Source of the DNA: Pyrobaculum islandicum DSM 4184
GTDB taxonomy: Archaea; Thermoproteota; Thermoprotei; Thermoproteales; Thermoproteaceae
Length of the DNA: 64,000 bases
Direction: 5' to 3'
Assembly: GCF_000015205.1 (NCBI RefSeq)
Contig: NC_008701.1
Coordinates: 1,181,436 to 1,245,435 of the forward strand
The position numbers were made by a program, and so were the translations under genes. This document shows positions 1-64,000 of the stretch, piece after piece (position 1 is the stretch's first letter; each line of letters begins with the position of its first letter). Under the pieces are notes generated by a model. The model did not search any database and was not told where the DNA came from. It saw nothing but the letters and a program-made list of their open reading frames with translations.

Positions 1-87
1 TTCACCCCCCATTGATCTATTTCCACAGAGAGATACGACCTAAGTTCCTGAGGCACATCCATACCTTAGATAGATGATCGTTTAATA
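1..87. other. Window edge, no gene seen
   Basis: No open frame, tRNA or repeat is supported in these bases. They lie directly outside an inverted TnpB right-end fragment and are probably host flank. Confidence 0.4.
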
Positions 88-138
88 TCTTATTATGCCC
101 CTCTTACACGGCGCCGGCCCTCTTCGGAGGGGCTCGGG
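88..138 (-). repeat. Inverted right-end fragment of TnpB element family A
   Basis: Read on the minus strand, this stretch matches the outer right end (RE) of the family A elements at 28520-28576 and 3935-3985: a GC-rich arm followed by a GTGTAAGAGGGG-like terminus and a GCATA flank. It is joined at about 139 to a plus-strand tnpB relic, so it is not that relic's own right end but an inverted piece of another copy. The boundary is seen by eye and is approximate. Confidence 0.5.
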
Positions 139-805
139 GGATCGTCTCCTTATGCCAGACAGGCTGGAGTTTGCGCATGGGATAATCGAGGAGGTGTTTC
201 CTAAGTACGGGTTGGGGAGGTACTTCATAAAGCAGGGAAAGGTGTTCTGGCGTGATGTGGCATTTCACAGAGCGGTCCCCCTTGACGCTCAATTGAGAGT
301 TGAAAACGAGAGAGACGTGGGCAGAGCGGTCTTCGTCGACCTCAAGAGTGGCGTTGTTAGAGTGCGGCGACTACAGAGGACGTTCACAGTTCGTCTTAGG
401 AAACAGACCGTCGAGTGGATTAGGCGGAGGTTGGAAGAAGACGCCAAGCTCAAGTTGGCGTTTCTTGGCATAGAGAAGCGGAAGGACAGGAAGGAATTAA
501 CATACGGAAAGCTCTATATAGCGCTTGTCTTTGCTAGAGAGGCCCAACCGATCATGTCGAAAGCTATCGTCGCCGTGTATGTCAACCGCCTAGACCACGG
601 CATGGTGATCGGCGTTGTAAAAGACCGAAAAATTGTGAAACGATATAGGATGAGAGAAGTGGGAAACAGACATATGCAGTGTCTCACTCGTGGCCTCAAC
701 GACGCACGTAATAACATCCCCATACACTGGGCAAAGAGGAGGTATTGGGAGTTGTTGGAAAAGACTAAACAACCCGCTTTCCCCCGGAGACCACCACACT
801 TTTAA
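139..805 (+). pseudogene. tnpB: Truncated, internally deleted TnpB (family A)
   Basis: The frame aligns with the intact TnpB at 27150-28397 from that protein's DRLL segment to its C-terminus, but it has lost the first ~60 residues and a central block of about 150. The N-terminal half (FAHGIIEEVFPKYG, FVDLKSGVVRVR) is clear. At RuvC-I the motif reads VAVYVNRLDHG, so the catalytic Asp (VDVNRL in the intact copy) is Tyr. Soon afterwards, around 650-690, it jumps to the last ~30 residues (DARNNIPIHWAKRRYWELL). RuvC-II and the whole zinc ribbon are missing, so it cannot be an active RNA-guided nuclease. An ATG at 95 would translate the inverted right-end fragment and is not a real start. The 3' end and downstream guide-RNA-like region are retained. 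Confidence 0.85.
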
Positions 806-965
806 ACTCGTAAGTTTCTTCACTCATGAACCAACCGGCCCTGGGAACCGGCCGACTCCGCCGAGCCCGTCCGCGCGGGCACGGCCGGTTCCCCCTGTCC
901 CCCGCGGCCCGAAAGGGCGTCGGCGGGGGCGGGCTCGGAGTCTCCAGGGAAGGTCGGCGTCGTGA
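783..965 (+). ncRNA. Candidate omega-RNA / right end, family A copy 1
   Basis: The last codons of the tnpB relic run into a GC-rich block of nested inverted repeats (CCGGCC...GGCCGG, CCCGCGGCC, GGCGGGGGCGGG). The block starts with a conserved AT-rich lead (ACTTTTAAACTCGTAAGTTT, then TTCACTCATGAACCAACCGG) also found at 4090-4140 (minus) and 28380-28425. In TnpB systems the guide (omega) RNA is transcribed from the 3' end of tnpB through the right end. Conservation of this segment even beside a dead nuclease fits that, but a simple structural right end would look the same. Confidence 0.5.
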
Positions 966-989
966 AAAGAGGGTACATTAAAGAAATGT

Positions 990-1577
990 ATGATTTGTGG
1001 AATTGATGAAGCAGGAAGAGGGCCTGTTGTGGGGCCTATGGTGATTGCAGCCGTGGCAGGAGACGGGGAGAGGTTGCTACAGCTAGGGGTGAGAGACTCT
1101 AAGACGTTGAGTCCTACAAAAAGAGAGGTTATATATGCCAGAATTATTGAGGTTGCAGATTGTGTAAACTACGTAGTGGTGGAGCCTCACATAATCGACG
1201 AGTATGTAAGACGCAGGATGTTAAATTCGTTAGAGTTGGATTTTACGGCTAGGCTTATAGAGCTGTGTCCAGCCGAGTTGTATTATGTAGATTCTCCAGA
1301 TGTTAACTCTAGGCGGTATGGAGATGCCTTATCTTTCATAACTGGTCGTAGAGTTGTAGCGTTACACGGCGGAGAATCAGTGCCTCAAGTCGCCGCCGCT
1401 AGTATTGTAGCTAAGGTTATCAGAGATAGGCTGATAGATATACTTAAGCGTGAAATTGGCGACTTTGGTAGCGGCTATCCTTCAGATGTAAAAACTATAG
1501 AGTGGCTTCGTTTGGGTAAGATACCTGTTGAATGTGTAAGACGCAGTTGGAGAACGTTGCGATATCTTAACACATAA
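990..1577 (+). CDS. rnhB: Ribonuclease HII
   Basis: Cleaves RNA in RNA/DNA hybrids and at single ribonucleotides in DNA. The 195-residue protein opens with the family signature GIDEAGRGPVVGP (D6, E7) and carries the further acidic and SIVAKV motifs (YYVDSPDVN near residue 100, AAASIVAKVIRDR near 135). Length is normal for archaeal RNase HII. ATG at 990 leaves only the usual one to five residues before the signature. An overlapping ATG at 986 is out of frame. The gene sits between a TnpB relic and the rpsE-rpl30 pair, in the same direction. Confidence 0.95.
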   Translation: MICGIDEAGRGPVVGPMVIAAVAGDGERLLQLGVRDSKTLSPTKREVIYARIIEVADCVNYVVVEPHIIDEYVRRRMLNSLELDFTARLIELCPAELYYVDSPDVNSRRYGDALSFITGRRVVALHGGESVPQVAAASIVAKVIRDRLIDILKREIGDFGSGYPSDVKTIEWLRLGKIPVECVRRSWRTLRYLNT

Positions 1578-1626
1578 CCTTGCCCTATGGTAGAAATTAT
1601 TTAAATAGGTTTTGTTTGCCTCGTAT

Positions 1627-2235
1627 GTGAGCGTCGTCGATTTAAGTCTTTGGGAACCTCGTACAGAGTTGGGGAGGTTAGTAAAAGAGGGGAAGATAAG
1701 GACGATAGATGAGATATTTGCAAATAACTACATTATAAAAGAGCCCGAAATTGTAGACATACTACTGCCAGGTTTAAAACAGGAGATTTTGAACATAAAT
1801 GTAGTTCAGAGACAGACGCATGCCGGCGAGCGTAGTCAGTTTCAAGTTGTTGTCGCAGTCGGAAATGAAGATGGATACGTTGGCGTCGGCATTGGAAAGG
1901 CGAAACAAGTGAGACAAGCCATAGAGAAGGCTGTTAGAGAAGCTAAGCTTAATTTAACGCCTGTGAGAAGGGGGTGTGGTTCTTGGAAATGTTCATGTGA
2001 CGAGCCGCACAGCGTGCCCTTTGTAGTAAGGGGAAAGTCCGGCTCTGTGGAGGTTACTTTAATCCCAGCGCCTAAAGGCGTTGGGCTGGTGGCTGGAGAT
2101 GTTGCAAAAGTCGTGCTTAGGCTTGCTGGGATTAAAGACGTTTGGACACAAACACGGGGAGACACTAGGACAACTCTAAACTTCGCCATGGCCGTTTACA
2201 ACGCGTTAAGAAACACCTATTACTTCAAGATATGA
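1627..2235 (+). CDS. rpsE: 30S ribosomal protein uS5
   Basis: Small-subunit protein important for decoding accuracy. Typical archaeal S5: N-terminal extension, the double-stranded-RNA-binding fold with [20 protein letters not shown], then the glycine-rich C-terminal domain ([21 protein letters not shown]). The cysteine cluster CGSWKCSC near residue 120 is also typical of archaeal and eukaryotic forms. I place the start at GTG 1627 rather than TTG 1612 because a TATA-like TTTAAATA at 1600-1607 is centred about 23-24 nt upstream, the leaderless spacing seen across the window. Its stop overlaps the ATG of rpl30 by 4 nt. Confidence 0.95.
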
Positions 2236-2765
2236 TGGAGACAAAGGAGAAGGTAGTATATCCACGTTACGCAGTAATACGGCTCAGAGGTATACCAACG
2301 ACGCCTAGAGATATAGCGACTACATTACATTTGCTAAGGCTCAGGAGGAAGTTTACTATGGTAGTCGTGCCAGGGACGCCGAGTATAATTGGTATGATAC
2401 AGAAGGTGAATGACTGGGTTACCTGGGGTGAGATTGATGCAGATACTCTTGCAGAAGTTTTGAAAAAGAGGGGACGTATAGTCGGCGACAAGCCTTTGAC
2501 ATTGGAATACCTCCAGAAGTGGGGCTGGCAGTCTTTTGAAGAGGTCGCGCTTGCCTATATAACAGGCGAGATAGACAGCCTCTCCTGTAGAAAAGTCAGA
2601 GTAAGAGAAGGCCAGAGGCCGCCTTGTATACCATATCTAAAGCCGTTCTTTAGGCTACATCCGCCGCGCGGCGGCCTCAATAGTGTTAAACTGCATTTTT
2701 CAGTAGGTGGAGACTTGGGGTATAGAGGGCCTTTGATAAATGACTTGATACGTAGGATGTTATAA
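2232..2765 (+). CDS. rpl30: 50S ribosomal protein uL30
   Basis: Large-subunit protein of about the archaeal length (177 residues against ~60 in bacteria). The N-terminal segment [20 protein letters not shown] and the L30 fold ([20 protein letters not shown]) are clear, followed by the archaeal C-terminal extension ending FRLHPPRGG...[10 protein letters not shown]. The ATGA overlap with rpsE implies coupled translation. A second in-frame ATG at 2235 is also possible. The stop at 2765 abuts the stop of the convergent protease gene. Confidence 0.95.
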
Positions 2766-3383
2766 CTACCAAAGTATATACACTAGCCAACCGGCTGTTA
2801 TTATTAAGATAAGCCACATAATAAAGTTTGACTTAGCCATTTTACTTCCGTCTAGCGTTGGGAGTGGGAGCATGTTAAAAAACGCTAGCCACGCGTTTAT
2901 ATATGCAAAAAACCAAAAGATACCCGATTTAAACAGCTCCATGAACAATATGCCGAGTAGTGCAAATGCGACATTGGCAAGAGGGCCGGCTGCGGCTATG
3001 TAAAATACGTCTCTTCTCTCGTCGCCGCGGCCGTAGAGTCTAAATGGTGATATCACCACCGCCCCAGGTGCGGCAAATACAAATCCAAAGAATAGTGGGA
3101 GGATTATCGCAAGGGGTAGGAGTGTGTAATCGGCTTGAAACATTGCAAAATACCCCAGTCTCCGTGCCACTTGTCTATGGGCAAGCTCATGGCCTATAAA
3201 TGCAAAGAGTAAGACAAAGAAAGTCACCGGGAGATACCGGGCTACGAGCCCCCAGTTTATCCCTCCAAAAATGCCCCGTCCAGCCATCGAGATGGCAAAC
3301 CCTATTGACAAGACTACAAGCGCTATAGCTAAATCTATCAACTCTCTTTTCCTAAGATGTTGATCATACACACTGACATCCAA
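2766..3383 (-). CDS. Site-2 protease family (M50) membrane zinc protease
   Basis: Membrane metalloprotease of the S2P/SpoIVFB class, which cuts substrates within the membrane. The zinc motif HELAH (H65, E66, H69) lies in the second predicted helix, and the second metal-site motif NMLPLPTLDG lies near residue 178. About five to six hydrophobic segments span the 205 residues. There are no PDZ or CBS domains, so this is a minimal form. The substrate is unknown. It converges on rpl30 with the two stops adjacent, so the genes are not co-transcribed. Confidence 0.88.
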   Translation of the reverse strand: MDVSVYDQHLRKRELIDLAIALVVLSIGFAISMAGRGIFGGINWGLVARYLPVTFFVLLFAFIGHELAHRQVARRLGYFAMFQADYTLLPLAIILPLFFGFVFAAPGAVVISPFRLYGRGDERRDVFYIAAAGPLANVAFALLGILFMELFKSGIFWFFAYINAWLAFFNMLPLPTLDGSKMAKSNFIMWLILIITAGWLVYILW

Positions 3384-3483
3384 TTCCTAGAGTTTAAATC
3401 TCTTAATGCTAGGAGAGCTCTCTTAAACAGCTTACGAAGGCGGCCACCAGATCTATGAACTTCTCTCTTTTAGTACAGCCTCC

Positions 3484-3622
3484 TTTGTTACACCGGCCCT
3501 CTCCGGGCCCGCGGGTACGCCTTTTGGCGGTCGCTGGCGTGGAGGTCCGGCCGTGCCCGCGCGGACGGGCGTAACGGACTGCAACGCCAGTCGATCCCTA
3601 AGGCCGGTTGGCTCATAGTAAA
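3484..3622 (-). repeat. Orphan right end / candidate omega-RNA, family A copy 2
   Basis: On the minus strand this segment has the family A right-end order: the TGAGCCAACCGGCC lead, paired GC-rich arms (GCCCGTCCGCGCGGGC, GGCGTTGCAGTCCG), and the terminal GGGCCGGTGTAACAAAGGAGG. No tnpB coding sequence is attached: the bases before it, 3623-3700, do not read as a TnpB C-terminus. It is a solo right end and a possible stand-alone guide RNA. A passive relic is equally possible. Confidence 0.5.
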
Positions 3623-3934
3623 GAAAGACTTGACCTTTAGCGTCCCATATGTGTACATGTGCATATATGTGGTGGGGGTGATATCTCTACTAGTTATAAG
3701 GAGCACGCGAGGGTATCCAGCCGCGAAGATGGCGAGGACAACCACATCATCGCAACATCGGCATTGCCTATGCGACAAACTGAAACAATTCCCTCTTCCG
3801 CATCCCATTTGTTCTCTGTTTTCCCTTCTATATTTTCACTACCTGACATTGAGAGCCTTAAACGTCAGGTGATGCTTTTGTATCGACACAGACGCATATA
3901 CCGCCGTTTTTATGAAGATTAAGGTTTAGAAGAG
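3623..3934. other. Spacer between two right-end copies, no gene supported
   Basis: Small open frames here (for example 3630-3872) show no codon bias or recognisable motif and overlap one another in several frames. The composition is closer to average than the GC-rich right ends on either side. No promoter or RNA signal stands out. Confidence 0.4.
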
Positions 3935-4218
3935 GTGCGATATGCCCCCCTTTGTACAACCGGCCTTCCCCGGGGGGCTCGGGGCTCGCCCCCGCCGGAC
4001 GCCTTGGTGGGCGGGGCGGGGGCGGGGGGCCCGGCCGTGCCCGGGCGGACGGGCGCGCCAGATGTAACAGTCGGCCGGGGCCCCAAGGCCGGTTGGTTCA
4101 TGAGTGAAGAAACTTACGAGTTTAAAAGTGTGGTGGTCTCCGGGGGAAAGCGGGTTGTTTAGTCTTTTCCAACAACTCCCAATACCTCTTCTTGGCCCAT
4201 ATCAGCGGCACGTTGTCT
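3935..4218 (-). pseudogene. tnpB: TnpB C-terminal remnant with right end, family A copy 3
   Basis: On the minus strand, 4218-4120 encodes only the last ~32 residues of a family A TnpB (RDNVPLIWAKKRYWELLEK), nearly identical to the tail of the relic at 139-805. It continues into the same 3' right-end block: the ACTTTTAAACTCGTAAGTTT lead, GC-rich arms, and a terminus near 3945 followed by GCATA. The coding part stops abruptly at about 4218, so the nuclease is gone while the guide-RNA-like part is complete. 4219-4372 shows nothing recognisable. Confidence 0.75.
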
Positions 4219-4372
4219 CTGTGGTCTGAGAGACTGTTGATGGACGCCGCCGAGACGAACCCGCCCCTTGCCGAGGCGCTATGGTGGCCAACATCCTTTT
4301 TGTAACGTTGTTGCTGTACGCGTCTGGTAGAGAGAGTAGGCGTCGTTAAAGGTCGCGCCGTCTCTGCCCCAT

Positions 4373-4618
4373 CTAAATTTGTTCGCTAAGTGCATAAAGC
4401 GCCTTTTCGATAGCGCCTTTCTCTATGACGTAGACCCCCTGCTTATGGCGTGTTGCGATACCCCTAGACACTAGAAACATCATTAATTTCCGCAATTCCC
4501 ACCCACAGCGTCTATCTGTGCCACATATTTCACGAGTTCTTACAACGACTATGTTTCCCTTCTCTGCCTTTTTATTGTGCAGGTAATATATCAAGGCAGA
4601 AATCCATTTGTTTTTCAC
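4373..4618 (-). CDS. Small winged-helix-like protein, unknown role
   Basis: An 81-residue protein with no catalytic motif. Its spacing (ALIYYLHNK; CGWELRKLMMFLVSRGIATR; GVYVIEKGAIEKAL) resembles a winged helix: three helices followed by a beta hairpin ending in GVYVIE. Two cysteines (CGTDRRCG) might bind metal or form a disulfide. Similar small proteins are common in this genus, as far as I recall, but none has a function I can name. The start is GTG at 4618; no ATG is available nearby. It stands alone next to TnpB debris and could be a regulator. Confidence 0.6.
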   Translation of the reverse strand: MKNKWISALIYYLHNKKAEKGNIVVVRTREICGTDRRCGWELRKLMMFLVSRGIATRHKQGVYVIEKGAIEKALYALSEQI

Positions 4619-4877
4619 ATAAAATTCTTGAAGATATTAAGCAACTGAAGCATAGGGAGACTTAGTTTATTAATAGAGACAACTAAGACGGTCTTGCGTG
4701 GGGGAGATCCCACTAATTGCACAGTTGTTTTGTCAAGCCCCTATAACCTTACAAAGATACAACAGACGCATTAGTAATAATTCTAAGAAAGACTATGGTG
4801 AGACCTTCCGTGAGGCTATGGCTTGCACCTCTTTATCATGGGCACCGCCTCACTGGCGTATAAATCGTGCGTAGGAG
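4619..4877. other. Spacer upstream of the S9 peptidase
   Basis: About 260 bp without a credible open frame. It ends in the promoter of the peptidase: TATAAAC at 4878-4884 lies about 24 nt before the ATG at 4904. Confidence 0.5.
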
Positions 4878-4903
4878 ATATAAACATATTGAGATAAGTC
4901 GGT

Positions 4904-6670
4904 ATGCCTAATAACGTCCATATGTCACGCGACGTTAATCTCTATTTTGGCGTATCACTCTCAATCAAGCGGGCTCTTTCAATACGTTCTGCCACATCTC
5001 CAAGGTTTGGAAAAGGAAAGGCAATTTACTACCTAAGCGACGTGACAGGATCTATGCAGTTGTGGCAGTTCGACGGCACTAGACACGATGTGGTAGTGCC
5101 ATGGGAAGGCAGAGTCTCTGACTATCGCATCGCAAACGACGGCACTATCGTAATAGCGACAGATTTTAACGGAGATGAAAAATGGCGTCTTTACATAATT
5201 AACGACGACGTCGTAGTTCCAGTATCTCTCGAAGGGGTGAACTACCTAGGCGCGTGGTCTCCCGACTCACGTAAACTAGCTTTTACATCTACACTAGACG
5301 ACGGCCAAAACTTCAACCTTTATGTCTACGACCGTGACACAAACTCTGTCGTAAAGCTGGCTGACATCCCAGGTATAAATATCGTAGAGGAGTGGTCAGA
5401 CGTTGGGATATTTATAACACATTATGAAACTAATTTACATAGCACAATATATTGGTATAGAGACGGCGAGTTAAAAGAACTCACAAAACATAGCGGAGAG
5501 ACGTGGAGTCACTCGCCTAAGTACTTAGGCAATGGCAAACTATTATATCTCACAAACGCGGACTGGGAATACGTTGGTATTGCACAAATAGATTTGACAA
5601 CTGGGAACTGGAGATATGTCATTCAACTAGACCGCGATGTTGAGCTTTTTGACGTATGGAGAAGCTACCTAGTTTTTACCCTTAATGAAGAGGGGAGCTC
5701 TGGTCTCTACTACATGCACATGCCCTCCGGTCTGACACATAAGATAACGATACCGAGGGGCGTAATAACTTCACTACAGTATAGAGAGGAGAAGTTGCTT
5801 TTTTCTCTCTCTAGTGTAAATAGAGGGCATGAGGTATATTTATACCAAAGCGGCGTGGTAAGACAAATTACAGATTCCCCCAAGTTTGGCCTGGCGTTAG
5901 ATAAGATTCCAGAGCCGGAATCTGTTTGGTATACAAGCCACGACGGTAGGAAAATACAGGCAAATATATACAGACCCCCAGGCGAGGCAAAGGGAGTTGT
6001 GGTTTATTTACACGGCGGTCCCGAGAGCCAAGATAGGCCGGAGTTTAAGCCTCTATTAGTTGCTCTTCTCATGTCTGGCCTCATAGTAGCCGCCCCAAAC
6101 TACAGGGGTAGCACCGGGTTTGGAAAAACCTTCGTACATCTAGACGACGTAGAGAAGAGGTGGGATGCCATAAAAGACGTCGAGACCTTCGCAAGGTGGT
6201 TAATGTCAGAAGGCATAGCTAAGAAAAAGCCATGTGTAATAGGCGGCTCCTACGGCGGTTATTTGACATTGATGTCTTTAGCAATGGCTCCGGAGATTTG
6301 GGCATGTGGTGTTGAAATGATGGGAATCTTTAACCTAGTTACATTTCTAGAACGTACAGCTCCGTGGAGGAGGAGATATAGAGAGTTTGAATACGGCTCG
6401 CTTGAAAAACACCGAGATATTCTTATACAACTCAGCCCATCTACACATGTAGAAAAAATAACCGCGCCTCTAATGGTAATCCACGGCGCAAATGACATAC
6501 GTGTACCTGTATATGAAGCCGAGCAGCTGGCTAAAAGACTGAGCGAACTGGGGAGAGAGGTTAAGCTCATAATACTTCCGGACGAGGGACATACTATCAC
6601 AAAAGTAGAAAACAGAGTAAAAGTATATACAGAGGCTATAAAATTCATTATGCAACACATATCTACATAG
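4904..6670 (+). CDS. S9 family peptidase (acylaminoacyl peptidase-like)
   Basis: A serine peptidase of the prolyl oligopeptidase clan, which removes residues or acylated residues from short peptides. Residues ~30-330 form a beta-propeller-like region (repeated W-S-D-x-G/K blades such as GAWSPDSRKLAFTS). Residues ~350-588 form the alpha/beta-hydrolase domain with the oxyanion HGGP, nucleophile GGSYGGY (Ser449), acid HGANDIRVP and base DEGHTI. Length 588 is normal. No signal peptide is seen, so it is cytoplasmic. ATG 4904 sits at the expected distance from TATAAAC (4878-4884), supporting a leaderless transcript. Confidence 0.92.
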   Translation: MPNNVHMSRDVNLYFGVSLSIKRALSIRSATSPRFGKGKAIYYLSDVTGSMQLWQFDGTRHDVVVPWEGRVSDYRIANDGTIVIATDFNGDEKWRLYIINDDVVVPVSLEGVNYLGAWSPDSRKLAFTSTLDDGQNFNLYVYDRDTNSVVKLADIPGINIVEEWSDVGIFITHYETNLHSTIYWYRDGELKELTKHSGETWSHSPKYLGNGKLLYLTNADWEYVGIAQIDLTTGNWRYVIQLDRDVELFDVWRSYLVFTLNEEGSSGLYYMHMPSGLTHKITIPRGVITSLQYREEKLLFSLSSVNRGHEVYLYQSGVVRQITDSPKFGLALDKIPEPESVWYTSHDGRKIQANIYRPPGEAKGVVVYLHGGPESQDRPEFKPLLVALLMSGLIVAAPNYRGSTGFGKTFVHLDDVEKRWDAIKDVETFARWLMSEGIAKKKPCVIGGSYGGYLTLMSLAMAPEIWACGVEMMGIFNLVTFLERTAPWRRRYREFEYGSLEKHRDILIQLSPSTHVEKITAPLMVIHGANDIRVPVYEAEQLAKRLSELGREVKLIILPDEGHTITKVENRVKVYTEAIKFIMQHIST

Positions 6671-6673
6671 ATC

Positions 6674-6940
6674 TCTACCGCCGCCAAACCCCGAAGGCTC
6701 AGACTCCTCCCTCCGGTTGCCGACTGGGGCCAGAGGAGAGCCAGACATGACTCGTCTCCCCGCCCTAAAGGTCGGGTTTCTCCTCGCCCACGCCTTTATG
6801 GGCATCCATGATGCCTCCGGCGTGGGGTCATTGGGCATGGGGCCGGGCGGCACGCGGCCCTCCTCGAGTACCTCCAGCGTCTTCCTCTCGATGTTTACCA
6901 CCGTAGCGATATCTCTACAAAAATTTTTCAACAATTACGA
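6674..6940 (-). pseudogene. tnpB: C-terminal tail of a second TnpB type (family B), copy 1
   Basis: The minus strand reads RDIATVVNIERKTLEVLEEG, then RVPPGPMPNDPTPEASW and MPIKAWARRNP. This is the end of the RuvC-III/zinc-ribbon region and the proline-rich tail of an IS605/IS1341-type TnpB. Nothing recognisable as the upstream RuvC or ribbon remains beyond ~6940. The tail is followed on the same strand by the CGACCTTTAGGGCGGGGAG right-end hairpin (about 6748-6775). Here the hairpin is read through in frame because a C run is one base shorter than in the copy at 21700. The remnant lies head-on to the peptidase gene. Confidence 0.75.
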
Positions 6941-7121
6941 AGTTCAAAAACTGTCCTGGGGTGGCAGATAATGGTGCTGGACTGACGTCTGACTCTGCGC
7001 GAGCTATCCACTCGTTCCGGTGTATCTGGGCGAGCTCGTAAGTCTCCCAGGGAGGGGCCGGGGAAAAGATAGGGACCTCTACTTGATCAATAGTTTTAAA
7101 AACTTAGTGATAAGACCTACG

Positions 7122-7997
7122 ATGGTAAGCGTACCTGGGCCTGTCTCCCTAATTGAACCGCTGAGTGGAAACACAATATTGGTGATTAAGATAAATGCGC
7201 TACATGTAGTAAAACGTTCTAAGTATCAGGAAATCATAATAGCAGATACAGAAGACTTCGGCCGCGCCTTGATACTAGATGAGTATATTCAATCGTCTTA
7301 TTACGACGAGGCGTATTACCATGAGAGTCTAGTGCACCCCGCCATGGTTACACACATATCACCGCGAGATGTATTAATACTCGGCGGCGGAGAGGGGGCA
7401 ACTCTAAGAGAGGCGTTAAAACATTCTACAGTTAAAAGGGCTGTGATGGTAGACATCGATGAGGACGTTGTAGAACTCTCAAAAAAATACCTTCCGCAGA
7501 TGCACCAAGGCGTTTTTGAAGACCCACGCGCGCAGGTGGTAATAGAAGACGGCTTTGTATATGTAGAAAAAGCTCTTAAAAACGGGGATAAATTTGATGT
7601 AGTTATTATGGATCTTACAGACCCGTATAGTTCAGAAATTGCAAAACAGCTCTATTCGCCAGAGTTCTTTAAAAAACTCGTTGGACTGTTAAGAGAAGAC
7701 GGAATTATCGTGACTCAAGCCGGCAATAGCTTCTTCTTCCCAGAGGCTTACGACATGGTGTTACACGGCGTAAAATCAAGCTTCCCCGTCGTCGCAGAAT
7801 ACAACGTGTGGATACCTTCTTTTGGATATGCAGTAAATTACATCATCGGATCGCTCAAATACGACCCCACTTCATTAACAGCGGAGGAAGTTGAAAAACG
7901 ACTTAAAGAAAGAGGTGTAAAAACACTATTCTACTCTGGCAAAACACACGTAGGCCTTATGAATTTACCTATTTACCGCAAGATCCGTCATGTATGA
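7122..7997 (+). CDS. speE: Polyamine aminopropyltransferase (spermidine synthase family)
   Basis: Transfers aminopropyl from decarboxylated SAM to a diamine or agmatine to make the polyamines thermophiles need. 291 residues from ATG 7122. Motifs: LILGGGEGATLREALKH (SAM-binding GGGEG), MVDIDEDVVE (Asp/Glu contacting the ribose), EDGFVYVE, and the catalytic MDLTDPYSS. The longest frame starts at 7020, but those 34 residues are unlike the family, and the TTTAAAAA box at 7094-7101 lies about 25 nt before ATG 7122. The stop overlaps the start of coaBC by 8 nt, so the two are probably one transcript. Confidence 0.93.
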   Translation: MVSVPGPVSLIEPLSGNTILVIKINALHVVKRSKYQEIIIADTEDFGRALILDEYIQSSYYDEAYYHESLVHPAMVTHISPRDVLILGGGEGATLREALKHSTVKRAVMVDIDEDVVELSKKYLPQMHQGVFEDPRAQVVIEDGFVYVEKALKNGDKFDVVIMDLTDPYSSEIAKQLYSPEFFKKLVGLLREDGIIVTQAGNSFFFPEAYDMVLHGVKSSFPVVAEYNVWIPSFGYAVNYIIGSLKYDPTSLTAEEVEKRLKERGVKTLFYSGKTHVGLMNLPIYRKIRHV

Positions 7998-9207
7998 AGT
8001 AGAGGTAATAAGGGGGACCTACAGCAATTTACTACACAACCAAAAGATAGCTCTAGTAGTATCCTCAGGAGTTTCGCTTTATAAATCTATAGACACAGCA
8101 CGTCTATTAATTAGACATGGGGCCGACGTCTATGTCTTTATGACGCCGCAGGCAGCACGATTAATTTCGCCACATCTCTTCTGGTGGGCCACTGGACACA
8201 AGCCTGTTGTTAAACTCACAGGCGCCACAGAACATATAGAAATATGTGGAAGAGTAGATGTGGTAGTTGTTGCGCCAGCTACTGCAAATACTCTTGTCAA
8301 AATGTCTTTAGGCATAGCCGATAACGCTGCTTTGACATGTGTCCTCGCGGCGTCTAAAGCCAAGAAGGTGGTTGTCCCAGCCATGAATTTAGCGATGTGG
8401 AATACGCCCCAAGTACAAGAAGCTATAGAGAGACTTGGCAAACACACCATAGTTGTCCCGCCGCTTTTTGAAGAAGGTAAGGCGAAATATCCGCCGCCTG
8501 AGGAAGTAGTTGAATATGTAATAGATGCCACTGCGCCGAGAGATTACGAAGGCATCCGCGTTTTAGTAACAGCAGGCCCCACATACGAGCATATAGACGA
8601 CGTAAAATATATCACAACGCCTAGTAGTGGCCTCACGGGGTATTACTTTGCTAGGGAAGCCGCCGCGAGAGGCGCAAAAGTGACGTTGGTGACAGGCCCC
8701 ACAGACCTCAAGCCTCCTCCAGGCGTAGACCCCATAAAAGTAACGTCTGTGCTTGAGATGTATCAAGCAGTTGTAGAGAGAGCAGAAAGTCATGACGTAT
8801 TTATCTTCGCAGCGGCCCCCCTAGATTTCTATGTTGAGAATAAAATAGGCGGGAAAATCGATAGCTCTCTATCACAATACGTTGTTGTATTACGCCAAGC
8901 GCCAAAGATAGCCCAAGACGTTAAAAAATACAACCCACGCGCCTTTGTAATAGGCTTTAAGGCAGAACATGGCGTTAGAGAAGAAGAATTAATCAAAAGG
9001 GCGAGACAAAGGATGGAGACAGGGGGTTGGGATATCGCCTTGGCACATGATGTATCTAAGATGGGGTTTAGAACGCTAAAAGACGAGTACCTCCTCCTGA
9101 CGCAAGACGGGATAGAGAAGATAGGGCCGGCTCACAAGCGGGAGTTGGCAAGGGCCATATTGACTATTGCATTGGATAAACTTCGAAAATCAACTAGACC
9201 TACGTAG
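7990..9207 (+). CDS. coaBC: Bifunctional phosphopantothenoylcysteine decarboxylase / phosphopantothenate--cysteine ligase
   Basis: Makes 4'-phosphopantetheine from 4'-phosphopantothenate and cysteine. The N-terminal CoaC flavoprotein half (1-185) has GVSLYKSIDTARLL, the H in ATEHIEI, VAPATANTLVK, and the PAMNLAMW substrate motif. The C-terminal CoaB half starts near 190 with VLVTAGPTYEHIDDVKYITTP and has AAAPLDFY and KAEHG. 405 residues is standard. It works with panB, panE, pantoate kinase and PPS at 55-58 kb. The 3' end overlaps the convergent regulator gene by 18 nt. Confidence 0.95.
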   Translation: MYEVEVIRGTYSNLLHNQKIALVVSSGVSLYKSIDTARLLIRHGADVYVFMTPQAARLISPHLFWWATGHKPVVKLTGATEHIEICGRVDVVVVAPATANTLVKMSLGIADNAALTCVLAASKAKKVVVPAMNLAMWNTPQVQEAIERLGKHTIVVPPLFEEGKAKYPPPEEVVEYVIDATAPRDYEGIRVLVTAGPTYEHIDDVKYITTPSSGLTGYYFAREAAARGAKVTLVTGPTDLKPPPGVDPIKVTSVLEMYQAVVERAESHDVFIFAAAPLDFYVENKIGGKIDSSLSQYVVVLRQAPKIAQDVKKYNPRAFVIGFKAEHGVREEELIKRARQRMETGGWDIALAHDVSKMGFRTLKDEYLLLTQDGIEKIGPAHKRELARAILTIALDKLRKSTRPT

Positions 9208-9885
9208 AGTCAACTGTAGAGTTTTTACCAGCTGATAGTGTTTTTGCTCATCTAACTCAATAGAGAGAATTAAAGCCCTTAGTACGGGATCTCCCAATTT
9301 GTAAAGGTCGGCGATACTTTCTCTCATCGAAGACTCCTCTTGCGCCAGCGTCTCAAGCTCTTCCACAGTTATGCCTAATTCATCTGCCTTTAGCCTCCCC
9401 GAGAGATAGTCTAGAATCATCGTTAATATCTCTGCATGGCGGAGGCTATCTGTGGCAATCTGCATAAACAACGCTCTCACAAGAGGATTACGTACTTTGT
9501 ACGAATAAGCCATAGCTCTTGTAGCAGTCTCTTGTTCAAGCCGAATTCGCGTCTGTATTAATTCCTCTAGTTCTACCTCTGGACTTTTTTGAGCAAGGAT
9601 ATTAGAAACAACTTTCGCAAGCTCGGTGAGATCGATAGGCCCCCTAGCCCCGCGTTTTGCCGCATCGGCAAACATTTCGGCATGGCTTTTAATAAGCGAC
9701 ATAATTCTCTCATCGCTAGTCAATACATTAACAAGCTCTCCACCCCTCTTTCCAGACAGATACATAGAAACGGCGGCTGGCGTCAAGCCAAGAAGTCTCG
9801 CAGTTTCGTTTACGCCCAAGCCCCTCTCTACTAACTCCCGTGCGAGGACAGCCCTAATAGCTGAGAGCACTCTCTCTAAACTCAT
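9190..9885 (-). CDS. HTH-ferritin-like fusion, probable redox- or metal-responsive regulator
   Basis: Residues 1-50 contain a helix-turn-helix (GLGVNETARLLGLTPAAVSM). Residues ~95-225 form a four-helix bundle with ferritin/rubrerythrin-like carboxylate-histidine spacing: EQETATRAMAY, DSLRHAEIL, QEESSMRESI, DEQKHYQL. These E...ExxH pairs could hold a di-iron site. Such fusions are annotated as regulators in Thermoproteales but, to my knowledge, have no defined ligand. It is divergent from a hypothetical-malQ pair across a 51-bp spacer containing one strong TATA (9907-9918), so it may regulate itself and those neighbours. That last point is inference. Confidence 0.75.
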   Translation of the reverse strand: MSLERVLSAIRAVLARELVERGLGVNETARLLGLTPAAVSMYLSGKRGGELVNVLTSDERIMSLIKSHAEMFADAAKRGARGPIDLTELAKVVSNILAQKSPEVELEELIQTRIRLEQETATRAMAYSYKVRNPLVRALFMQIATDSLRHAEILTMILDYLSGRLKADELGITVEELETLAQEESSMRESIADLYKLGDPVLRALILSIELDEQKHYQLVKTLQLTLRRSS

Positions 9886-9895
9886 AATAGCTTAT

Positions 9896-9920
9896 TGCAA
9901 TATAAACATTTATAAATTGC
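9896..9920. promoter_or_regulatory. Shared divergent promoter (HTH-ferritin gene / 9937 gene)
   Basis: The AT-rich core ATATAAACATTTATAAATT holds TATA elements readable on both strands. The plus box TTATAAAT (9910-9917) is ~24 nt before ATG 9937. The minus reading gives a box 17-27 nt before ATG 9885. The start codons are 52 nt apart. Confidence 0.6.
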
Positions 9921-9936
9921 GGCGAAGAAATCGGCT

Positions 9937-10368
9937 ATGTACAGAGTATATGAACGAAGGGTGGAGGTGCCTATTAGAATTTCTAAAGGCGCAGACGAAC
10001 AAGCAAGACTGAGAAAACTAGAGAGATGGCCACGTGAGGCCGGAACCACAGTTGTCTTAGACGAATCTGGCTCTAACTTTAGCAAATTGACACAGATATA
10101 TGCAACAGACTACGGCCTTGAAATTGGCGAAAAGAAGTGGGATATTAAGACAGAGGGAGATTCTATAAAAGCTAGGCTCGAAATTCCACTTCTAAAGGGA
10201 AGGGAGGTCAAGGGCCTAGCTGTAATGGAGGCAGCTATACCCAAGGCGCCTGTTGGCGAAGAGGGAAATAACTATGTCTATAAGGCAGAGGTTCTATACT
10301 ACATAGAAATCGACGAGCAAATACTTGCAGAATCTACAACCAGCGGAATGGTAGAGTTCAGCTTGTAG
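9937..10368 (+). CDS. Conserved-looking protein of unknown function, operon partner of malQ
   Basis: 143 residues, mainly beta-strand-like alternation (AVMEAAIPK, YKAEVLYYIEIDEQILAE), no cysteines, no signal peptide, no motif I recognise. Promoter spacing (TATA at 9910-9917) supports ATG 9937. The stop TAG is followed immediately by the GTG of malQ, so the two are co-transcribed and a link to glucan metabolism is possible. It is divergent from the HTH-ferritin gene. No function is assigned. Confidence 0.7.
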   Translation: MYRVYERRVEVPIRISKGADEQARLRKLERWPREAGTTVVLDESGSNFSKLTQIYATDYGLEIGEKKWDIKTEGDSIKARLEIPLLKGREVKGLAVMEAAIPKAPVGEEGNNYVYKAEVLYYIEIDEQILAESTTSGMVEFSL

Positions 10369-11808
10369 GTGCTCAGAGGCTTTGGAGTACTCCTACATAT
10401 ATCTAGTCTCCCCGGCGGGTGTCTAGCCGGTGATCTGGGGCCATCCGCTTATAAATTTGCCGAGTTTCTCTCTAAAGCTGAGGCTACCTACTGGCAAATC
10501 CTCCCCCTAAGTCATACACTTCCAGAGTATGACGACTCTCCTTATAGCGCAGTCTCGCTATTAGCCGGAAACCCCGCTCTTATAAGTCTTGAAAAAATGG
10601 CGCAAGACGGATTGTTGGTTAGATCTCCCCCCAAATGTCCGTCTGTAGAGAGGACAAGTTTTGCAGAGTCATGGGAGCTAAAAAGGCGGTATGTTGAAGA
10701 GGCATTTGAGACCAAACTCGGCTGGCGAGACTACGAGGAATTTATAGCCGAGAACTCCTGGTGGCTAGAGTCCTATGGCAGATATATGGCACTTAGGGAG
10801 ACTTTTAGAGTGCCATGGATCCAATGGCCAGAGTGGGCTCGAAGACTAAACACGCCGCTACCGCCTAAATTGGCCAAGTTGGCAGAGTTCTATAAATATG
10901 TCCAATATGTCTTCTGGCGTCAATGGGATGATCTAAAGAGATATGTCAACAGTCTGGGGATATTCATCATAGGCGATCTCCCGATTTATCCAGCGTTAGA
11001 CAGTGCCGACGTTTGGGAAGGCCGGAGATACTTCAAGCTTGCGCCAGACGGAACCCCCCTCTATGTCTCCGGGGTGCCGCCTGACTACTACTCGCCAACT
11101 GGCCAGCTCTGGGGAACCCCAGTATACAACTGGGAGGAGCTGAGGAGAGACCGCTACGTCTGGTGGACGCGGCGGCTTACGCGGATGTTGTCTTTATTCG
11201 ATTACCTACGTCTCGACCACTTCAGAGGTTACGTGTCATATTGGGAGGTGCCGTATGGCGAGCCCACGGCGGTTAGAGGTAGATGGGCGCCAGGTCCCGG
11301 AGAGGAGCTCTTTAAGGCTGTCGAAGAGACTCTCCCAAGGCTTATAGCGGAGGATCTGGGCTTTATAACTCCAGACGTGGTGGAGCTTAGGAGGAGGCTG
11401 GGCATTCCCGGCATGCGCGTCCTACAGTTTGCCTGGGATGGAAATCCCGCGAATGAACATAAGCCGCATAACTACGAGAGAAACCTTGTGGCGTATACCG
11501 GAACTCACGACAACAACACTATAGTCGGTTGGTGGAGAGAGGAGACAACACCGAGGTCAAGGCGGGAGGCCCTCGCATACATAGGCGGCTGCGGGAGAGA
11601 GATAAACTGGTGTTTCATACGCCTTCTTTTTTCTACGGTGGCAGACGTGGCGGTCGTCCCAATACAAGACGTCCTTGGGCTGGGTAGCGAGGCCAGGATA
11701 AACAAGCCCGGCACCCTTAGAGGCAACTGGAAATGGAAACTGGCTAAAGACCCGCCTATAAATTTCGCCGTAAGACTAAGGCGACTCGCTAAGCTCTACG
11801 GCCGTTAG
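10369..11808 (+). CDS. malQ: 4-alpha-glucanotransferase (amylomaltase, GH77)
   Basis: Transfers alpha-1,4-glucan segments between malto-oligosaccharides, used in glycogen/maltodextrin turnover. GH77 landmarks: YWQILPLSHT near the N-terminus, the nucleophile motif YLRLDHFRGY, the acid/base motif IAEDLG, and THDNNT near residue 385. 479 residues fits the thermophile enzymes (~500). GTG 10369 directly follows the upstream stop, and MLRGFGVLLHISSLPGG matches the usual N-terminus of the family. Confidence 0.95.
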   Translation: MLRGFGVLLHISSLPGGCLAGDLGPSAYKFAEFLSKAEATYWQILPLSHTLPEYDDSPYSAVSLLAGNPALISLEKMAQDGLLVRSPPKCPSVERTSFAESWELKRRYVEEAFETKLGWRDYEEFIAENSWWLESYGRYMALRETFRVPWIQWPEWARRLNTPLPPKLAKLAEFYKYVQYVFWRQWDDLKRYVNSLGIFIIGDLPIYPALDSADVWEGRRYFKLAPDGTPLYVSGVPPDYYSPTGQLWGTPVYNWEELRRDRYVWWTRRLTRMLSLFDYLRLDHFRGYVSYWEVPYGEPTAVRGRWAPGPGEELFKAVEETLPRLIAEDLGFITPDVVELRRRLGIPGMRVLQFAWDGNPANEHKPHNYERNLVAYTGTHDNNTIVGWWREETTPRSRREALAYIGGCGREINWCFIRLLFSTVADVAVVPIQDVLGLGSEARINKPGTLRGNWKWKLAKDPPINFAVRLRRLAKLYGR

Positions 11809-12066
11809 CTCTTCACACAGAATAAAAACTCGTACAACTATTATGTACCATTCTGTGATGTTGTGTGCCGCATCTGAGATGTGACGACAAACCTCCGGCT
11901 GACGTGGGGAGAAGCTCCCTTTGTTACACCGGCCCTCTCCGGGTTAACGGCTGATGCCATAAGAGTAGCAATAAAATAACCCCGTCTTTACTTGCGTTAA
12001 TCATTGGGCTTTACAAAAACTCAAATCCGACAATAGACGCCACTGGGAATCCAGAACTATGGGCTT
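11809..12066. other. Spacer with a solo right-end tip
   Basis: No gene seen. It contains the 30-bp family A right-end tip described separately at 11915-11945; the rest is of ordinary composition. Confidence 0.5.
11915..11945 (-). repeat. Solo 30-bp tip of the family A right end
   Basis: CTTTGTTACACCGGCCCTCT is shared exactly with 3484-3510 and 25377-25400, always in the same strand orientation. Outside this core the three sites differ. It is either the minimal relic of an element or a recurrent insertion/recombination target. Confidence 0.6.
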
Positions 12067-12300
12067 TTAGTGAGTCTGTATCTTTTCTATAGATTCACGT
12101 ATTTTCTCGGCGAGCCAGAGCAACTCTTCCTTGTCCCTGTTGGTGAGGTTCTCCCGCCACTTATCCACTAGTCTGCCTAAAAGCTGAAGTGTAAAATGTA
12201 GTGCCGGCCAATAGGGGTGGTGTTCTGCAATACTGTCAGCCAGCTGCTGTAGTTCCTCTACTCGCCTTAACATTGCTGTAGTTACGTCAGGCTCCATCAC
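12067..12300 (-). CDS. Small helical protein, unknown (second gene of a pair)
   Basis: 77 residues, entirely helix-like, rich in Glu, Leu and Arg (MLRRVEELQQLADSIAEHH; LVDKWRENLTNRDKEELLWL). No known motif. Its ATG overlaps the upstream gene's stop by 4 nt, so the two are translated together. Tandem tiny genes like this can be toxin-antitoxin pairs, but neither partner shows a PIN, RelE or HEPN signature, so this is only a possibility. Confidence 0.55.
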   Translation of the reverse strand: MMEPDVTTAMLRRVEELQQLADSIAEHHPYWPALHFTLQLLGRLVDKWRENLTNRDKEELLWLAEKIRESIEKIQTH

Positions 12301-12602
12301 CCTATCGAAACCGCCTTTTTGTCTTCTAGACGGCGCTCTACACCTAGATATTGCTTAAGCAGATTCGGCAGTACGATTTTCACTACTTTACTCCAATCGC
12401 GCCGGATGGCGTCTTCAAGCCAGCTACAGTTTACACCACCGTATTCGGCATAATACATTGAGAACGCCCTGTCTAAGAAGTCATATATTGGATGTGCCAT
12501 ACCATTTCGTTCTACATCCACAGCGAGGCGTCTATAACCCCAGCTTTCTAATAACTTAAGCACCTCTGGGTGTAGTAATTGAAATATGACCTCACGACTC
12601 AT
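12297..12602 (-). CDS. Small protein, unknown (first gene of a pair)
   Basis: 101 residues, mixed charged and aromatic, with one cysteine (GGVNCSWLEDAI). No domain recognised. An AT-rich stretch just upstream on the minus strand could supply a promoter. It is coupled to the 77-residue protein downstream (4-nt overlap) and flanked by a 2-hydroxyacid dehydrogenase gene on the same strand 18 nt upstream. Confidence 0.55.
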   Translation of the reverse strand: MSREVIFQLLHPEVLKLLESWGYRRLAVDVERNGMAHPIYDFLDRAFSMYYAEYGGVNCSWLEDAIRRDWSKVVKIVLPNLLKQYLGVERRLEDKKAVSIG

Positions 12603-12620
12603 ATCTGCACTACGCGTTAT

Positions 12621-13526
12621 CTATATATAATCTTGACGTTTTGCGATATTTTTCGGCGTCCCGCCTGAAGCCCAGACTAATAGATTCTTAACGGCTTCTT
12701 CCACCATCTTTCTCCATACCTCCTCACTTCCATACCCCCCAGCCACCCAAGGCGTTGCAATGACGTTAGGTAGTGAGAAGAACTCGGCGTCTTTAGAAAA
12801 ATCGTGACGCCCCCACCAGACGTCGCTGGCGAATATAAAGCGGGGTCTTTCTTTTACAATCCGGAGGGCGCCCTCTCTATCCACTACCTCCGCCCTACCC
12901 ACGTTTACAAATACTGCATCCTCTCTCATCAAGGCGAGATGTTCATACTTCACAAGCCCCCTGGTGTGTTTTGTAAGCGGTAGCGCACAGACGGCAGCGT
13001 ATGCGTCGCGGAGGGCGTCCTCCAGCCTATGGGTAAACCTCCAAGGCCCCTCTCGCGGCGTGCGAGAGAAACCCCATACTTCAGCGCCCAGCGCCGCCAA
13101 TATCCTAGCTACCCTAGTCCCTATTTCGCCGAGACCGAGAACGGCGACTTTCTTCCCGGAGAGGACGGGCACGGAAACGTCCTTTTTATAGTCTCCTCTT
13201 CTCATCTTTTCATTGTAGTAAAAGACCTTTTTAAACGCGGCTAGCAACATGGCTAGCGCAAATTCGGCGACTGCATCTGCGTTAGAACCAGAGTTTCCAG
13301 CCACAACTACATGCGGAGGAATATGCTCCCACGGCAGGTGATCTAAACCAGCCGTCACCACTTGTATAAATCTTAACCTAGGCATCTTTGCCAATTCCTC
13401 TGGCGTGAGCCTAGAGACAAGAGCAGCCTCTACGTTGCTTAAATCGCCGCCTTTTACAACCTTAAACCTCCTACTGAGCTCCTCCTCGAGTTCATGCGGA
13501 ATTTCAAAATTTATATAGAGTTCCAT
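12621..13526 (-). CDS. D-isomer-specific 2-hydroxyacid dehydrogenase
   Basis: NAD(P)-dependent reductase/dehydrogenase for a 2-keto/2-hydroxy acid pair. 301 residues with the Rossmann motif VAVLGLGEIGTRVA near 140 and the substrate-domain signatures RFIQVVTAGLDHLPW and NVGRAEVVD. The usual catalytic RGxxVD arginine is seen as GRAEVVD, and ATPWVAGG replaces the common TPHxAG, so the canonical His is Trp here. That makes the exact substrate uncertain (glyoxylate, hydroxypyruvate and phosphoglycerate enzymes are all relatives). It lies 15 bp downstream of the sugar isomerase-like gene and is probably co-transcribed with it. Confidence 0.85.
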   Translation of the reverse strand: MELYINFEIPHELEEELSRRFKVVKGGDLSNVEAALVSRLTPEELAKMPRLRFIQVVTAGLDHLPWEHIPPHVVVAGNSGSNADAVAEFALAMLLAAFKKVFYYNEKMRRGDYKKDVSVPVLSGKKVAVLGLGEIGTRVARILAALGAEVWGFSRTPREGPWRFTHRLEDALRDAYAAVCALPLTKHTRGLVKYEHLALMREDAVFVNVGRAEVVDREGALRIVKERPRFIFASDVWWGRHDFSKDAEFFSLPNVIATPWVAGGYGSEEVWRKMVEEAVKNLLVWASGGTPKNIAKRQDYI

Positions 13527-13541
13527 ATGTTGAAGAAAGCC

Positions 13542-14669
13542 TTAGTATATAACGGTTGAGATAGAGAGGAGCTTTAAGACGTCTACAGCCTCGGCGGCCA
13601 CATCGCCAGGCGCAAAGACATGGTGGTTTGCTGGCGCCTCCGCCTCCAGGCGGACGGGCCTCCCAAACCTAACCGTGGCCTGAGTGCGGCATGCGCTCTG
13701 TAGGTAGTTGCCGCTTCGCTCGACGTATACCCGGCCCACAACCGCTTTCTCAAACCCCGGCGAGATAGACACAGTCGTGTAGACGCCTCTCCTCAGCTCC
13801 CCGGCGATTCCATAGGGCAGACCCGACTCGAAGTGTGGCATAGTCCACCACCGCTCTACGAGGTCTAGCGACACCGTGCAGTGGGCGAAGGTGGCTCTCT
13901 CGCCGCGGCTCTCCACAACGTTGGCTATCCAGCTGCTCTCTCCGGCCAGTCTCCTCAGCAACAACATGGCGAAGCCAGCCGAGAGGTCTCCCTCGCACGC
14001 CACTGTGGAGCCCTTGGCGTTCAACAATGCGAGAGCTGGACACGGGGTGTATCTGGCCTTTATCAAGAAGGGGAAGCACTGTATAGCGATGAGGTCAGCC
14101 CCAGATGCCAGCTTGCGGAGGGCAGCCGCCACCTTCGCCACCCTCTCGTCTTTAAATAACGAAAGAGCCTCGCCGTCGGGCTCCGAGTTTGCCGCCGCCG
14201 ATTCGAAGTCGGCCAGAGACACAACTTCCACGTGCCATCCGAACCTCTCTCTCACTATGTCGGCCTGGCGGGTCTTCGACCCAATCAACACGGCCTTTAC
14301 GCCAATGAGAGAGGAGGCGGCGGCAGAGACCCTAACCGCCTTAGCCAAAACTGGGCCGCACTCAGCGTAGGAGGGGCAGTGGTAGACGACGGCCGTGCGG
14401 CCCGAGGCCTCCAGCTCGGCCTTGGTGTGTAGTGCACTTGCGAAGCTGTTGTACTCGCCGAAGCCCACGAGAACTGCGCCACGTGCACCAGCCTTCTCCA
14501 CGAGTTCTAGCGCTTGAGCTGTTGTCCCGCCGGTGCCGTGGATTATAACGGGGAACCTCTCCCCCTCAGGTCTCTCCGGATTTTTGAGAGAGACATATCT
14601 AGCGACATATCTCTCCACCTCGGCGACGTAGTCGACCCCGTGTACAGCCGAGGCCAAGAAGTAGGCCAT
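13542..14669 (-). CDS. L-fucose/L-arabinose isomerase superfamily protein
   Basis: 375 residues resembling the FucI/AraA fold: N-terminal GTGGTTAQALELVEKA, middle ALLNAKGSTVACEGDLSA (acidic metal ligand region), and C-terminal ANHHVFAPGDVAAEAVDVL with the conserved His pair. The resemblance is to the shorter archaeal members, not to ~590-residue E. coli FucI. The sugar substrate cannot be named from sequence. It is divergent from the ABC exporter across a 28-bp interleaved promoter, and ATG 14669 sits ~22 nt from its TATA (CTATAAAAA read on the minus strand). Confidence 0.7.
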   Translation of the reverse strand: MAYFLASAVHGVDYVAEVERYVARYVSLKNPERPEGERFPVIIHGTGGTTAQALELVEKAGARGAVLVGFGEYNSFASALHTKAELEASGRTAVVYHCPSYAECGPVLAKAVRVSAAASSLIGVKAVLIGSKTRQADIVRERFGWHVEVVSLADFESAAANSEPDGEALSLFKDERVAKVAAALRKLASGADLIAIQCFPFLIKARYTPCPALALLNAKGSTVACEGDLSAGFAMLLLRRLAGESSWIANVVESRGERATFAHCTVSLDLVERWWTMPHFESGLPYGIAGELRRGVYTTVSISPGFEKAVVGRVYVERSGNYLQSACRTQATVRFGRPVRLEAEAPANHHVFAPGDVAAEAVDVLKLLSISTVIY

Positions 14670-14697
14670 ACATTTTTAAACTCACCTCTATAAAAAC
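14670..14697. promoter_or_regulatory. Interleaved divergent promoter (sugar isomerase / ABC exporter)
   Basis: Start codons are only 28 bp apart. TTTTTAAAC (14673-14681) is 22 nt before GTG 14698 on the plus strand. TATAAAAA (14689-14696) read on the minus strand is ~22 nt before ATG 14669. Each TATA lies inside the region transcribed from the other, so simultaneous firing should interfere. Confidence 0.65.
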
Positions 14698-15828
14698 GTG
14701 AGTGTCTTCATCACTCTCGTGGTGAAGGATATGAGGGAGATCTTGACTTCGCGATACTTCCTCCTCTCCCTCCTAGGCGGCTTCGTTGCCTTGGTTTTCG
14801 TGGGCGTCCTAATGGGGGTCTCTATCCGCGGAGCCGCGGCGGCGCAGAAATTCGCCGTAGTGGTAAACGAGACAAACGACCTGGGGCATCGGTATGTGGA
14901 AAAGCTGAAGGCTCTTGGCGGCGTGGTGTACAGCGAATTTACGCCTGCGTTGCTTGAGAAGTACAGCTACGTCGTGATAGTGCCGAGGAACTTCACCTTC
15001 CCGGCGAGGTTGGAGGTGTACAGGAGATATGGCGGCTTTCTTTCGCTCGCCGCTCCAGCAGTTTTGAGAACCGCGGCGGAGGAGCTGGCAAGAGAGGCGG
15101 GCGTGCCTCCCACGCTCGTCAACGTCACCCTCCGCCTGTACTTCGACGGGGCGTGGCTGGGGGAGGCCGAAGCCGGCGCCCTGTTGAGTCTCTACATGGC
15201 CTCCTTCGTGATCACCTTAATGGTGCCTCTACTTGTGGCGGCGACTGCTGCCATCGCGGTGGGGGTAGAAAAGGAGAAGAGGACGTTAGAGCTCATACTC
15301 GCCACGCCGGCTACGCCAAGCGCGTTAGTTCTGTCCAAACTGGTCAGTTCTATCCTCCTCATGTTGATACAGTTCGCCGTTTTCATGGTCGGCTACGGGG
15401 TGTACTTCGCAAACTTAGCCTATCTGCCCGAAGTCTCCCAGCCTAGAGAGATCCCACATCTGTCTCTGCCCACGGGAACCCTGGCACTCTCGGCGTTGTC
15501 TATCCTAGCGATATCTGTCCTTGTGGTAGCTGTGTCTTTTGCCTTGGCCAGCCGCGCCGAGGATATCAAAACTGCGCAGAGCGTCGCAACTATGGTGGTG
15601 TTTTTCTTCGCCGCACCTGCGGTAGTTGTGTTTTTCGCCCCGACAGACTGGCTTAAGCTAGACCCTCTTCTACACCCACTCTATATTGCCGTGGCCTCTC
15701 TCTTCGGCAAATGGAGCGAGATGTATCTATTACTTGCGATAGACTGGGCGCTGGCGGCCGTAGCTCTCTATGTCGTGTCTAAGGTCGTCACCGCGGAGTA
15801 CCTAGTGACCAGCCGGTGGAGGAGATGA
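14698..15828 (+). CDS. ABC-2 type exporter, permease subunit
   Basis: Membrane half of an ABC exporter of the NatB/ABC-2 class. 376 residues: one N-terminal helix ([20 protein letters not shown]), a ~120-residue extracytoplasmic loop, then a helix-rich C-terminal half with the family signature [20 protein letters not shown] near 200. Five further hydrophobic helices follow. The substrate is unknown; NatAB homologs export Na+, others drugs or lipids. The start is GTG 14698, leaderless. The ATP-binding partner begins inside its stop codon. Confidence 0.85.
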
Positions 15829-16562
15829 TCCGAGCGGTGGGGGTTAGGAAGAGGTTCGGCCGCCTGGAGGCCCTCAAGGGAGTGGACCTAGAGGCGCGGG
15901 CGGGGGAGGTCGTGGGGCTTGTTGGACCAAACGGCGCTGGGAAAACCACCACGCTGCGAGTTCTCGCGGGCCTTCTCAAGCCCGACGGAGGCTACGCCGA
16001 GGTTCTAGGCGTTAGGACAGACTCGCCGGAGTTTCAGAAGAGACGGAGGTATCTCGCGTATCTGCCAGAGGAGGTTCTGCCCTACGACAACCTCACAGGG
16101 AGGCAGTTTATAGAGTTTATACACGGCCTATACGGCGTCGACAACGTGCGAGAGGCCGTGGAGATCTCGGGCCTTGGCCCACGCGTAGACGACAAGGTCA
16201 AGACCTACTCAAAGGGCATGAGGCGTAGGCTCGTCGTAGCCGCCTTGCTAACAGTGGGCGCGTTGGCGCTACTCCTGGATGAACCCACGGCAGGAGTCGA
16301 CGTGGTACACGCCGTCGAGATGAGGAGACTGGTGAAGAACTACGCCAAGTCGAGGGGGGCCGCCGTGGTTTACTCAAGCCACAACATGCTTGAGGTTGAG
16401 TCCGTCTGCGACCGGGTGTACTTCATAGACAAGGGGGTCGTGATAGCGCACGGCACGCCCAAGCAACTCATGGAGCTGTACGGAGCGTCCGACCTGGAGG
16501 AGGCCTTCGTCAGAGCTCTAGGAAGCGCGGGCGGGGGAGGCCCAGCACCTCCGTCTCCTTGA
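15825..16562 (+). CDS. ABC transporter ATP-binding protein
   Basis: ATPase partner of the permease upstream. Walker [11 protein letters not shown]-loop region [14 protein letters not shown], signature YSKGMRRR, Walker [12 protein letters not shown], and the switch His in [10 protein letters not shown] use ATG 15825 (ATGA overlap with the permease stop, GGTGGAGGAG just before it as a Shine-Dalgarno) rather than GTG 15816. The last 53 nt overlap the 3' end of the convergent mqnA and encode a Gly/Pro-rich tail ([13 protein letters not shown]) that probably has no structural role. Confidence 0.92.
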
Positions 16563-17229
16563 CTATGTGCTGTATATAGCCGCTGTTCAACAGATAGCGG
16601 GATCTCTGGAAGTACTCCTCAACGAGCCTCCGGCTTACGCCGAGGCGTCTTGCCGTGGATTCAACAAGAGGGGTGGGGTTCTCGTAGAAGTGGGCGAGGG
16701 AGTTCTCCATCTCGGCTACCGCCTCCTCAAGCCCCTCGGTCCCCGGCTTCGCGACCAAGACAGCGAAAAATAGCGGTGTTCCAACGCGCTCTTGCCAGAG
16801 CTCGCCGATGTCTAGAAGGGTGGGGACCCCCTTGTCGATCATCCGCAGAGCCTCGTCGCCGATTGCCAAAACTTCGGAACATGCGTCAAGAGCGGCCCAG
16901 GGGTCCTCCACAGTCTCTAGCGAAACGCCGAGCAACTTGTTCACTACCCTTGCGCTTACAGTGGTTTCACTCACCGCGCAGAGCCCCCTCGCCCCGCGCC
17001 CCTTGAAGACTCTTGCCGACAGTATAGGCCCTGTGCTGTATATAGCTAGTCTCGGCACTATGGGAAGGCCTAGCTCGGCGGCCATGGTTATTGGGACAAA
17101 GCCTATGTCGGCGGCGCCTTCCCTCAAGAGGCGGGCCGCCTCTAGGTTGCCGGCCTCTACCACGTCGAGTTTTGCCCGCCAGAAGAGGGGGTCGCTGTGG
17201 GCGTATCGAATTCTTACAACTCTAACCAT
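16510..17229 (-). CDS. mqnA: Chorismate dehydratase (futalosine pathway)
   Basis: Dehydrates chorismate to 3-enolpyruvylbenzoate, the first step of the futalosine route to menaquinone. 239 residues with the periplasmic-binding-protein-like fold of MqnA/MqnD: N-terminal [12 protein letters not shown], the [20 protein letters not shown] segment, and [12 protein letters not shown]. The [10 protein letters not shown] motif (IGDxAL) is typical of MqnA. It overlaps mqnC by 8 nt, so the two are one operon with mqnC first. MqnD, the closest relative, acts later in the pathway; the chorismate-type N-terminus favours MqnA. Confidence 0.85.
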
Positions 17230-18268
17230 ATACCTTGACGACGTTGTACATATTATCCCGCTCTGCTGGCGTAAAACTAGCCGATCTTATGATTTGTATT
17301 ACATCTTCTCTCTTATCTATCGGCGTTTCAACGCGTTTCCACTCGAGGACTTTCTCCTCGTACAATGTGCCTCCGAAGTCGTCTGCGCCAAAGTACATAG
17401 CCAATTGCGCAGTCTCCGGCCCCGTGGTGAGCCAGCCGCTTTGTATATGGGGGATAATGCCGTCGAAAACTATCCTCGCCACAGCTATAATTCTCAACAA
17501 CGTAGCCGATGTCTTTGGGTATTTTATACGTTTGCCAAGTTCGCTTGTTCCAGGTTCAAAATTCCAAGCGATAAAAGCCAGGAAGCCTTTTGTTTTTTCT
17601 TGGAGTTCTGCAATTTTGTACATGTGCTCTGCGATGTCGCTTATAGTTTCAACATGGCCGTACATCATCGTAGCTGAGGTTGGGATGCCGATTTTATGTG
17701 CCTCCTCCATAATTCTAAGCCAAGTCGAGCTATCTATCTTCCTGGGCGCGACCTCCTTCCTCACTCTGTCGACAAGTATTTCACCGCCGCCACCTGGCAT
17801 AGAGTCCATGCCAGCCTCCCTCAGCCTCTCTAACACCTCCCGATATGTGGCGCGTTCTCTCCGCGATAGATAGTCTATCTCTAGTGGCGAAAGTGCATGT
17901 ATAGCTATGTGCGGAGCCTTTGTCTTTATGGCGCGGAAAAGCGCCTCAAAGTATTCAATGCCTACGTCGGGGTTAACCCCGCCTTGTATCAAGACTTGTC
18001 TAATGCCGTATTTAGCGTCTATAGCCAACACTCTCTTGACCGCCTCCTCCACCGTATATACATAACTCTCGGGGTGGCCCGGCGGCCGGTAGAAAGCGCA
18101 GAAAGAGCATCCAACTACACATACGTTTGTATAGTTCAAAACCATATTTGAAATAAAGGTAGTGGTTTTGCCATACGTCCTCAGCCTTATTTCATAGGCC
18201 CTACGGCCGAGCTCCCAGAGATCTGCCTTTAGGAGCTCTTCTATGTCGTCTCTTTTAAACAAAGGCAC
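17222..18268 (-). CDS. mqnC: Cyclic dehypoxanthinyl futalosine synthase (radical SAM)
   Basis: Radical SAM enzyme that cyclises dehypoxanthinyl futalosine. The [4Fe-4S] motif is CVVGCSFC (CxxxCxxC) followed by AFYRPPGHPESYV. Further family landmarks: VLIQGGVNPDVGIEYFE, SMPGGGGEILVD, SATMMYGHVET. I start at GTG 18268 (348 residues) rather than GTG 18286, because the AT box at 18287-18299 is ~25 nt upstream of 18268 and the six extra residues are unconserved. It is head-to-head with mqnE, its pathway neighbour, from a shared TATA. Confidence 0.93.
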   Translation of the reverse strand: MPLFKRDDIEELLKADLWELGRRAYEIRLRTYGKTTTFISNMVLNYTNVCVVGCSFCAFYRPPGHPESYVYTVEEAVKRVLAIDAKYGIRQVLIQGGVNPDVGIEYFEALFRAIKTKAPHIAIHALSPLEIDYLSRRERATYREVLERLREAGMDSMPGGGGEILVDRVRKEVAPRKIDSSTWLRIMEEAHKIGIPTSATMMYGHVETISDIAEHMYKIAELQEKTKGFLAFIAWNFEPGTSELGKRIKYPKTSATLLRIIAVARIVFDGIIPHIQSGWLTTGPETAQLAMYFGADDFGGTLYEEKVLEWKRVETPIDKREDVIQIIRSASFTPAERDNMYNVVKVYG

Positions 18269-18286
18269 GATCGGTGGGGATGACAC

Positions 18287-18299
18287 TTTTTAATATTTT
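18287..18299. promoter_or_regulatory. Single TATA shared by mqnC and mqnE
   Basis: TTTTAATATTTTA is close to palindromic and lies midway between GTG 18268 (minus) and GTG 18313 (plus), 45 nt apart. It is centred ~22-25 nt from both, which fits leaderless transcription in both directions from one box. Confidence 0.65.
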
Positions 18300-18312
18300 A
18301 GCAGAAGTCGTT

Positions 18313-19401
18313 GTGCTAGATACTTCCTACATTATCGAAAGTGCTCTCAGAGACCTTGACAGATCAGAGGCGGCGCGTATATTTAATGAGGCGGACGTCT
18401 TCGTTCTAGCAAAAGCCGCCGACTACTTGACAAAGAGGTTTTTTGGAGATGTCGTTACTTTTGTTAACAACGTCGTAGTAAACTATAGTAATATCTGCGT
18501 GGCGAGATGTCCTATATGTGCTTTCTACAGACCTCCGGGCCATCCAGAGGGCTACGTGAAAAAGCCGGAGGAAGCCGCCGCCCTTGTCGAGATGTTTGTT
18601 AGGGAATACGGCGTGACAGAGCTCCATATAAACGGGGGTTTCAACCCCCTCTTAACGCCTGAATATTTTGACGAATTGTTTAGGGCTGTTAAAAGGCGGG
18701 TGCCCCACGTGGTGATAAAAGGCCCGACGATGGCCGAAGCTGCCTACTACGCAAAGCTTTGGAAGACAAGCGTCCGCGAGGTACTCTCCCGTTGGAAAGA
18801 GGCTGGGCTCGACGCTATTTCTGGCGGCGGCGCCGAGATATTTGCAGAAGATGTAAGAAAGGTAATTACGCCGTATAAAATATCTGGCGAAGAGTGGGTT
18901 AGAATCGCCGAGATAGCCCACGAGTTGGGAATTCCAAGTAATGTCACAATGCTCTACGGCCACGTAGAGAGGGTAGAACATGTAGTTGACCACATATTTA
19001 GAGTTAGAGAACTACAGGAAAAGACAGGCGGCCTCTTGCTCTTTATACCTGTCAAATTCAACCCGTACAACACAGAGCTGTACAAGAGGGGTCTTGTCAA
19101 AACTGTCGCCCCCTCTATATACGACGTAAAAATCACCGCAATAGCTAGGCTGATCTTGTTAGACAGACTCAAAGTGGCGGCGTATTGGCTTTCAGTTGGG
19201 AAAAGACTTGTTTCTACGCTGCTTTTAGCTGGCGCAAACGACCTCGTAGGCACGATGTATAACGAGACTGTGTTAAGATCTGCAGGCGCTACACATAGCG
19301 CAACAATAGAGGAGCTTGCCGCGATAGTTAGAGAAGTTGGAAAAATACCCGCCCTCCGCGATACCTTCCACAGAAAGACGATAATTCTCAACGCGTCTTG
19401 A
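18313..19401 (+). CDS. mqnE: Aminodeoxyfutalosine synthase (radical SAM)
   Basis: Joins 3-enolpyruvylbenzoate and SAM to make aminofutalosine. Radical SAM motif CVARCPICAF, then YRPPGHPEGYV, ELHINGGFNP, DAISGGGAEIFAEDVR and SNVTMLYGHVE; paralogous to mqnC in every block. I use GTG 18313 (362 residues, MLDTSYIIESALRDLDRSE), set by the shared TATA; the longest frame from GTG 18274 would read across the promoter. With mqnA and mqnC, three of the futalosine enzymes are here; mqnB- and mqnD-type genes are not in the window. Confidence 0.92.
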   Translation: MLDTSYIIESALRDLDRSEAARIFNEADVFVLAKAADYLTKRFFGDVVTFVNNVVVNYSNICVARCPICAFYRPPGHPEGYVKKPEEAAALVEMFVREYGVTELHINGGFNPLLTPEYFDELFRAVKRRVPHVVIKGPTMAEAAYYAKLWKTSVREVLSRWKEAGLDAISGGGAEIFAEDVRKVITPYKISGEEWVRIAEIAHELGIPSNVTMLYGHVERVEHVVDHIFRVRELQEKTGGLLLFIPVKFNPYNTELYKRGLVKTVAPSIYDVKITAIARLILLDRLKVAAYWLSVGKRLVSTLLLAGANDLVGTMYNETVLRSAGATHSATIEELAAIVREVGKIPALRDTFHRKTIILNAS

Positions 19402-19439
19402 TAAAGAAGACGCCGCCTTAATTCTCCTTCTGACAGTCG

Positions 19440-19878
19440 CCAAGTTCTGTGTTGCCCCGGATGGACCAGCGCCTGGGATGCCCAACACTTCCAGCGAATT
19501 GCTACGTTTGGCTATAGAGAGGAGATAGACTACACCTTCCCTCTACTATTCCCCTTAGCAGTAAAAACATTTACAGTAGCCACAGGCATAGACGTCATTA
19601 AGACGTCGGCTATCATGGCGGATATATTTAACTATCTAACGCCTTTTGTGGTTATTTTGATTTCAAAACAGCGCTTTTCCTAACTCTCTTTTCCCACCTA
19701 CGTGCTCTATATTACTATGCCATATGCAGGGAGCACAGCCCTTTTCTTTGCGGCAGCCGCCCTACTCTACGCCACGAAAAGACCTCTTCTATCCTCGGCC
19801 TTTTTCTCCCCGGTAGTATTGACAAAATACAAATTGGCGCTGGGGCTACCGGCTATGGGGGATGTGGCGTCTGTTTGA
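19440..19878 (+). pseudogene. Decayed membrane glycosyltransferase-like gene
   Basis: Two broken frames read like consecutive parts of a polytopic membrane protein: FGYREEIDYTFPLLFPLAV followed by VATGIDVIKTSAIMADIFNY and TPFVVILISKQ (about 19508-19681, then a stop). After a shift comes ALLYATKRPLLSSAFFSPV followed by LTKYKLALGLPAMGDV (about 19745-19878). This looks like a GT39/DUF2079-type integral-membrane glycosyltransferase. The N-terminal part is gone. The family assignment is by overall look only. Confidence 0.5.
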
Positions 19879-20261
19879 TGTCTGCACGCCCCCGTCTGCC
19901 GCCTTAGGGGGCTGGACGTCGTTCATGAGATAGGTGTAGTTACGAAGTTAGCCTAGCGGGGTCCACGAGATGTCTCACATACCTCTCGTGGGCGTAGGTG
20001 AGCTTCCCCAGATGATCCACATCCCCCTACCTCAAAGACGTATGTGGCAACTATGGGCTCGCCCCCGAGAAACCTCGCCACCCCCTCCATAGGTTCCCAC
20101 TTCATCCCCATGGATAGGCTAAGCTAATGAGCCGGCCGGCGCCAACACGCGTGACGACGCCGGATTTACGTCGGCGATAGACCCCCGTGGCTCTCCTCCC
20201 TCTGCTACAGACACAGGCATAGGTGGAAGTGCTGGGGTAAAACACTTCACTTTGGCGCAAA
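19879..20261. other. Spacer, no gene supported
   Basis: Overlapping short frames in all six readings with no coherent coding signal. It may be further decay of the upstream membrane protein locus. Confidence 0.35.
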
Positions 20262-20696
20262 CTACAGAGACATAATCTCTGGGCCTCCCACATCTGGCGG
20301 TTGCCACGCCTGGAAGCCTATGTAGGCCAGTACATCCTCCCTCATGAAGTCCCTGATAGATAGTACACCAATCAGCCGTCCGTCGCGGTCAACCACCAGC
20401 ACATGGCGGACGCCGCGTCGTCTCATCTCAAGTAGTGCGTCGTAGACGTTGGCGTCAGGCATGACGGTCACCAGCTCCCTTCTGGCGACCTCTAGAGCCG
20501 GCCTATCCAGAGGCACCCCGGCGGCAAGCGCCTTAATCACGTGCCGTTCTGAGATTACGCCAAGCGGTCTTCCCTCTCCGTCAACTATGGGCAAAACCCC
20601 CACGTTGTGCTTCGCCATAAGTTGGATAGCCTCCAGGATGGTTCCGTCGTGTTTGAGAACTATCGGGTTTTTCCGAACCAACGTGCCCACTTCCAT
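20262..20696 (-). CDS. Tandem CBS-domain protein
   Basis: 144 residues made of two CBS motifs (a Bateman module): DGTILEAIQLMAKHNVGVLP...GVISERHVIKAL (residues ~15-65) and ANVYDALLEMRRRGVRHVLV...GVLSIRDFM (~80-135). Such modules bind adenine nucleotides or SAM and act as energy or ligand sensors, often on a partner protein. No effector domain is attached. The TTTTTTAACT stretch read on the minus strand at about 20717-20727 is ~25 nt before ATG 20696. Confidence 0.9.
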   Translation of the reverse strand: MEVGTLVRKNPIVLKHDGTILEAIQLMAKHNVGVLPIVDGEGRPLGVISERHVIKALAAGVPLDRPALEVARRELVTVMPDANVYDALLEMRRRGVRHVLVVDRDGRLIGVLSIRDFMREDVLAYIGFQAWQPPDVGGPEIMSL

Positions 20697-20761
20697 AAAA
20701 CAGATATTGCCATAGAGTTAAAAAATCTTTGCCCAAGATGCAAAAGATACAGCCAGAAAAG

Positions 20762-20900
20762 CTTATAAATCAACCACTAGCAGGCACGCCCTGGCGGTAG
20801 AGGGGGCCATAGCCAGCCGGCTACCCAACCCGGTAGTCTAGCCCAGTCGGGTGGCCCGATGCGACCGAGGACGAGAACTTCTGAGAACTCAGGGAGGACA
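20762..20900 (+). ncRNA. Candidate structured RNA with its own promoter
   Basis: A strong TATA (CTTATAAAT, 20762-20770) has no open frame at leaderless distance. The predicted transcript from ~20791 is GC-rich and has three successive inverted repeats: CTACC-caaccc-GGTAG, TCGGG-tgg-CCCGA, and CTGAG-aa-CTCAG (the last too tight for a full stem, so perhaps 4 bp). It lacks the conserved SRP, RNase P and tRNA T-arm sequences I know. The function is unknown and the 3' end is a guess. Confidence 0.4.
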
Positions 20901-21124
20901 ATTAGAGCGGAGAGAAGAAGCTACGACGGCCCTACAGCATGAACTGCCCTCGTTACGGTGCCGAGATGATTGAAGAGAGGAGCCCTCTGGCACACGGTGG
21001 CACTGGGCTCGCCATTCGCCTATTTTGAAATACAACGGAAGTACTGAGGCGCGGAGCCCGCTACCCCCATTCAGCAGATCCAGTGGCCACTAGATGGCTA
21101 GTTTATAACTGAATGCCCTGCCCT
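20901..21124. other. Spacer, possible zinc-ribbon relic
   Basis: A short frame around 20938-21027 reads MNCPRYGAEMIEE, reminiscent of the TnpB zinc-ribbon CPRCGAKMVEE, but without a second Cys pair. Nothing else is recognisable. Confidence 0.3.
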
Positions 21125-21650
21125 TTACTGGTGTCTATATTTCTACGGCTGAGTTGGTGAAGACTGTGGAGGGGAGGGGGCGTGGGCGCCGCTTGACTCA
21201 AGTGCGAGATGGCCTTGGCAAGGGGCGGCCAATACTACTTGGAGGTTTACCGTCTTTAAGGACTTCGGCGTGAGGATACGCCGGGAGGATAAAGTGGTCT
21301 AGAAGACAGGGCCGCCTAGAGGTCATATACAAGCGGGGAGGTGGCTCGCCTACCTCCCCATAGAGGTCGGCGCCTGGTCGCCCGCCAGCAACCCCAGGGG
21401 GTATACGACCACACCTAGATAAAGCGGCTAAATCTACAAGAACGGCGGAGTCCACCGCGGCCTCTGCAAGAAGTTCAACATCGCGCTAAACGCCGACGTA
21501 AACGCCGCGAGAAACATAGCCGCGAAGCTCGGCCACAGGACGCCAACGCCGAGGAAGATAGAAGCCTACTATCCCACGTCGAACGGATTAACCCCGGAGA
21601 GGGGCAACGGCCGAGACCCCCACAGTGGAAACCCCGCATGAGCGGGAAGT
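21125..21650 (+). pseudogene. tnpB: Decayed TnpB of a third type
   Basis: With several frameshifts and stops, the plus strand retains pieces in TnpB order: KDFGVRIRREDKVV and RWLAYLPIEVGAWSP (the beta-rich N-terminal region), KNGGVHRGLCKKFNI with LNADVNAARNIAAKL (the last part of the zinc ribbon and the RuvC-III Asp), then a ~30-residue tail to a stop near 21640. The NADVNAARNIA form of the RuvC-III motif differs from families A (DTRDNIP) and B (RDVVAIANI), so three TnpB lineages have been here. Confidence 0.7.
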
Positions 21651-21699
21651 GGTTACTGTGAATACAGGCAGAAGACCTAAATACATGCGCACACCCCCT

Positions 21700-21850
21700 T
21701 AGGGTCTCTGCCCCGAAGACGCTCGAGGAGGGCCGCGTGCCGCCCGGCCCCATGCCCAATGACCCCACGCCGGAGGCATCATGGATGCCCATAAAGGCGT
21801 GGGCAAGGAGAAACCCCGACCTTTAGGGCGGGGAGGCGGGTCATAATTTG
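21700..21850 (+). pseudogene. tnpB: Family B TnpB tail with right-end hairpin, copy 2
   Basis: Reads TLEEGRVPPGPMPNDPTPEA and SWMPIKAWARRNPDL, then TAG inside the hairpin CCCCGACCTTTAGGGCGGGG. The tail is nearly identical to the minus-strand copy at 6674-6940. Only ~40 codons remain. In this copy the C run before the hairpin has four C's and the natural stop is in frame. It sits directly behind the third-type TnpB relic, an unusual juxtaposition. Confidence 0.75.
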
Positions 21851-21952
21851 GCGTATACAAGCCTTTTTTGCGTAGTTGTCCGGAGCCCCTTTCATAGGCG
21901 GCCTACGGCCGTCTCGGGGACTGATCCTGCCGTTTTTTAAAAACTTTGAGTT

Positions 21953-22255
21953 TTAAATCCCTTCTGCTCGCGCTATCTTCTCTTCTATAAAAAGCTCTTT
22001 ATCTATCCTCCTATCTATTTTAACAACGTAGGAGATACGCTGGACGCCCATGTCTACCAACGTCTTTTCGATTTTGTCTAGCAAGTCGGCGAGTTGGCGA
22101 TATGAGTCTAGTTCTATATCTGTAAAGCCGGCGCCTGTCCGATACCTAAGGCCTGACTCTCTGATAATATCGGTGACCTTTTTTACATGCTTAGAGAGGC
22201 TAGTGGAACCTGTGCCAAGTGGCGTTACTGAGAGACTTACTACCATTTTTGCCAT
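21953..22255 (-). CDS. MTH1187 family thiamine-binding-like protein (DUF77)
   Basis: 100 residues from ATG 22255: VVSLSVTPLGTGSTSLSKHV, then YRTGAGFTDIELDSYRQL. This is the ferredoxin-like DUF77 fold, reported in some members to bind thiamine or a related pyrimidine. The longest frame adds 29 unconserved residues that would cross the shared promoter, so I reject it. It is divergent from a KaiC-like ATPase through one TATA at 22273-22282. Confidence 0.82.
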   Translation of the reverse strand: MAKMVVSLSVTPLGTGSTSLSKHVKKVTDIIRESGLRYRTGAGFTDIELDSYRQLADLLDKIEKTLVDMGVQRISYVVKIDRRIDKELFIEEKIARAEGI

Positions 22256-22272
22256 GTTATAGAAAGAGAGGG

Positions 22273-22282
22273 TTTTTAAAAT
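22273..22282. promoter_or_regulatory. Single TATA shared by DUF77 gene and KaiC-like gene
   Basis: TTTTTAAAAT lies midway between ATG 22255 (minus) and GTG 22300 (plus), which are 45 nt apart; its centre is ~22 nt from each. It has the same geometry as the mqnC/mqnE box. Confidence 0.65.
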
Positions 22283-22299
22283 AGTACATGTACAGCCAC

Positions 22300-23103
22300 G
22301 TGAAAAGAATTTCAACCGGCGTAGAGACGCTAGACCGCGCACTTGAGGGAGGGATCCCCCAGGGGTCTTGGGTTGTAGTTACTGGAGAACCCGGCGTGGG
22401 AAAGTCGATCCTCTGTATACACTTTGCCTACGCGGGGCTAAAGTCGGGAGACCCCGTGGTATATGTCACCACTGAGCAAGAGTTTAGAGACGTGATGGAA
22501 CAAGCTAAACAGCTTGGGATGGACTTCTCCCAGTTTTCTGTTTACAACATCGCCTGGAAAAAGGAGCCGGAGGAGCTTCCAGAGATTGTCGTCGTCGATA
22601 TATTCGGGCTTCTAAAGGTGGCGCGCCAACTGACAGAGAAGTCTAAGGAGGAGAGCCCAGACAAAGTGAGACGCTACGCCGCGTTATCTATAGACACCCT
22701 AATCGAGGCTATAAACGAGGCCTACGAGATCCTGGCCGTGGCTAAGGAGCGGGGGACCCCGGAGCGTCATGTCCGCCTAGTCATAGACTCTATGTCCGCC
22801 TTCTGGGTAGACAAGCCGGTCATGGCGCGTAAGTACTCGTACCAACTCAAAATTGCTACACATAGAGAAAACGTAACAGCCATGCTTACAAGCCAATACG
22901 CGCCTACGACAAGACAAGCCTACGGCTTTGGGCTTGAGCATATTGCAGACGGCGTAATTCATATGTGGATGGATGACGTAGAGAGCGCCAAGGAGATAAG
23001 GCGCTGGCTAATAATAAAAAAGATGAGAATGACGGCACACGCCACAAAGGCGTTTAGAGTTAGAATAGAGTCTGGCAGAGGGATAGTGCTAGAGGAGGCC
23101 TAG
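22300..23103 (+). CDS. KaiC/RadA-like RecA-superfamily ATPase
   Basis: Single-domain KaiC-like ATPase (267 residues) of the group widespread in archaea, of unknown target. Opening GVETLDRALEGGIPQGSWVV, Walker A GEPGVGKS, catalytic Glu in VTTEQEF, Walker B VRLVIDSMSAFW, and a C-terminal strand ending ESGRGIVLEE. The start is set at GTG 22300 by the shared TATA; ATG 22288 is only 10 nt from it. The 3' end overlaps the next convergent gene by 4 nt. Confidence 0.85.
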   Translation: MKRISTGVETLDRALEGGIPQGSWVVVTGEPGVGKSILCIHFAYAGLKSGDPVVYVTTEQEFRDVMEQAKQLGMDFSQFSVYNIAWKKEPEELPEIVVVDIFGLLKVARQLTEKSKEESPDKVRRYAALSIDTLIEAINEAYEILAVAKERGTPERHVRLVIDSMSAFWVDKPVMARKYSYQLKIATHRENVTAMLTSQYAPTTRQAYGFGLEHIADGVIHMWMDDVESAKEIRRWLIIKKMRMTAHATKAFRVRIESGRGIVLEEA

Positions 23104-23456
23104 TAAAGGCGCTTGGCGGCTCTCCTCCACTTATCTAGTATGGCTCTTATGTCAGCGCTTGAGTCGCCGGTGTTAATATAGCGCCAAAAACGCGGGAGGT
23201 CGGGCCGGCCAGATGTAACGTCTTCAAACGCTAGAGCTACAGCCGTTGGGACATCTCTACCTCTCTCAGCAATTGCCGCAAGACTTATATTCAGCTCTTT
23301 AACAGCCATATAACAGAGCATCCTATACGGCCTTGGACACAGTCTCAACACCTCTTCTACGACCTCTCCTTCTTCAGCTCTAACTCTCTTCACAACAGGT
23401 CTATTCCTAAATGTGAGGTAGGCCCATAAGTAACGAAGTTGTGCAAACCGCTTCAC
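23100..23456 (-). CDS. Helical protein of unknown function
   Basis: 118 residues, basic, helix-rich (LRYLWAYLTFRNRPVVKRV; ILDKWRRAAKRLY), with two Cys (LRLCPRPYRMLCYMAV). No domain recognised. It converges on the KaiC-like gene with a 4-nt overlap. A TATA-like CTTATAAAG-type stretch is present just upstream on its strand (about 23459-23482). Confidence 0.55.
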   Translation of the reverse strand: MKRFAQLRYLWAYLTFRNRPVVKRVRAEEGEVVEEVLRLCPRPYRMLCYMAVKELNISLAAIAERGRDVPTAVALAFEDVTSGRPDLPRFWRYINTGDSSADIRAILDKWRRAAKRLY

Positions 23457-23670
23457 GCTCTATAAAAGTTACAAACTTAAAAAGGTTCAAAAGAGTATAT
23501 TGGTTACACCCGGCGAGATGAGGTATACCTGAGTCTCCGACGTGTGAAGAGACGGCGGATTGCCGATCGTTAGATAGAGGACGTTAAGCGAAAGTAGCGA
23601 AACTAGACGTCTAAGATCAATCAACTAATGCCGTAGTCCGTCTCATAGAAAAGGGACTTTCATCGCGTAT

Positions 23671-23990
23671 ATGACTCCCTCCCCGCCCTAAGGGGCGAGG
23701 CCTTCTGTTTGTAGTAACAATCGTCTTCTTCCCGTAGTGTGGGAGGCCGGTTAACGAGAGACATCGTCTCAAGGTTCCCCCACTGCCTCGCCAGGGATGG
23801 AAGGGGCTGTGACGTTGTCGCCATCGCAAACATCGAGAGGAGGGCGCTTGCGGAGGGCCGCGTGCCGTCCGGCCCCATGCCCGATAACCCCGCGCCGGAG
23901 ACAGTTTGGCTACCCATGAAGGCGTGGACGATGAGAAAGCCCCCAGGCATCACTGCCTGGAGACAAGCGGTCTTTAGGCGCATGTGCCAG
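23671..23990 (+). pseudogene. tnpB: Family B TnpB tail (copy 3) with inverted right-end hairpin
   Basis: 23790-23950 reads HCLARDGRGCDVVAIANIER, then RALAEGRVPSGPMPDNPAPE and TVWLPMKAWTMRKPP. This is the longest family B remnant and includes part of the zinc ribbon (one Cys pair member plus RDGRGCDVV). Instead of the usual right-end hairpin the tail runs into CCAGGCA-tcac-TGCCTGG (23943-23960). A right-end hairpin of the usual type (CCCCGCCCTAAGGGGCG) lies upstream at 23678-23700 in the inverse orientation, so this is a rearranged pair of ends. Confidence 0.65.
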
Positions 23991-24104
23991 AGGGGGCAGA
24001 GGGAGGGAAGCGAGGGGCCAAGAGAGAGATAGGGGGATGAGATGTGTTGATAGCCATTTTATATAGGTCTGTCAAACTATATATACACCTCTTTTATCTA
24101 ACCT
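23991..24104 (+). promoter_or_regulatory. Spacer and MFS gene promoter
   Basis: TATA at about 24077-24085 (CTATATATAC) lies ~24 nt before ATG 24105. No other feature is seen. Confidence 0.5.
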
Positions 24105-25373
24105 ATGTCTATAAGACTTGTAACTTCAGCATCGATGGCCGGAACTCTAATTGAATGGTATGAGTTTTTTGCATATGCCTCGTTATCTCCCTACATAATG
24201 GCGAATTTCTTCCCAAAGGGAGACCCCATAGCAGCTAGTTTACTCACGTGGCTAGTGTTTGCAACAGGTTTTGTCGTCAGGCCGGTCGGTGCCGTGGTTT
24301 TTGGCCACCTCGGCGATAAAGTGGGTAGAAAAACCACCTTTATTGCCACTCTTCTCCTAATGGGCATGGCGACGTTTTTCATGGGGCTTCTGCCGACGTA
24401 TAGCCAAGTGGGAATTCTAGCGCCTATATTGCTGACTTTATTACGAATCCTACAGGGTATTTCCCTCGGCGGCGAATACGGCGGGGCTATAACATATGTA
24501 CTTGAACATGCGGCCGGCCGTAATAGGGCGTTTTATGCTGGTTTTGTTGCCGCCACTCCGCCGTTGGGCCTTGGCCTTTCTTCGCTGACGCTTGTAACGG
24601 TGGCCAAACTTCTGCCGCCCCAAGACTTTCAGACATACGGCTGGCGCATGCCATTTCTCGTCTCTATCGTGTTAACTATACTTGGCTTAGTGTTACGTCT
24701 AAAGCTGACGGAGACCCCCCTCTTTGAGAAAATTAAGAGCGAGAAAGCCGTGGCGAAGATACCTCTGATAGAGGCGGTGGTTAAGTATCCACGTTATATC
24801 TTAGTCGGCATAGCTGTGGCGGCGGGACATTCTGTCCTTGCATATACAGCGACCGGCTATATATTCCCATTTCTCACAAGCGTGCCTAAGCTCAGCCCTG
24901 TCGATGCCAGCTTCGCTGTGGGAATAGCCGGCGTACTCCAGCTACCGTTCTACATACTCAACGCCTGGCTTTCAGAAAAAGTAGGCCGGAGGGTAATCTA
25001 CTCGGCCGGCCTCGCTATGGCGTTGGCCACGTACTATTCAATTTTCAGTTGGCTGACAGGAGTTAAAGACCTAGCTCTAGTCACGCTTGGCGTCTTTGTT
25101 CTCATACTCGCCACGGCGTTTACCTTCAGCGTGCTTGGCACGGCGCTAGCTGAGCTATTCCCCACTAAGGTGAGATACACGGCCATGTCTCTCTCATTTA
25201 ACCTAGGCATTGGCGTCTTTGGCGGCTTTACGCCATCGATAGTACAAGCGATTTCCTACTGGCTTAACAACCCAATTGCAGGCGTGCTATTTTACACATA
25301 TATAGTAGCCGGCTTCGCCCTGGCTGTAGCACTTACACTCATGCCTGAGACTAAGGACAAACCTCTAGACTAG
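24105..25373 (+). CDS. MFS transporter, metabolite:H+ symporter family
   Basis: 422 residues, twelve hydrophobic segments. N-terminal TLIEWYEFFAYASLSPYI, the MFS motif GHLGDKVGRK between helices 2 and 3, and LRILQGISLGGEYGGA are hallmarks of the MHS branch (relatives carry proline/betaine, alpha-ketoglutarate, shikimate or citrate). The solute cannot be told. It stands alone, leaderless, flanked by TnpB debris on both sides, so it may be a mobile-associated acquisition, although its composition looks like that of its neighbours. Confidence 0.9.
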   Translation: MSIRLVTSASMAGTLIEWYEFFAYASLSPYIMANFFPKGDPIAASLLTWLVFATGFVVRPVGAVVFGHLGDKVGRKTTFIATLLLMGMATFFMGLLPTYSQVGILAPILLTLLRILQGISLGGEYGGAITYVLEHAAGRNRAFYAGFVAATPPLGLGLSSLTLVTVAKLLPPQDFQTYGWRMPFLVSIVLTILGLVLRLKLTETPLFEKIKSEKAVAKIPLIEAVVKYPRYILVGIAVAAGHSVLAYTATGYIFPFLTSVPKLSPVDASFAVGIAGVLQLPFYILNAWLSEKVGRRVIYSAGLAMALATYYSIFSWLTGVKDLALVTLGVFVLILATAFTFSVLGTALAELFPTKVRYTAMSLSFNLGIGVFGGFTPSIVQAISYWLNNPIAGVLFYTYIVAGFALAVALTLMPETKDKPLD

Positions 25374-25374
25374 T

Positions 25375-25430
25375 TCCCCTTTGTTACACCGGCCCTCTCT
25401 GGGAGGGCGCGCCCGGAGCTGTGGCCCCGG
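25375..25430 (-). repeat. Solo tip of the family A right end
   Basis: Same CTTTGTTACACCGGCCCTCT core as 3484 and 11917, directly after the MFS stop codon. The GC-rich arm continues for ~30 bp more before similarity fades. The rest of the gap to 25555 holds only a GC hairpin (CCGCCCCTATAGGGGGCGG, about 25474-25492). Confidence 0.55.
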
Positions 25431-25473
25431 GCGTGGGGCGTCAATTAGCGATAAAATTAACACCCAGATGAGC

Positions 25474-25492
25474 CGCCCCTATAGGGGGCGGG
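25474..25492. terminator. GC hairpin downstream of the MFS gene
   Basis: CCGCCCCTATAGGGGGCGG is an almost perfect inverted repeat with an AT turn. It could terminate or stabilise the MFS transcript; archaeal terminators usually need a T-run, which is absent here. Confidence 0.3.
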
Positions 25493-25555
25493 TTCCCAGA
25501 GGGCCAGGGAGAAGTAGGGGGTGTTCCACATAAATAAAGGCAATTCAAAACCTAC

Positions 25556-26280
25556 GTGCTTTGGTTTATCTTAACCACTGGGGCTTGCAATCTCAAGTGT
25601 AAATACTGTGGGGGCTCTTTTGACAACAACTACTCCCCCTGGAGGCCCAAGATTACGGCAGGGGAAGTCGTTAATTTCATAGCGCAGAGAGATAGAAAGC
25701 CCATAGTCTTTTTCTACGGCGGCGAGCCTCTACTTAATGTCCAATACATAGTAGACGTCCTAAAGGCTTTGCCCAACGCGCGTTTTGGCATACAGACAAA
25801 CGGAACGTTTGTGAGAAGGCTCCCGCCCGAAATCTGGCAGAGGTTCTCCACTGTCCTCCTCTCCATAGACGGGCCTCCGGAAGTCACTGATTACTATAGA
25901 GGGCCTGGGGTGTATAAAAGAGTGGTAGAGGCTTTGAAATGGCTTAAAGACGATGTGAGGTGTAAGTGTAAAATCGTGGCGAGGATGACTGTTGCGAAGA
26001 GGTCGGATATATATAGAGACGTCACCCACCTCTTAGCCCTCGGCTTTGATGCAGTACATTGGCAACTAAATGTCATATGGACAGACGAGTGGACACCCCG
26101 CGAGTTTTTAAATTGGGCCGAAGAGAGCTACCTCCCCGGCGTTAAAAAGCTGAGAGATCTCTTTCTCGCGGAGGCCGAGAGGGGAAGGGTGTTGGAAGTG
26201 ATCCCCATCCTCGGCATATATAGAGCCCTTTTGATAAGACCCTACAGCTGGGTTCCCTGCGGGGCGGGGAGGTACGCCTT
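25556..26280 (+). pseudogene. Radical SAM/SPASM peptide-modifying enzyme, 5' part, interrupted by a TnpB element
   Basis: N-terminal ~240 residues of a radical SAM protein: ILTTGACNLKCKYCGGSF (CxxxCxxC at 11-18), FYGGEPLLN, GIQTNGTF, LLSIDGPPE, and VPCGAGRYA where the SPASM domain starts. A TATA (CATAAATAAA, 25529-25538) fits GTG 25556. At 26280, just after GGTACGCCTT, the frame leaves the family sequence. The SPASM half resumes at 28577, 2.3 kb on. Overall order and the TEVIP terminus resemble the archaeal AF1577-type putative peptide-modifying enzymes. The truncated product keeps the SAM cluster but lacks the auxiliary clusters. Confidence 0.88.
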
Positions 26281-26368
26281 GACAGCGCGATCGAGACGGT
26301 TTATGTCAATGGTAACAACGGCCTTTGGCTCCACCAACGCTGTCTCGCGAGCGAACTCGATAACCTAA

Positions 26369-26394
26369 CACGCAAACTATTGCTTGTTTGCGTG
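26369..26394. repeat. Perfect 9-bp hairpin at the TnpB break
   Basis: CACGCAAAC-tattgctt-GTTTGCGTG. It abuts the point where the inverted TnpB fragment stops matching (after DRLLT), so it may mark the recombination junction or an element end. Confidence 0.65.
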
Positions 26395-26579
26395 AGAAGT
26401 CTGTCTAGCTTCTCCGTCGTGAGTCTGGGCTCCTCCTGCCCCGTAACCTCTTTCAACAACCTTCTGACGTACTCCTCAACGGCCAAGTGCATTCTTGTCA
26501 CAAGGTCAAGGACGTCCGGCCGTTCCTCGACGAGGCGCCAGGGGATTCTGATCTTCAGTGTTCGGTAGGCTTGGCTCAT
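26383..26579 (-). pseudogene. tnpB: TnpB N-terminal fragment (family A), inverted
   Basis: From ATG 26579 the minus strand encodes AYRTLKIRIPWRLVEERPDV...EEYVRRLLKEVTGQEEPRL...DRLLT, ~62 residues matching the N-terminus of the intact copy (AYRTLRIEIPWKLIEERPDV) at roughly 80% by eye. It then breaks off. The missing remainder begins at the same codon at which the relic at 139-805 starts. Confidence 0.85.
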
Positions 26580-26770
26580 ATGCGTAAAGGGCGTGGGGGA
26601 GAAAAGCTAGGTGTTGAGACTCCGTTGTGGGCGGGTAGGGCGCCGGTCTTGGGGAAGCTGTCGCTGGGTAAACGGGGAAGCCGCGATCAATATCCGCCAG
26701 GCGGCGTCTGCAATGTATGCGGTAGCTTCACACCTCCCCCGCCACATGCGCGAAAAAGCCAGAGACGCCC

Positions 26771-26856
26771 TTTCAACTATTTCGACTCACCTGCCTGACA
26801 GCGACGACGTAAGGCAGGTGAACCGAGGGAGTTGAAATTGTGAAAGGACTACGTTA
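26771..26856. repeat. Long imperfect palindrome in the element's left part
   Basis: The core TCACCTGCCT (26787-26796) pairs perfectly with AGGCAGGTGA (26812-26821). Outer arms CCTTTCAACTATTTCGAC and GTTGAAATTGTGAAAGG extend it imperfectly. This is possibly a left-end hairpin or an operator. No CRISPR-like repetition is present. Confidence 0.55.
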
Positions 26857-27149
26857 GAGGTGTGGGTGGGTTAAAAACGAGTTTGTTCTATTGTGGTTTT
26901 CACCATAAGCGCCGCCAACATTGCAATTATCGGCACTGGTATGAACAACGCGAGGGGCGGCGTATGACGCCGGCGGGTGTCAACACGTTGCTAGCGACGG
27001 CAACAGCCCTAGTGGCGGCGGAGGTCAACAACATGGCCGGCACGCGTCTCTCAACGTCGGCGCCGTGGGTTTGTCTTGTAAAACTTTTGGCCTGCCCCCA
27101 TGCGCCTTTTATAACCAACAGAGATTTCAGCCACTCCACATACAAGGCC

Positions 27150-28397
27150 ATGTACGCATACAGAACGCTGAGGATAGAAATCCCCTGGAAACTCATCGAA
27201 GAGCGGCCAGACGTCTTAGACCTAGTGACGCGTATGTATTTAGCCGTCGGGGAATATGTAAAGAGACTGCTTAAGGAGTTGACGGGGCAAGAGGAGCCGA
27301 AGCTAACTACGGAGGAGCTAGACCGCCTGCTTACTCCCGAGAAGCGGGAGTTGGCGTGCAAGATCATTGAAGAGACCTTTCCCAGGTACGGGCTTGGGAG
27401 GGCTCTTGTGAGATATTCCAAGTTTCTCTGGCGCGACGTGGCGTTCTACCGGGCAATCCCCCTCGACGTCCAACTGAGGGCCGAAAACGAGAGAGACGTG
27501 AGTACGGCGGTCTTTGTCGACCTAAAGAGTGGCGTCGTTAGAGTGCGTAAGCTCGGCATACCGCCTTTCGCCGTCGAGTTGAAAAAGAGCGACATCTCTT
27601 GGATTAGGCGAAGGTTGGAGGAGGGCGCCAGACTCAAGTTGGCGTTTCTTGGCGTTGAAAAGAGAAATGGTGAGAAGCCGACCTATGGAAGACTCTACGT
27701 TGCTCTTGTCTTCGCCAGAGAGGTGACGCCAGTAGAGCCCAGAGGTATTGTAGTTGTTGATGTAAACAGGTTGGATCACGGCATAATGGTGGGTGTTGTA
27801 AAAGACGGCAAGATTGTCAAGCGGAAGAGGCTACCCGACGAACGCGCGGTGAGGAAGCTGAGAAAACTCCACGAAGAGATAAGTCGCCTTGAGGAGCGGG
27901 CCGCCAAAGAGGCGGATCCCGCTAGAAGGGGTCAGCTTGAGGACAAAGTTAATCGTCTCAAGTCCAAACGGTATAGGAAGATCCGCGACGTCGTAGCGCG
28001 GATCGCAAAGGAGATAATCGAGCTCGCCAGACAGAACAACGCCGCCGTCGTGGTGGATACGATAGAGGAGAAGACGTATTCGGCGAGGAAGCAGAGTGGC
28101 GAAAGCGGCGATAGGAAACACCTCTACGACGGGCTTGGCCAGCTGAGGAAGCGCCTACAAGCGCTAGCGCAATGGTACGGGCTGCCGTATATGGAGGTGC
28201 GTCTCTATAGTACAAAGTGTCCAAGGTGTGGTGCGAAGATGGTGGAGGAAAGAAAGCGCATAATGCGTTGCCCCTCCTGTGGCTTCAGCGATACACGCGA
28301 CAACATCCCGCTACTCTGGGCCAAGAGGAGGTACTGGGAAATCCTCCAGAAGATAAAACAACCTGTTTTTTCGCCCATCAAACTTTTAACCTCGTAA
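27150..28397 (+). CDS. tnpB: TnpB RNA-guided nuclease, apparently intact (family A)
   Basis: 415 residues. The WED/REC-like N-terminus AYRTLRIEIPWKLIEERPDV is followed by RuvC-I IVVVDVNRLDHG (Asp), a charged bridging helix (RLEERAAKEADPARRGQLED), RuvC-II AAVVVDTIEEKTY (Glu), the zinc ribbon TKCPRCGAKMVEE...RCPSCGF, and RuvC-III SDTRDNIP (Asp). All three catalytic acids and four Cys are present. ATG 27150 aligns with the other copies. The frame is open upstream to 26862, but that part is not conserved. TTTTATAAC at about 27108-27116 may be its promoter. TnpB cuts DNA next to a TAM, guided by RNA made from its own 3' end. Confidence 0.9.
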   Translation: MYAYRTLRIEIPWKLIEERPDVLDLVTRMYLAVGEYVKRLLKELTGQEEPKLTTEELDRLLTPEKRELACKIIEETFPRYGLGRALVRYSKFLWRDVAFYRAIPLDVQLRAENERDVSTAVFVDLKSGVVRVRKLGIPPFAVELKKSDISWIRRRLEEGARLKLAFLGVEKRNGEKPTYGRLYVALVFAREVTPVEPRGIVVVDVNRLDHGIMVGVVKDGKIVKRKRLPDERAVRKLRKLHEEISRLEERAAKEADPARRGQLEDKVNRLKSKRYRKIRDVVARIAKEIIELARQNNAAVVVDTIEEKTYSARKQSGESGDRKHLYDGLGQLRKRLQALAQWYGLPYMEVRLYSTKCPRCGAKMVEERKRIMRCPSCGFSDTRDNIPLLWAKRRYWEILQKIKQPVFSPIKLLTS

Positions 28398-28576
28398 GTT
28401 TTCCTCTTCCATGAGCCAATTTCCCCGGCCCTGGGGGCACGGCCGATCTGTTGCGCCCGTACACACGGGCACGGCCGTGCCCCTCTCGCCTCCGCCCCGC
28501 CCGTTAAGGGCGTCTGGCGGAGACGGGCCCCGAGCCCCCGGAGGAGGGCCGGGCGCCGCTCTTTGGAAGGGGGCAC
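28370..28576 (+). ncRNA. Candidate omega-RNA / right end, family A copy 4
   Basis: Overlaps the last codons of the intact tnpB and continues 180 nt past the stop. Paired GC-rich arms (GGGCACGGCC/GGCCGTGCCC, CGCCTCCGCC/GGCGGAGACG, GGGGCTCGG/CCGAGCCCC) form a plausible long folded scaffold. The guide would start immediately after the right end, at or near 28577, and so would read radical SAM gene sequence. Confidence 0.55.
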
Positions 28577-28954
28577 GGTACGCCTTTGCCATAAACACAG
28601 CGTTTTTGCCATAAATACAGATGGGAGGATTCTCCACTGCCCCATTGCAGTTTCGGAAAAGTGGGCTACCGCCGGCCACATAAAGACTGGGCTCAACGGC
28701 GTGGCGCCACGCCTAAAGGACAAGTGTTTCTTCTGCGAATATAGACACGTCTGCGGCGGCCGTTGTCTTTATACTCACTATGAGAACTACTGGGGCGAGG
28801 AGGGCTTTGATGCAGTATGTATGGTAACGAAAAAGACGATTAAAATATTGGAAGAGGAGGCCCCCGGCTGAAGAGACTTGTCAACGCCGGGGTAGTAGAG
28901 GAGGAGCGGTTAGAATACGACCCTCTTTTAGATTCCACAGAAGTTATACCATGA
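28577..28954 (+). pseudogene. Radical SAM/SPASM enzyme, 3' part (SPASM domain)
   Basis: Resumes the interrupted gene: VFAINTDGRILHCPIAVSE, KCFFCEYRHVCGGRCLY (SPASM auxiliary-cluster cysteines), then IKILEEEAP. Two more lesions follow. A 20-bp imperfect tandem repeat (28581-28600/28601-28620) shifts the frame right after the junction. At 28862-28868 the C run appears one base short: the frame stops at 28871, whereas the +1 reading continues LKRLVNAGVVEEERLEYDPL to STEVIP and a stop at 28954, the expected family C-terminus. Confidence 0.85.
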
Positions 28955-29016
28955 CGAAGTAGATATTACTTCGGGATTATACACATAAATTTAATTATCT
29001 ACTTCCCAGAGAAGAC
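28955..29016 (+). promoter_or_regulatory. Promoter of micro-ORF with short hairpin
   Basis: GAAGTA-gatat-TACTTC (28956-28972) is a small inverted repeat. AAATTTAATT (28988-28997) is a TATA centred ~24-25 nt before ATG 29017. Confidence 0.4.
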
Positions 29017-29064
29017 ATGCCCTGTAAGAAAAAGAAATCTGAAAACAAAGGCGAAACAAAATAG
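29017..29064 (+). CDS. Leaderless 15-codon micro-ORF, possible peptide
   Basis: Encodes MPCKKKKSENKGETK, one Cys and seven Lys. It was noticed because a TATA sits at exactly the leaderless distance seen for real genes here and because it follows the remains of a radical SAM/SPASM peptide-modifying gene, whose substrates are usually short peptides encoded next door. It has no leader-like region and is much shorter than known precursors, so it could be chance or the start of a decayed gene. Confidence 0.3.
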   Translation: MPCKKKKSENKGETK

Positions 29065-29256
29065 CTCCCCATAGAAAAAGTTCTCGAAATTTCCCCCATT
29101 TTTATGGAGAGAGTCTCCAGAAGCCGGTTGGAAAGCGGTTGGAACGGGCACTGTACTCCACAATTGAGAGTTACATGGAGGGAGGGGCGGTGAAGAGAGT
29201 CGCGACGCGGAGACGGCTACTAGAAAAATTTATTATGGAGAGGTAATATGTGACTT
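29065..29256 (+). promoter_or_regulatory. Spacer and pdxS promoter
   Basis: No gene seen. ATTTATTATG at 29228-29237 is centred about 24 nt before ATG 29257, giving a leaderless pdxS-pdxT transcript. Confidence 0.5.
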
Positions 29257-30273
29257 ATGATCGGAGAGGTGTACACCCAGCTGGAGAAGATCAGGGACTT
29301 CTTCTACGGCCTTGCCGAGGTGAGAGATAGGCTTAGGGAGGCGGGGGTGACCTGGCCCAAGCCTCTCCCCGAGGCCGAGGTGGGGACTGTCAGAGTTAAG
29401 ATAGGCCTCCCGGCGATGCTCAGGCGGGGAGTCATCATGGACGTCACCAACGTCGAACAAGCACAAATAGCAGAAGAGGCGGGCGCCGTGGGCGTCATGG
29501 TATTGGACAAGCTTCCCTACGACGTGAGAAAGGCCGGGGGCGTCGCCAGGATGGCAGACGTGAAGGTGATAGAGGAGGTCATGAGCCACATCACCATCCC
29601 GGTCTCGGCTAAGGTGAGGATCGGCCACTACTACGAGGCCGTGATCCTACAGGAGATTGGGGTGGACCTCATAGACGAGTCAGAGGTCCTCACGCCTGTG
29701 GACGAACAACATCACATAAACAAGTGGGCCTTCGCGGTGCCCTTCGTCAACGGGTGCCGCGAGCTGTGCGAGGCGCTGAGGAGGATATCCGAGGGCGCCT
29801 CAATGATTAGGTCCAAGGGCGAGGCGGGGACGGGCAACGTAAGCGAGGCCGTGAAACACTTCAAGGCTCTATACGGGGCAATAGAGGAGCTGTCGGCCGC
29901 GCTGAGAGCCGGGGACGAGGAGAAGATCAGGGACTACGCCAGGAGGTGCCAAGCCCCAATAGAGCTGACAGCCCTCACGGCGAGGCTCGGGAGACTCCCC
30001 GTGGTGACCTTCGCCGCCGGCGGAATAGCGACGCCGGCAGACGCTGCGTTGATGATGTGGCTCGGGGCAGACGGGATATTCGTCGGTAGCGGCATATTCA
30101 AAAGTCAAGACCCCAGAGAAAGGGCGGAGGCCATCGTGCTGGCGACAGCCTACTGGGACGACCCGGAGAAGGTGGTGGAGGCCCAGAGGATGGTCAGCGA
30201 GAAAAGCGCCATGATGGGCATAGACATCAAAACGCTGAAGCCCGAGGAACTCCTCCAAGTAAGAGGAGTATGA
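29257..30273 (+). CDS. pdxS: Pyridoxal 5'-phosphate synthase, lyase subunit
   Basis: Builds PLP from ribose 5-phosphate, glyceraldehyde 3-phosphate and ammonia supplied by PdxT. 338 residues, slightly longer than the usual ~295 owing to an N-terminal extension and a ~25-residue insertion after the second lysine. (beta/alpha)8 barrel with [20 protein letters not shown], the two active lysines in [10 protein letters not shown] and [12 protein letters not shown], and the phosphate loop [12 protein letters not shown]...[11 protein letters not shown]. The C-terminal residues overlap pdxT by 4 nt. Confidence 0.96.
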
Positions 30274-30878
30274 AGGCAGGTGTCTTAGCCCTCCAGGGCG
30301 ACGTAGAGGAGCATATACAAGCCTTTAAGAAGGCGGCTCAAGAGCTGGGTATATCTATAGAGGTGATACAGGTAAAAAAGCCGCAGGACCTCAAGGAAAT
30401 CGCAACTTTGGCTATACCTGGAGGCGAGTCGACGACAATAGGAGCCCTTGCCAAGAGGACCGGCCTCCTAGACGCCCTCAGAGATGCCATCAAGGAGGGG
30501 CTCCCGACTCTGGGCACTTGCGCCGGCGCGATTTTCCTCGCCAAGGAGGTGAGAGATTCGGTAGTCGGCGAGACTAAACAGCCGATTCTTGGGCTTATGG
30601 ACATAGCCGTTGTTAGAAATGCCTTTGGCCGACAGAGGGAGTCTTTCGAAGTGGATTTACAAGTGGGAGAACTTGGGACTGTGAGAGCCGTCTTTATAAG
30701 AGCTCCAGCTTTTATAAAGGCTTGGGGAGATGCAAGACTAGCCGCCCCCCTCAAACACCCGGAGTTAGGCCAGATATACGCTGCCGCCTTCCAAGGCCAC
30801 ATGGTGGCCACGGCCTTCCACCCTGAGCTATCTACTACTGTGGTGCATAAATATATGCTCAATTTAGCAAAGAAATAG
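30270..30878 (+). CDS. pdxT: Pyridoxal 5'-phosphate synthase, glutaminase subunit
   Basis: Class I glutaminase that feeds ammonia to PdxS. 202 residues. [15 protein letters not shown] at the start, [11 protein letters not shown], nucleophile [10 protein letters not shown] (Cys84), and the His-Glu pair in FHPELS near 183. ATG 30270 overlaps the pdxS stop (ATGA), so the two subunits are translated together. Confidence 0.96.
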
Positions 30879-30908
30879 TCGTTATTAATTTTCGTAGTAG
30901 AGTAATTT

Positions 30909-32120
30909 GTGAAGCCAGAGCTCTGTATAAAGTGCAGAGGGGGTAGATACCTCTGTGGCTTGTCTTACTGCCCTCTTCTTGTAAGACAGCTAGCGGCGCC
31001 TTTTAGGATAAAAATTTCGAGAGAGCTATCTGGCTCAAGCCCGCCGTCTGTCTTTGTTGGGAGAGTTGGATATCCAAAAGTTAGGATCTACCCCTCCGCC
31101 CCGCCCGAGCTCGGGGACACCTCGCTATATGAAGACCCAAGGAGGTGGCTTGAGATCCCTCTGGAAAAGTTCATCGCCATGCGTCTCTCCCTATATCGGG
31201 GCGGCTTGGAGATCCGCGTAGACAACGCGGCTGACCCTCCGAGGTCTCTTCAGGAGATCCAGCTGATCGCCCTCTCCGAGAGACCTGTAGATGTCGATCT
31301 ACGTTTTAGAAGAGAGCCGAGGGGGGTATATTTAAGTGAGTACGCCCCGCCAATGGGGCCCGCCGCGCCTCTCGCCGAATTTAAAACAGAGGGATCGCCG
31401 AAGTTGCCGAAGTCAGCCGAGAAGGCATACAGCGATTTCGACCTAGACGCCAGAGAGGCGGTTTTGACGCTGTACAGGTCGGGGTTTGACATGGGCTACA
31501 TATCTAGAGCCCTCAGCGTCGGGGCCCTGGGAACCCGGCGGCGGAGGAGGCTCGTGCCGACGAGGTGGGCCATCACGGCGGTGGACAAGATAGTGTCTGA
31601 CCACCTAGTGGAGAAGATCAAAGAGTTCGACACGGTGGACGGCTACTACCTCTACCTGAGGAGAGCCCCCGGCAACCTTTTCCTCGTGATACTGGCCCCC
31701 TCGAGGTGGGCTTATGAATGGGGAGAGGCCTTTGAGCCAGGCACCGTGTGGAACCCCGGGCCTGGCCTCGCAGTTGAGACAGATTACGAGCTGTATCGTG
31801 GCAGAGACGACTACCCGGAGATCGGCGGTTGTTACTACGCAGCTAGGCTTGCTGTAGCTGAGGCGCTGTACCGCATGAGGAGACAGGCGGCGGTGGTGGC
31901 GTGGAGAGAAGTATATACAGGATTTACAACTCCCGTCGGCGTGTGGTGGGTAAGAGAAAACGTGCGGGAGGCCCTCCGTAGCGAGCCAGCCCGTTTCGAC
32001 ACGCTTGAAGACGCGCTCTACGCCGCATCTACCCTCATGAAGATACCGATAGAAAAGTGGCTCTCCGCCTCTAGACTAGTCCATATTTTAAGATCTAGGC
32101 TTTTTGGCGAAAGCCAATAG
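30909..32120 (+). CDS. nreA: Archaeal DNA-repair protein NreA (DUF650/651)
   Basis: Member of the archaeal Nre family, linked genetically to repair of DNA damage and, in other archaea, to PCNA. 403 residues. N-terminal Cys motif CIKCRGGRYLCGLSYCPLL, and the DUF650/651 segments GRVGYPKVRIYP, ALGTRRRRRLVPTRWAITAVD and YLYLRRAPGNLFLVIL. The C-terminus HILRSRLFGESQ could be a degenerate PCNA-binding tail, which I infer only from family knowledge. The start is GTG 30909, ~23 nt after TTATTAATTTTC. It overlaps the convergent methyltransferase by 33 nt. Confidence 0.88.
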   Translation: MKPELCIKCRGGRYLCGLSYCPLLVRQLAAPFRIKISRELSGSSPPSVFVGRVGYPKVRIYPSAPPELGDTSLYEDPRRWLEIPLEKFIAMRLSLYRGGLEIRVDNAADPPRSLQEIQLIALSERPVDVDLRFRREPRGVYLSEYAPPMGPAAPLAEFKTEGSPKLPKSAEKAYSDFDLDAREAVLTLYRSGFDMGYISRALSVGALGTRRRRRLVPTRWAITAVDKIVSDHLVEKIKEFDTVDGYYLYLRRAPGNLFLVILAPSRWAYEWGEAFEPGTVWNPGPGLAVETDYELYRGRDDYPEIGGCYYAARLAVAEALYRMRRQAAVVAWREVYTGFTTPVGVWWVRENVREALRSEPARFDTLEDALYAASTLMKIPIEKWLSASRLVHILRSRLFGESQ

Positions 32121-32636
32121 TAGGGGGAATCTCCTCTCTATAAAAACTTCGAACTCTGCGCTAAGCACATCCTGCAGACAGCGGATGGTGCAACCATGGC
32201 TCCCCACGAGGGGGAGCCTCGCTTGGTCTGTCTCCACCACGATGAAGAAACCGCCGGGCTTTAGCACTCTCTTAACCTCGCGTAGAGAGGGGCCGTGCTC
32301 GCCCCAGTGGTGTAGAGTAAAGAGCGCCACTGCGGCGTTAAAGACCTCGTCCCTAAAGGGGAGGAAAAAGCTCACACCTGCTACACTTACTGACTTGGCT
32401 CGGGACCTCTTAAGCATGTCAGGAGAGGCGTCTATCCCCACGGCGTCGTAGCCGGCGCTAGACAGCTTCCTAAGGAGGACTCCGACGCCAGGCCCCACCT
32501 CTAGCACCCGGCCGCCATGAGGTACCAACCTCTCCACCGCCTTGTAGGTGGCGCCATATGCCCATTCAAACACGCCTAGAGACACCAACAAACTGTAGAA
32601 GGCGGAAGAGAGGGGCCCGAACCTTTCAAATTTCAC
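32088..32636 (-). CDS. Class I SAM-dependent methyltransferase
   Basis: 182 residues with SAM-binding motif I VLEVGPGVGVLLRKL, acidic motif AVGIDASPDML and motif IV-like NAAVALFTLHHW...REVKRVLKPGGFF (Methyltransf_11 type). Substrate unknown: such small enzymes act on quinones, lipids or small molecules. The start is GTG 32636, from a TATA (32656-32668) shared with the trehalose gene. The 3' ends of this gene and nreA overlap. Confidence 0.85.
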   Translation of the reverse strand: MKFERFGPLSSAFYSLLVSLGVFEWAYGATYKAVERLVPHGGRVLEVGPGVGVLLRKLSSAGYDAVGIDASPDMLKRSRAKSVSVAGVSFFLPFRDEVFNAAVALFTLHHWGEHGPSLREVKRVLKPGGFFIVVETDQARLPLVGSHGCTIRCLQDVLSAEFEVFIERRFPLLLAFAKKPRS

Positions 32637-32655
32637 ACGCCATAGGGGAAACCTT

Positions 32656-32668
32656 CATATATATTTTT
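32656..32668. promoter_or_regulatory. Single TATA shared by methyltransferase and trehalose genes
   Basis: CATATATATTTTT lies between GTG 32636 (minus) and GTG 32682 (plus), 46 nt apart, and is ~22-24 nt from each: the same geometry as at 18287, 22273 and 47418. Confidence 0.65.
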
Positions 32669-32681
32669 GCCCTGTGGTAAT

Positions 32682-34895
32682 GTGAAACTCATCGTTGTCT
32701 CCAACCGTCTCCCCATTACGGTCGTATATAGAGATGGGAAGGTGGAGTTTAGAGAGGCGGTGGGAGGTCTCGCCACAGCCATAAACTCCTTTCTAAGAGC
32801 GACAGAGGGGGGACGGGGGCTCGGCTTTACAAAGGTCCTGTGGGTGGGATGGTCTGGGGTTAAGGCAGAGTTAGAGACCGACGAGGTGGAATCAGAGCTT
32901 AGAGAGCGGGGGCTCATCCCGGTGTCGCTATCTGCGGAAGAGGTGGAGCTCTTCTACGAGGGGTTCTGCAACTCAACTCTCTGGCCTCTTTTTCACGGCT
33001 TTACAGTATATACAGTCTTTGAAAGGAGGTTTTGGGACACCTACGTCAGAGTGAACAAGAAATATGCAGAGGCTGTGGCGTCGATAGCAAAACCTGGCGA
33101 TATCGTGTGGATTCACGACTACCACCTCATGCTCATGCCGGCATTTCTACGTCAGCTTTTGCCGGATCTGGCTGTGGGCTTCTTCTTACACATTCCATTT
33201 CCGCCTGCCGAGATCTACCAACTAATGCCGCCGACGTGGAGAAACACGCTATTGGAGGGAGTGCTGGCGGCCGACCTGGTGGGGTTCCACACGTATGAAT
33301 ATGTGAGCAACTTCCTGAGGGCTGTGGCTAAGTTTCTGGGATATAGAGCTGAGTCCGGGATTGTGCGCGTCGGCCGGAGGAGGGTGCGGGTTGGGGCGTA
33401 TCCCATAGGCATCGACTACGCCTTCTTCCACGACTCATCCCAGAGGGCCGAGGTTGCGGCGGAAATAGACAAGTTGAGACAGAGGTTGCGTGGGCTGAAG
33501 ATAGTGTTTTCTATTGACCGGCTGGACTACACCAAGGGAGTTCTCAACAGGTTGAAAGCGTGGGAACGCTTCTTGAAGGAGCATCCACAGTGGCGGGGGA
33601 GGGCCGTCTTTGTGCTCGTGGTTGTGCCATCGAGAGTCGGCGTGCCTCAGTATGAAGCTATGAAGAGGGAGATAGAAAGAGAGGTTGGGCGTATAAACGG
33701 CGAACTCGGCGAGGTGGACTGGACCCCCGTCGTCTATATATCGCGTTTTATCCCCACGCCGACGCTTCTGGCGCTTTATAATATCGCCGACGTTGCCCTA
33801 ATCACGCCGCTTAGAGATGGCATGAACTTAGTGGCAAAGGAGTACGTCGCTTCGAGGAGGAACTGTACGGGGGTTCTCATACTCAGCGAGACGGCGGGCG
33901 CCTCGCACGAGCTTCTAGAGGCGCTTATAGTAAACCCCAACGACGAAAGCAGCGTGGCAGAGGCCATCGCAAGGGCTCTGGAGATGGATCTCCAGGAGCA
34001 GTGCAGGAGGATAAAGGCAATGCAGAAGAGGCTTAGCCAACACGACGTTGTTAAATGGGCAGCCGAGCTTATACACGCAACGGCTCTAGCCTATGCTGAA
34101 AACCGCGAAGCGGCCTACACGAAGACGCCGACCCCGGTCGATGAAAATACGGCTGCGGAGATAGCGGCGAAGTTCAGAGCCTCAAGCAGAAGGCTACTGT
34201 TGCTTGATTACGATGGGACGCTTGTCCCGCACTACCCCTACGCATACCAAGCCGTGCCAGACCCAGAACTGCTAGGCATCCTAAAGGCACTATCCAACGT
34301 TCCAAACACCAGTGTCGTGGTCGTCAGCGGCCGCAACAAGGAGTTTTTAGAGAGCTGGTTCGGAGACCTCCCCGTCTATCTCGTGGCCGAACACGGCGCT
34401 TTCATCAGAGACGTGGATAAAAACTGGACGCAACTTTTCCCATTTGACGTAAGCTGGAAAACCGCTGTTAGAAAGGTGATGGAGGACGTAGTTGCGGCGA
34501 CTCCGGGGTCCTACATAGAGGAGAAGGAGTCGGCAATAGCTTGGCACTATAGAAACGTGGAGCCAGAGCTAGGTGAAACTATGGCGGCTAGACTCATCGA
34601 AGCCCTAGAGAGTCTCCTAGGCGGTGCAGATTTCAGCGTAATACGCGGAAGCAAGGTCGTCGAAGTTAGGCCAGCCGGCGTAAACAAAGGCGCAGCGGCT
34701 AAGCTACTTCTGGAAAAAATCGCCCCCGATTTCGTACTAGCCGCAGGAGACGACGCCACAGATGAGGACATGTTTAAAGCCTTGCCAGAAGAGACATACA
34801 CGATAAAGGTAGGCGCAGGCGAAACCACAGCTAGATACAATCTTCCATCTTACCGAGAACTAAGAGAGTTGTTGAAACGGCTAGCTAACTTTTAA
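32682..34895 (+). CDS. Trehalose-6-phosphate synthase/phosphatase fusion
   Basis: One protein makes trehalose from UDP-glucose and glucose 6-phosphate. Residues 1-~460 are a GT20 synthase (OtsA type): LIVVSNRLPITV, GGLATAINSF, IHDYHLMLMP, FFLHIPFPP, FSIDRLDYTKG, TPLRDGMNLVAKEY. Residues ~495-737 are a HAD phosphatase (OtsB type): LLLLDYDGTLVP, VVVSGRN, NKGAAAKLL, AAGDDATDEDMF. 737 residues from GTG 32682, chosen because TTG 32667 lies inside the TATA region. It converges on a glycosyltransferase-MscS pair, the partner types reported in the T. tenax trehalose complex. Confidence 0.94.
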   Translation: MKLIVVSNRLPITVVYRDGKVEFREAVGGLATAINSFLRATEGGRGLGFTKVLWVGWSGVKAELETDEVESELRERGLIPVSLSAEEVELFYEGFCNSTLWPLFHGFTVYTVFERRFWDTYVRVNKKYAEAVASIAKPGDIVWIHDYHLMLMPAFLRQLLPDLAVGFFLHIPFPPAEIYQLMPPTWRNTLLEGVLAADLVGFHTYEYVSNFLRAVAKFLGYRAESGIVRVGRRRVRVGAYPIGIDYAFFHDSSQRAEVAAEIDKLRQRLRGLKIVFSIDRLDYTKGVLNRLKAWERFLKEHPQWRGRAVFVLVVVPSRVGVPQYEAMKREIEREVGRINGELGEVDWTPVVYISRFIPTPTLLALYNIADVALITPLRDGMNLVAKEYVASRRNCTGVLILSETAGASHELLEALIVNPNDESSVAEAIARALEMDLQEQCRRIKAMQKRLSQHDVVKWAAELIHATALAYAENREAAYTKTPTPVDENTAAEIAAKFRASSRRLLLLDYDGTLVPHYPYAYQAVPDPELLGILKALSNVPNTSVVVVSGRNKEFLESWFGDLPVYLVAEHGAFIRDVDKNWTQLFPFDVSWKTAVRKVMEDVVAATPGSYIEEKESAIAWHYRNVEPELGETMAARLIEALESLLGGADFSVIRGSKVVEVRPAGVNKGAAAKLLLEKIAPDFVLAAGDDATDEDMFKALPEETYTIKVGAGETTARYNLPSYRELRELLKRLANF

Positions 34896-35016
34896 TGAAT
34901 TTCCCTCCCACGAGCTAACACCCCGGCTCTCTGAGGGCATCGCCAGCCCCGACGACCCTCGCCTGCGACTGTCGTCATGTCGTCTCTGCGGGCAGAACCG
35001 AGCCTCAGAGGGGGCG
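34896..35016. terminator. Inverted-repeat spacer between convergent genes
   Basis: Short GC-rich gap between two stop codons. CTCTGAGG (about 34930) pairs with CCTCAGAG (about 35004), enclosing further GC arms. It probably helps end both transcripts. The TAACACC..GGC..CTCTCTGAG start is loosely like the right-end tip elsewhere but too diverged to claim. Confidence 0.4.
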
Positions 35017-36240
35017 CTACGGGCGAGGCGCGCGTCCTTCGACAGCTTTTAGCAGAAGCTCGGCAAGTCTCAAAGCGGTAAGGCCCTCGGCCCTCCTCCT
35101 AGCCCTAGTAGCCATTTCGTCCCTTAGTTCAGGCCTTTTCATCAACGTGGAGACCCAGTTTACGAAGCCCTCGACGTCATCGGGGTTGCTCAGCTGGATG
35201 CCGTCTACGCCGTTGGAGATATACCACGCTCCTCTAGAGGCAGGCGATGTGGCATACGGCACGCCCATGTATAGGTAGTCCAAAGCCCTTATTCCCATGG
35301 GCTCGTAGCGTGAGAAGTCAACGCCGACGAAGGAATGCTTGATTACGGAGGCGACTGTTTTTAAATCGGGGCTTTCAACGACGACGAGGTTTTTCCGCCT
35401 CTTCGCTTCTTTCTTCACTTTTTCTAACGCGTCGCCGCCTCCCGCCGCCACTAGAGCCACATTGCCAAGGCGAGAAAGTCTTTCTGCAACTTTGATGAGC
35501 GCTTGGACGTTTCTTTCCTCATCTAAAGGCCCCACGTATGACACATACAAGTCGAAGTCCTCGGCGGCCTTAGGCCTCTTGACGTCTTCCACGTCTATGA
35601 AATCTGGGTCTACCCAGCTTTTTGACTCAACGACTTTGCCAGGCGATATGCCGTATTGTTTAAGCTCCTCGGCCTCCGCTTGGCAACAGACAAGAACTAG
35701 ATCTGCCTGTCGCAGGATATAGGGCATATTAAGCATAGACCACATCAGCTTCGCCGCGGCGTCGATAGGCCTAAGAGCTGTAAATCTCACGAAGTAGGCA
35801 GGTATGAAGACAAAGAAGGGCCTTCTAGGAGCTTCTCCCAATTCGACAAGCGATCTTCTTATAGAAACCCACCTAGCAACCTCCTCGGGGCCGTTCCAAA
35901 AGCTAGCTATGACGACGACCACATCCAGGCTATACCTCTCCTGGAGAGTGCTAAGGATTTTCCCAAAGCTTCTTAAAACAACGCCGCCGGGCGGAGTAAG
36001 GGATTTCATGCTGAGGACTCTAATCGTGGGGACCCCAGCCACGTCCGCCTCAATCTCCACATATCCGTTTTCGCTTTTTTCTACAATCTGGGGGTCTACG
36101 ACGGGTCGGCCCTCGTGATATACGCTAGTTACAAGCCACGTCTTGCGACCCAGTCTTTTAAGCGCCTTTACTAAAACCAAGGCAGCGCGGTGTAGATCTT
36201 CCCAGTGAGAGCTCTGCGGCGCGACAACTGCGATGTTCAT
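35017..36240 (-). CDS. GT4-type glycosyltransferase of the trehalose locus
   Basis: 407 residues with a GT-B fold: N-terminal NIAVVAPQSSHWEDLHRAAL, and a C-terminal nucleotide-sugar domain YVGPLDEERNVQALIKVAERL...VDFSRYEPMGIRALDYLYMGVPY (E-x7-E equivalent). Overlaps the MscS-like gene by 4 nt. In T. tenax a glycosyltransferase at this position was reported to complex with and activate the trehalose synthase/phosphatase, so this is the likely partner. That role is inferred from context. Confidence 0.85.
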   Translation of the reverse strand: MNIAVVAPQSSHWEDLHRAALVLVKALKRLGRKTWLVTSVYHEGRPVVDPQIVEKSENGYVEIEADVAGVPTIRVLSMKSLTPPGGVVLRSFGKILSTLQERYSLDVVVVIASFWNGPEEVARWVSIRRSLVELGEAPRRPFFVFIPAYFVRFTALRPIDAAAKLMWSMLNMPYILRQADLVLVCCQAEAEELKQYGISPGKVVESKSWVDPDFIDVEDVKRPKAAEDFDLYVSYVGPLDEERNVQALIKVAERLSRLGNVALVAAGGGDALEKVKKEAKRRKNLVVVESPDLKTVASVIKHSFVGVDFSRYEPMGIRALDYLYMGVPYATSPASRGAWYISNGVDGIQLSNPDDVEGFVNWVSTLMKRPELRDEMATRARRRAEGLTALRLAELLLKAVEGRAPRP

Positions 36241-36860
36241 CTCTTTTTTAAAGCCTCCGCCACAAGTACAGCGACTACAGCAGCTGTGAGACCCCAGGTG
36301 ATGGGAGTTAACATAGCGCTTAACGTGGCCACGTTGATACCGCCTTGCTCCAAGGCGAAGGTTATGACGACGAGATACAGTATGACCCTAATATACTCCG
36401 CCACGGGGCCTACGACTTCGCTTTTGGATAAGGCGCCCTTGTATATATATTCAACAAAACCGTCGACAAGTATAAAGCCCAGTATCGAAATAATAAAGAA
36501 CTTAATAAAACCAAAAAAGTAGACGCCTATCACTATGATAATTAAACTATATATCTCAGTATTGCCGAGATTTAGAGAAAGATATGCTGTCGCAAGCAGA
36601 ATGGATAAGATGTAGATAAGCCAAGCCGTTACGGAGCCGAAGAACTCTCCCGCTGTATAGCCAGAGCGCAGTAGCGCCTTACCAATGTTAAAGTTCCTAA
36701 ACCAGTCGTCAAACCCAAGTCTCAGCAGTAGACGCACCAGCAGAAGCCGCAACAGCCGCCCGAGCACAAACCCAAACACGGCGATTAACACGGAGACCAC
36801 CACGTGGTACACAAAAAACCAGACGTCCATGGCGAGATCTCGGGACAAGTTATTAAACAT
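36237..36860 (-). CDS. MscS-like small mechanosensitive channel / conserved-TM-helix protein
   Basis: 207 residues, about five hydrophobic helices (VVSVLIAVFGFVLGRLLRLL; FIKFFIISILGFILVDGFVE; VILYLVVITFALEQGGIN). It resembles the transmembrane part of MscS-type channels without the large cytoplasmic cage. Its gene comes before the glycosyltransferase, with a 4-nt overlap. Release of trehalose under hypo-osmotic shock is a reasonable guess. ATG 36860 lies ~27 nt from an AAATATT box on the minus strand. Confidence 0.75.
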   Translation of the reverse strand: MFNNLSRDLAMDVWFFVYHVVVSVLIAVFGFVLGRLLRLLLVRLLLRLGFDDWFRNFNIGKALLRSGYTAGEFFGSVTAWLIYILSILLATAYLSLNLGNTEIYSLIIIVIGVYFFGFIKFFIISILGFILVDGFVEYIYKGALSKSEVVGPVAEYIRVILYLVVITFALEQGGINVATLSAMLTPITWGLTAAVVAVLVAEALKKR

Positions 36861-36893
36861 TAGGTAGATATACTACCACACCCAAATATTGAG
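36861..36893. promoter_or_regulatory. Interleaved divergent promoter (MscS-like / small gene)
   Basis: GATATACTA (36866-36874) serves ATG 36894 on the plus strand. AAATATT (36885-36891), read on the minus strand, serves ATG 36860. The starts are 34 nt apart. Confidence 0.45.
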
Positions 36894-37112
36894 ATGAAGA
36901 AACCGCTCCGTTTTTACGACATCGCCGCCGGAAAGCTCTTCACCACAGCCAGCTACAGGCTGGCGGAGGTGGAGATCAGATACCCACATGGAGTCGAAAG
37001 GAGACTTATGGCTGTCGCCGTTTCTCCCCACACTGGCAACCTCTGCTATAGTTTTGCCCCCAGGAGAAGCGAAATTAAAGCAATACCTCTTACAACATTT
37101 TTCAAAAGATAA
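36894..37112 (+). CDS. Small basic protein, unknown
   Basis: 72 residues (MKKPLRFYDIAAGKLFTTAS...GNLCYSFAPRRSEIKAIPL), strand-rich, pI high. No motif known to me. It has a leaderless promoter and stands alone between the trehalose and lactate regions. It may be a nucleic-acid-binding protein, but that is only a guess from charge. Confidence 0.5.
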   Translation: MKKPLRFYDIAAGKLFTTASYRLAEVEIRYPHGVERRLMAVAVSPHTGNLCYSFAPRRSEIKAIPLTTFFKR

Positions 37113-37264
37113 CAATACTCGCGGCGTGGAATTTAATGAGAATACGGCTAATGCACCGTTTGGAACGGCCCCCCGCCTCCCATCTCCTTGGGAGGTTGGT
37201 AAACAGATTCGAAACCCCAAGAGGCCACAGAAAATTATAGATATATGACCTGTGTCTTGTCTAT

Positions 37265-38407
37265 ATGAGTTGGGACGAGGCCTTTCTCAGAGCCTATAAC
37301 CACAGCGTTCCTAAGACCTACGCTGTTTTAGAACGATATCGACATGTCAGGGAGCTCGCCAGAGAAGTTAGGAGGGTTAGGGAGGAGGTGGTGAGGAATT
37401 TAGATCGTTATGTTGAAGAGTTTGGGAAGTCTGTGGAGAGGGTGGGCGGTAGGTTTTATCTAGCGGAGACGGCGGAGGAGGCGCGAGAGACTGTGGTAAA
37501 GATAGTGGGGAGGGGGAAGGTTGTGGTGTTGGGCAAGAACAACGTGGCGATAGAGACTAGGCTTAGAAAACGGCTTGAGGAGGAGGGCAACGAAGTCTGG
37601 GAGACAGACCTCGGCGAGTTCCTAGTCCAACTCAGCGACGGCGAGCCAAGCCACATCATCGCCCCCGCCATCCATATGACTAGGGAGGTTGCGGCCGAGC
37701 TTCTGAGGAAGAAACTAGGCGTAGCAGTGGCGCCGGACCCCGTTGCGATTGCCCAAAGGGCGAGGGAGTTTCTACGAGAGAAAATACTGAAGGCGGATGT
37801 GGGTATAACAGGCGCCAACGCCCTAGCGGCAGACACAGGGGCTGTTGTACTTGTGGAAAACGAGGGGAATATCAGACTAGTATCTACAGTCCCGCCTGTC
37901 CACATCGTCTACGACGGCGTAGAGAAAATAGTCCCAACGCTGATACACGCCCTACTTCTGGCAAATGTACAAGCGGCATACGCCGGGATATATCCACCGA
38001 CATATATCAACGTATCAGCCGGCCCAAGTTCTACAGCAGACGTCGAAAACTACCGCGTCTCCCCTGCCCAAGGCCCTAGGGAGTTTCACGTGGTGCTTGT
38101 GGATAACGGCCGTAGGAGGGCTGCCCGCGACCCTGTCCTCTGGGAGGCCCTCCTCTGTATTAGATGTGGGAGGTGTCATTTCCACTGTCCAATATATCGT
38201 GTTTTAGATGGGAAATTCGGCGTACCCCCTTACACAGGCCCCATGGGCGTAATGTGGACTGCCATAACACGCGGCATAGAAGAGGCAGGCCCCCACGCCC
38301 TAAAATGCGCCCACGCGGGAAATTGTAAAGAAGTATGCCCCATGGAAATAGACATACCCAAGATAATACAAGAAATAAAGATGAGATACCTAAAAAAATA
38401 TCGCTAG
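37265..38407 (+). CDS. LutB-like iron-sulfur protein with LUD domain, paralog 1
   Basis: Related to LutB of the lactate oxidation complex: LUD domain (residues ~20-240; TGANALAADTGAVVLVENEGN, PSSTADVENYRVSPAQGP) then two 4Fe-4S motifs, CIRCGRCHFHCP near 300 and CAHAGNCKEVCP near 355. It would pass electrons from lactate or glycolate to the quinone pool. Residues 34-131 and 267-375 are identical at DNA level to the paralog at 45362-46522; the part between has diverged. No LutC is present. It converges on the malate synthase gene with a 2-bp gap. Confidence 0.85.
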   Translation: MSWDEAFLRAYNHSVPKTYAVLERYRHVRELAREVRRVREEVVRNLDRYVEEFGKSVERVGGRFYLAETAEEARETVVKIVGRGKVVVLGKNNVAIETRLRKRLEEEGNEVWETDLGEFLVQLSDGEPSHIIAPAIHMTREVAAELLRKKLGVAVAPDPVAIAQRAREFLREKILKADVGITGANALAADTGAVVLVENEGNIRLVSTVPPVHIVYDGVEKIVPTLIHALLLANVQAAYAGIYPPTYINVSAGPSSTADVENYRVSPAQGPREFHVVLVDNGRRRAARDPVLWEALLCIRCGRCHFHCPIYRVLDGKFGVPPYTGPMGVMWTAITRGIEEAGPHALKCAHAGNCKEVCPMEIDIPKIIQEIKMRYLKKYR

Positions 38408-38409
38408 AT

Positions 38410-40854
38410 TTATCGAATATCGTGTATATAATCGTATAGTTCAAGCACGTAGGACTTTAGTTTGCCCTCTTTAACTAATTTCTCTACCTCCTCTCTTGGA
38501 GTGAAGAGAGCGCGTAGTACAGTGCTCCTCTCCTCATCAGGTAGGGGAGCTAACACCATAATAAGACGGCCGCCGTGTTGCAAATACATCGGAGATGTTA
38601 GCTTCACCTTTAGGATATCCATAATGACTGAGGCGAAGGATCTGTCGAATCTAGGCTGGTTTTCTATAACTGCTTTCTCAAGCTCTTCTACCTTAAACAA
38701 CTCGGCGATTTTTCTGGCTGTGTCTATGGGTGTTTGGAATCTAAATGGCCCTGCCTTATAGGCGTTGTGAAGTATATTCTTTACGTTTTCTACAAAGCGT
38801 AGTAGTATTCTCTCGGCAGATATTCTATCTAAGTCTTCGTAAAAGGCGTAAGTCCATTCCATATGTAACTCCCAGAGCTTTTCAAAGAGTTCTTCGTCGA
38901 ACTGGGTTCCAGCACTTATCTTAATTCTGTCATCAGCCGGTATAACGCCGAGTCGCGTCTTAGCAGGCCCTTTTAATGCGCCATCTTTTGTTATACGTGC
39001 TTTATGTCTAAGGAGCGTCCAAAGCCAGGTGGAGAATATACGATATGTAGCTAAGTCGTTCATAAATCTCTGGCCCAGTTCGTAGTCGTCTATTGCAGCT
39101 GCTAAGTTGCCATTTAGAAGTTGGAAGCCGTAGTTAGCTGCCATATAGAAGGCGTGCTGTATATGTTCAATTGTAATATCGCCCTTAGGAGGCTCATAGA
39201 GAGCTGACCAAAGGTCTTTTCCTCCCCATAGTTCCACGTTGTTAAATAGTTTCTCTGGACTGTCCAACATCTCAGGCCGTATTACCCATGGAGTGATATT
39301 ACCATTTTCGTCTATAAGCCCAAGTCTCTGGAAGAGTTGTCTCTCCTGTTCTGTCAATCCGCTGTCTACAGCTGGGATCTTAACGCTATCGACTTCTACA
39401 TATTTCACAGGCCTGTTTATCATTGCCTGTAGCTCCTCCAGGCTTGCCTTAAGCGGCTCGTTACCAGCTTTTACATAGGACTCTTCAGGCGTCGCCACCC
39501 AGCTCTGTCGGAATAAGTCATAAAGCCTACCCTTCACCTTTCCTTCAAGTATGTCTTTGAGAGTCACTTTGCTAACGGCCTCTTCTGTAACAAAAATCAA
39601 GCCGATTAGTCTCTCCCTTAGCTTATCTAGCCATATGGCCCTTAACGCCCTTGCGTTATACCTATTTCGCTGGTATGGGTCATCCGGCCTATATAGCATG
39701 ACCGCGGCCATCCCTCCGACAGGCGCCGCGTTGAGCTTTCCCTCTCTGTCAAGACCAGCCATTAGGCAGAGAAGCGCGTTGTACTTCTGATAGGCCATCA
39801 TAATGGGGTGGGTCATTGTTATATTCTGAGGATCTGGGTACACTGCTTCGTCTTTCCACATCTCAATAAGAGAGCCCAAGTAGTCCCACCGGCCGTTGTT
39901 GCTTTTAACAAGTCTCTCTCTCCATATCCAGAAGATCACCGGCAGATATAGCCCAGCTCTGGCCTCTTCATACAGCATAGCAATTTTTATCTCGCCTCTC
40001 TTTAGCCCCAGTTCATCTTCTACACGTCTCAAAATTTTCTCTATGACTAACGCCTCGTCTGGTGTTTGAACCTTTGGGACATAGAAATAGACGCCAGAGC
40101 CTACTTTTTTAAGCTGGTCATAGTTATTCACGGTGTATATCACAATAGATGTAATAACAGCGGGGACCGGCCTCCCGTCAACTCTGATGTCAAAGTCTAA
40201 AATATGGAGCCCAGGTATTCTGTGAATTAGAGTAGGCCACTTAGATCTCTCCTTTTTAACGTAATACGCCTTGCCCCCCTCTATATACGGCGTCGGTATA
40301 TCTCCCTCTAATACCCTTTTTACAATTCTCCTAGCTTCCCACACAGCCGCGACAGATCTGCCAGAGCCCCAGGGAATGAACCACGCGGGACTTGCGTCTT
40401 CCTCGTCTTCCATCATAGATGCGACATCGGCGTTAATTTGGTGGATAGCTCTACTCATGGGGTACCAAGGCCCTGTTATCTCAAGCCCGGGGTTTTTAAG
40501 TGGATGTAAATCGTCTGGCACAGGCGTGTTCCAGTTGAGACCCCACCTCAGCGGTGTGTCTCTACCTAGGAAATTGTCAATAAGGCCTTGTACAATTTCT
40601 CTAAATGTTCTTACGTTTCCATCGGCGTCTACAAATTTCTCATCCCAACGAGGAAACGTTGCTTTCTCACGGACAGGTCTTCTATCATTAAGCCACTCCC
40701 TTCTCGCTCTCACGACTCTATCGATATCAGAACGGAATTCTCTCGTAAGTTTCTCTATTAAATCTTCGACTACAACTTTTCTTCCATTTACAATCTTTTC
40801 ACCAAACAACTCGGGAAATTTCTTTAATACTTCTCTATTAATTTCTATTACCAT
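38410..40854 (-). CDS. aceB: Malate synthase (archaeal type)
   Basis: Condenses glyoxylate and acetyl-CoA to malate. 814 residues, close to the ~820-residue Sulfolobus enzyme and unlike bacterial A and G forms. Motifs: GLHILDFDIRVDGRPVP, the active-site region KIAMLYEEARAGLYLPVIF, and the acetyl-CoA region NAAPVGGMAAVMLYRPDD. It is next to a GlcD-type oxidase, which could supply glyoxylate from glycolate, and no isocitrate lyase is in the window. Start ATG 40854, 30 bp before the glcD-like stop, so it may be the last gene of that operon. Confidence 0.92.
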   Translation of the reverse strand: MVIEINREVLKKFPELFGEKIVNGRKVVVEDLIEKLTREFRSDIDRVVRARREWLNDRRPVREKATFPRWDEKFVDADGNVRTFREIVQGLIDNFLGRDTPLRWGLNWNTPVPDDLHPLKNPGLEITGPWYPMSRAIHQINADVASMMEDEEDASPAWFIPWGSGRSVAAVWEARRIVKRVLEGDIPTPYIEGGKAYYVKKERSKWPTLIHRIPGLHILDFDIRVDGRPVPAVITSIVIYTVNNYDQLKKVGSGVYFYVPKVQTPDEALVIEKILRRVEDELGLKRGEIKIAMLYEEARAGLYLPVIFWIWRERLVKSNNGRWDYLGSLIEMWKDEAVYPDPQNITMTHPIMMAYQKYNALLCLMAGLDREGKLNAAPVGGMAAVMLYRPDDPYQRNRYNARALRAIWLDKLRERLIGLIFVTEEAVSKVTLKDILEGKVKGRLYDLFRQSWVATPEESYVKAGNEPLKASLEELQAMINRPVKYVEVDSVKIPAVDSGLTEQERQLFQRLGLIDENGNITPWVIRPEMLDSPEKLFNNVELWGGKDLWSALYEPPKGDITIEHIQHAFYMAANYGFQLLNGNLAAAIDDYELGQRFMNDLATYRIFSTWLWTLLRHKARITKDGALKGPAKTRLGVIPADDRIKISAGTQFDEELFEKLWELHMEWTYAFYEDLDRISAERILLRFVENVKNILHNAYKAGPFRFQTPIDTARKIAELFKVEELEKAVIENQPRFDRSFASVIMDILKVKLTSPMYLQHGGRLIMVLAPLPDEERSTVLRALFTPREEVEKLVKEGKLKSYVLELYDYIHDIR

Positions 40855-40884
40855 AGTAAAGATAATATAGAATTTTATAAATTT

Positions 40885-42267
40885 TTAGTCGAATATCTTG
40901 CCAGGGTTAAATATGCCGTAGGGATCAAATATGCGTTTAATTTCTCTAAATATTCTGAGGACGGCCGCCGAGTTCTTTGCTTCATACGTTTTCTTCAGGA
41001 ACTCTTTCTTATGAAGCCCTATGCCGTGTTCTGCACTTATAGTACCTTCATGTCTTAGTGCAATTTCGTCAAACCTTTCATAGAGCTCAGCGACTTTCTT
41101 TTTCTGAATTTCATCTGACTTATTAAACCACAGTATAGGGTGGATATTGCCATCGCCTACGTGTCCGCCAAATATCGTTGGTATGCCGTAATCCTTGGCG
41201 GTTTGTTTCATCTCCTGTAACGCTTCAGGTAGCTTAGAAAACGGCACGGCCACATCGCCTATAAGTACTAAAGCGTCTCCGCCGTATTGTTCTATGGCTT
41301 TTTTGACGGACGCTGGATATAACAGACGGCGGGGTCCCAGTAGTTTGAAGAAGGTTCCCCAGTCTCTCGCCTCGGCGCTTATTTTCCCGCCGACTTTATC
41401 TATAACTTCTCTAAGACGCGTTAACATGACATCTTCAGACCCTTTTGTGGCATCTATGCCGAGCCAAAGCGTGTACTTTCGCTCAAGCCCCACGAATTCA
41501 GAACTGTCGTCATCCATAAACTCCGCCACTAATAGCCACAGCCTTCTCCGTCTGCTTTCAACAACGGCCTTCGCCAGTGAGACAACGTCTTCAAATTGGG
41601 CTACGACCCCCACGAAAGACTCTGGCAGAGGCGCCAGTCTCAGCATTGCTTTGGTTATAATCCCCAAAGTCCCCTCGCTACCCACGAACAAATGGAGTAT
41701 ATCGTAGCCCTCTCTACATTTGACTGTGCGGCATCCGACTCTGATAATTTCGCCAGTGCCAATTACCGCCTCTAGTCCGAGTACCCAGTGAGAAGCCGGG
41801 CCATATTTAGCCCCCCTCATGCCGCCGCCACCGTTAATTATAGTGCCCCCTACAGAGGCCGTCTTAGAAGATGCAGGATCCACCGGCCATTGTAAACCGT
41901 AGCGCATCAGCTCTAGGTTAAACTCGTCTATTCTTATCCCAGGTTCGACCGTAGCTAGCCAGTCCACTTCTGACACCTCAAGAATTCTATTCATTTTCTC
42001 TGATGAAAGCACTATGGTTTTCTGCGCTGTGGTGGCGGCGTTGCCGGAAAGAGAGGTTGAGTGGAAGACAGGCGTGATATATAACTTATTCTCAATGGCA
42101 AACTTAACGACTTCAACGACGTCGTTTACAGATTCCGCATATACCACGGCTAACGGAAGTTGGTACTCCAACAAGGTGGGATCTCTGGCGTATATACGCA
42201 ATATATCTGGATCTCTAATCACTTTTTCTTTGCCTAAGCGTTTCTCTAAATCTACTGTCACACTCAT
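40885..42267 (-). CDS. FAD-linked D-lactate/glycolate oxidase, GlcD-type
   Basis: 460 residues: FAD_binding_4 domain (residues ~35-210: PVFHSTSLSGNAATTAQKTI, GGTIINGGGGMRGAKYGP, FVGSEGTLGIITKAML) and the C-terminal FAD-oxidase domain with HVGDGNIHPILWF and the end motif AEHGIGLHKKEFL...IFNPGKIF. It oxidises a 2-hydroxyacid, D-lactate or glycolate. ATG 42267 overlaps the stop of the ferredoxin by 4 nt. Confidence 0.93.
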   Translation of the reverse strand: MSVTVDLEKRLGKEKVIRDPDILRIYARDPTLLEYQLPLAVVYAESVNDVVEVVKFAIENKLYITPVFHSTSLSGNAATTAQKTIVLSSEKMNRILEVSEVDWLATVEPGIRIDEFNLELMRYGLQWPVDPASSKTASVGGTIINGGGGMRGAKYGPASHWVLGLEAVIGTGEIIRVGCRTVKCREGYDILHLFVGSEGTLGIITKAMLRLAPLPESFVGVVAQFEDVVSLAKAVVESRRRRLWLLVAEFMDDDSSEFVGLERKYTLWLGIDATKGSEDVMLTRLREVIDKVGGKISAEARDWGTFFKLLGPRRLLYPASVKKAIEQYGGDALVLIGDVAVPFSKLPEALQEMKQTAKDYGIPTIFGGHVGDGNIHPILWFNKSDEIQKKKVAELYERFDEIALRHEGTISAEHGIGLHKKEFLKKTYEAKNSAAVLRIFREIKRIFDPYGIFNPGKIFD

Positions 42268-42563
42268 ACCCTACCCTCAGAGAGTCTTTGAGAAATAAGA
42301 AATGTTTTAAATGTGTGAATAACTTCTGTAATCTTTATCTCGGCAGGGCATTGTATTTCACATGCTCCGCAAGCGAGACAAGTCATAACTCCTCTATAAG
42401 CCTCTTCTGAAATTTTTCCATCAAAGTTTTTTACTATATTTATGCGGCCACGAGGTCCAAAATGTCTCATCCTAAATACTCTATAGGTAGGGCACGCAAA
42501 TTCACAAAAACCACAGAATTGACATTTTGAAGCCTCTGTTATAATCCCCTTCATGTCTCTCAT
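42264..42563 (-). CDS. Two-cluster 4Fe-4S protein (N-terminal half of a split GlcF)
   Basis: 99 residues with two CxxCxxCxxxCP sets, CQFCGFCEFACP and CLACGACEIQCP. In bacterial GlcF these and the CCG domains form one ~400-residue protein; here the ferredoxin part is a separate gene between the CCG protein and the GlcD-type oxidase, overlapping both by 4 nt. Passes electrons from FAD to the CCG subunit. Confidence 0.9.
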   Translation of the reverse strand: MRDMKGIITEASKCQFCGFCEFACPTYRVFRMRHFGPRGRINIVKNFDGKISEEAYRGVMTCLACGACEIQCPAEIKITEVIHTFKTFLISQRLSEGRV

Positions 42564-43483
42564 GTCTGTACTACTTCAGGAAGGTAATACAACTCTAGCC
42601 CGCCTCCAGAAGCCCTCTTTAGATTTACATAACATATTGGACATAGTAAAACAACACGCTTTGATAAACGGGAGAGCTCTCTCACTCTTGTCTCGGCAAC
42701 CTTCCGCGCGACATCTGGAAAGAGAGATTCGACGGGCCCCCCACAACACTGGGCGGTCTCTCTCCCAGTCACAAAGGGATCCTCCACCGGCTCTCCAGCC
42801 GCCAGCAGCTTTCGCACGGCGTCGTATCTGCCGAGAAATCTCGCATATAGACAGGAGTCGTGTATGGCAAATCCCTTCAGTGTAACTCCGCCTGGCTTTA
42901 TCAGGTCGAGATAGCTTACAACCTCTATGTCAAACCCATCTACATACTTGGGGTATATCTTCTCAAGGACGTAATGGGTGTGGGGGTCTACCGTGATTAT
43001 CCTCTTTATGCCGCGTTCTTTAAAAAACAACGCGACCCTCCTAGCGTATGCGGCGAAGTCGTCAACAAGGCCAAGCTCATATAGGAGGGCCCCCGAATAT
43101 ATCTCTCTATCAAGCAGTCTAAACTCCACGCCACTTTTCCTCAGTAGACCGTAGATTCTCTTTAACACCTCGTCAGCTCGTCCCACCTCAGCTCTATCTG
43201 GCTTAAGCAAAACCCCGCCAAAGGTCTTGGCCGCAATAGCCGCAAGAGAACTCCTCAGCCCACCCCTAGTCGCGCCGTATTTCTCAAGGCTCTCCACAGC
43301 CTTCTCAATTACAGGAGCCAAGTGGTACATACATGAGGTGTAGAGAGCCGTAGAAGAATTCGCGCTTTCAAGACCCCTCTTCCAACTCTCACAAAGCCCC
43401 TCGTCGATGGGAAAAGGAAGCCAAGACTTGTTTAAAGAATCAACTACGATGTCGCGGAGCTTAGATATCCACTCGATACTCAT
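42560..43483 (-). CDS. CCG-domain protein (LutA/GlcF C-terminal type)
   Basis: 307 residues. The second CCG signature is intact (HDSCLYARFLGR...ETAQCCGGPVESLFPDVA...LCPICYVNL). The first is partial (YTSCMYHLAP), as is common in these proteins. It resembles the heterodisulfide-reductase-like subunit that ends glycolate and lactate dehydrogenases. I start at ATG 43483 (MSIEWISKL): the TTG six bases earlier is less good, and TTATAAAT at 43507-43514 is ~26 nt before the ATG on the minus strand. First gene of the CCG-ferredoxin-glcD operon. Confidence 0.88.
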   Translation of the reverse strand: MSIEWISKLRDIVVDSLNKSWLPFPIDEGLCESWKRGLESANSSTALYTSCMYHLAPVIEKAVESLEKYGATRGGLRSSLAAIAAKTFGGVLLKPDRAEVGRADEVLKRIYGLLRKSGVEFRLLDREIYSGALLYELGLVDDFAAYARRVALFFKERGIKRIITVDPHTHYVLEKIYPKYVDGFDIEVVSYLDLIKPGGVTLKGFAIHDSCLYARFLGRYDAVRKLLAAGEPVEDPFVTGRETAQCCGGPVESLFPDVARKVAETRVRELSRLSKRVVLLCPICYVNLKRASGGGLELYYLPEVVQT

Positions 43484-43750
43484 TACCAAATTTGTTTTAA
43501 AGTACTTATAAATCTCATATATTGATTAATATATATGTAGATAAATATCTATGTCCAGCATAATGTAGGAGTTTATCAATGATTTTTTGATGTAAAATAA
43601 ATAATATAGCATATGTTAAAATAAAAATATATTCATATTTTGTAACTTGTTCATAAAGATGTAGAAAAATAGCTCTTATACACATTTAAATGATAACATT
43701 TCCTATATTTAAATGCAAAATTTAAAATTATAGATAAGTATAGTATTTTC
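43484..43750. promoter_or_regulatory. AT-rich divergent control region of the lactate/glycolate island
   Basis: 267 bp, about 80% A+T by eye in a ~50-55% GC neighbourhood. It has repeats such as ATATTGATTAATATATAT (near 43520), two ACATTTAAATG/TATTTAAATG copies (near 43684 and 43711) and several TATA-like runs. TTTAAAATTATAG near 43722-43734 fits ATG 43751, and TTATAAAT at 43507 fits the minus gene. It is far larger than the other divergent spacers in this window, so regulated binding by a repressor or activator is likely. Confidence 0.5.
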
Positions 43751-45337
43751 ATGATATATACACAACCTAAACTCTTCTGGGGTGACCCAGTGTTAACTAT
43801 TATCATAGACATAACGCCAATTGTAGTTCTTTTCATATTATTGGCTGGCCTAAAGTTATCGGCATGGAAAGCGACTTTGATATCTTCCATCTTCACATTA
43901 CTACTTGCCTTCTTGGTGGGTGCGCCTCCGGATCAAACTATGTATGCATGGCTTATAGGTGCTTTATTTGGTTTATGGAGTATTTCGTGGTTGATCTTTT
44001 GGGGTATCACTTGGTTTAATACCTGGCGTCTCACAGGTCATCTTGACGCATTTACCTCCTGGCTGTTGAGGAATATTGTAAATGATATCAGAGTACTTTC
44101 TCTCGCTCTTGCATGGGCTCTCGGAGCATTGATAGAAGGTTTGATAGGGTTTGGCACTCCCTGGGCTTATATTGTCCCTATGTTAATCTCGCTAGGGCTG
44201 CCAAGTCTCAGGGCGATAACAGTAGTCGCCGTGGCCAATACCGCGCCTGTTTCATATGGCGCATTTGGGTTACCTATAATAACTATAGCTGGAGTTACCG
44301 GGCTTCCCTTGATGTTTATGTCTTCGGTGGCGGCGCATATAGTCGCCGTACTTTCTTTCTTTATTACATTTATATTACTGTACGTAGTAGACGGCTGGAG
44401 AGGTATTAGGGAAGTGTGGCCATTTGGGCTTGTTGGAGCTTTCGGCTATGTCATTGGACAATATACAACAGCTGTATATATGGGACCTTATCTTGCGGAT
44501 GTAATCGGCTCCATTCTCTCCTTTATTTTTATAATAGCATTTTCAAAAATATGGAAGCCAAAAAATATTATTAAACCAACAACTATTAAAATAAATAATA
44601 TTCAAGATAAAGGTATAGTCTTAAAGGCCTGGATTTCTCTAGTGGTATTTATAGCTGTAATGGGGCTATGGAACTCTCCCATATCGCCCATGAAGCTTAA
44701 TCTCGCTACATTTTCTGTATCAGCATATTCAGAAGTGTTAGAGAAGAAAGTCTCTGTATCTTATACATTTAACCTTCTCGCCACAGGAACTTCTGCATTA
44801 GTAGCGTGGCTCATCACTATTCCAATTATGGGCGCTAATAGGGAGGTTGTGGCTAAGGCTCTAAGAACCACTCTCTCACAGACATGGGGTGCTGTGTTGA
44901 CAGGCATATTTGTAATAAGCCTAGCATTTGTTTTCAACTTCAGTGGAATGGCGTACAGTCTTGCCTATTTAGCCTCGGGCCTCGGTATCTGGTTTATCTT
45001 TATATCTCCATTTCTAGGATGGCTCGGGGCTGCGTTAACCGGAAGTAACACTTCGTCCAACGCATTATTTGGGCCGTTCCAAGCAGCCATGGGAACTTTG
45101 CTTGGACTACCCCAAGGTCTTCTCCCAGGCTTACAGACTATCGGTGGTGAATTAGGCAAGCCGGTGGCTCCACAGACAGTCTCAGCTGGCGTATCTACCA
45201 CAGAATATGTTAGAAGAGAAGGCGAGGTGATTAGGAATAACCTAAAATACTCCATAGGACTAGTGTTTCTCTTGCTATTAATCGGCATAGCCTATCTGAC
45301 TCTCTACCCCTATCCATTTATTCTACATGGCAAGTAA
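43751..45337 (+). CDS. lctP: L-lactate/glycolate permease (LctP family)
   Basis: 528 residues, about 13 hydrophobic helices. LctP landmarks: GFGTPWAYIVPMLISLGLP (GFGxP), VANTAPVSYGAFGLPI, GANREVVAKALRTTLSQTWG, and TGSNTSSNALFGPFQ. Members import lactate or glycolate with protons. It is 24 bp from the second LutB-like gene, so probably co-transcribed with it. Confidence 0.93.
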   Translation: MIYTQPKLFWGDPVLTIIIDITPIVVLFILLAGLKLSAWKATLISSIFTLLLAFLVGAPPDQTMYAWLIGALFGLWSISWLIFWGITWFNTWRLTGHLDAFTSWLLRNIVNDIRVLSLALAWALGALIEGLIGFGTPWAYIVPMLISLGLPSLRAITVVAVANTAPVSYGAFGLPIITIAGVTGLPLMFMSSVAAHIVAVLSFFITFILLYVVDGWRGIREVWPFGLVGAFGYVIGQYTTAVYMGPYLADVIGSILSFIFIIAFSKIWKPKNIIKPTTIKINNIQDKGIVLKAWISLVVFIAVMGLWNSPISPMKLNLATFSVSAYSEVLEKKVSVSYTFNLLATGTSALVAWLITIPIMGANREVVAKALRTTLSQTWGAVLTGIFVISLAFVFNFSGMAYSLAYLASGLGIWFIFISPFLGWLGAALTGSNTSSNALFGPFQAAMGTLLGLPQGLLPGLQTIGGELGKPVAPQTVSAGVSTTEYVRREGEVIRNNLKYSIGLVFLLLLIGIAYLTLYPYPFILHGK

Positions 45338-45361
45338 TTCGGCATTTTCTAAGGCCTAGTT

Positions 45362-46522
45362 ATGAGTTGGGAATTAGCTATAGAACGCGCAGTAAACTAC
45401 ATGGTGCCAAGAGCGTATGCTGTATTGTCTAGGTACAGACACTTAGATGAATTGCGCAAAGAAGTTAGGAGGGTTAGGGAGGAGGTGGTGAGGAATTTAG
45501 ATCGTTATGTTGAAGAGTTTGGGAAGTCTGTGGAGAGGGTGGGCGGTAGGTTTTATCTAGCGGAGACGGCGGAGGAGGCGCGAGAGACTGTGGTAAAGAT
45601 AGTGGGGAGGGGGAAGGTTGTGGTGTTGGGCAAGAACAACGTGGCGATAGAGACTAGGCTTAGAAAACGGCTTGAGGAGGAGGGCAACGAAGTCTGGGAG
45701 ACAGACCTCGGCGAGTTCCTAGTCCAACTCAGCGACGGCGAGCCAAGCCACATAATAGTACCCGCTATTCATCTAACGAGGGAGAAAGTTGCCCAACTTT
45801 TAAAAGAGAAATTGGGGGTTGATGTACCACCTGATCCTGTTGCTATAGCTCAGAAAGTTAGGGAGTTTCTTCGTGAGAAATTTACTAAGGCGCATGTAGG
45901 GATTACTGGTGCTAACGCTCTTGCTGCTGATACAGGCGCTGTATTTCTAGTCGAAAACGAGGGGAACATTCGGATTACTACTTCTCTTCCGCCTGTCCAC
46001 ATTGTCTACGACGGCGTAGAGAAAATCCTACCTACTATGATACACGCATTTATGGCAATTAATGTACAGGCGGCATATGCCGGTTTGTATCCGCCTACCT
46101 TTGTAAATATCACCGCAGGCCCCAGCTCTACCGCTGATATAGAGTTTTACAGAGTTTCTCCTGCCCAAGGCCCTAGGGAGTTTCACGTGGTGCTTGTGGA
46201 TAACGGCCGTAGGAGGGCTGCCCGCGACCCTGTCCTCTGGGAGGCCCTCCTCTGTATTAGATGTGGGAGGTGTCATTTCCACTGTCCAATATATCGTGTT
46301 TTAGATGGGAAATTCGGCGTACCCCCTTACACAGGCCCCATGGGCGTAATGTGGACTGCCATAACACGCGGCATAGAAGAGGCAGGCCCCCACGCCCTAA
46401 AATGCGCCCACGCGGGAAATTGTAAAGAAGTATGCCCCATGGAAATAGACATACCCAAGATAATACAAGAAATAAAGATGAGATATATGAAACAGATAGG
46501 GGTCTCGTCTCAGTACAAGTGA
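45362..46522 (+). CDS. LutB-like iron-sulfur protein with LUD domain, paralog 2
   Basis: 386 residues, same architecture as paralog 1: LUD domain then CIRCGRCHFHCP and CAHAGNCKEVCP. DNA is identical to paralog 1 over 45460-45753 and 46160-46485, but the middle third differs (codon usage more AT-rich here; SHIIVPAIHLTREKVAQLL versus SHIIAPAIHMTREVAAELL). It follows lctP, suggesting a permease-dehydrogenase unit. Its last codons lie over the 3' end of a decayed ABC gene on the other strand. Confidence 0.85.
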   Translation: MSWELAIERAVNYMVPRAYAVLSRYRHLDELRKEVRRVREEVVRNLDRYVEEFGKSVERVGGRFYLAETAEEARETVVKIVGRGKVVVLGKNNVAIETRLRKRLEEEGNEVWETDLGEFLVQLSDGEPSHIIVPAIHLTREKVAQLLKEKLGVDVPPDPVAIAQKVREFLREKFTKAHVGITGANALAADTGAVFLVENEGNIRITTSLPPVHIVYDGVEKILPTMIHAFMAINVQAAYAGLYPPTFVNITAGPSSTADIEFYRVSPAQGPREFHVVLVDNGRRRAARDPVLWEALLCIRCGRCHFHCPIYRVLDGKFGVPPYTGPMGVMWTAITRGIEEAGPHALKCAHAGNCKEVCPMEIDIPKIIQEIKMRYMKQIGVSSQYK

Positions 46523-46860
46523 CATGCTACGTAATGTCCACTTTTTACCTCTTTTAACTTAGGCTCTTCTCTATTGCATTTTCCCTTTATTACGTATGGG
46601 CAACGTGGGTGGAAGCGGCAGCCAGGTGGCGGATTTATGAGGTTCGGTATTGTGCCGGGTAGGCTCAAGTTTCTCTTGTGGATTTATTGGGTTTATCACC
46701 GCTTTTAATAAACCTTTGGTGTAGGGATGTTGGGGATTTTCAAAAAGCCCATAGACATGGCCCCTTCTACCTGTCATATGTTACAATAACTCTATCGGCG
46801 AACTCGGCCGAGGATCACATGTTGTGCCCTAAGGATTTATAAATATGCCAAACTCGTCCC
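46510..46860 (-). pseudogene. C-terminal remnant of an oligopeptide ABC transporter ATPase (OppD/DppD)
   Basis: Minus strand: AEFADRVIVTYDR, a stop, then LFENPQHPYTKGLLKAV...NPQEKLEP. A frameshift follows, then GTIPNLINPPPGCRFHPRCP and EVKSGHYVACHLY to a TGA at 46510. The LFENPQHPYTKGLL and CRFHPRCP motifs are diagnostic of the DppD/OppD C-terminus. Walker motifs are gone. No other opp genes remain in the window. Confidence 0.85.
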
Positions 46861-46957
46861 CAAGATGATTAAACTGCCGAGGCTGTTTATACAGCCGCAA
46901 GTCTTAGAGAGAGGTTTAGACGTAGACTAACATGAATTATTATGTTGTGTAGAGAGT
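46861..46957. other. Short spacer
   Basis: No feature supported between the ABC relic and the coxG-like gene. Confidence 0.3.
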
Positions 46958-47398
46958 CTATTGGGACAGATACTTAGCGAAATTTTTCGCAGCGTCTTCT
47001 GCCATTTTTCTCAACGCGTTTTTTACTACAGTGGGCGCTAGAGACGCCACGAGCCCCCTCGCCGCCCCCTCAAACCGCCATTTAACTAGAGATTTGCCGT
47101 CTCCGCTTGGCTCAACATCTACGCTTATTTTAAAATCCGCCGCCGTCTGCATACCCTCTGCCCTCCCCACCACGACTACTCTGTCGTCCCTCACCTCGGC
47201 GTATTTAAACCTCGCCGTCATTCTTCCAGAGAGGTGGCCGAACTTTACCGTGACCTCGCCGATATATTCATCGCTGGACTCTCTCACGCCGCCTACGCCA
47301 GGTATGAGACGGGCCACAGCTGCCGGATTTTTCAACAATTTTACCACCTCCTCCGGGGGTTTATCCACTATAAACTCGCCGGATTCAGCCACCTGCAT
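46958..47398 (-). CDS. CoxG-like SRPBCC protein
   Basis: 146 residues from ATG 47398: SGEFIVDKPPEEVVKLLKNP, then ARLIPGVGGVRESSDEY and GEVTVKFGHLSG. This is the START/SRPBCC fold of the CO-dehydrogenase accessory protein CoxG family. In archaea such proteins are often found without a CO dehydrogenase; no cox structural genes are here, so a lipid- or cofactor-binding role is as likely. The longest frame adds 38 unconserved residues that would cross the shared promoter. Confidence 0.85.
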   Translation of the reverse strand: MQVAESGEFIVDKPPEEVVKLLKNPAAVARLIPGVGGVRESSDEYIGEVTVKFGHLSGRMTARFKYAEVRDDRVVVVGRAEGMQTAADFKISVDVEPSGDGKSLVKWRFEGAARGLVASLAPTVVKNALRKMAEDAAKNFAKYLSQ

Positions 47399-47417
47399 AT
47401 TGCTATGAGACACTTGG

Positions 47418-47426
47418 TTTATATAG
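47418..47426. promoter_or_regulatory. Single TATA shared by coxG-like and Cas4-like genes
   Basis: TTTATATAG lies exactly midway between ATG 47398 (minus) and GTG 47445 (plus), 47 nt apart, centred ~23 nt from each. Confidence 0.65.
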
Positions 47427-47444
47427 ATGATTTCACGCCTCTCT

Positions 47445-48230
47445 GTGAGTGAGATATTACGTAGACTATTGAGAAGGGGCGCATATAACATTTTTGAAAA
47501 ACTTCTTGGCATTGAGAGGGAGAAACATGGGCTGCGGTATGTGCCTGCCGACGCAGTGGGCTACGCAGTTGTATGTCCGCGCTACGCGGCGATGTACGCC
47601 GCAGAGAGGGAGGTGGCGGTTTTTGCCAGGGCGCTTATCGATAGGGTGAGATACGCCGAGGAGCTCAAAATAGTAGACCCGTCGGTTTTAAAATCGACAA
47701 TACGTAAAGCTCTAAGGGGAGACAGAAAGGCTGCCGAATCTCTGCTAGAGGTGGGGCGCGGCCTCACGCCGAAGGATATTGAGAGGATCTTCCCGTCTTT
47801 AAGACAGGAGTTTGAGAGATATAGAAAAGCCGCCAGGGGGCCCCCGCCGGAGGGATTTGGCGAGGAGACTTACTACTTCTACAATTACGCAGAGCCACTT
47901 CCATACGCCGGATTTTCAGACATATGGGGAAGCTACGTAGTATACATTGTCGCAGGTATCGCCAGCGACTACGTCTACGTTTTTAAATACGTCAGGGGGC
48001 TTGACTATAGCATTGCTAGATCTATGGCGGCCGCAGAGGGGGACGTGGCGGCAAAAATCTGGCAGAGGCCGAGGGTAAAAATCCACATTCAGAAGCCGGA
48101 GAAGACGCCAAAAATTACCTACGTCGATCCGCACGACCCCGAGCCGCATTACAAGGCGTTCCAGAGAGGCGAGCCAAGGGCAGGCCCCCTATGTCATAGA
48201 TGTCCATATAAAGACTTGTGTACACTCTAG
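47445..48230 (+). CDS. Cas4-like iron-sulfur protein with degenerate nuclease core
   Basis: 261 residues. One N-terminal Cys in VVCPRYAAM and a C-terminal CHRCPYKDLC (CxxCxxxxxC) match the four-Cys Fe-S cage of Cas4/AddB-type nucleases. The PD-(D/E)XK core is doubtful: a candidate Asp is in YAGFSDIWG, but the ExK strand reads YVYVFKYV, with no acid before the Lys. It may be a nuclease-dead DNA-binding relative. No other cas gene or CRISPR array is present. Start GTG 47445 by promoter geometry; ATG 47427 lies next to the TATA itself. Confidence 0.6.
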   Translation: MSEILRRLLRRGAYNIFEKLLGIEREKHGLRYVPADAVGYAVVCPRYAAMYAAEREVAVFARALIDRVRYAEELKIVDPSVLKSTIRKALRGDRKAAESLLEVGRGLTPKDIERIFPSLRQEFERYRKAARGPPPEGFGEETYYFYNYAEPLPYAGFSDIWGSYVVYIVAGIASDYVYVFKYVRGLDYSIARSMAAAEGDVAAKIWQRPRVKIHIQKPEKTPKITYVDPHDPEPHYKAFQRGEPRAGPLCHRCPYKDLCTL

Positions 48231-48232
48231 GC

Positions 48233-48284
48233 GTGATGAATCGGTTCTATCCAGAGAGGTGAAGAGTGCCGAGTTCGCTGAACG
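48233..48284 (+). ncRNA. C/D box sRNA candidate 2
   Basis: Directly after the Cas4-like stop: box C GTGATGA, an ~11-nt guide, a weak D' (CCAGA region), box C' GTGAAGA, a 12-nt guide (GTGCCGAGTTCG), box D CTGA. The C' form is the same as in the stronger candidate at 59463. There is no terminal stem and no separate TATA; such RNAs often sit at 3' ends of genes in this genus. Confidence 0.4.
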
Positions 48285-48331
48285 AGAAATAGTTTCTGGT
48301 AAAACTTAAAAATCTATACAATTCTTTATAC

Positions 48332-49924
48332 ATGCCGGATCCAAACCCGCTTCTGCCTGTAAGCGCGCTGGGCGTGTATTTCCACGGCGTGTTTATATCG
48401 CTGACTTTCGGCCTGCCGGTGGCGATCGGCGTAATGCTCTGGAAGTGGTGGAGGACCGGCGACAGAGACTACTACAGGGCAGCTCGCTTGATGACCGCCG
48501 TCCTCGGCGTAAACTTCGCCCTCGGCGCCATTACGGGTACCCTAGTGGAGTTTGGGCTTGTCCAGATTTGGCCTGGCGTCAACCTAGCGATAGCTACCTT
48601 CGCCTTCGCCCCCCTAGCTCTTGAGCTGATAGCCTTCGCCAACGAGATAGCCTTCCTGATCCTGTTTATAGTCACCTTGGGCAGGGTAAGGCCGCCGGTC
48701 AGCATGGCCATCCTCGCCCTGTATGCGGCCTTCGCCTACTTCTCCGGCGTGTTAATCACAGCTGTGAACAGCTGGATGCAGGCGCCCTGGGGCACCGGCC
48801 CAGTGGCTAAGGCACTGTATCCCTTCATGCCGGAGTACGGCCCCACCGCCGTGGACGTGCCCAAGCTGGTGGCCGTGAAGCTCGCTGCCGTGGTCACAGG
48901 CCAGCCCATCTCGCTTATAGTTGAGAAGCCCGGCGTGGCTAAGGAGGTGGGCATAGTGCTCAAGGACCCGATGGTGGCTATGTACAGCCCATACGCCCTT
49001 GCATCAGTTTTCCACAACATCCTGGCGGCGATTTTGATCGGCATGGCGGTGGCGACGGCCGGCTGGGCCTATAGATACTTCAAGACTGGGGACGCCAAGT
49101 ACTTGAAGATAGTGAAGCCGCTCGCCGGGGCCTTCGCCGTGTTGTTCGTGATCCAGGCTCCGATCGTGGCCCACTTCATGGGCGAGATGGTGGTGGAGTA
49201 CAACCCCACCAAATTCGCGCTTATGGAGGGCGCCGAGAAGACCTTCACCAACCCCATCCTCGGGCTGGTCGCGTACGGCGACCCCAACAAGCCCATCGTG
49301 GGCTTCGACCAGTTTAAACAGGCGTGTCTCAGCCACGGCAACAAGACTGTGGGCGATCTAGCCAAAGCGCTCGGCCTACCCTCGACGCTGCAGTTGGCGG
49401 GCAAGTCCATCGACCTATCCGGAGTCGCCTCCGTCAAGCTGGCCGACCTGTGCCTCGCCGACGTCCAGAGGGCCGAGGCCTACATGCCGCTAATCCACGC
49501 CACGTACTACACAAAGGTGGCCTTCGCCATCATAGGCGGTTTGGCGGCCGCCGTCCTCTTCTTCTACTTCTACAGAGTGCCGGGTCTCTCCGCCATAGCC
49601 ACAGCCATCGCCAAGTTGCTTGGAGACGAGAGGAGGAGGGTGTTTATACTGGCCCTCCTGCTGGTCCTCGGCACTGTCATCCCGGCTGTGGCTGGGTGGG
49701 CGGTTAGAGAGATCGGCCGCAAGCCCTGGACGGTATACGGCCTGCTCTATCCGTCTGAGTTGGTGACGCCGGTGCCCTACGCCACAAGCCCCGGCTTCTT
49801 GGCCGTGCTATATCTAATTATCCTCGCTGTGAACCTTGGCGGCTTGTACGCCATGTATCTGGTGGCCACTAGGGAGTACAAGTTCCTAGAACTTCTGAAG
49901 AGAGGCGTCGGACAGAGCCCATGA
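48332..49924 (+). CDS. cydA: Cytochrome bd-type quinol oxidase, CydA-like subunit
   Basis: 530 residues, about ten helices. Early His18 in VYFHGVF (heme ligand position), the paired glutamates in LALELIAFANEIAF, a later His in SVFHNIL, and a GRxPW motif in REIGRKPWTVYG, the quinol-loop end signature. Accepts electrons from menaquinol and reduces oxygen. The partner is a second CydA-like protein rather than a normal CydB, the CydAA' form described for some archaea. A TATA (CTTAAAAATC, about 48306) lies ~23 nt before ATG 48332. Confidence 0.85.
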   Translation: MPDPNPLLPVSALGVYFHGVFISLTFGLPVAIGVMLWKWWRTGDRDYYRAARLMTAVLGVNFALGAITGTLVEFGLVQIWPGVNLAIATFAFAPLALELIAFANEIAFLILFIVTLGRVRPPVSMAILALYAAFAYFSGVLITAVNSWMQAPWGTGPVAKALYPFMPEYGPTAVDVPKLVAVKLAAVVTGQPISLIVEKPGVAKEVGIVLKDPMVAMYSPYALASVFHNILAAILIGMAVATAGWAYRYFKTGDAKYLKIVKPLAGAFAVLFVIQAPIVAHFMGEMVVEYNPTKFALMEGAEKTFTNPILGLVAYGDPNKPIVGFDQFKQACLSHGNKTVGDLAKALGLPSTLQLAGKSIDLSGVASVKLADLCLADVQRAEAYMPLIHATYYTKVAFAIIGGLAAAVLFFYFYRVPGLSAIATAIAKLLGDERRRVFILALLLVLGTVIPAVAGWAVREIGRKPWTVYGLLYPSELVTPVPYATSPGFLAVLYLIILAVNLGGLYAMYLVATREYKFLELLKRGVGQSP

Positions 49925-51024
49925 ACGAGGCGGTATTTGTCGGGTTCGTAGGGCTGGGGCTGTCCGTCACGCTACATATAATCTTCACCGCGATGACGCT
50001 TGGCGCCGGCCTAATCGCGGCTCTGTACAGGTGGATCGCGTATAAGAACAACGACGTGTGGGCCGAGTTGTTCGCCAGGAAGGCCTTCAAGGTGCTCATA
50101 GTGTCTGAGCTATTCAGCGGCGTGTGGGGCACCATAATTACGGTCTTCCTCGCCGGCTTCTTCACTGCCGTCACCACTCTGGCCACAAACACGCTGTTTA
50201 TACCCATCTCCATAGCGATAGCGTCTATAATGGTGAGGATACCCGCCATCGCCATCAGCTGGTACACATGGGGCAAGATATCCCCTAGGGCCCACTCCAT
50301 CGTCATGTGGATAATGGCCCTATCCGGCTTCGGCATTCCCTTCGGCTTCCGCGCCATATTCGCCGAGATCAACCATCCACAGGCCATCGGCTACTACCTC
50401 CAGACAGGGGCTAACCCCGGCTGGATGGCCTACGGCAACCCGCTCTTCTGGACGCTCTACCTACATACGGTGGCCGCCGTCATATCAACCGGAGGCTTCG
50501 TGGTGGCTAGCCTCATGGCGCTTGAGAAAGACCCCCGCGGCGTGAGGGTCGGCCTCACATTCGGCTTCGGCCTGCTCACAGCCCAGCTCCTATTCGGGCC
50601 ACTGTATTGGCATTCTCTCGGCGTCTACTCGCCACTCCTCTACCAAGCGGTCAACTCCACCTTCCTGCCCATATTCGCCGTGAAGCTGGCCGCTGTGGTC
50701 GCCCTACTGGCGCTGGGATACACGGCGCTTAGGGCGGCTAAGGCCGGCTCCATCGCGCCACATGTGAAGTTCCTCGGCCCCCTAGCCCTCTTCGTGGTTG
50801 CGCTTGGCGAGATACTCAACGACGGCGCCCGCTACCCCAACCTCGTGATCGTGGGCGACAAGGGCCTCCCCGCCGACCTCTTCGCCAACTTCTACATGGA
50901 CATCCCGATGCCCGCCGTCAACATGATACTGGCGTTTCTAGTTCTGTCAATAGTGGTGTTCACCACCGCCGCCTTCTACGCCCTATATAGGAAGTTCCTC
51001 GCTGAGGTGCCGGAGACTGAGTAA
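49921..51024 (+). CDS. Second CydA-like subunit (CydA'-type)
   Basis: 367 residues, about nine helices, overlapping the stop of cydA by 4 nt. Helix 1 ([22 protein letters not shown]) and the following [20 protein letters not shown] line up with CydA helices 1-2 rather than with CydB, and there is no GRxPW motif. Heme-ligand equivalents beyond the first His are not obvious, as expected for CydA'. Together the pair would form a heterodimer of related subunits. Confidence 0.7.
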
Positions 51025-51046
51025 TTTTAAACTCGTCTATTTTTTC

Positions 51047-51487
51047 ATGGGTCTCAACGCGATCCTATCTATGGGTGTTGAGGAGGTTAATAAGTTTATA
51101 TACTCTGCCGAGCCTATTATGGCGTTTCTCGGTTATAGACTTGTGGAGCTTTCAGAGGGACGCGCCTGTGCCGAGTTTAATATGTCGCCAAATGTACAAA
51201 GGGTAGGTGGGGTGTTACACGGCGGGGTTATCATGGCTGTGTTAGACGAGACCATGGGCTTCGCCGCCTTGACTCTAAACGAGGGGGTTGATCAAGTCAC
51301 CGTAGAGCTTAAGGTGAACTTCCTAGAGCCAGGCGTGGAGGGGCCGTTTAGAGTATGTGGCACTGTGGTGAGGAGAGGGAGTAGGATTGTGGTTGTAGAA
51401 GGCGAGGTGGTAGACAGCAGGGGGCGTCTCATAGCTAAAGCCCTAGGCACTTGGTATTACATGTCGAAGAGAGTAGGCGATAGATAA
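51047..51487 (+). CDS. PaaI-like hotdog thioesterase
   Basis: 146 residues: a hotdog fold with the catalytic-helix signature [20 protein letters not shown] and the strand [11 protein letters not shown]. Hydrolyses acyl- or aryl-CoA thioesters; substrate unknown. It lies 22 bp after the oxidase pair, with a TTTTAAAC box just ahead of ATG 51047, so it can be transcribed on its own. Downstream is citramalate synthase. Confidence 0.85.
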
Positions 51488-51517
51488 CTTTATATACACT
51501 ACATTTTCTAAATAGAC

Positions 51518-53130
51518 ATGCCGGGGATTATGTAGAAGTCTTAGACACCACATTAAGAGACGGTTCGCAAGGGGCAAACGTCTCCTTTACTCTCCAGGAC
51601 AAGATAAGGATTGCCCTTAAGCTGGACGAGCTGGGGGTGGACTATATTGAGGGCGGTTGGCCCTACTCTAACCCGAAGGACTACGAGTTTTTCAGAGCGA
51701 TGAAGGAGTACTCCCTCACGCGGGCGAAGCTGGCGGCCTTCGGGAGCACCAGGCGTAAAAACGTGCGGCCGAAAGACGACGAGAGTCTCAACTCAATAAT
51801 AAAAGCTGACGTGCCGGTGGCTGTTATCTTTGGCAAGAGTTGGGCCCTCCACGTAGAGAAGGTGCTAGAGACCACCTGGGAGGAGAACCTCTCTATGATT
51901 GCCGAAAGCGTGGAGTATCTCAGGGAGCACGGCATGGAGGTAGTGTACGACGCCGAGCACTTCTACCAGGGGTACCAGGAGGACCCCGAGGCCGCCCTTG
52001 CTTCCATAGAGGCGGCGTGGAGAGCCGGCGCCAGGGTGGTGGTCCTCGCCGACACAAACGGCGGCACTCCGCCGCATGAGGTGTACAGAATTACGGCCGA
52101 GGTGAGGAGGAGGTTCCCCGCCATGGCGCTGGGGGCCCACATGCACAACGACATCGGCTGCGCCGTGGCCAACACACTCATGGCGGTGGCCGCCGGCGCT
52201 AGACACGTCCAGGGGACTATCAACGGCATTGGCGAGCGGACAGGCAACGCCGACCTCACCGCCGTCCTCCCCACCCTGGAGCTCAAGATGGGGTTTAGGG
52301 TTCTACGGGACGAGCCGCCCCCCGTGAAGTACAGCCGCCTCAGGGAGGTGTCTAGGCTAGTTTACGAGGCGTTGGGCGTTCAGCCGAACCCATACCAACC
52401 GTACGTTGGCGAGTTCGCCTTTGCCCACAAGGGGGGCGTCCACGCAGATGCCGTCATGAAGGTGCCGAGGGCTTACGAACATATAGACCCGGCGCTGGTG
52501 GGCAACAGGAGGGTATTCGTGGTGTCTGAGGTGGCTGGGGGCGCAAGCGTAGTGGTGAAGGCGGCTGAGGAGCTGGGCATCCCCCTGGACAAGCGGCACG
52601 AGGCGGTGAGGAAGGCGCTAGACGAGATAAAGAGGCTGGAGAGGGAGGGCTACTCTTTCGACCTAGCGCCGGCCTCTGCCCTGCTCATACTCATGAGGCA
52701 CCTCGGCCTCTACAGGGAGAGGTTCAGGGTCGTGGAGTGGAGGGTGGTGACTGGGCCCAGCGAGGCGGCCTACGCCATAGTCAAGGTGTGGGTCAACGGC
52801 GAGGAGAGGCTGGAGGCGGGGGAGGGCGTGGGGCCCGTCCACGCCATAGACGTAGCCCTGAGGAGGGCCCTCACCGTGTCCTTCCCAGAGCTAAGGCCAG
52901 TGGCCCTAAGAGACTACCGGGTGGTTCTCCCCGGCTCGGTGAAAAGCACAGAGAGCATCGTCAGAGTCACCGTGGAGTTCGGCAACGGCGACAGGATATG
53001 GCGGACGGTGGGGGTCTCCAGCAACATAGTCATGGCGTCTATAAAAGCGCTTGTAGACGGTTACGACTTCGCCCTCCAGACAAAAGAATTAAAAACACGC
53101 GCCGTGGAAAACATGTGGAAGAGGTCTTAA
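51518..53130 (+). CDS. cimA: (R)-citramalate synthase, with an apparent N-terminal frameshift
   Basis: Condenses pyruvate and acetyl-CoA to citramalate for isoleucine synthesis. Landmarks: VEVLDTTLRDGSQGANVSFT, DYIEGGWPYSNPKD, LADTNGGTPPHEV, GAHMHNDIGCAVAN, and HKGGVHADAVMKVP; the C-terminal regulatory (LeuA-dimer) domain runs from ~365. A TATA (TTTATATAC, 51489-51497) predicts leaderless ATG 51518, but MP then needs one more G in the run at 51523-51526 to reach the DYVEVLDTT frame. As written, ATG 51518 meets TAG after five codons. The first alternative in-frame start (GTG 51637) would delete the catalytic DTTLRDGSQ. Either a real mutation, slippage or a sequence error. Confidence 0.88.
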
Positions 53131-53330
53131 AGGCCCTCGAGGAGGCTAGGGAGCTTAGGAGGAGACACGCGGACTGGCAGTTCATAGAGAGCCAGCCGCC
53201 TAAGCTAAGGGCGGCCCTTAAATACTACGTGGAAACCGGCGATATATACGTCGCCTCCCGAATCGCAGGCATGACGGTGGACGAGTTCAACGAGCTGAGG
53301 ATCAGAGCGAGGATCCCAAGCGTTACCTAA
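53115..53330 (+). CDS. Putative antitoxin 1
   Basis: 71 residues from GTG 53115, inside the end of cimA in another frame: EARELRRRHADWQFIESQPP, then LRAALKYYVETGDIYVASRI and AGMTVDEFNELRIRARIP. The last part looks like the short helix-turn-helix/UPF0175-like end of VapB-type antitoxins. It overlaps the PIN toxin's ATG by 1 nt, and its homolog lies after the toxin. Confidence 0.7.
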   Translation: MEEVLKALEEARELRRRHADWQFIESQPPKLRAALKYYVETGDIYVASRIAGMTVDEFNELRIRARIPSVT

Positions 53331-53884
53331 TGGAGGCGATAGCGGACGCCTCTTTCCTAATAGACTGGAGTAGGTACGGGGGCAGAGATCTGCTGTTCCG
53401 CATCTTCGACGTTGTACACATACCGGAGTCGGTCCTTAGGGAGATAAAACACCCGCCGGCCGTGGATTGGGTGGCGGAGAAACTCGCCGAGGGGGCCCTC
53501 GCCCTCTTTACCGAGACGTCGGAAGTAGAGGCTAGGGCAAGGGAGGTCATGGCCGCCAGCAGAAGGAGGCCGCTTAGGGCGGTGGATTACCCAGAGGCGG
53601 TGTGTTTAGCCGCTGGGCTTATGTATGGCTACGTGGTGCTTACAGAAAATGGCGGCGCTTACTTTGCGCCGCAGGTATTAAACCTCAACGTCACAGTATG
53701 GCGGGCCTTCGAGGTCTTAGTTGAGGGCTGGAAAAGGGGATTGGTGCGAGACATAGAGGAGGAGCTCAGGCGATACGAGCGGGAGACGCTACATTTATTT
53801 AGGAGGAGAGATTGGGAATATGTATGGAGTCTGAAGAAGAGGCTAGGGAGCTTAGGAGGAGACACGCGGACTGGCGGTTCATAG
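53330..53884 (+). CDS. PIN-domain toxin-like ribonuclease
   Basis: 184 residues with PIN acidic positions: ADASFLIDW (first Asp), PESVLREI (Glu), AVDYPEAVCLAAG (Asp), VLTENGG. PIN (VapC-like) toxins cut tRNA or rRNA. The C-terminal 16 residues (KKRLGSLGGDTRTGGS) are an out-of-frame reading of the start of the second antitoxin gene, so the toxin ends by running into the repeated sequence. The authentic C-terminus may have been lost when the repeat arose. Confidence 0.82.
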   Translation: MEAIADASFLIDWSRYGGRDLLFRIFDVVHIPESVLREIKHPPAVDWVAEKLAEGALALFTETSEVEARAREVMAASRRRPLRAVDYPEAVCLAAGLMYGYVVLTENGGAYFAPQVLNLNVTVWRAFEVLVEGWKRGLVRDIEEELRRYERETLHLFRRRDWEYVWSLKKRLGSLGGDTRTGGS

Positions 53885-54027
53885 AGAGCCTACCCCCGAG
53901 ACTTAGAGCAGCCCTTGTATACTACATCGAGACGGGCGACTTGAGGAGGGCGCAGCAGATAAGCGGGCTTGACCTCGACGACTTTAGAGAGCTCATGAGG
54001 AAGGCAAAAGTTCCGCTTGTCCTGTAG
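53824..54027 (+). CDS. Putative antitoxin 2, homolog of antitoxin 1
   Basis: 67 residues (MESEEEARELRRRHADWRF, then LRAALVYYIETGDLRRAQQI and SGLDLDDFRELMRKAKVP). DNA at 53839-53890 matches antitoxin 1 at 53142-53193 with one mismatch in 52; the remainder is diverged. It overlaps the toxin's end by 61 nt in another frame. The toxin is thus bracketed by two related small proteins. Confidence 0.7.
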   Translation: MESEEEARELRRRHADWRFIESLPPRLRAALVYYIETGDLRRAQQISGLDLDDFRELMRKAKVPLVL

Positions 54028-54293
54028 ATCAGTAGTGAGAGAAATTGGCCACTGGGTAGGCCTAAACAACGCAATACACGCGGCGAGGCGCAACATGGGA
54101 TCACATATCAACAACCTACAAGGCTTCACCACGCGCTAACTCACCACCCCAAGTGGTGCGAAATACCCCCGCGAATCTTCGACGAGCCGATTAACTCCAT
54201 AGCGCCTGTCCTATCTGTCGCTGGCTGAGTAGCATTTCAAAAAGGTAGGTATACACCGGCAGTATATCAGGTATAAAAAGCTGGGTCTCGGCC
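54028..54293. other. Spacer, possible transposase tail relic
   Basis: One frame reads LNNAIHAARRNMGSHINNLQ, vaguely like the end of a TnpB RuvC-III region, but with no cysteines or conserved neighbours. A TATA-like GGTATAAAAAG (54271-54281) precedes the pseudogene at 54294 by ~18-24 nt. Confidence 0.3.
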
Positions 54294-55175
54294 ATGAGGT
54301 TGGGCGTGGTGGTGGCTGCGGCGGCTTTGGCAGTGTACGCCTTAGCCGTCTCGGACAGCAAAGCGCAGTCTGCGCAAGATGCGGCGATCGAGGGGCTGGC
54401 GATTGTGGAGCCCGACTACTACGACTCCTTCTGGTACATGTATGGCAGACTGCCGAGGAAGATGAATATTGAGGTTGACGACGTGGTTAGGCGTGTTTTG
54501 GAGAGGCTTGTTGGGGCTCCCGGCCCTGCGAGAGGCGAATTTCAGATTGACGAGAGACAGTGGTTTCACAGCGACGCGGCGGGTGGGGAGGTTTACGAGA
54601 GGTGTCTTGGGGGATTTTTGTAGACGCGGCGAGGATATACATCGTGGTGACAGATAGAGCCTGCGGAGAGAAGATAATGAGGGCTGTGGAAGACCTCACG
54701 AGACAATACGGCGCCGAGCTGATCTTCCTCAAAGGCAAATACATACAAACAGCTGATAGAATGGATGGAGGCGCTGATAGAGAAGCTACTAGGTGGCGGG
54801 CAACAGGAGAGACTGAAACAGATGTGTGGAAAGATAGTTGTCACCGGGGTTGGAGTAGACCAAGCAACTAACCAGATCGTCGTGGGCATAAACCCAGCTG
54901 CATAAGCCGGGCCGTCATCAGTAGCCAAGGCTCTTGACGAGTTGGGAATCCAGAAAGACGCCGTAATCCTAGAGAAATTCCCCGGAGCCGTGCTGGCTGC
55001 ACTACCAATTTACAGCGGTACGGGAACCAAAAGCTACAGCGACGAGGTTGGTGTCTCTATGTCTTGCTCTCTCGGGTCTTGGGGTTGACGCCTCTGGGAG
55101 ACCCGTCGCCCTTACGGCTGACCACTGCGCGGCTTCTAACGCGTGGCGCAACCACCCGGGTTGAGGAAGGCCGAT
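54294..55175 (+). pseudogene. Decayed secreted S1-family (alpha-lytic-like) serine protease
   Basis: Begins with a signal peptide (MRLGVVVAAAALAVYALAV). After a stop at 54621 the other frames hold pro-region-like pieces (FVDAARIYIVVTDRACGEKI; AEL IFLKGKY), a second block (MCGKIVVTGVGVDQATNQIV; VAKALDELGIQKDAVILE), and the start of the protease (DEVGVSMSCSLG) with the catalytic-His motif VDASGRPVALTADHCAAS. Stops and shifts occur at several places and the Ser-bearing end is missing. The upstream promoter still looks intact. Confidence 0.75.
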
Positions 55176-55293
55176 GACCTCCACGCCTTATCGTTGACGT
55201 CGGCGAAGGCGTGGACGGGGAGAAGGCCCCCTTGCGTGAATCAGCGACTGCTGGCGGTGATGGCTTGGGGGCAGACGGCTGAGGGTGGTTGTT
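55176..55293. other. Spacer, no gene seen
   Basis: Continuation of the protease decay; no independent feature supported. Confidence 0.3.
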
Positions 55294-56052
55294 CTATAGC
55301 ATCTCTGCGGCTATTTTTTCTAGCCGTGTTTTTATGTGGAGTAGGGCTTCTGCCAGCACGGCGTTGTTGTTGTATTTGGCGAGGATGTCCTGTATCCGGT
55401 TGCGGTCTTTTTTGAGGTTTTCTACCGCTTCTACGAGGCGGGGGAGGGCTCTGGTGAGGTTGTCTACTATGGTGATGGTGGCGGCGCGGGCTGTTCTGCT
55501 TAGGGGGTTGAGGTCTATGGCGATTACGGTCTTGCCCATCTTCCTAAGCGCCTCTGTCCTATCGCCGTCTTCTAGGGGGACGAGGACCACGTCGGCGGTG
55601 TATATGCCTCGGCAGCTTACCCTCCTCCTCTCGCTGAAGAGCTCCGGTATTGTGCAGGAGGCGTCTTCCCCCACGCCGAGGACCTCCTCGGCGCCGTGTC
55701 TCCTCAGTATCTCGGCTATTTTCTCCTCCCGCTCCCGCGTCCGGTAGAAGAGGTTGACCTCTATTAGCGCCGGGACGGCCTTGGCTAGTCGCACCACGTC
55801 GCCGGGAGCTAGGGCGGCCACGTTTCCGTTTACGCTAATCACCGGATGTCTCGCGGCGAGGAGGGCAGCGGCGGCCGCCTCTATTGCCTTCTGGGCGAAG
55901 GGCTGGGTCTCCTCGCCGATTAGGTAGTCAAAGCACTCCCCCCTGCCCTGTGCGATCAGCCCCTGGAGGGCGACGTAGCCCTCCCTGGCCCCCTCCACGA
56001 TCTTCTCCCTCTCCAGGAGGGATCTGTACCGGGGGTGGGTTGGGGGGATCAT
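55294..56052 (-). CDS. 4-phosphopantoate--beta-alanine ligase (archaeal PPS)
   Basis: ATP-dependent enzyme that makes 4'-phosphopantothenate from 4-phosphopantoate and beta-alanine, replacing bacterial PanC (DUF137 family). 252 residues: HPRYRSLLEREKIVEGAREG, ALLAARHPVISVNGNVAAL (conserved GNxAAL), EVNLFYRTREREEKIAEIL, DGDRTEALRKMGKTVIAIDL, NPLSRTARAATITIVDN. Overlaps panB by 4 nt downstream of it. Works with pantoate kinase at 57687. Confidence 0.95.
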   Translation of the reverse strand: MIPPTHPRYRSLLEREKIVEGAREGYVALQGLIAQGRGECFDYLIGEETQPFAQKAIEAAAAALLAARHPVISVNGNVAALAPGDVVRLAKAVPALIEVNLFYRTREREEKIAEILRRHGAEEVLGVGEDASCTIPELFSERRRVSCRGIYTADVVLVPLEDGDRTEALRKMGKTVIAIDLNPLSRTARAATITIVDNLTRALPRLVEAVENLKKDRNRIQDILAKYNNNAVLAEALLHIKTRLEKIAAEML

Positions 56053-56834
56053 TCCCTGTAGTGCTCCCTCGCTGGGAAGAGGCCTTTCCTCACCTCCTCC
56101 GCGTATTTAGACACGGCCTCTCTTATCGCTGCGGCAACGTCGGCGTATCTCTTGGCGAAGCTGGGAGGCCTCTCCGAGAGGCCTATCACGTCGTGGAGGA
56201 CGAGGATCTGGCCGTCGCAGTGGGGGCCGGAACCTATGCAGATGGTGGGTATGTCTACGGCCTGTGTCACCTCCCTGGCGAGGGACGCAGGCACGAACTC
56301 GAGGACTATGGAGAAGGCGCCTGCGTCTCTAAGGGCTTTGGCGTCCTCTAGCACCTTCCGCCTCTGCTCCTCTGTCTTGCCCACCATCCTGAAGCCCCCT
56401 ATTGTGAGAACCCTCTGGGGGGTTAGGCCTATGTGGCCCATCACTGGTATGCCTGCCTTGACTAACCTTTCCACTATATGGGCATATTCGGCACCTCCCT
56501 CTAACTTTACTGCGTCTGCCCCCGCCCTAATGAGGCGCGCCGCGTTTTTCAGCGCGTCCTCTGGCCCGGTCTCGTAGGACATGAAGGGCATGTCGGCTAC
56601 GACGAGGGCCCGCGGCTTTGCTCTGGCCACCGCCTCGGTGTGTCTAACCATGTCCTCCATGGTGACGCCGAGGGTGTTGGGGAGGCCTAGGAGGACCATC
56701 CCGAGGCTGTCGCCGACTAATATGCCGTCTACCCCCGCCTCGTCTACCGCCTTAGCCGTAGGGTAGTCGTAGGCTGTAATCCAGACGTAAGGCCCGCGGC
56801 CTTTGGCAAAGTCTAAGACGGTCTTTCTACGCAT
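56049..56834 (-). CDS. panB: Ketopantoate hydroxymethyltransferase
   Basis: Adds a hydroxymethyl group to alpha-ketoisovalerate, first step of pantoate synthesis. 261 residues: WITAYDYPTAKAVDEAGVDG, LVGDSLGMVLLG (metal Asp), VVADMPFMSYE, AVKLEGGAEYAHIV, VMGHIGLTPQ, LEFVPASLAREV, TICIGSGPHCDGQILV. Standard length. ATG 56834 lies ~23 nt from a TATA inside the leader of the divergent panE. Confidence 0.96.
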   Translation of the reverse strand: MRRKTVLDFAKGRGPYVWITAYDYPTAKAVDEAGVDGILVGDSLGMVLLGLPNTLGVTMEDMVRHTEAVARAKPRALVVADMPFMSYETGPEDALKNAARLIRAGADAVKLEGGAEYAHIVERLVKAGIPVMGHIGLTPQRVLTIGGFRMVGKTEEQRRKVLEDAKALRDAGAFSIVLEFVPASLAREVTQAVDIPTICIGSGPHCDGQILVLHDVIGLSERPPSFAKRYADVAAAIREAVSKYAEEVRKGLFPAREHYRE

Positions 56835-56862
56835 AGATTTATTTTCCCCCCTCTATAAATTT
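56835..56862. promoter_or_regulatory. Interleaved divergent promoter panB/panE
   Basis: Starts 56834 (minus) and 56863 (plus) are 29 nt apart. GATTTATTTT (56836-56845) serves panE. CTATAAATTT (56852-56861) read on the minus strand serves panB. The layout is the same as at 14670-14697. Confidence 0.6.
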
Positions 56863-57714
56863 GTGTTCGTCGTTGTTGGTCTGGGGGCGGTGGGGAGTCT
56901 CTTGGCGTATTTTCTAAACGAGGCGGGGCTTGAGCCATATGCGGTCTCTAGGTCGAGGTGTGATGAATATATCTTCTGCAATGGCGACAGTTGCCACAAG
57001 CTTAGAGTCAAGATGATCGATAGGGCGCCCCCCGACGTGAAGTATAGCCTTGTTGCTGTGAAGGGGCCGGACACAACTGGAGCACTTAGGGTGGCTTCAG
57101 GCGTGCCTGTACTCTTCCAGAACGGCATCGGGGGGCTTGAGTTGGCTCGGGAGGTGTTTCCAAACGCCATGGCAGCCGTAGTGACCTACGGCGTATACCG
57201 GGAGGGCTGTAGGGCCGAGCTGAGGGGCAGGGGGGAGATAATCCTCCCGAAAGAGGCTGCGGAGGTGGGGGAGGCGCTTGCGAGAGGCGGCGCGGCTGTG
57301 CGACTTGTAGACGACGTTGAGCCGTACCGCTGGGCGAAGCTTGTTGTCAACGCCGCGATAAACCCAGTCACAGCTATTTTGCAAGCTCCCAATGGGGTAC
57401 TGTTGGAAAATCCCTGGGCTCGCGCCCTCGCCGAGAAGTTGGCACTAGAGGCAGCGGCTGTGGCGGCGGCCGTGGGGTATCCAGTGGAGGGGGCTGTGGA
57501 TACCGTTTTTACCGTGGCTAGGGCAACTGCAAGTAACATCTCGTCTATGGCGCAAGACTTGGCCAGGTGTAGGCCTACGGAGGTAGACTTCATAAACGGC
57601 GCCGTGATGAAGTACGGGGCGGCGCGGGGGGTGGCGACCCCTCATAACTATGTCGTATACACCTTGGTCAAGGCGCTGGAGGAGAGATGCGGCTTAAGAT
57701 TCCGCACCACGTGA
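56863..57714 (+). CDS. panE: 2-dehydropantoate 2-reductase
   Basis: NADPH-dependent reduction of ketopantoate to pantoate. 283 residues from GTG 56863: N-terminal FVVVGLGAVGSLLAYFL (GxGxxG), VAVKGPDTTGAL, PVLFQNGIGG, and the catalytic-Lys region YRWAKLVVNAAINPVTAI. The longest frame starts 20 codons earlier within the panB coding region and is rejected. Its last 28 nt overlap the pantoate kinase gene. Confidence 0.93.
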   Translation: MFVVVGLGAVGSLLAYFLNEAGLEPYAVSRSRCDEYIFCNGDSCHKLRVKMIDRAPPDVKYSLVAVKGPDTTGALRVASGVPVLFQNGIGGLELAREVFPNAMAAVVTYGVYREGCRAELRGRGEIILPKEAAEVGEALARGGAAVRLVDDVEPYRWAKLVVNAAINPVTAILQAPNGVLLENPWARALAEKLALEAAAVAAAVGYPVEGAVDTVFTVARATASNISSMAQDLARCRPTEVDFINGAVMKYGAARGVATPHNYVVYTLVKALEERCGLRFRTT

Positions 57715-58463
57715 CGGGCTTTTGGCTCCCCCACTACGGTGGGAGCCCGTTGGAGACGGGGTCGGTGGGAGCCGGCCTCCTCTTGGACTATGCAGAGGTG
57801 TATCTCTCTGGCGCCGGCGTTAGATACAACGGCGAGCTCCTCGAGGCCGGCCCGGGGGTGGATATTAAATCGCCCTATCCTCTTGGCTATGGTTACGCTG
57901 GGTCGGCGGTGGTGAACATCGCAAAACACGTCGCCGTTCTTGGTCTCGGCCTTGAGGCGTTTCAAAGAGCGCATATTGCCGAGGTAGAGGCTGGGACTGG
58001 GTTGGGCGACGTCCTTGCGATATACACAGGCGGGTGTCTTGTAGTCAGAACCTCGCCTGGGGCGCCCGGCGTGGGAAAGGCATATGGATATGACTGCCCC
58101 CGCCTATTTGTAGCGACAGTAGATTTACGTAGGGCGGAGACAGCTACGATGTTGAAAAGTCTCCGTCTGCAGTTGGAAATAGAGGGGAGGCGGGCTGTGG
58201 AGGCGATGATAGATGGGGACTTCCAGACTTTTCTAGAGCTTGCTAGGAGGTTTTCTCGGGCAGTCGGCTTTTTGACACCCCAGCTTGAGGAAGAGCTTAG
58301 GAGGCTGGCCGGGGTGTCAGGCTTCTACGTGAAAAAGGGAGTCCTAGTAGTGGTGGCAGAGAGAGACCACGTTACAGACGTGGCGGAGACGTTGAGGAGA
58401 TACGGCGCTGTACATATAGCGGAGTTAAAGTGGCGGGCTGTATACCTATCCTGGAGCTACTAG
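57687..58463 (+). CDS. Pantoate kinase (archaeal PoK, GHMP family)
   Basis: Phosphorylates pantoate to 4-phosphopantoate for PPS. 258 residues. Motifs: HHVTGFWLPHYGGSPLETGS (archaeal PoK start), SPYPLGYGYAGSAVVNIA, AEVEAGTGLGDVLAIYTGGC (the GHMP glycine-rich site), and VKKGVLVVVAE near the end. With panB, panE and PPS here and coaBC at 7990, the archaeal pathway to phosphopantetheine is complete in this window except for beta-alanine supply. Confidence 0.93.
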   Translation: MRLKIPHHVTGFWLPHYGGSPLETGSVGAGLLLDYAEVYLSGAGVRYNGELLEAGPGVDIKSPYPLGYGYAGSAVVNIAKHVAVLGLGLEAFQRAHIAEVEAGTGLGDVLAIYTGGCLVVRTSPGAPGVGKAYGYDCPRLFVATVDLRRAETATMLKSLRLQLEIEGRRAVEAMIDGDFQTFLELARRFSRAVGFLTPQLEEELRRLAGVSGFYVKKGVLVVVAERDHVTDVAETLRRYGAVHIAELKWRAVYLSWSY

Positions 58464-58901
58464 ACTGGAGTTTGTCAAGTCACACCTCAAGTGAGATGTA
58501 TTGCCTTCCTGAGTTCTGAGACTCAGGGAATCCGCAACCTCTCCTATTTCGAAACGGCTCGCTCGATCCAGGGACGGCGCCAAGTTGTTATATTCTGACG
58601 TCTGTCTTAGGTAGGCCGTCCCTTGCCTTAGTACATCCAAGGCGGAAGTCCTCCGGGGATGTGCCAGGAAAGAGATGGGGAGATATGCACATTTAGCATT
58701 TGTCCAAAGAGAAGCTGTGGTATAGTATGAACATAGGTCGCTAAGTTTTTACGCTTAGCGTATAGATTGCTTGGTGATGTGAAGCGGCTGCAGGCGGAGT
58801 TGTGGCGAAGATGGGAAGAGCTGATGTCTATTAGTTTTGTGTCATGGCAACACTTGACATGTTGTAAGATTAAGCTTTTATATTGGGAGATATATAGATA
58901 T
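58464..58901. other. Hairpin-rich spacer before the DUF131 gene
   Basis: Contains three clear inverted repeats: CCTGAGT-6-ACTCAGG (58508-58527), GGGACGGC-36-GCCGTCCC (58571-58622) and CGCTAAG-8-CTTAGCG (58739-58760). The first may end the pantoate kinase transcript. The second encloses 36 nt and could be a small RNA. CTTTTATATTG (58875-58885) is a TATA before GTG 58902. Confidence 0.45.
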
Positions 58902-59171
58902 GTGAGACTGTTTATCCTAGCGCTTACGATGATTTTTACAGGATTTCTGATTTTGTTCGTAGCGCCGTTTCTCTCATTAGCGGGGCGTGTAGAAGTGGCT
59001 GGCGGCGGTTGTATCGTCTTGTTTTTTATACCATTTTGCTTCGGCGCTGGCTCGCCACAACTCCTTTCTATTGCTGTTGTCATGTCAGCTGTCCTTGCGG
59101 TAATCGCGGCGTTGATTATGTGGCTTACCGCCAGAGAGCTAGCAAGAAGAGGAGGAGAGACAGGAGAGTGA
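58902..59171 (+). CDS. DUF131 small membrane protein, copy 1
   Basis: 89 residues from GTG 58902, two hydrophobic helices: FILALTMIFTGFLILFVAPF, then a loop with GGGCIVLFFIPFCFG, then SIAVVMSAVLAVIAALIMWL. Archaeal DUF131 family, function unknown. The longest frame begins at 58767, but the TATA at 58875-58885 and the family's short N-terminus favour 58902. Its 3' end overlaps copy 2 on the other strand by 47 bp. Confidence 0.75.
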   Translation: MRLFILALTMIFTGFLILFVAPFLSLAGRVEVAGGGCIVLFFIPFCFGAGSPQLLSIAVVMSAVLAVIAALIMWLTARELARRGGETGE

Positions 59172-59367
59172 GAACTACGGCGAGAACCATTGTTATAGTG
59201 GCAATGCGCTGGCTTGTACCAAAGACGATGGGGACGGGGCCCACGATGAGGACTCCGCCGGCCTCAGCTCTCTTGGCCTCGTCTTTAGCAACTCTCAGTG
59301 TTGCCAGTATAAACAGTATAAAGCCGAGGAAGATGAGCAAAAGCCCCAAAACCACAAGCTCGATCAC
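59125..59367 (-). CDS. DUF131 small membrane protein, copy 2
   Basis: 80 residues: VVLGLLLIFLGFILFILATL, AGGVLIVGPVPIVFGTS, then TITMVLAVVLTLLSLLLFLL. The GGVLIVGPVPIVFG loop is the family hallmark. It is a paralog of copy 1, facing it tail to tail. Both small proteins probably sit in the cytoplasmic membrane; nothing shows whether they interact. Confidence 0.82.
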   Translation of the reverse strand: MIELVVLGLLLIFLGFILFILATLRVAKDEAKRAEAGGVLIVGPVPIVFGTSQRIATITMVLAVVLTLLSLLLFLLALWR

Positions 59368-59462
59368 ATATACACTATAGCACTGGCTATATAAATCTTA
59401 GGGCCGTAATGGAGGAGATACATACGACATAGTCAAGGTTTTAAACGCGTAAAAAATATCGC
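59368..59462 (+). promoter_or_regulatory. Promoter of the C/D box sRNA candidate
   Basis: GTTTTAAAC at 59438-59446 is centred ~23 nt before the first base of box C (59465). There is no coding start at that distance. Confidence 0.5.
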
Positions 59463-59514
59463 CTATGATGACTTCGGCAGGAGCGGAGGGTGAAGAGACT
59501 TAGCCCTAGCTGAT
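59463..59514 (+). ncRNA. C/D box sRNA candidate 1 (2'-O-methylation guide)
   Basis: Box C ATGATGA (59465-59471), a 12-nt guide CTTCGGCAGGAG, D' CGGA (59484-59487), 2-nt spacer, C' GTGAAGA (59490-59496), a 13-nt guide GACTTAGCCCTAG, D CTGA (59510-59513). The spacing is that of archaeal C/D guides and the TATA places the 5' end at box C. Targets in rRNA or tRNA were not searched. The 3' end overlaps the tail of a pseudogene on the other strand. Confidence 0.6.
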
Positions 59515-59880
59515 TGAGACTCTCCTCCCCCGCATGACCGGCCTGCCGAAGTCGAACCTCTCCTCCCGCCAGGGGTCTGCGTTGAGGGAGTAGCCCTGCA
59601 TCTCCCAGTAGCCCGGCACGGGCTCAGTCAAGACCTCCACCGCGGCGAAGTACCTCACGGATTTCCAAGCGTAGCGCGTGGGCACCACGAGGCGAGCCGG
59701 GGCGCCCTGTTTCTTGGGGAGGGGCTCTCCGTTGAGCGCCCAGGCGACTATCGTGGCCTCCTCCATCAAGGCATCGAGGGGGAGCGAGGCGGAGTAGCCG
59801 TCTGCCCCCCACGCGAGGGCGTACTGGCCGTAGGGCTTCGTCTCCTCGAGGAGAGACTTCAGCGGCGCCCCTAATAGCCC
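59506..59880 (-). pseudogene. C-terminal fragment of a sulfite-oxidase-type molybdenum enzyme
   Basis: Minus strand: LLGAPLKSLLEETKPYGQYA, ALAWGADGYSASLPLDALME, PKKQGAPARLVVPTRYAWKS, then GYWEMQGYSLNADPWREERF. This is the second half of the oxidoreductase molybdopterin-binding domain (YedY/sulfite oxidase family). The N-terminal half with the Mo-ligand Cys is absent: upstream the frame runs into the antisense of a stomatin relic, so the displayed frame start is artificial. Not functional as it stands. Confidence 0.75.
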
Positions 59881-60145
59881 AGGCAGACGGCGAGAAGCAA
59901 GCCGCCATATTGAAGGCCGAGGGCCAGAAGCAGGCAGCGATACTGCAGGCGGAGGGCTAGCGCCAAGCCGCAATATAAGGGCTGAGGGGCAGGCCAAGGC
60001 TCTGGACTACATAAACGAGGCCGCTTCCAAGCTAAGTCAAAACGCCCTTCCCCTGTACATCGAGGCGTTGAAGACCATCGCCTCCTCCCCATCCACAAAG
60101 ATAGTCGTTCCCTGGAGCTACTCGCCGCTGTCCAGAAGATCATAA
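59877..60145 (+). pseudogene. C-terminal remnant of a stomatin/SPFH protein
   Basis: Plus strand: DGEKQAAILKAEGQKQAAIL, QAEG, stop, RQAAI, stop/shift, then AEGQAKALDYINEAASKLSQ and ALKTIASSPSTKIVVPWSYS to TAA at 60145. The repeated AEGxKQAAIL heptads and the final segment are diagnostic of prokaryotic stomatin (band 7). The membrane anchor and SPFH core are missing. It starts exactly where the molybdenum-enzyme fragment on the other strand starts. Confidence 0.85.
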
Positions 60146-60235
60146 AGCTTAACTTTTTATTTACCTCTCCTGTTGCATCCGCGCATCGACAAAAACGCCT
60201 CTATTCAGCAACGCCGATGAAGAGCCCCGCCTCGG
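60146..60235. other. Short spacer
   Basis: No feature supported. Confidence 0.3.
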
Positions 60236-61225
60236 CTAAATCCCGTGTAGTAGCTTGTCGTAGAGTCTCGAAAGTAAGCCTCCGGCTAGGGCTGCGGCTA
60301 CGTCGTCGGTGTACATGGGCAGTCTATCTAGGGGCGGGGGCTTTCTTCTGTCGAGCCAGTACATGGCTTGTAGTGCTTTGAAGCCGTTTATGTACTGGGC
60401 TAGCGCCGCGCCTATTGCCTCGTCTGCCACTATCTTCTTGCTGTCTTGGGCGTGCTCCTGTGGGCTTAGCCCGCGGTGGGTGCCCGAGGCGGCCTTTACA
60501 TCTAGCTCCCCCGCGGCGTAGATGAAGGCCCAGACGTTTGGGTCCTGTAGGAGGCGGCTCAACATATCTGCCGCGGACTCCTCCACGCCTTGGGCGCCGG
60601 GGACCGGCGCCTGGCGGTAGGTCTCCAGCACAAGCCTCAGGAGGTCGCCGACGCCCACCCCGAGGTACCTCCGGAGCTCTTGGTCCAGGTCGGGGGGTCC
60701 TGCGGCTTTTTTCACTGCCTCTTGGACTAGGGCGTAGACCTCCTCGCCCACCTCGGTCCCCAGGCCCATGTATCTGGCCTTGACGCCGCCCGTCGCTATC
60801 ACGGCGACGGCGTCTGACACGTCGCCGCCTAGTCTCGCCAAGCCCCTCCTAAGGCCCATGTCCACCGCCGCCACGGCCTTTGCCTCGACGGCCAGCCTGT
60901 AGACGTCGGCGAGAGCTCTGAGGTCGGGCTCTGCCTGCACAACCACGAGGACGTTTATGGTGTTTCCGAAGCCGGCCGTTGCCACTGCCGCGGCGTATCT
61001 CCCCCGGGCGGCCCAGTGGTGCTTTGCCACGTCTACCGCGGTGTAAAAGTTGAGGTAGCCGGGGACAGCGGCCTCCTCCATCTCTCTACAGGTCATGTGC
61101 GTCGTCACCTGCCTAAAGACCGCCCCTTTGACCTTCCTCACCCCTCCGTCCACTGTGCTAGACAACGCTACGCCAGGCGCCTCGACCCAAAGCGCTCCAT
61201 CTACTAGCTTGGTCTCTATACGCAT
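60236..61225 (-). CDS. cbiZ: Adenosylcobinamide amidohydrolase fused to alpha-ribazole phosphatase-like domain
   Basis: 329 residues from ATG 61225. Residues ~1-180 are CbiZ, which hydrolyses adenosylcobinamide to adenosylcobyrate in archaeal salvage (VTTHMTCREMEEAAVPGYLN, ATAGFGNTINVLVVV). Residues ~185-329 match the phosphatidylglycerophosphatase-A/CobZ fold (DLLRLVLETYRQAPVPGAQG, DPNVWAFIYAAGELD, VADEAIGAALAQYINGFKA, YTDDVAAALAGGLLS), CobZ being the archaeal alpha-ribazole-5'-phosphate phosphatase. Upstream residues in the longest frame lie across the promoter and are rejected. Confidence 0.85.
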   Translation of the reverse strand: MRIETKLVDGALWVEAPGVALSSTVDGGVRKVKGAVFRQVTTHMTCREMEEAAVPGYLNFYTAVDVAKHHWAARGRYAAAVATAGFGNTINVLVVVQAEPDLRALADVYRLAVEAKAVAAVDMGLRRGLARLGGDVSDAVAVIATGGVKARYMGLGTEVGEEVYALVQEAVKKAAGPPDLDQELRRYLGVGVGDLLRLVLETYRQAPVPGAQGVEESAADMLSRLLQDPNVWAFIYAAGELDVKAASGTHRGLSPQEHAQDSKKIVADEAIGAALAQYINGFKALQAMYWLDRRKPPPLDRLPMYTDDVAAALAGGLLSRLYDKLLHGI

Positions 61226-61246
61226 GGCTTTTAGAAAGACTCTAAT

Positions 61247-61279
61247 ATTTATATGTTGGAATTCATTCAAGTTTATAAA
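61247..61279. promoter_or_regulatory. Divergent promoters cbiZ / cobT
   Basis: AATATTTATATG (61243-61254) read on the minus strand is ~25 nt before ATG 61225. GTTTATAAAT (61271-61280) is ~24 nt before ATG 61299. The starts are 74 nt apart; each gene has its own TATA. Confidence 0.55.
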
Positions 61280-61298
61280 TATTTGGAAGTGGGCGGGC

Positions 61299-62288
61299 AT
61301 GGGCGATGTCCTTGTGATTGTCATAGGGACGACAGATGTATCGTTGATCCCCGGCATCTCTATAGCCGGCCCATCTCCAGAAGCCACCCACTACACGCCT
61401 GCTCTTGATGTAGAGTATCTACTCACGGGTCGCCCCAAGACGCTGGACGCGGTGCCGGTCACTCCAGACGGCATACCGACCCCGGCCGTGGTGACGAGAG
61501 CGCTGACGAGGGATTTGCCCAAGCTCGTCGTCGACGCCGGTAGCAGAATTCCGCCAAGGGTGCCCCGTGTAGTCTTGGGCGGAGTCCCGGGGGGCGACAT
61601 CAGGCAGGGCGCCATGCCTAGAGAAGCCGCCGAGGAGATAGCGGCCGGTGGGCGGCTACTGGGTAGGCAGCTGGCCCCGCTGGGGAGGGTGGTAATTGGC
61701 GAATCTATACCTGGCGGAACGACCACAGCCATGGCAATCCTCCTAGCCCTGGGCTACAATGCGTGGGGGAGGACAAGCAGCTCATCGCCAGATAATCCCA
61801 AGGAGCTTAAAATTAAAGTAGTTAGAGATGCGCTGGCGCGTATTAGTCCTCCACTTGACGCTATTACAGCGGTGGCCGAGGTAGGAGACCCTGTCCACTT
61901 GGCTGTGGCCTCTATCGCGCTGGGGGTAGTGGAAGGCGGCGGAGAGGTTATCCTCGCCGGCGGTACACAGATGGCGGCAGCGGCGGCGTTGTACAAAGCG
62001 CTTGGCGGCGACATGGAGCGGCTTGCGGTAGCTACAACCCGCTGGATTGTGGAGGACAAGTCAGCTGACTTCCTAGGGTTAATGAGGGAGGTGGGAGTGA
62101 GGAGGATATATATCTCAAAGACGTCTTTCGCTACTTCTAGATGCAGAGGGCTTAGGGCCTATGAGAGAGGCTATGTCAAAGAGGGCGTGGCCATGGGCTA
62201 CGCCCTGTGGCATGCCGAAACAAAAGGCGTGGACCCCCTGCCCCATGTTGAAGCCGAGCTAGAGAGGTTAGGCTCATGTTTCGCCTAG
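61299..62288 (+). CDS. cobT: Nicotinate-nucleotide--dimethylbenzimidazole phosphoribosyltransferase-like (UPF0284)
   Basis: 329 residues from ATG 61299. LIPGISIAGPSPEATHYTPA at the start, VVDAGSRIPPRVP, GVPGGDIRQG, and VIGESIPGGTTTAMAILLAL, the nucleotide-binding signature of the archaeal CobT-like family. Activates the lower-ligand base for cobamide assembly. Overlaps the next gene by 13 nt, starting the cobT-cobD-cobS operon. Confidence 0.88.
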   Translation: MGDVLVIVIGTTDVSLIPGISIAGPSPEATHYTPALDVEYLLTGRPKTLDAVPVTPDGIPTPAVVTRALTRDLPKLVVDAGSRIPPRVPRVVLGGVPGGDIRQGAMPREAAEEIAAGGRLLGRQLAPLGRVVIGESIPGGTTTAMAILLALGYNAWGRTSSSSPDNPKELKIKVVRDALARISPPLDAITAVAEVGDPVHLAVASIALGVVEGGGEVILAGGTQMAAAAALYKALGGDMERLAVATTRWIVEDKSADFLGLMREVGVRRIYISKTSFATSRCRGLRAYERGYVKEGVAMGYALWHAETKGVDPLPHVEAELERLGSCFA

Positions 62289-63202
62289 ATGTCCACGGCG
62301 GCTCTACCTGGGCCGAGGAGGTCCGCTATGACTTTTCGGACAATTCCAACCCCATAGGACCGCCCCCCGGGCTTGAGGAGGCCCTTGTCCAAGCGGCGGC
62401 GCGGGGGGTCCACAGGAGGTTCCCTGCACACCTCGCCGAGGAGGTGCTCCGAGAGTACGAGGGGGTTGAGGTGACTCTCTTCAATGGGGCGACGGAGGCC
62501 CTGCTCTATGCCCTACTCGACCTAAGACCCCGTAGGCTGTTGGTGGCGTGGCCCAGCTACGGCGACTACGAGCGAATTGCCCGCCTCCTGGGCGTCCCGG
62601 CCGTGAGGGTGCCCCCTCCCCTCCTGGAGAGGGAGGCGCGGCCTGGTGATGTCGCTATCCTCTGCAACCCCAACAACCCAACTGGCTTCTACATGCCAAG
62701 AGACGCCGTCCTCGACCTCGCCGGGAGGCTGAGGAGGAGGGGGGCGTTTCTCCTCGTAGACGAGTCCTTCATGGAATTCGCGGGAGGCAAGTCGGCGGCT
62801 CCGGATCTGCCCGTGGTGAAGTCCTACGGCAAGTTTCTAGCCACCCCTGGCTTGAGAATCGGCGCTCTCTTGTATAAACACAGAGACCCCCCGCCCTGGA
62901 GGATAAACAGCATAGCTGACTACGCAATATACCACACAGGTGCCGAGTTTCTACGCGCCCACAGAGAAAAGACGGTAGCCTACGTGAGGGAGGAGGGGGC
63001 TAGAGTTCAAGCGGCCATCTCCAGGTGTGTAAAGACTCTCCCCACCTCGGTTCACTTCCAAGTGGTGTTTGGGCCGCCTCCCCCCGGCGTGAAGGTGAGG
63101 CCTCTCTGGGACAAGGGGATAGCGGGATTTAGGTACTCGCTGAGGAGGCCTCCCGAGAACGACGTGTTGATAGAGGCGGTATGCGGTGTCTCAAGGCGGT
63201 AG
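62276..63202 (+). CDS. PLP-dependent aminotransferase/decarboxylase, CobD-like
   Basis: 308 residues, fold-type I: YDFSDNSNPIGPPPG at the N-terminus, AILCNPNNPTGFYMP, LLVDESFMEFAG, and the PLP lysine region VKSYGKFLATPGLRIGALLY (Lys in SYGK). In a cobalamin cluster this is most likely the threonine-phosphate decarboxylase that supplies aminopropanol phosphate; histidinol-phosphate aminotransferases look very similar. Overlaps cobS by 22 nt. Confidence 0.85.
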   Translation: MFRLDVHGGSTWAEEVRYDFSDNSNPIGPPPGLEEALVQAAARGVHRRFPAHLAEEVLREYEGVEVTLFNGATEALLYALLDLRPRRLLVAWPSYGDYERIARLLGVPAVRVPPPLLEREARPGDVAILCNPNNPTGFYMPRDAVLDLAGRLRRRGAFLLVDESFMEFAGGKSAAPDLPVVKSYGKFLATPGLRIGALLYKHRDPPPWRINSIADYAIYHTGAEFLRAHREKTVAYVREEGARVQAAISRCVKTLPTSVHFQVVFGPPPPGVKVRPLWDKGIAGFRYSLRRPPENDVLIEAVCGVSRR

Positions 63203-63864
63203 TGGCCTTCTTTACCGCCCTCCCAGTCGGCGGGGCCGAGCTGGACTTCTCCTGTATTTGGGCCACCCCCTATCTGGCGGGGCTAATGGTGGGGGGCGCC
63301 GGGGGAGCCGTCTACTTCCTCACCCACAGCCCTGCGGCCGCCTACGCCGCTCTCCTCTTGGCCACCGGTCTCCACCACCTGGACGGCCTTGCTGACGTGG
63401 GAGATGCGCTGATGGTGAGGGATAGAGAGAGGGCGCGGCGGGTGTTGGAGGATCCTAGGAGGGGCGTTGGCGGGATATTCGCCGTGGTAGCCCTCTTTGT
63501 GCTTGCGGCCAGCGCGAGACCAGAGAGCTGGCTTGACTACATAGTAACTGACCTCTATTCAAAAGCGTTGGCCCTCGTCGTAGCTGCCTACTCAAAGCCG
63601 TTTAAGGAGGGGCTCGGTTCTCTTTTCATCGTCTCTGCAAAACGCCAATGGCCAGCCGCCCTACCAGCTCTCGCTGTTGCTGCTTGGCTCCACCCAGCGG
63701 CCTTTCTTGCCGCAACAGTACTTTCGCTATTCTTCTATGTAGCCGCTTACAAACATTTGGGTGGTGCAAACGGCGACCTTCTAGGCGCTCTGCTGGAGGT
63801 CACAAGGGCGCTCTATCTGGCAACAGTTGACCTTAGCACATCCCTTATAAATGGGCTCTTCTAA
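63181..63864 (+). CDS. cobS: Adenosylcobinamide-GDP ribazoletransferase
   Basis: Integral-membrane enzyme that joins adenosylcobinamide-GDP and alpha-ribazole to complete the cobamide. 227 residues, six or more helices. HHLDGLADVGDALMV carries the metal-binding His/Asp set, and GVGGIFAVVAL and HLGGANGDLLGALLE are the other conserved blocks. ATG 63181 lies inside the upstream gene. Confidence 0.93.
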   Translation: MRCLKAVVAFFTALPVGGAELDFSCIWATPYLAGLMVGGAGGAVYFLTHSPAAAYAALLLATGLHHLDGLADVGDALMVRDRERARRVLEDPRRGVGGIFAVVALFVLAASARPESWLDYIVTDLYSKALALVVAAYSKPFKEGLGSLFIVSAKRQWPAALPALAVAAWLHPAAFLAATVLSLFFYVAAYKHLGGANGDLLGALLEVTRALYLATVDLSTSLINGLF

Positions 63865-63868
63865 TGCT

Positions 63869-64000
63869 ATGGAGGTGGCCGTGGTCATGTCTAGGGTTGA
63901 CAAGACACATCGTAGTGGCTTTTGGTTGTCCAGGCTAGGTTAGACTGGCGTTCTCAAGCAGTGACGACCGTGGTTACACTATGTGTAGCTAGTAGAAACG
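63869..64000 (+). other. Window end, possible stump of a CobY-like gene
   Basis: Four bases after the cobS stop, ATG 63869 starts MEVAVVMSR, reminiscent of the MEVAVVMAGGRGTR opening of nucleotidyltransferases such as CobY, the missing guanylyltransferase of the pathway. The likeness ends after nine codons and a stop follows at 63941-63943. No other gene is supported to the window end. Confidence 0.25.

What the first reader, a model, noticed from the sequence alone, without database searches (positions are those of the whole stretch)
25556..28954. Radical SAM/SPASM gene split by a 2.3-kb TnpB element with a 10-bp direct repeat at both ends
The N-terminal SAM half ends at 26280 and the SPASM half resumes at 28577. 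GGTACGCCTT occurs immediately inside the host gene on the left and at the right junction. IS605 and IS607 elements normally make no target duplication, so a 10-bp direct repeat is unexpected for a TnpB element and suggests another transposase acted in trans or a recombination event. The intact tnpB may still cut empty alleles of this very gene.
Basis: partly seen in the sequence, partly recalled or inferred. Interest (0 to 1): 0.7.

Follow-up and report, generated by a model that had tools for sequence, protein, structure and literature searches.

The report
One-ended TnpB insertion with target duplication
In a heat-loving archaeon, a radical SAM enzyme gene is broken by a TnpB mobile element, and copies of the same family elsewhere in the genome show that these elements keep one exact end, lose the other at varying points, and often duplicate 8-10 bases of the target, which the known transposition routes of TnpB elements do not do.

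Summary
A TIGR04084 radical SAM/SPASM gene, uninterrupted in relatives, is split at 26280; GGTACGCCTT lies at 26271-26280 and 28577-28586, and empty sites carry the stretch once. Two things were missed. The right flank is rearranged: 24 bp of host sequence, then CGTT, then bases 9-24 of that host sequence again, so the in-frame SPASM half resumes at 28605. And the insert begins inside a truncated, inverted second tnpB, not at an element left end.

The genome has about 20 full-length tnpB paralogs and over 100 fragments. Placed against empty sites in a sister species, or against truncation points, they share a signature: right end fixed (..AGGGG..C), left ends all different, and an 8-10 bp direct repeat at six of 40 insertions (at most 7 bp in 1,560 mismatched pairings). 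Others have no duplication or a target deletion. Carrier genomes lack Y1 transposase and reverse transcriptase; their one serine recombinase is a syntenic chromosomal gene. So the repeat is a real target duplication, and insertion looks one-ended at a staggered break. What makes that break is unknown. TnpB's RuvC-II glutamate reads as aspartate in all aligned paralogs, so cleavage is unproven.

The parts
25556..26280 (+). N-terminal (radical SAM) half of the TIGR04084 gene
26271..26280 (+). left copy of the 10-bp direct repeat GGTACGCCTT (host bases h1-h10)
26281..26579 (-). inverted, truncated second tnpB ('short-upstream' type): a piece around RuvC-I fused by deletion to the N-terminal ~72 codons; closest to other loci (88% to L074), among the least like its own partner (74%)
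26771..26837 (.). imperfect palindrome between the two head-to-head tnpB genes, found at the same place in other copies
27150..28397 (+). full-length tnpB (about 415 aa from ATG 27150; TNB zinc finger present; acidic RuvC residues D, D, D)
28398..28574 (+). right end (RE), conserved among 20 copies, ends ..AAGGGGGC; putative omega-RNA scaffold
28575..28576 (+). two bases (AC) that are neither host nor conserved RE
28577..28600 (+). host copy A, h1-h24 (GGTACGCCTTTGCCATAAACACAG); the right copy of the 10-bp repeat is 28577-28586; would be the TnpB guide
28601..28604 (+). four extra bases CGTT between the two partial host copies
28605..28871 (+). host copy B starting at h9 and the in-frame C-terminal (SPASM) half of the gene

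Best explanation
This is one insertion of a TnpB-only mobile element family that has multiplied in this Pyrobaculum genome. Shown: the incoming copy is joined to the target exactly at its RE, while its other side simply stops, here inside an inverted partner tnpB, and the target gene was duplicated by 10 bp (GGTACGCCTT). Inferred: the target was opened with an 8-10 base stagger, RE was joined to one side, the other side was joined to wherever the incoming strand ended, and filling the stagger made the repeat (one-ended insertion). The enzyme that makes the stagger is not identified. A second break and repair on the right, before, during or after the insertion, re-duplicated h9-h24 with CGTT between; it left the gene out of frame, so losing the insert alone would not restore it.
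For: Empty sites in the sister genome G009 (and G008) fix the edges at about ten other loci: RE end always at ..AGGGG..C| to within a few bases, left ends from -186 to about -970 relative to the tnpB start and all different. Direct repeats: L080 10 bp (this locus), L079 9 bp (empty site of equal length), L070 8 bp (confirmed by the empty site), L074 10 bp, L133 10 bp exactly at the truncation point, L171 8 bp; 6 of 40 real pairs have 8 bp or more against 0 of 1,560 mismatched pairs. Of 40 fetched tnpB fragments 33 run to the RE end with their 5' side cut at varying points (chosen mostly as C-terminal pieces); 9 of 10 RE remnants in the window keep the 3' part. No Y1 transposase, no reverse transcriptase; the serine recombinase is syntenic and present in 29 of 31 genomes.
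Against: Only a minority of insertions have a legible duplication; L075 and L071 have none, and L072, L073b and L069 have target deletions. L074's left edge was set partly by the repeat itself. No enzyme is identified, and DDE transposases were not scanned for genome-wide. Some short solitary fragments may be decay rather than insertion ends.
Confidence: 0.56

Rival explanations
1. TnpB-cut and abortive gap repair: the element first inserted cleanly (no duplication), TnpB then cut an empty sister allele inside the protospacer, and repair from the right flank copied RE and part of the element before stopping and being end-joined to the left stump, which still held the first ~10 protospacer bases.
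For: It predicts a fixed right end, variable left end, and left repeats that begin at the guide start with variable lengths and deletions, as seen. The second duplication here ends at h24, within the archaeal SisTnpB1 target-strand cut range of 20-28 nt with 5' overhangs (PMC10640517). TnpB-triggered recombination is described (PMC11870625).
Against: No copy with an intact, shared left end was found, although some should survive. Repeat ends at 9-12 nt past RE are shorter than the 15-18 nt non-target cut of SisTnpB1. The RuvC-II glutamate is D. It does not explain how each site was first entered.
Confidence: 0.2
2. Mobilisation in trans by a DDE transposase that makes 8-10 bp duplications and acts on a single RE-like end (one-ended transposition). 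This names the enzyme class that the best explanation leaves open.
For: The six repeats are in a narrow 8-10 bp range, as for a defined stagger.
Against: No terminal inverted repeat at the left edge, no shared left-end bases, several insertions with 0 bp or deletions; no such enzyme was identified, though it was not searched for genome-wide.
Confidence: 0.15
3. Target-primed reverse transcription of the tnpB/omega-RNA transcript (LINE-like): fixed 3' end, 5' truncation and short duplications come from RNA-templated insertion.
For: The pattern of fixed 3' end, variable 5' ends and 8-10 bp repeats is that of such elements.
Against: No RVT_1 domain in any of the three carrier genomes; the inverted partner tnpB and palindrome would have to be part of the transcript.
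Confidence: 0.05
4. Ordinary IS605/IS607 insertion without duplication, with the repeat due to chance or later rearrangement.
For: TnpB elements normally move this way, and L075 and L071 have no duplication.
Against: Recurrent repeats at junctions, no Y1 enzyme, no shared left end, no consistent motif left of the site.
Confidence: 0.03

Closest known systems
tnpB-only (IS1341-type) members of the IS200/IS605 group, e.g. solo tnpB elements of Sulfolobus islandicus
   Same: single tnpB followed by a conserved RE and a variable flank that would serve as guide; no tnpA
   Different: S. islandicus solo elements have conserved sequence at the left end and an AT-rich TTTAT motif (PMC10640517); here left ends are all different, no such motif is seen, and 8-10 bp duplications occur
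ISDra2/IS608 (IS200/IS605) peel-and-paste transposition
   Same: TnpB with the RE scaffold at its 3' side
   Different: these make no target duplication and use TnpA acting on both ends (PMC8612924); no Y1 enzyme here
IS607
   Same: carries TnpB, no terminal inverted repeats
   Different: serine transposase and no duplication (PMC6188088); the only serine recombinase here is a syntenic chromosomal gene
One-ended transposition of Tn3-type transposons; 5'-truncated non-LTR retrotransposons
   Same: one fixed end, random other end, short target duplication (from general knowledge)
   Different: no related enzyme found; resemblance in pattern only

Membership tests
IS200/IS605 element | TnpB with RuvC and TNB zinc finger | tested here: met
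   PF07282 hit above cut-off; NF040570 guided_TnpB E=3.5e-26 but 92.4 bits against a cut-off of 100
IS200/IS605 element | RuvC catalytic D-E-D | tested here: not met
   D at RuvC-I and RuvC-III kept; D instead of E at RuvC-II in all aligned paralogs, by motif inspection
IS200/IS605 element | Y1 (HUH) transposase in the element or genome | tested here: not met
   PF01797 absent in G000, G009, G016; controls ring. tnpB-only members lack it by definition in the element
IS200/IS605 element | no target duplication; fixed left and right ends; fixed motif left of the insertion | tested here: not met
   8-10 bp repeats at several sites, variable left ends, no common motif
IS607 element | serine transposase encoded next to tnpB | tested here: not met
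   single Resolvase gene, syntenic and in 29 of 31 genomes
non-LTR retroelement | reverse transcriptase | tested here: not met
   PF00078 absent in the three carriers
DDE transposon | terminal inverted repeats | tested here: not met
   left edges share no sequence with RE or each other
DDE transposon | DDE transposase in the genome acting in trans | not tested
TnpB omega-RNA | conserved structured RE abutting the guide | tested here: inconclusive
   RE conserved to the guide boundary; consensus fold weak, 4 of 15 pairs with double changes

The most novel reading that the evidence does not exclude
A TnpB-only element family that spreads without any TnpA by one-ended insertion, with the RE (and perhaps TnpB with its RNA) defining the only functional end and a staggered target break giving 8-10 bp duplications: a copying route for TnpB elements that I did not find described.
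Probability: 0.25. Interest if true: 0.88.

Novelty: new variant of a known kind. Interest (0 to 1): 0.6.

Why it matters
TnpB genes without a transposase are common, and how or whether they move is an open question. Here one 1.8-Mb archaeal genome holds a series of insertions whose empty sites survive in a sister species, and they show a recurring signature that the IS605 and IS607 routes do not give. That makes the question of TnpA-independent spread of TnpB testable in one organism.

Tried and rejected
Local snap-back origin of the inverted tnpB fragment was rejected: it is 74% identical to its own partner and 88% to another locus. The serine recombinase present in all three carriers was first suspected as the transposase and rejected because it sits in conserved synteny and occurs in 29 of 31 genomes. 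Non-element DNA between repeat and element at L070 (449 bp) could not be traced to another place. A consistent TAM could not be read from the pre-insertion sites. No relatives of this TnpB turned up in the GTDB contig scan, whose patterns are strict and which may leave out near genomes. No paper on these elements in P. islandicum was found in the held library.

Full report
Where it is. The window is part of a single-contig genome of 1,826,402 bp, by size and by a Pyrobaculum-specific RNA most likely Pyrobaculum islandicum DSM 4184 (identification by size is from memory). The broken gene is a TIGR04084 radical SAM/SPASM gene: the left half matches model positions 1-230 and the right half 231-318. 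Close relatives carry it uninterrupted, with VPCGAGR(H/Y)AFAINTDGR across the break. No second full copy was found in this genome.

The junctions. I number host bases from the repeat: h1-h24 = GGTACGCCTTTGCCATAAAYACAG. On the left the host runs to h10 and then enters the insert. On the right the RE ends ..AAGGGGGC, then AC, then h1-h24, then CGTT, then the host again from h9. Relatives have the stretch once. So the 10-bp repeat is a duplication relative to the empty site, and a second, partial duplication of h9-h24 sits on the right. The first right-hand copy reads into a stop at 28612, and the extra 20 bp shift the frame.

What the insert is. From right to left: RE, a full-length tnpB, its upstream region, a palindrome with 29-bp arms, and then an inverted, truncated second tnpB that ends abruptly at the host. 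This head-to-head layout recurs at several other loci (L061, L063, L066, L071, L074, L078). The two partners belong to different types, one with a short and one with a long conserved upstream stretch. The fragment here is 88% identical to L074 and only 74% to its own partner, so the pair was not made at this locus.

The family. The genome has about 20 full-length or nearly full-length copies and over 100 fragments. Among 30 relatives I found 4 strong matches each in G009 and G016, and only 42-45% matches in two others. The paralogous proteins align with few broken frames. The first RuvC aspartate and the RD of RuvC-III are kept, but RuvC-II has D where TnpB has E. Rearranged RuvC-II sites can be active (PMC10278001), while a non-canonical triad does not permit cutting in Cas12m2 (PMC10442227 abstract). 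Activity is therefore open.

Empty sites. Right flanks of 14 copies were searched in G009 and G008 and the edges aligned. Where they could be placed, the host resumes within a few bases of the conserved ..AGGGG..C end of RE. The left edges are all different. Duplications: L079 TACATACTA (9 bp; the reconstructed site has the same length as the G009 site), L070 CTAGGCAC (8 bp), this locus (10 bp). L063 has a 13-base near-repeat with one mismatch that I do not count. No duplication: L075, L071. Target deletions of roughly 11-27 bp: L073b, L072, L069. L074 has TATGGGTTGC (10 bp) at its left edge but no alignable empty site.

Fragments as a second test. For 40 further stretches around tnpB fragments, chosen mostly for C-terminal pieces, I took the place where element homology stops as the left edge. 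Thirty-three of them run to the RE end. L133 has TGGGATTCCT (10 bp) exactly at the edge, L171 TGACCGCC (8 bp) within six bases of it. Over 40 insertions in all, six have a repeat of 8 bp or more at the edge; pairing right flanks with the left edges of other insertions gave none above 7 bp in 1,560 tries. A caution: for L074, and by four bases for L079, the repeat itself helped to place the edge. N-terminal pieces also exist in the genome; many are the inverted partners just described, and I did not follow all of them.

What could do this. No Y1 transposase and no reverse transcriptase were found in the three genomes that carry the family. The single resolvase-type gene is in conserved synteny and also in genomes without these elements. 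IS605 and IS607 insertions make no duplication (PMC8612924; PMC6188088). The simplest reading is a one-ended insertion at a staggered break. I could not identify the enzyme, and I could not scan for DDE transposases. The main rival is a TnpB cut of an empty allele followed by abortive repair; the second duplication here, which ends at h24, fits the known target-strand cut range of an archaeal TnpB (20-28 nt), but the 10-bp stump is shorter than its 15-18 nt non-target cut, and no copy with an intact common left end was seen.

Can this tnpB still cut? Its guide, if the RE-flank rule holds, is h1-h24. In 31 genomes that sequence occurs exactly only here; orthologs in G009 and G003 differ at three positions, other relatives at more. 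No empty allele exists in this genome. The claim is untested.

Verdict. It is a new variant of a known kind of element, with an insertion signature worth a specialist's attention and an unknown mechanism.

Noticed in passing
window 3960-4114 and L063 4350-4504 (oriented): About 155 bp of RE are identical (two single-base indels) between two copies far apart in the genome, while the coding part upstream and the last ~15 bases before the guide differ: a sharp conversion tract confined to the RNA scaffold.
   Followed up: partly
window 799-966, 3478-3626, 3944-4128, 7008-7074, 11914-11943, 19879-19945, 24009-24038, 25376-25411, 58646-58683: Remnants of the same RE are scattered through the window, nearly all keeping the 3' end; one lies about 150 bp upstream of the broken radical SAM gene.
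   Followed up: partly
L070 2240-2688 (oriented): 449 bp of non-element DNA with a short ORF lie between the 8-bp duplication and the element, absent at the empty site in G009; possible captured flank or cargo.
   Followed up: partly
L137 and L166: Fragments with an RE at both outer ends and two tnpB C-terminal pieces joined head to head, without visible target duplication.
   Followed up: no
tnpB paralogs in L061-L080: RuvC-II glutamate replaced by aspartate in all aligned paralogs although frames are conserved.
   Followed up: no
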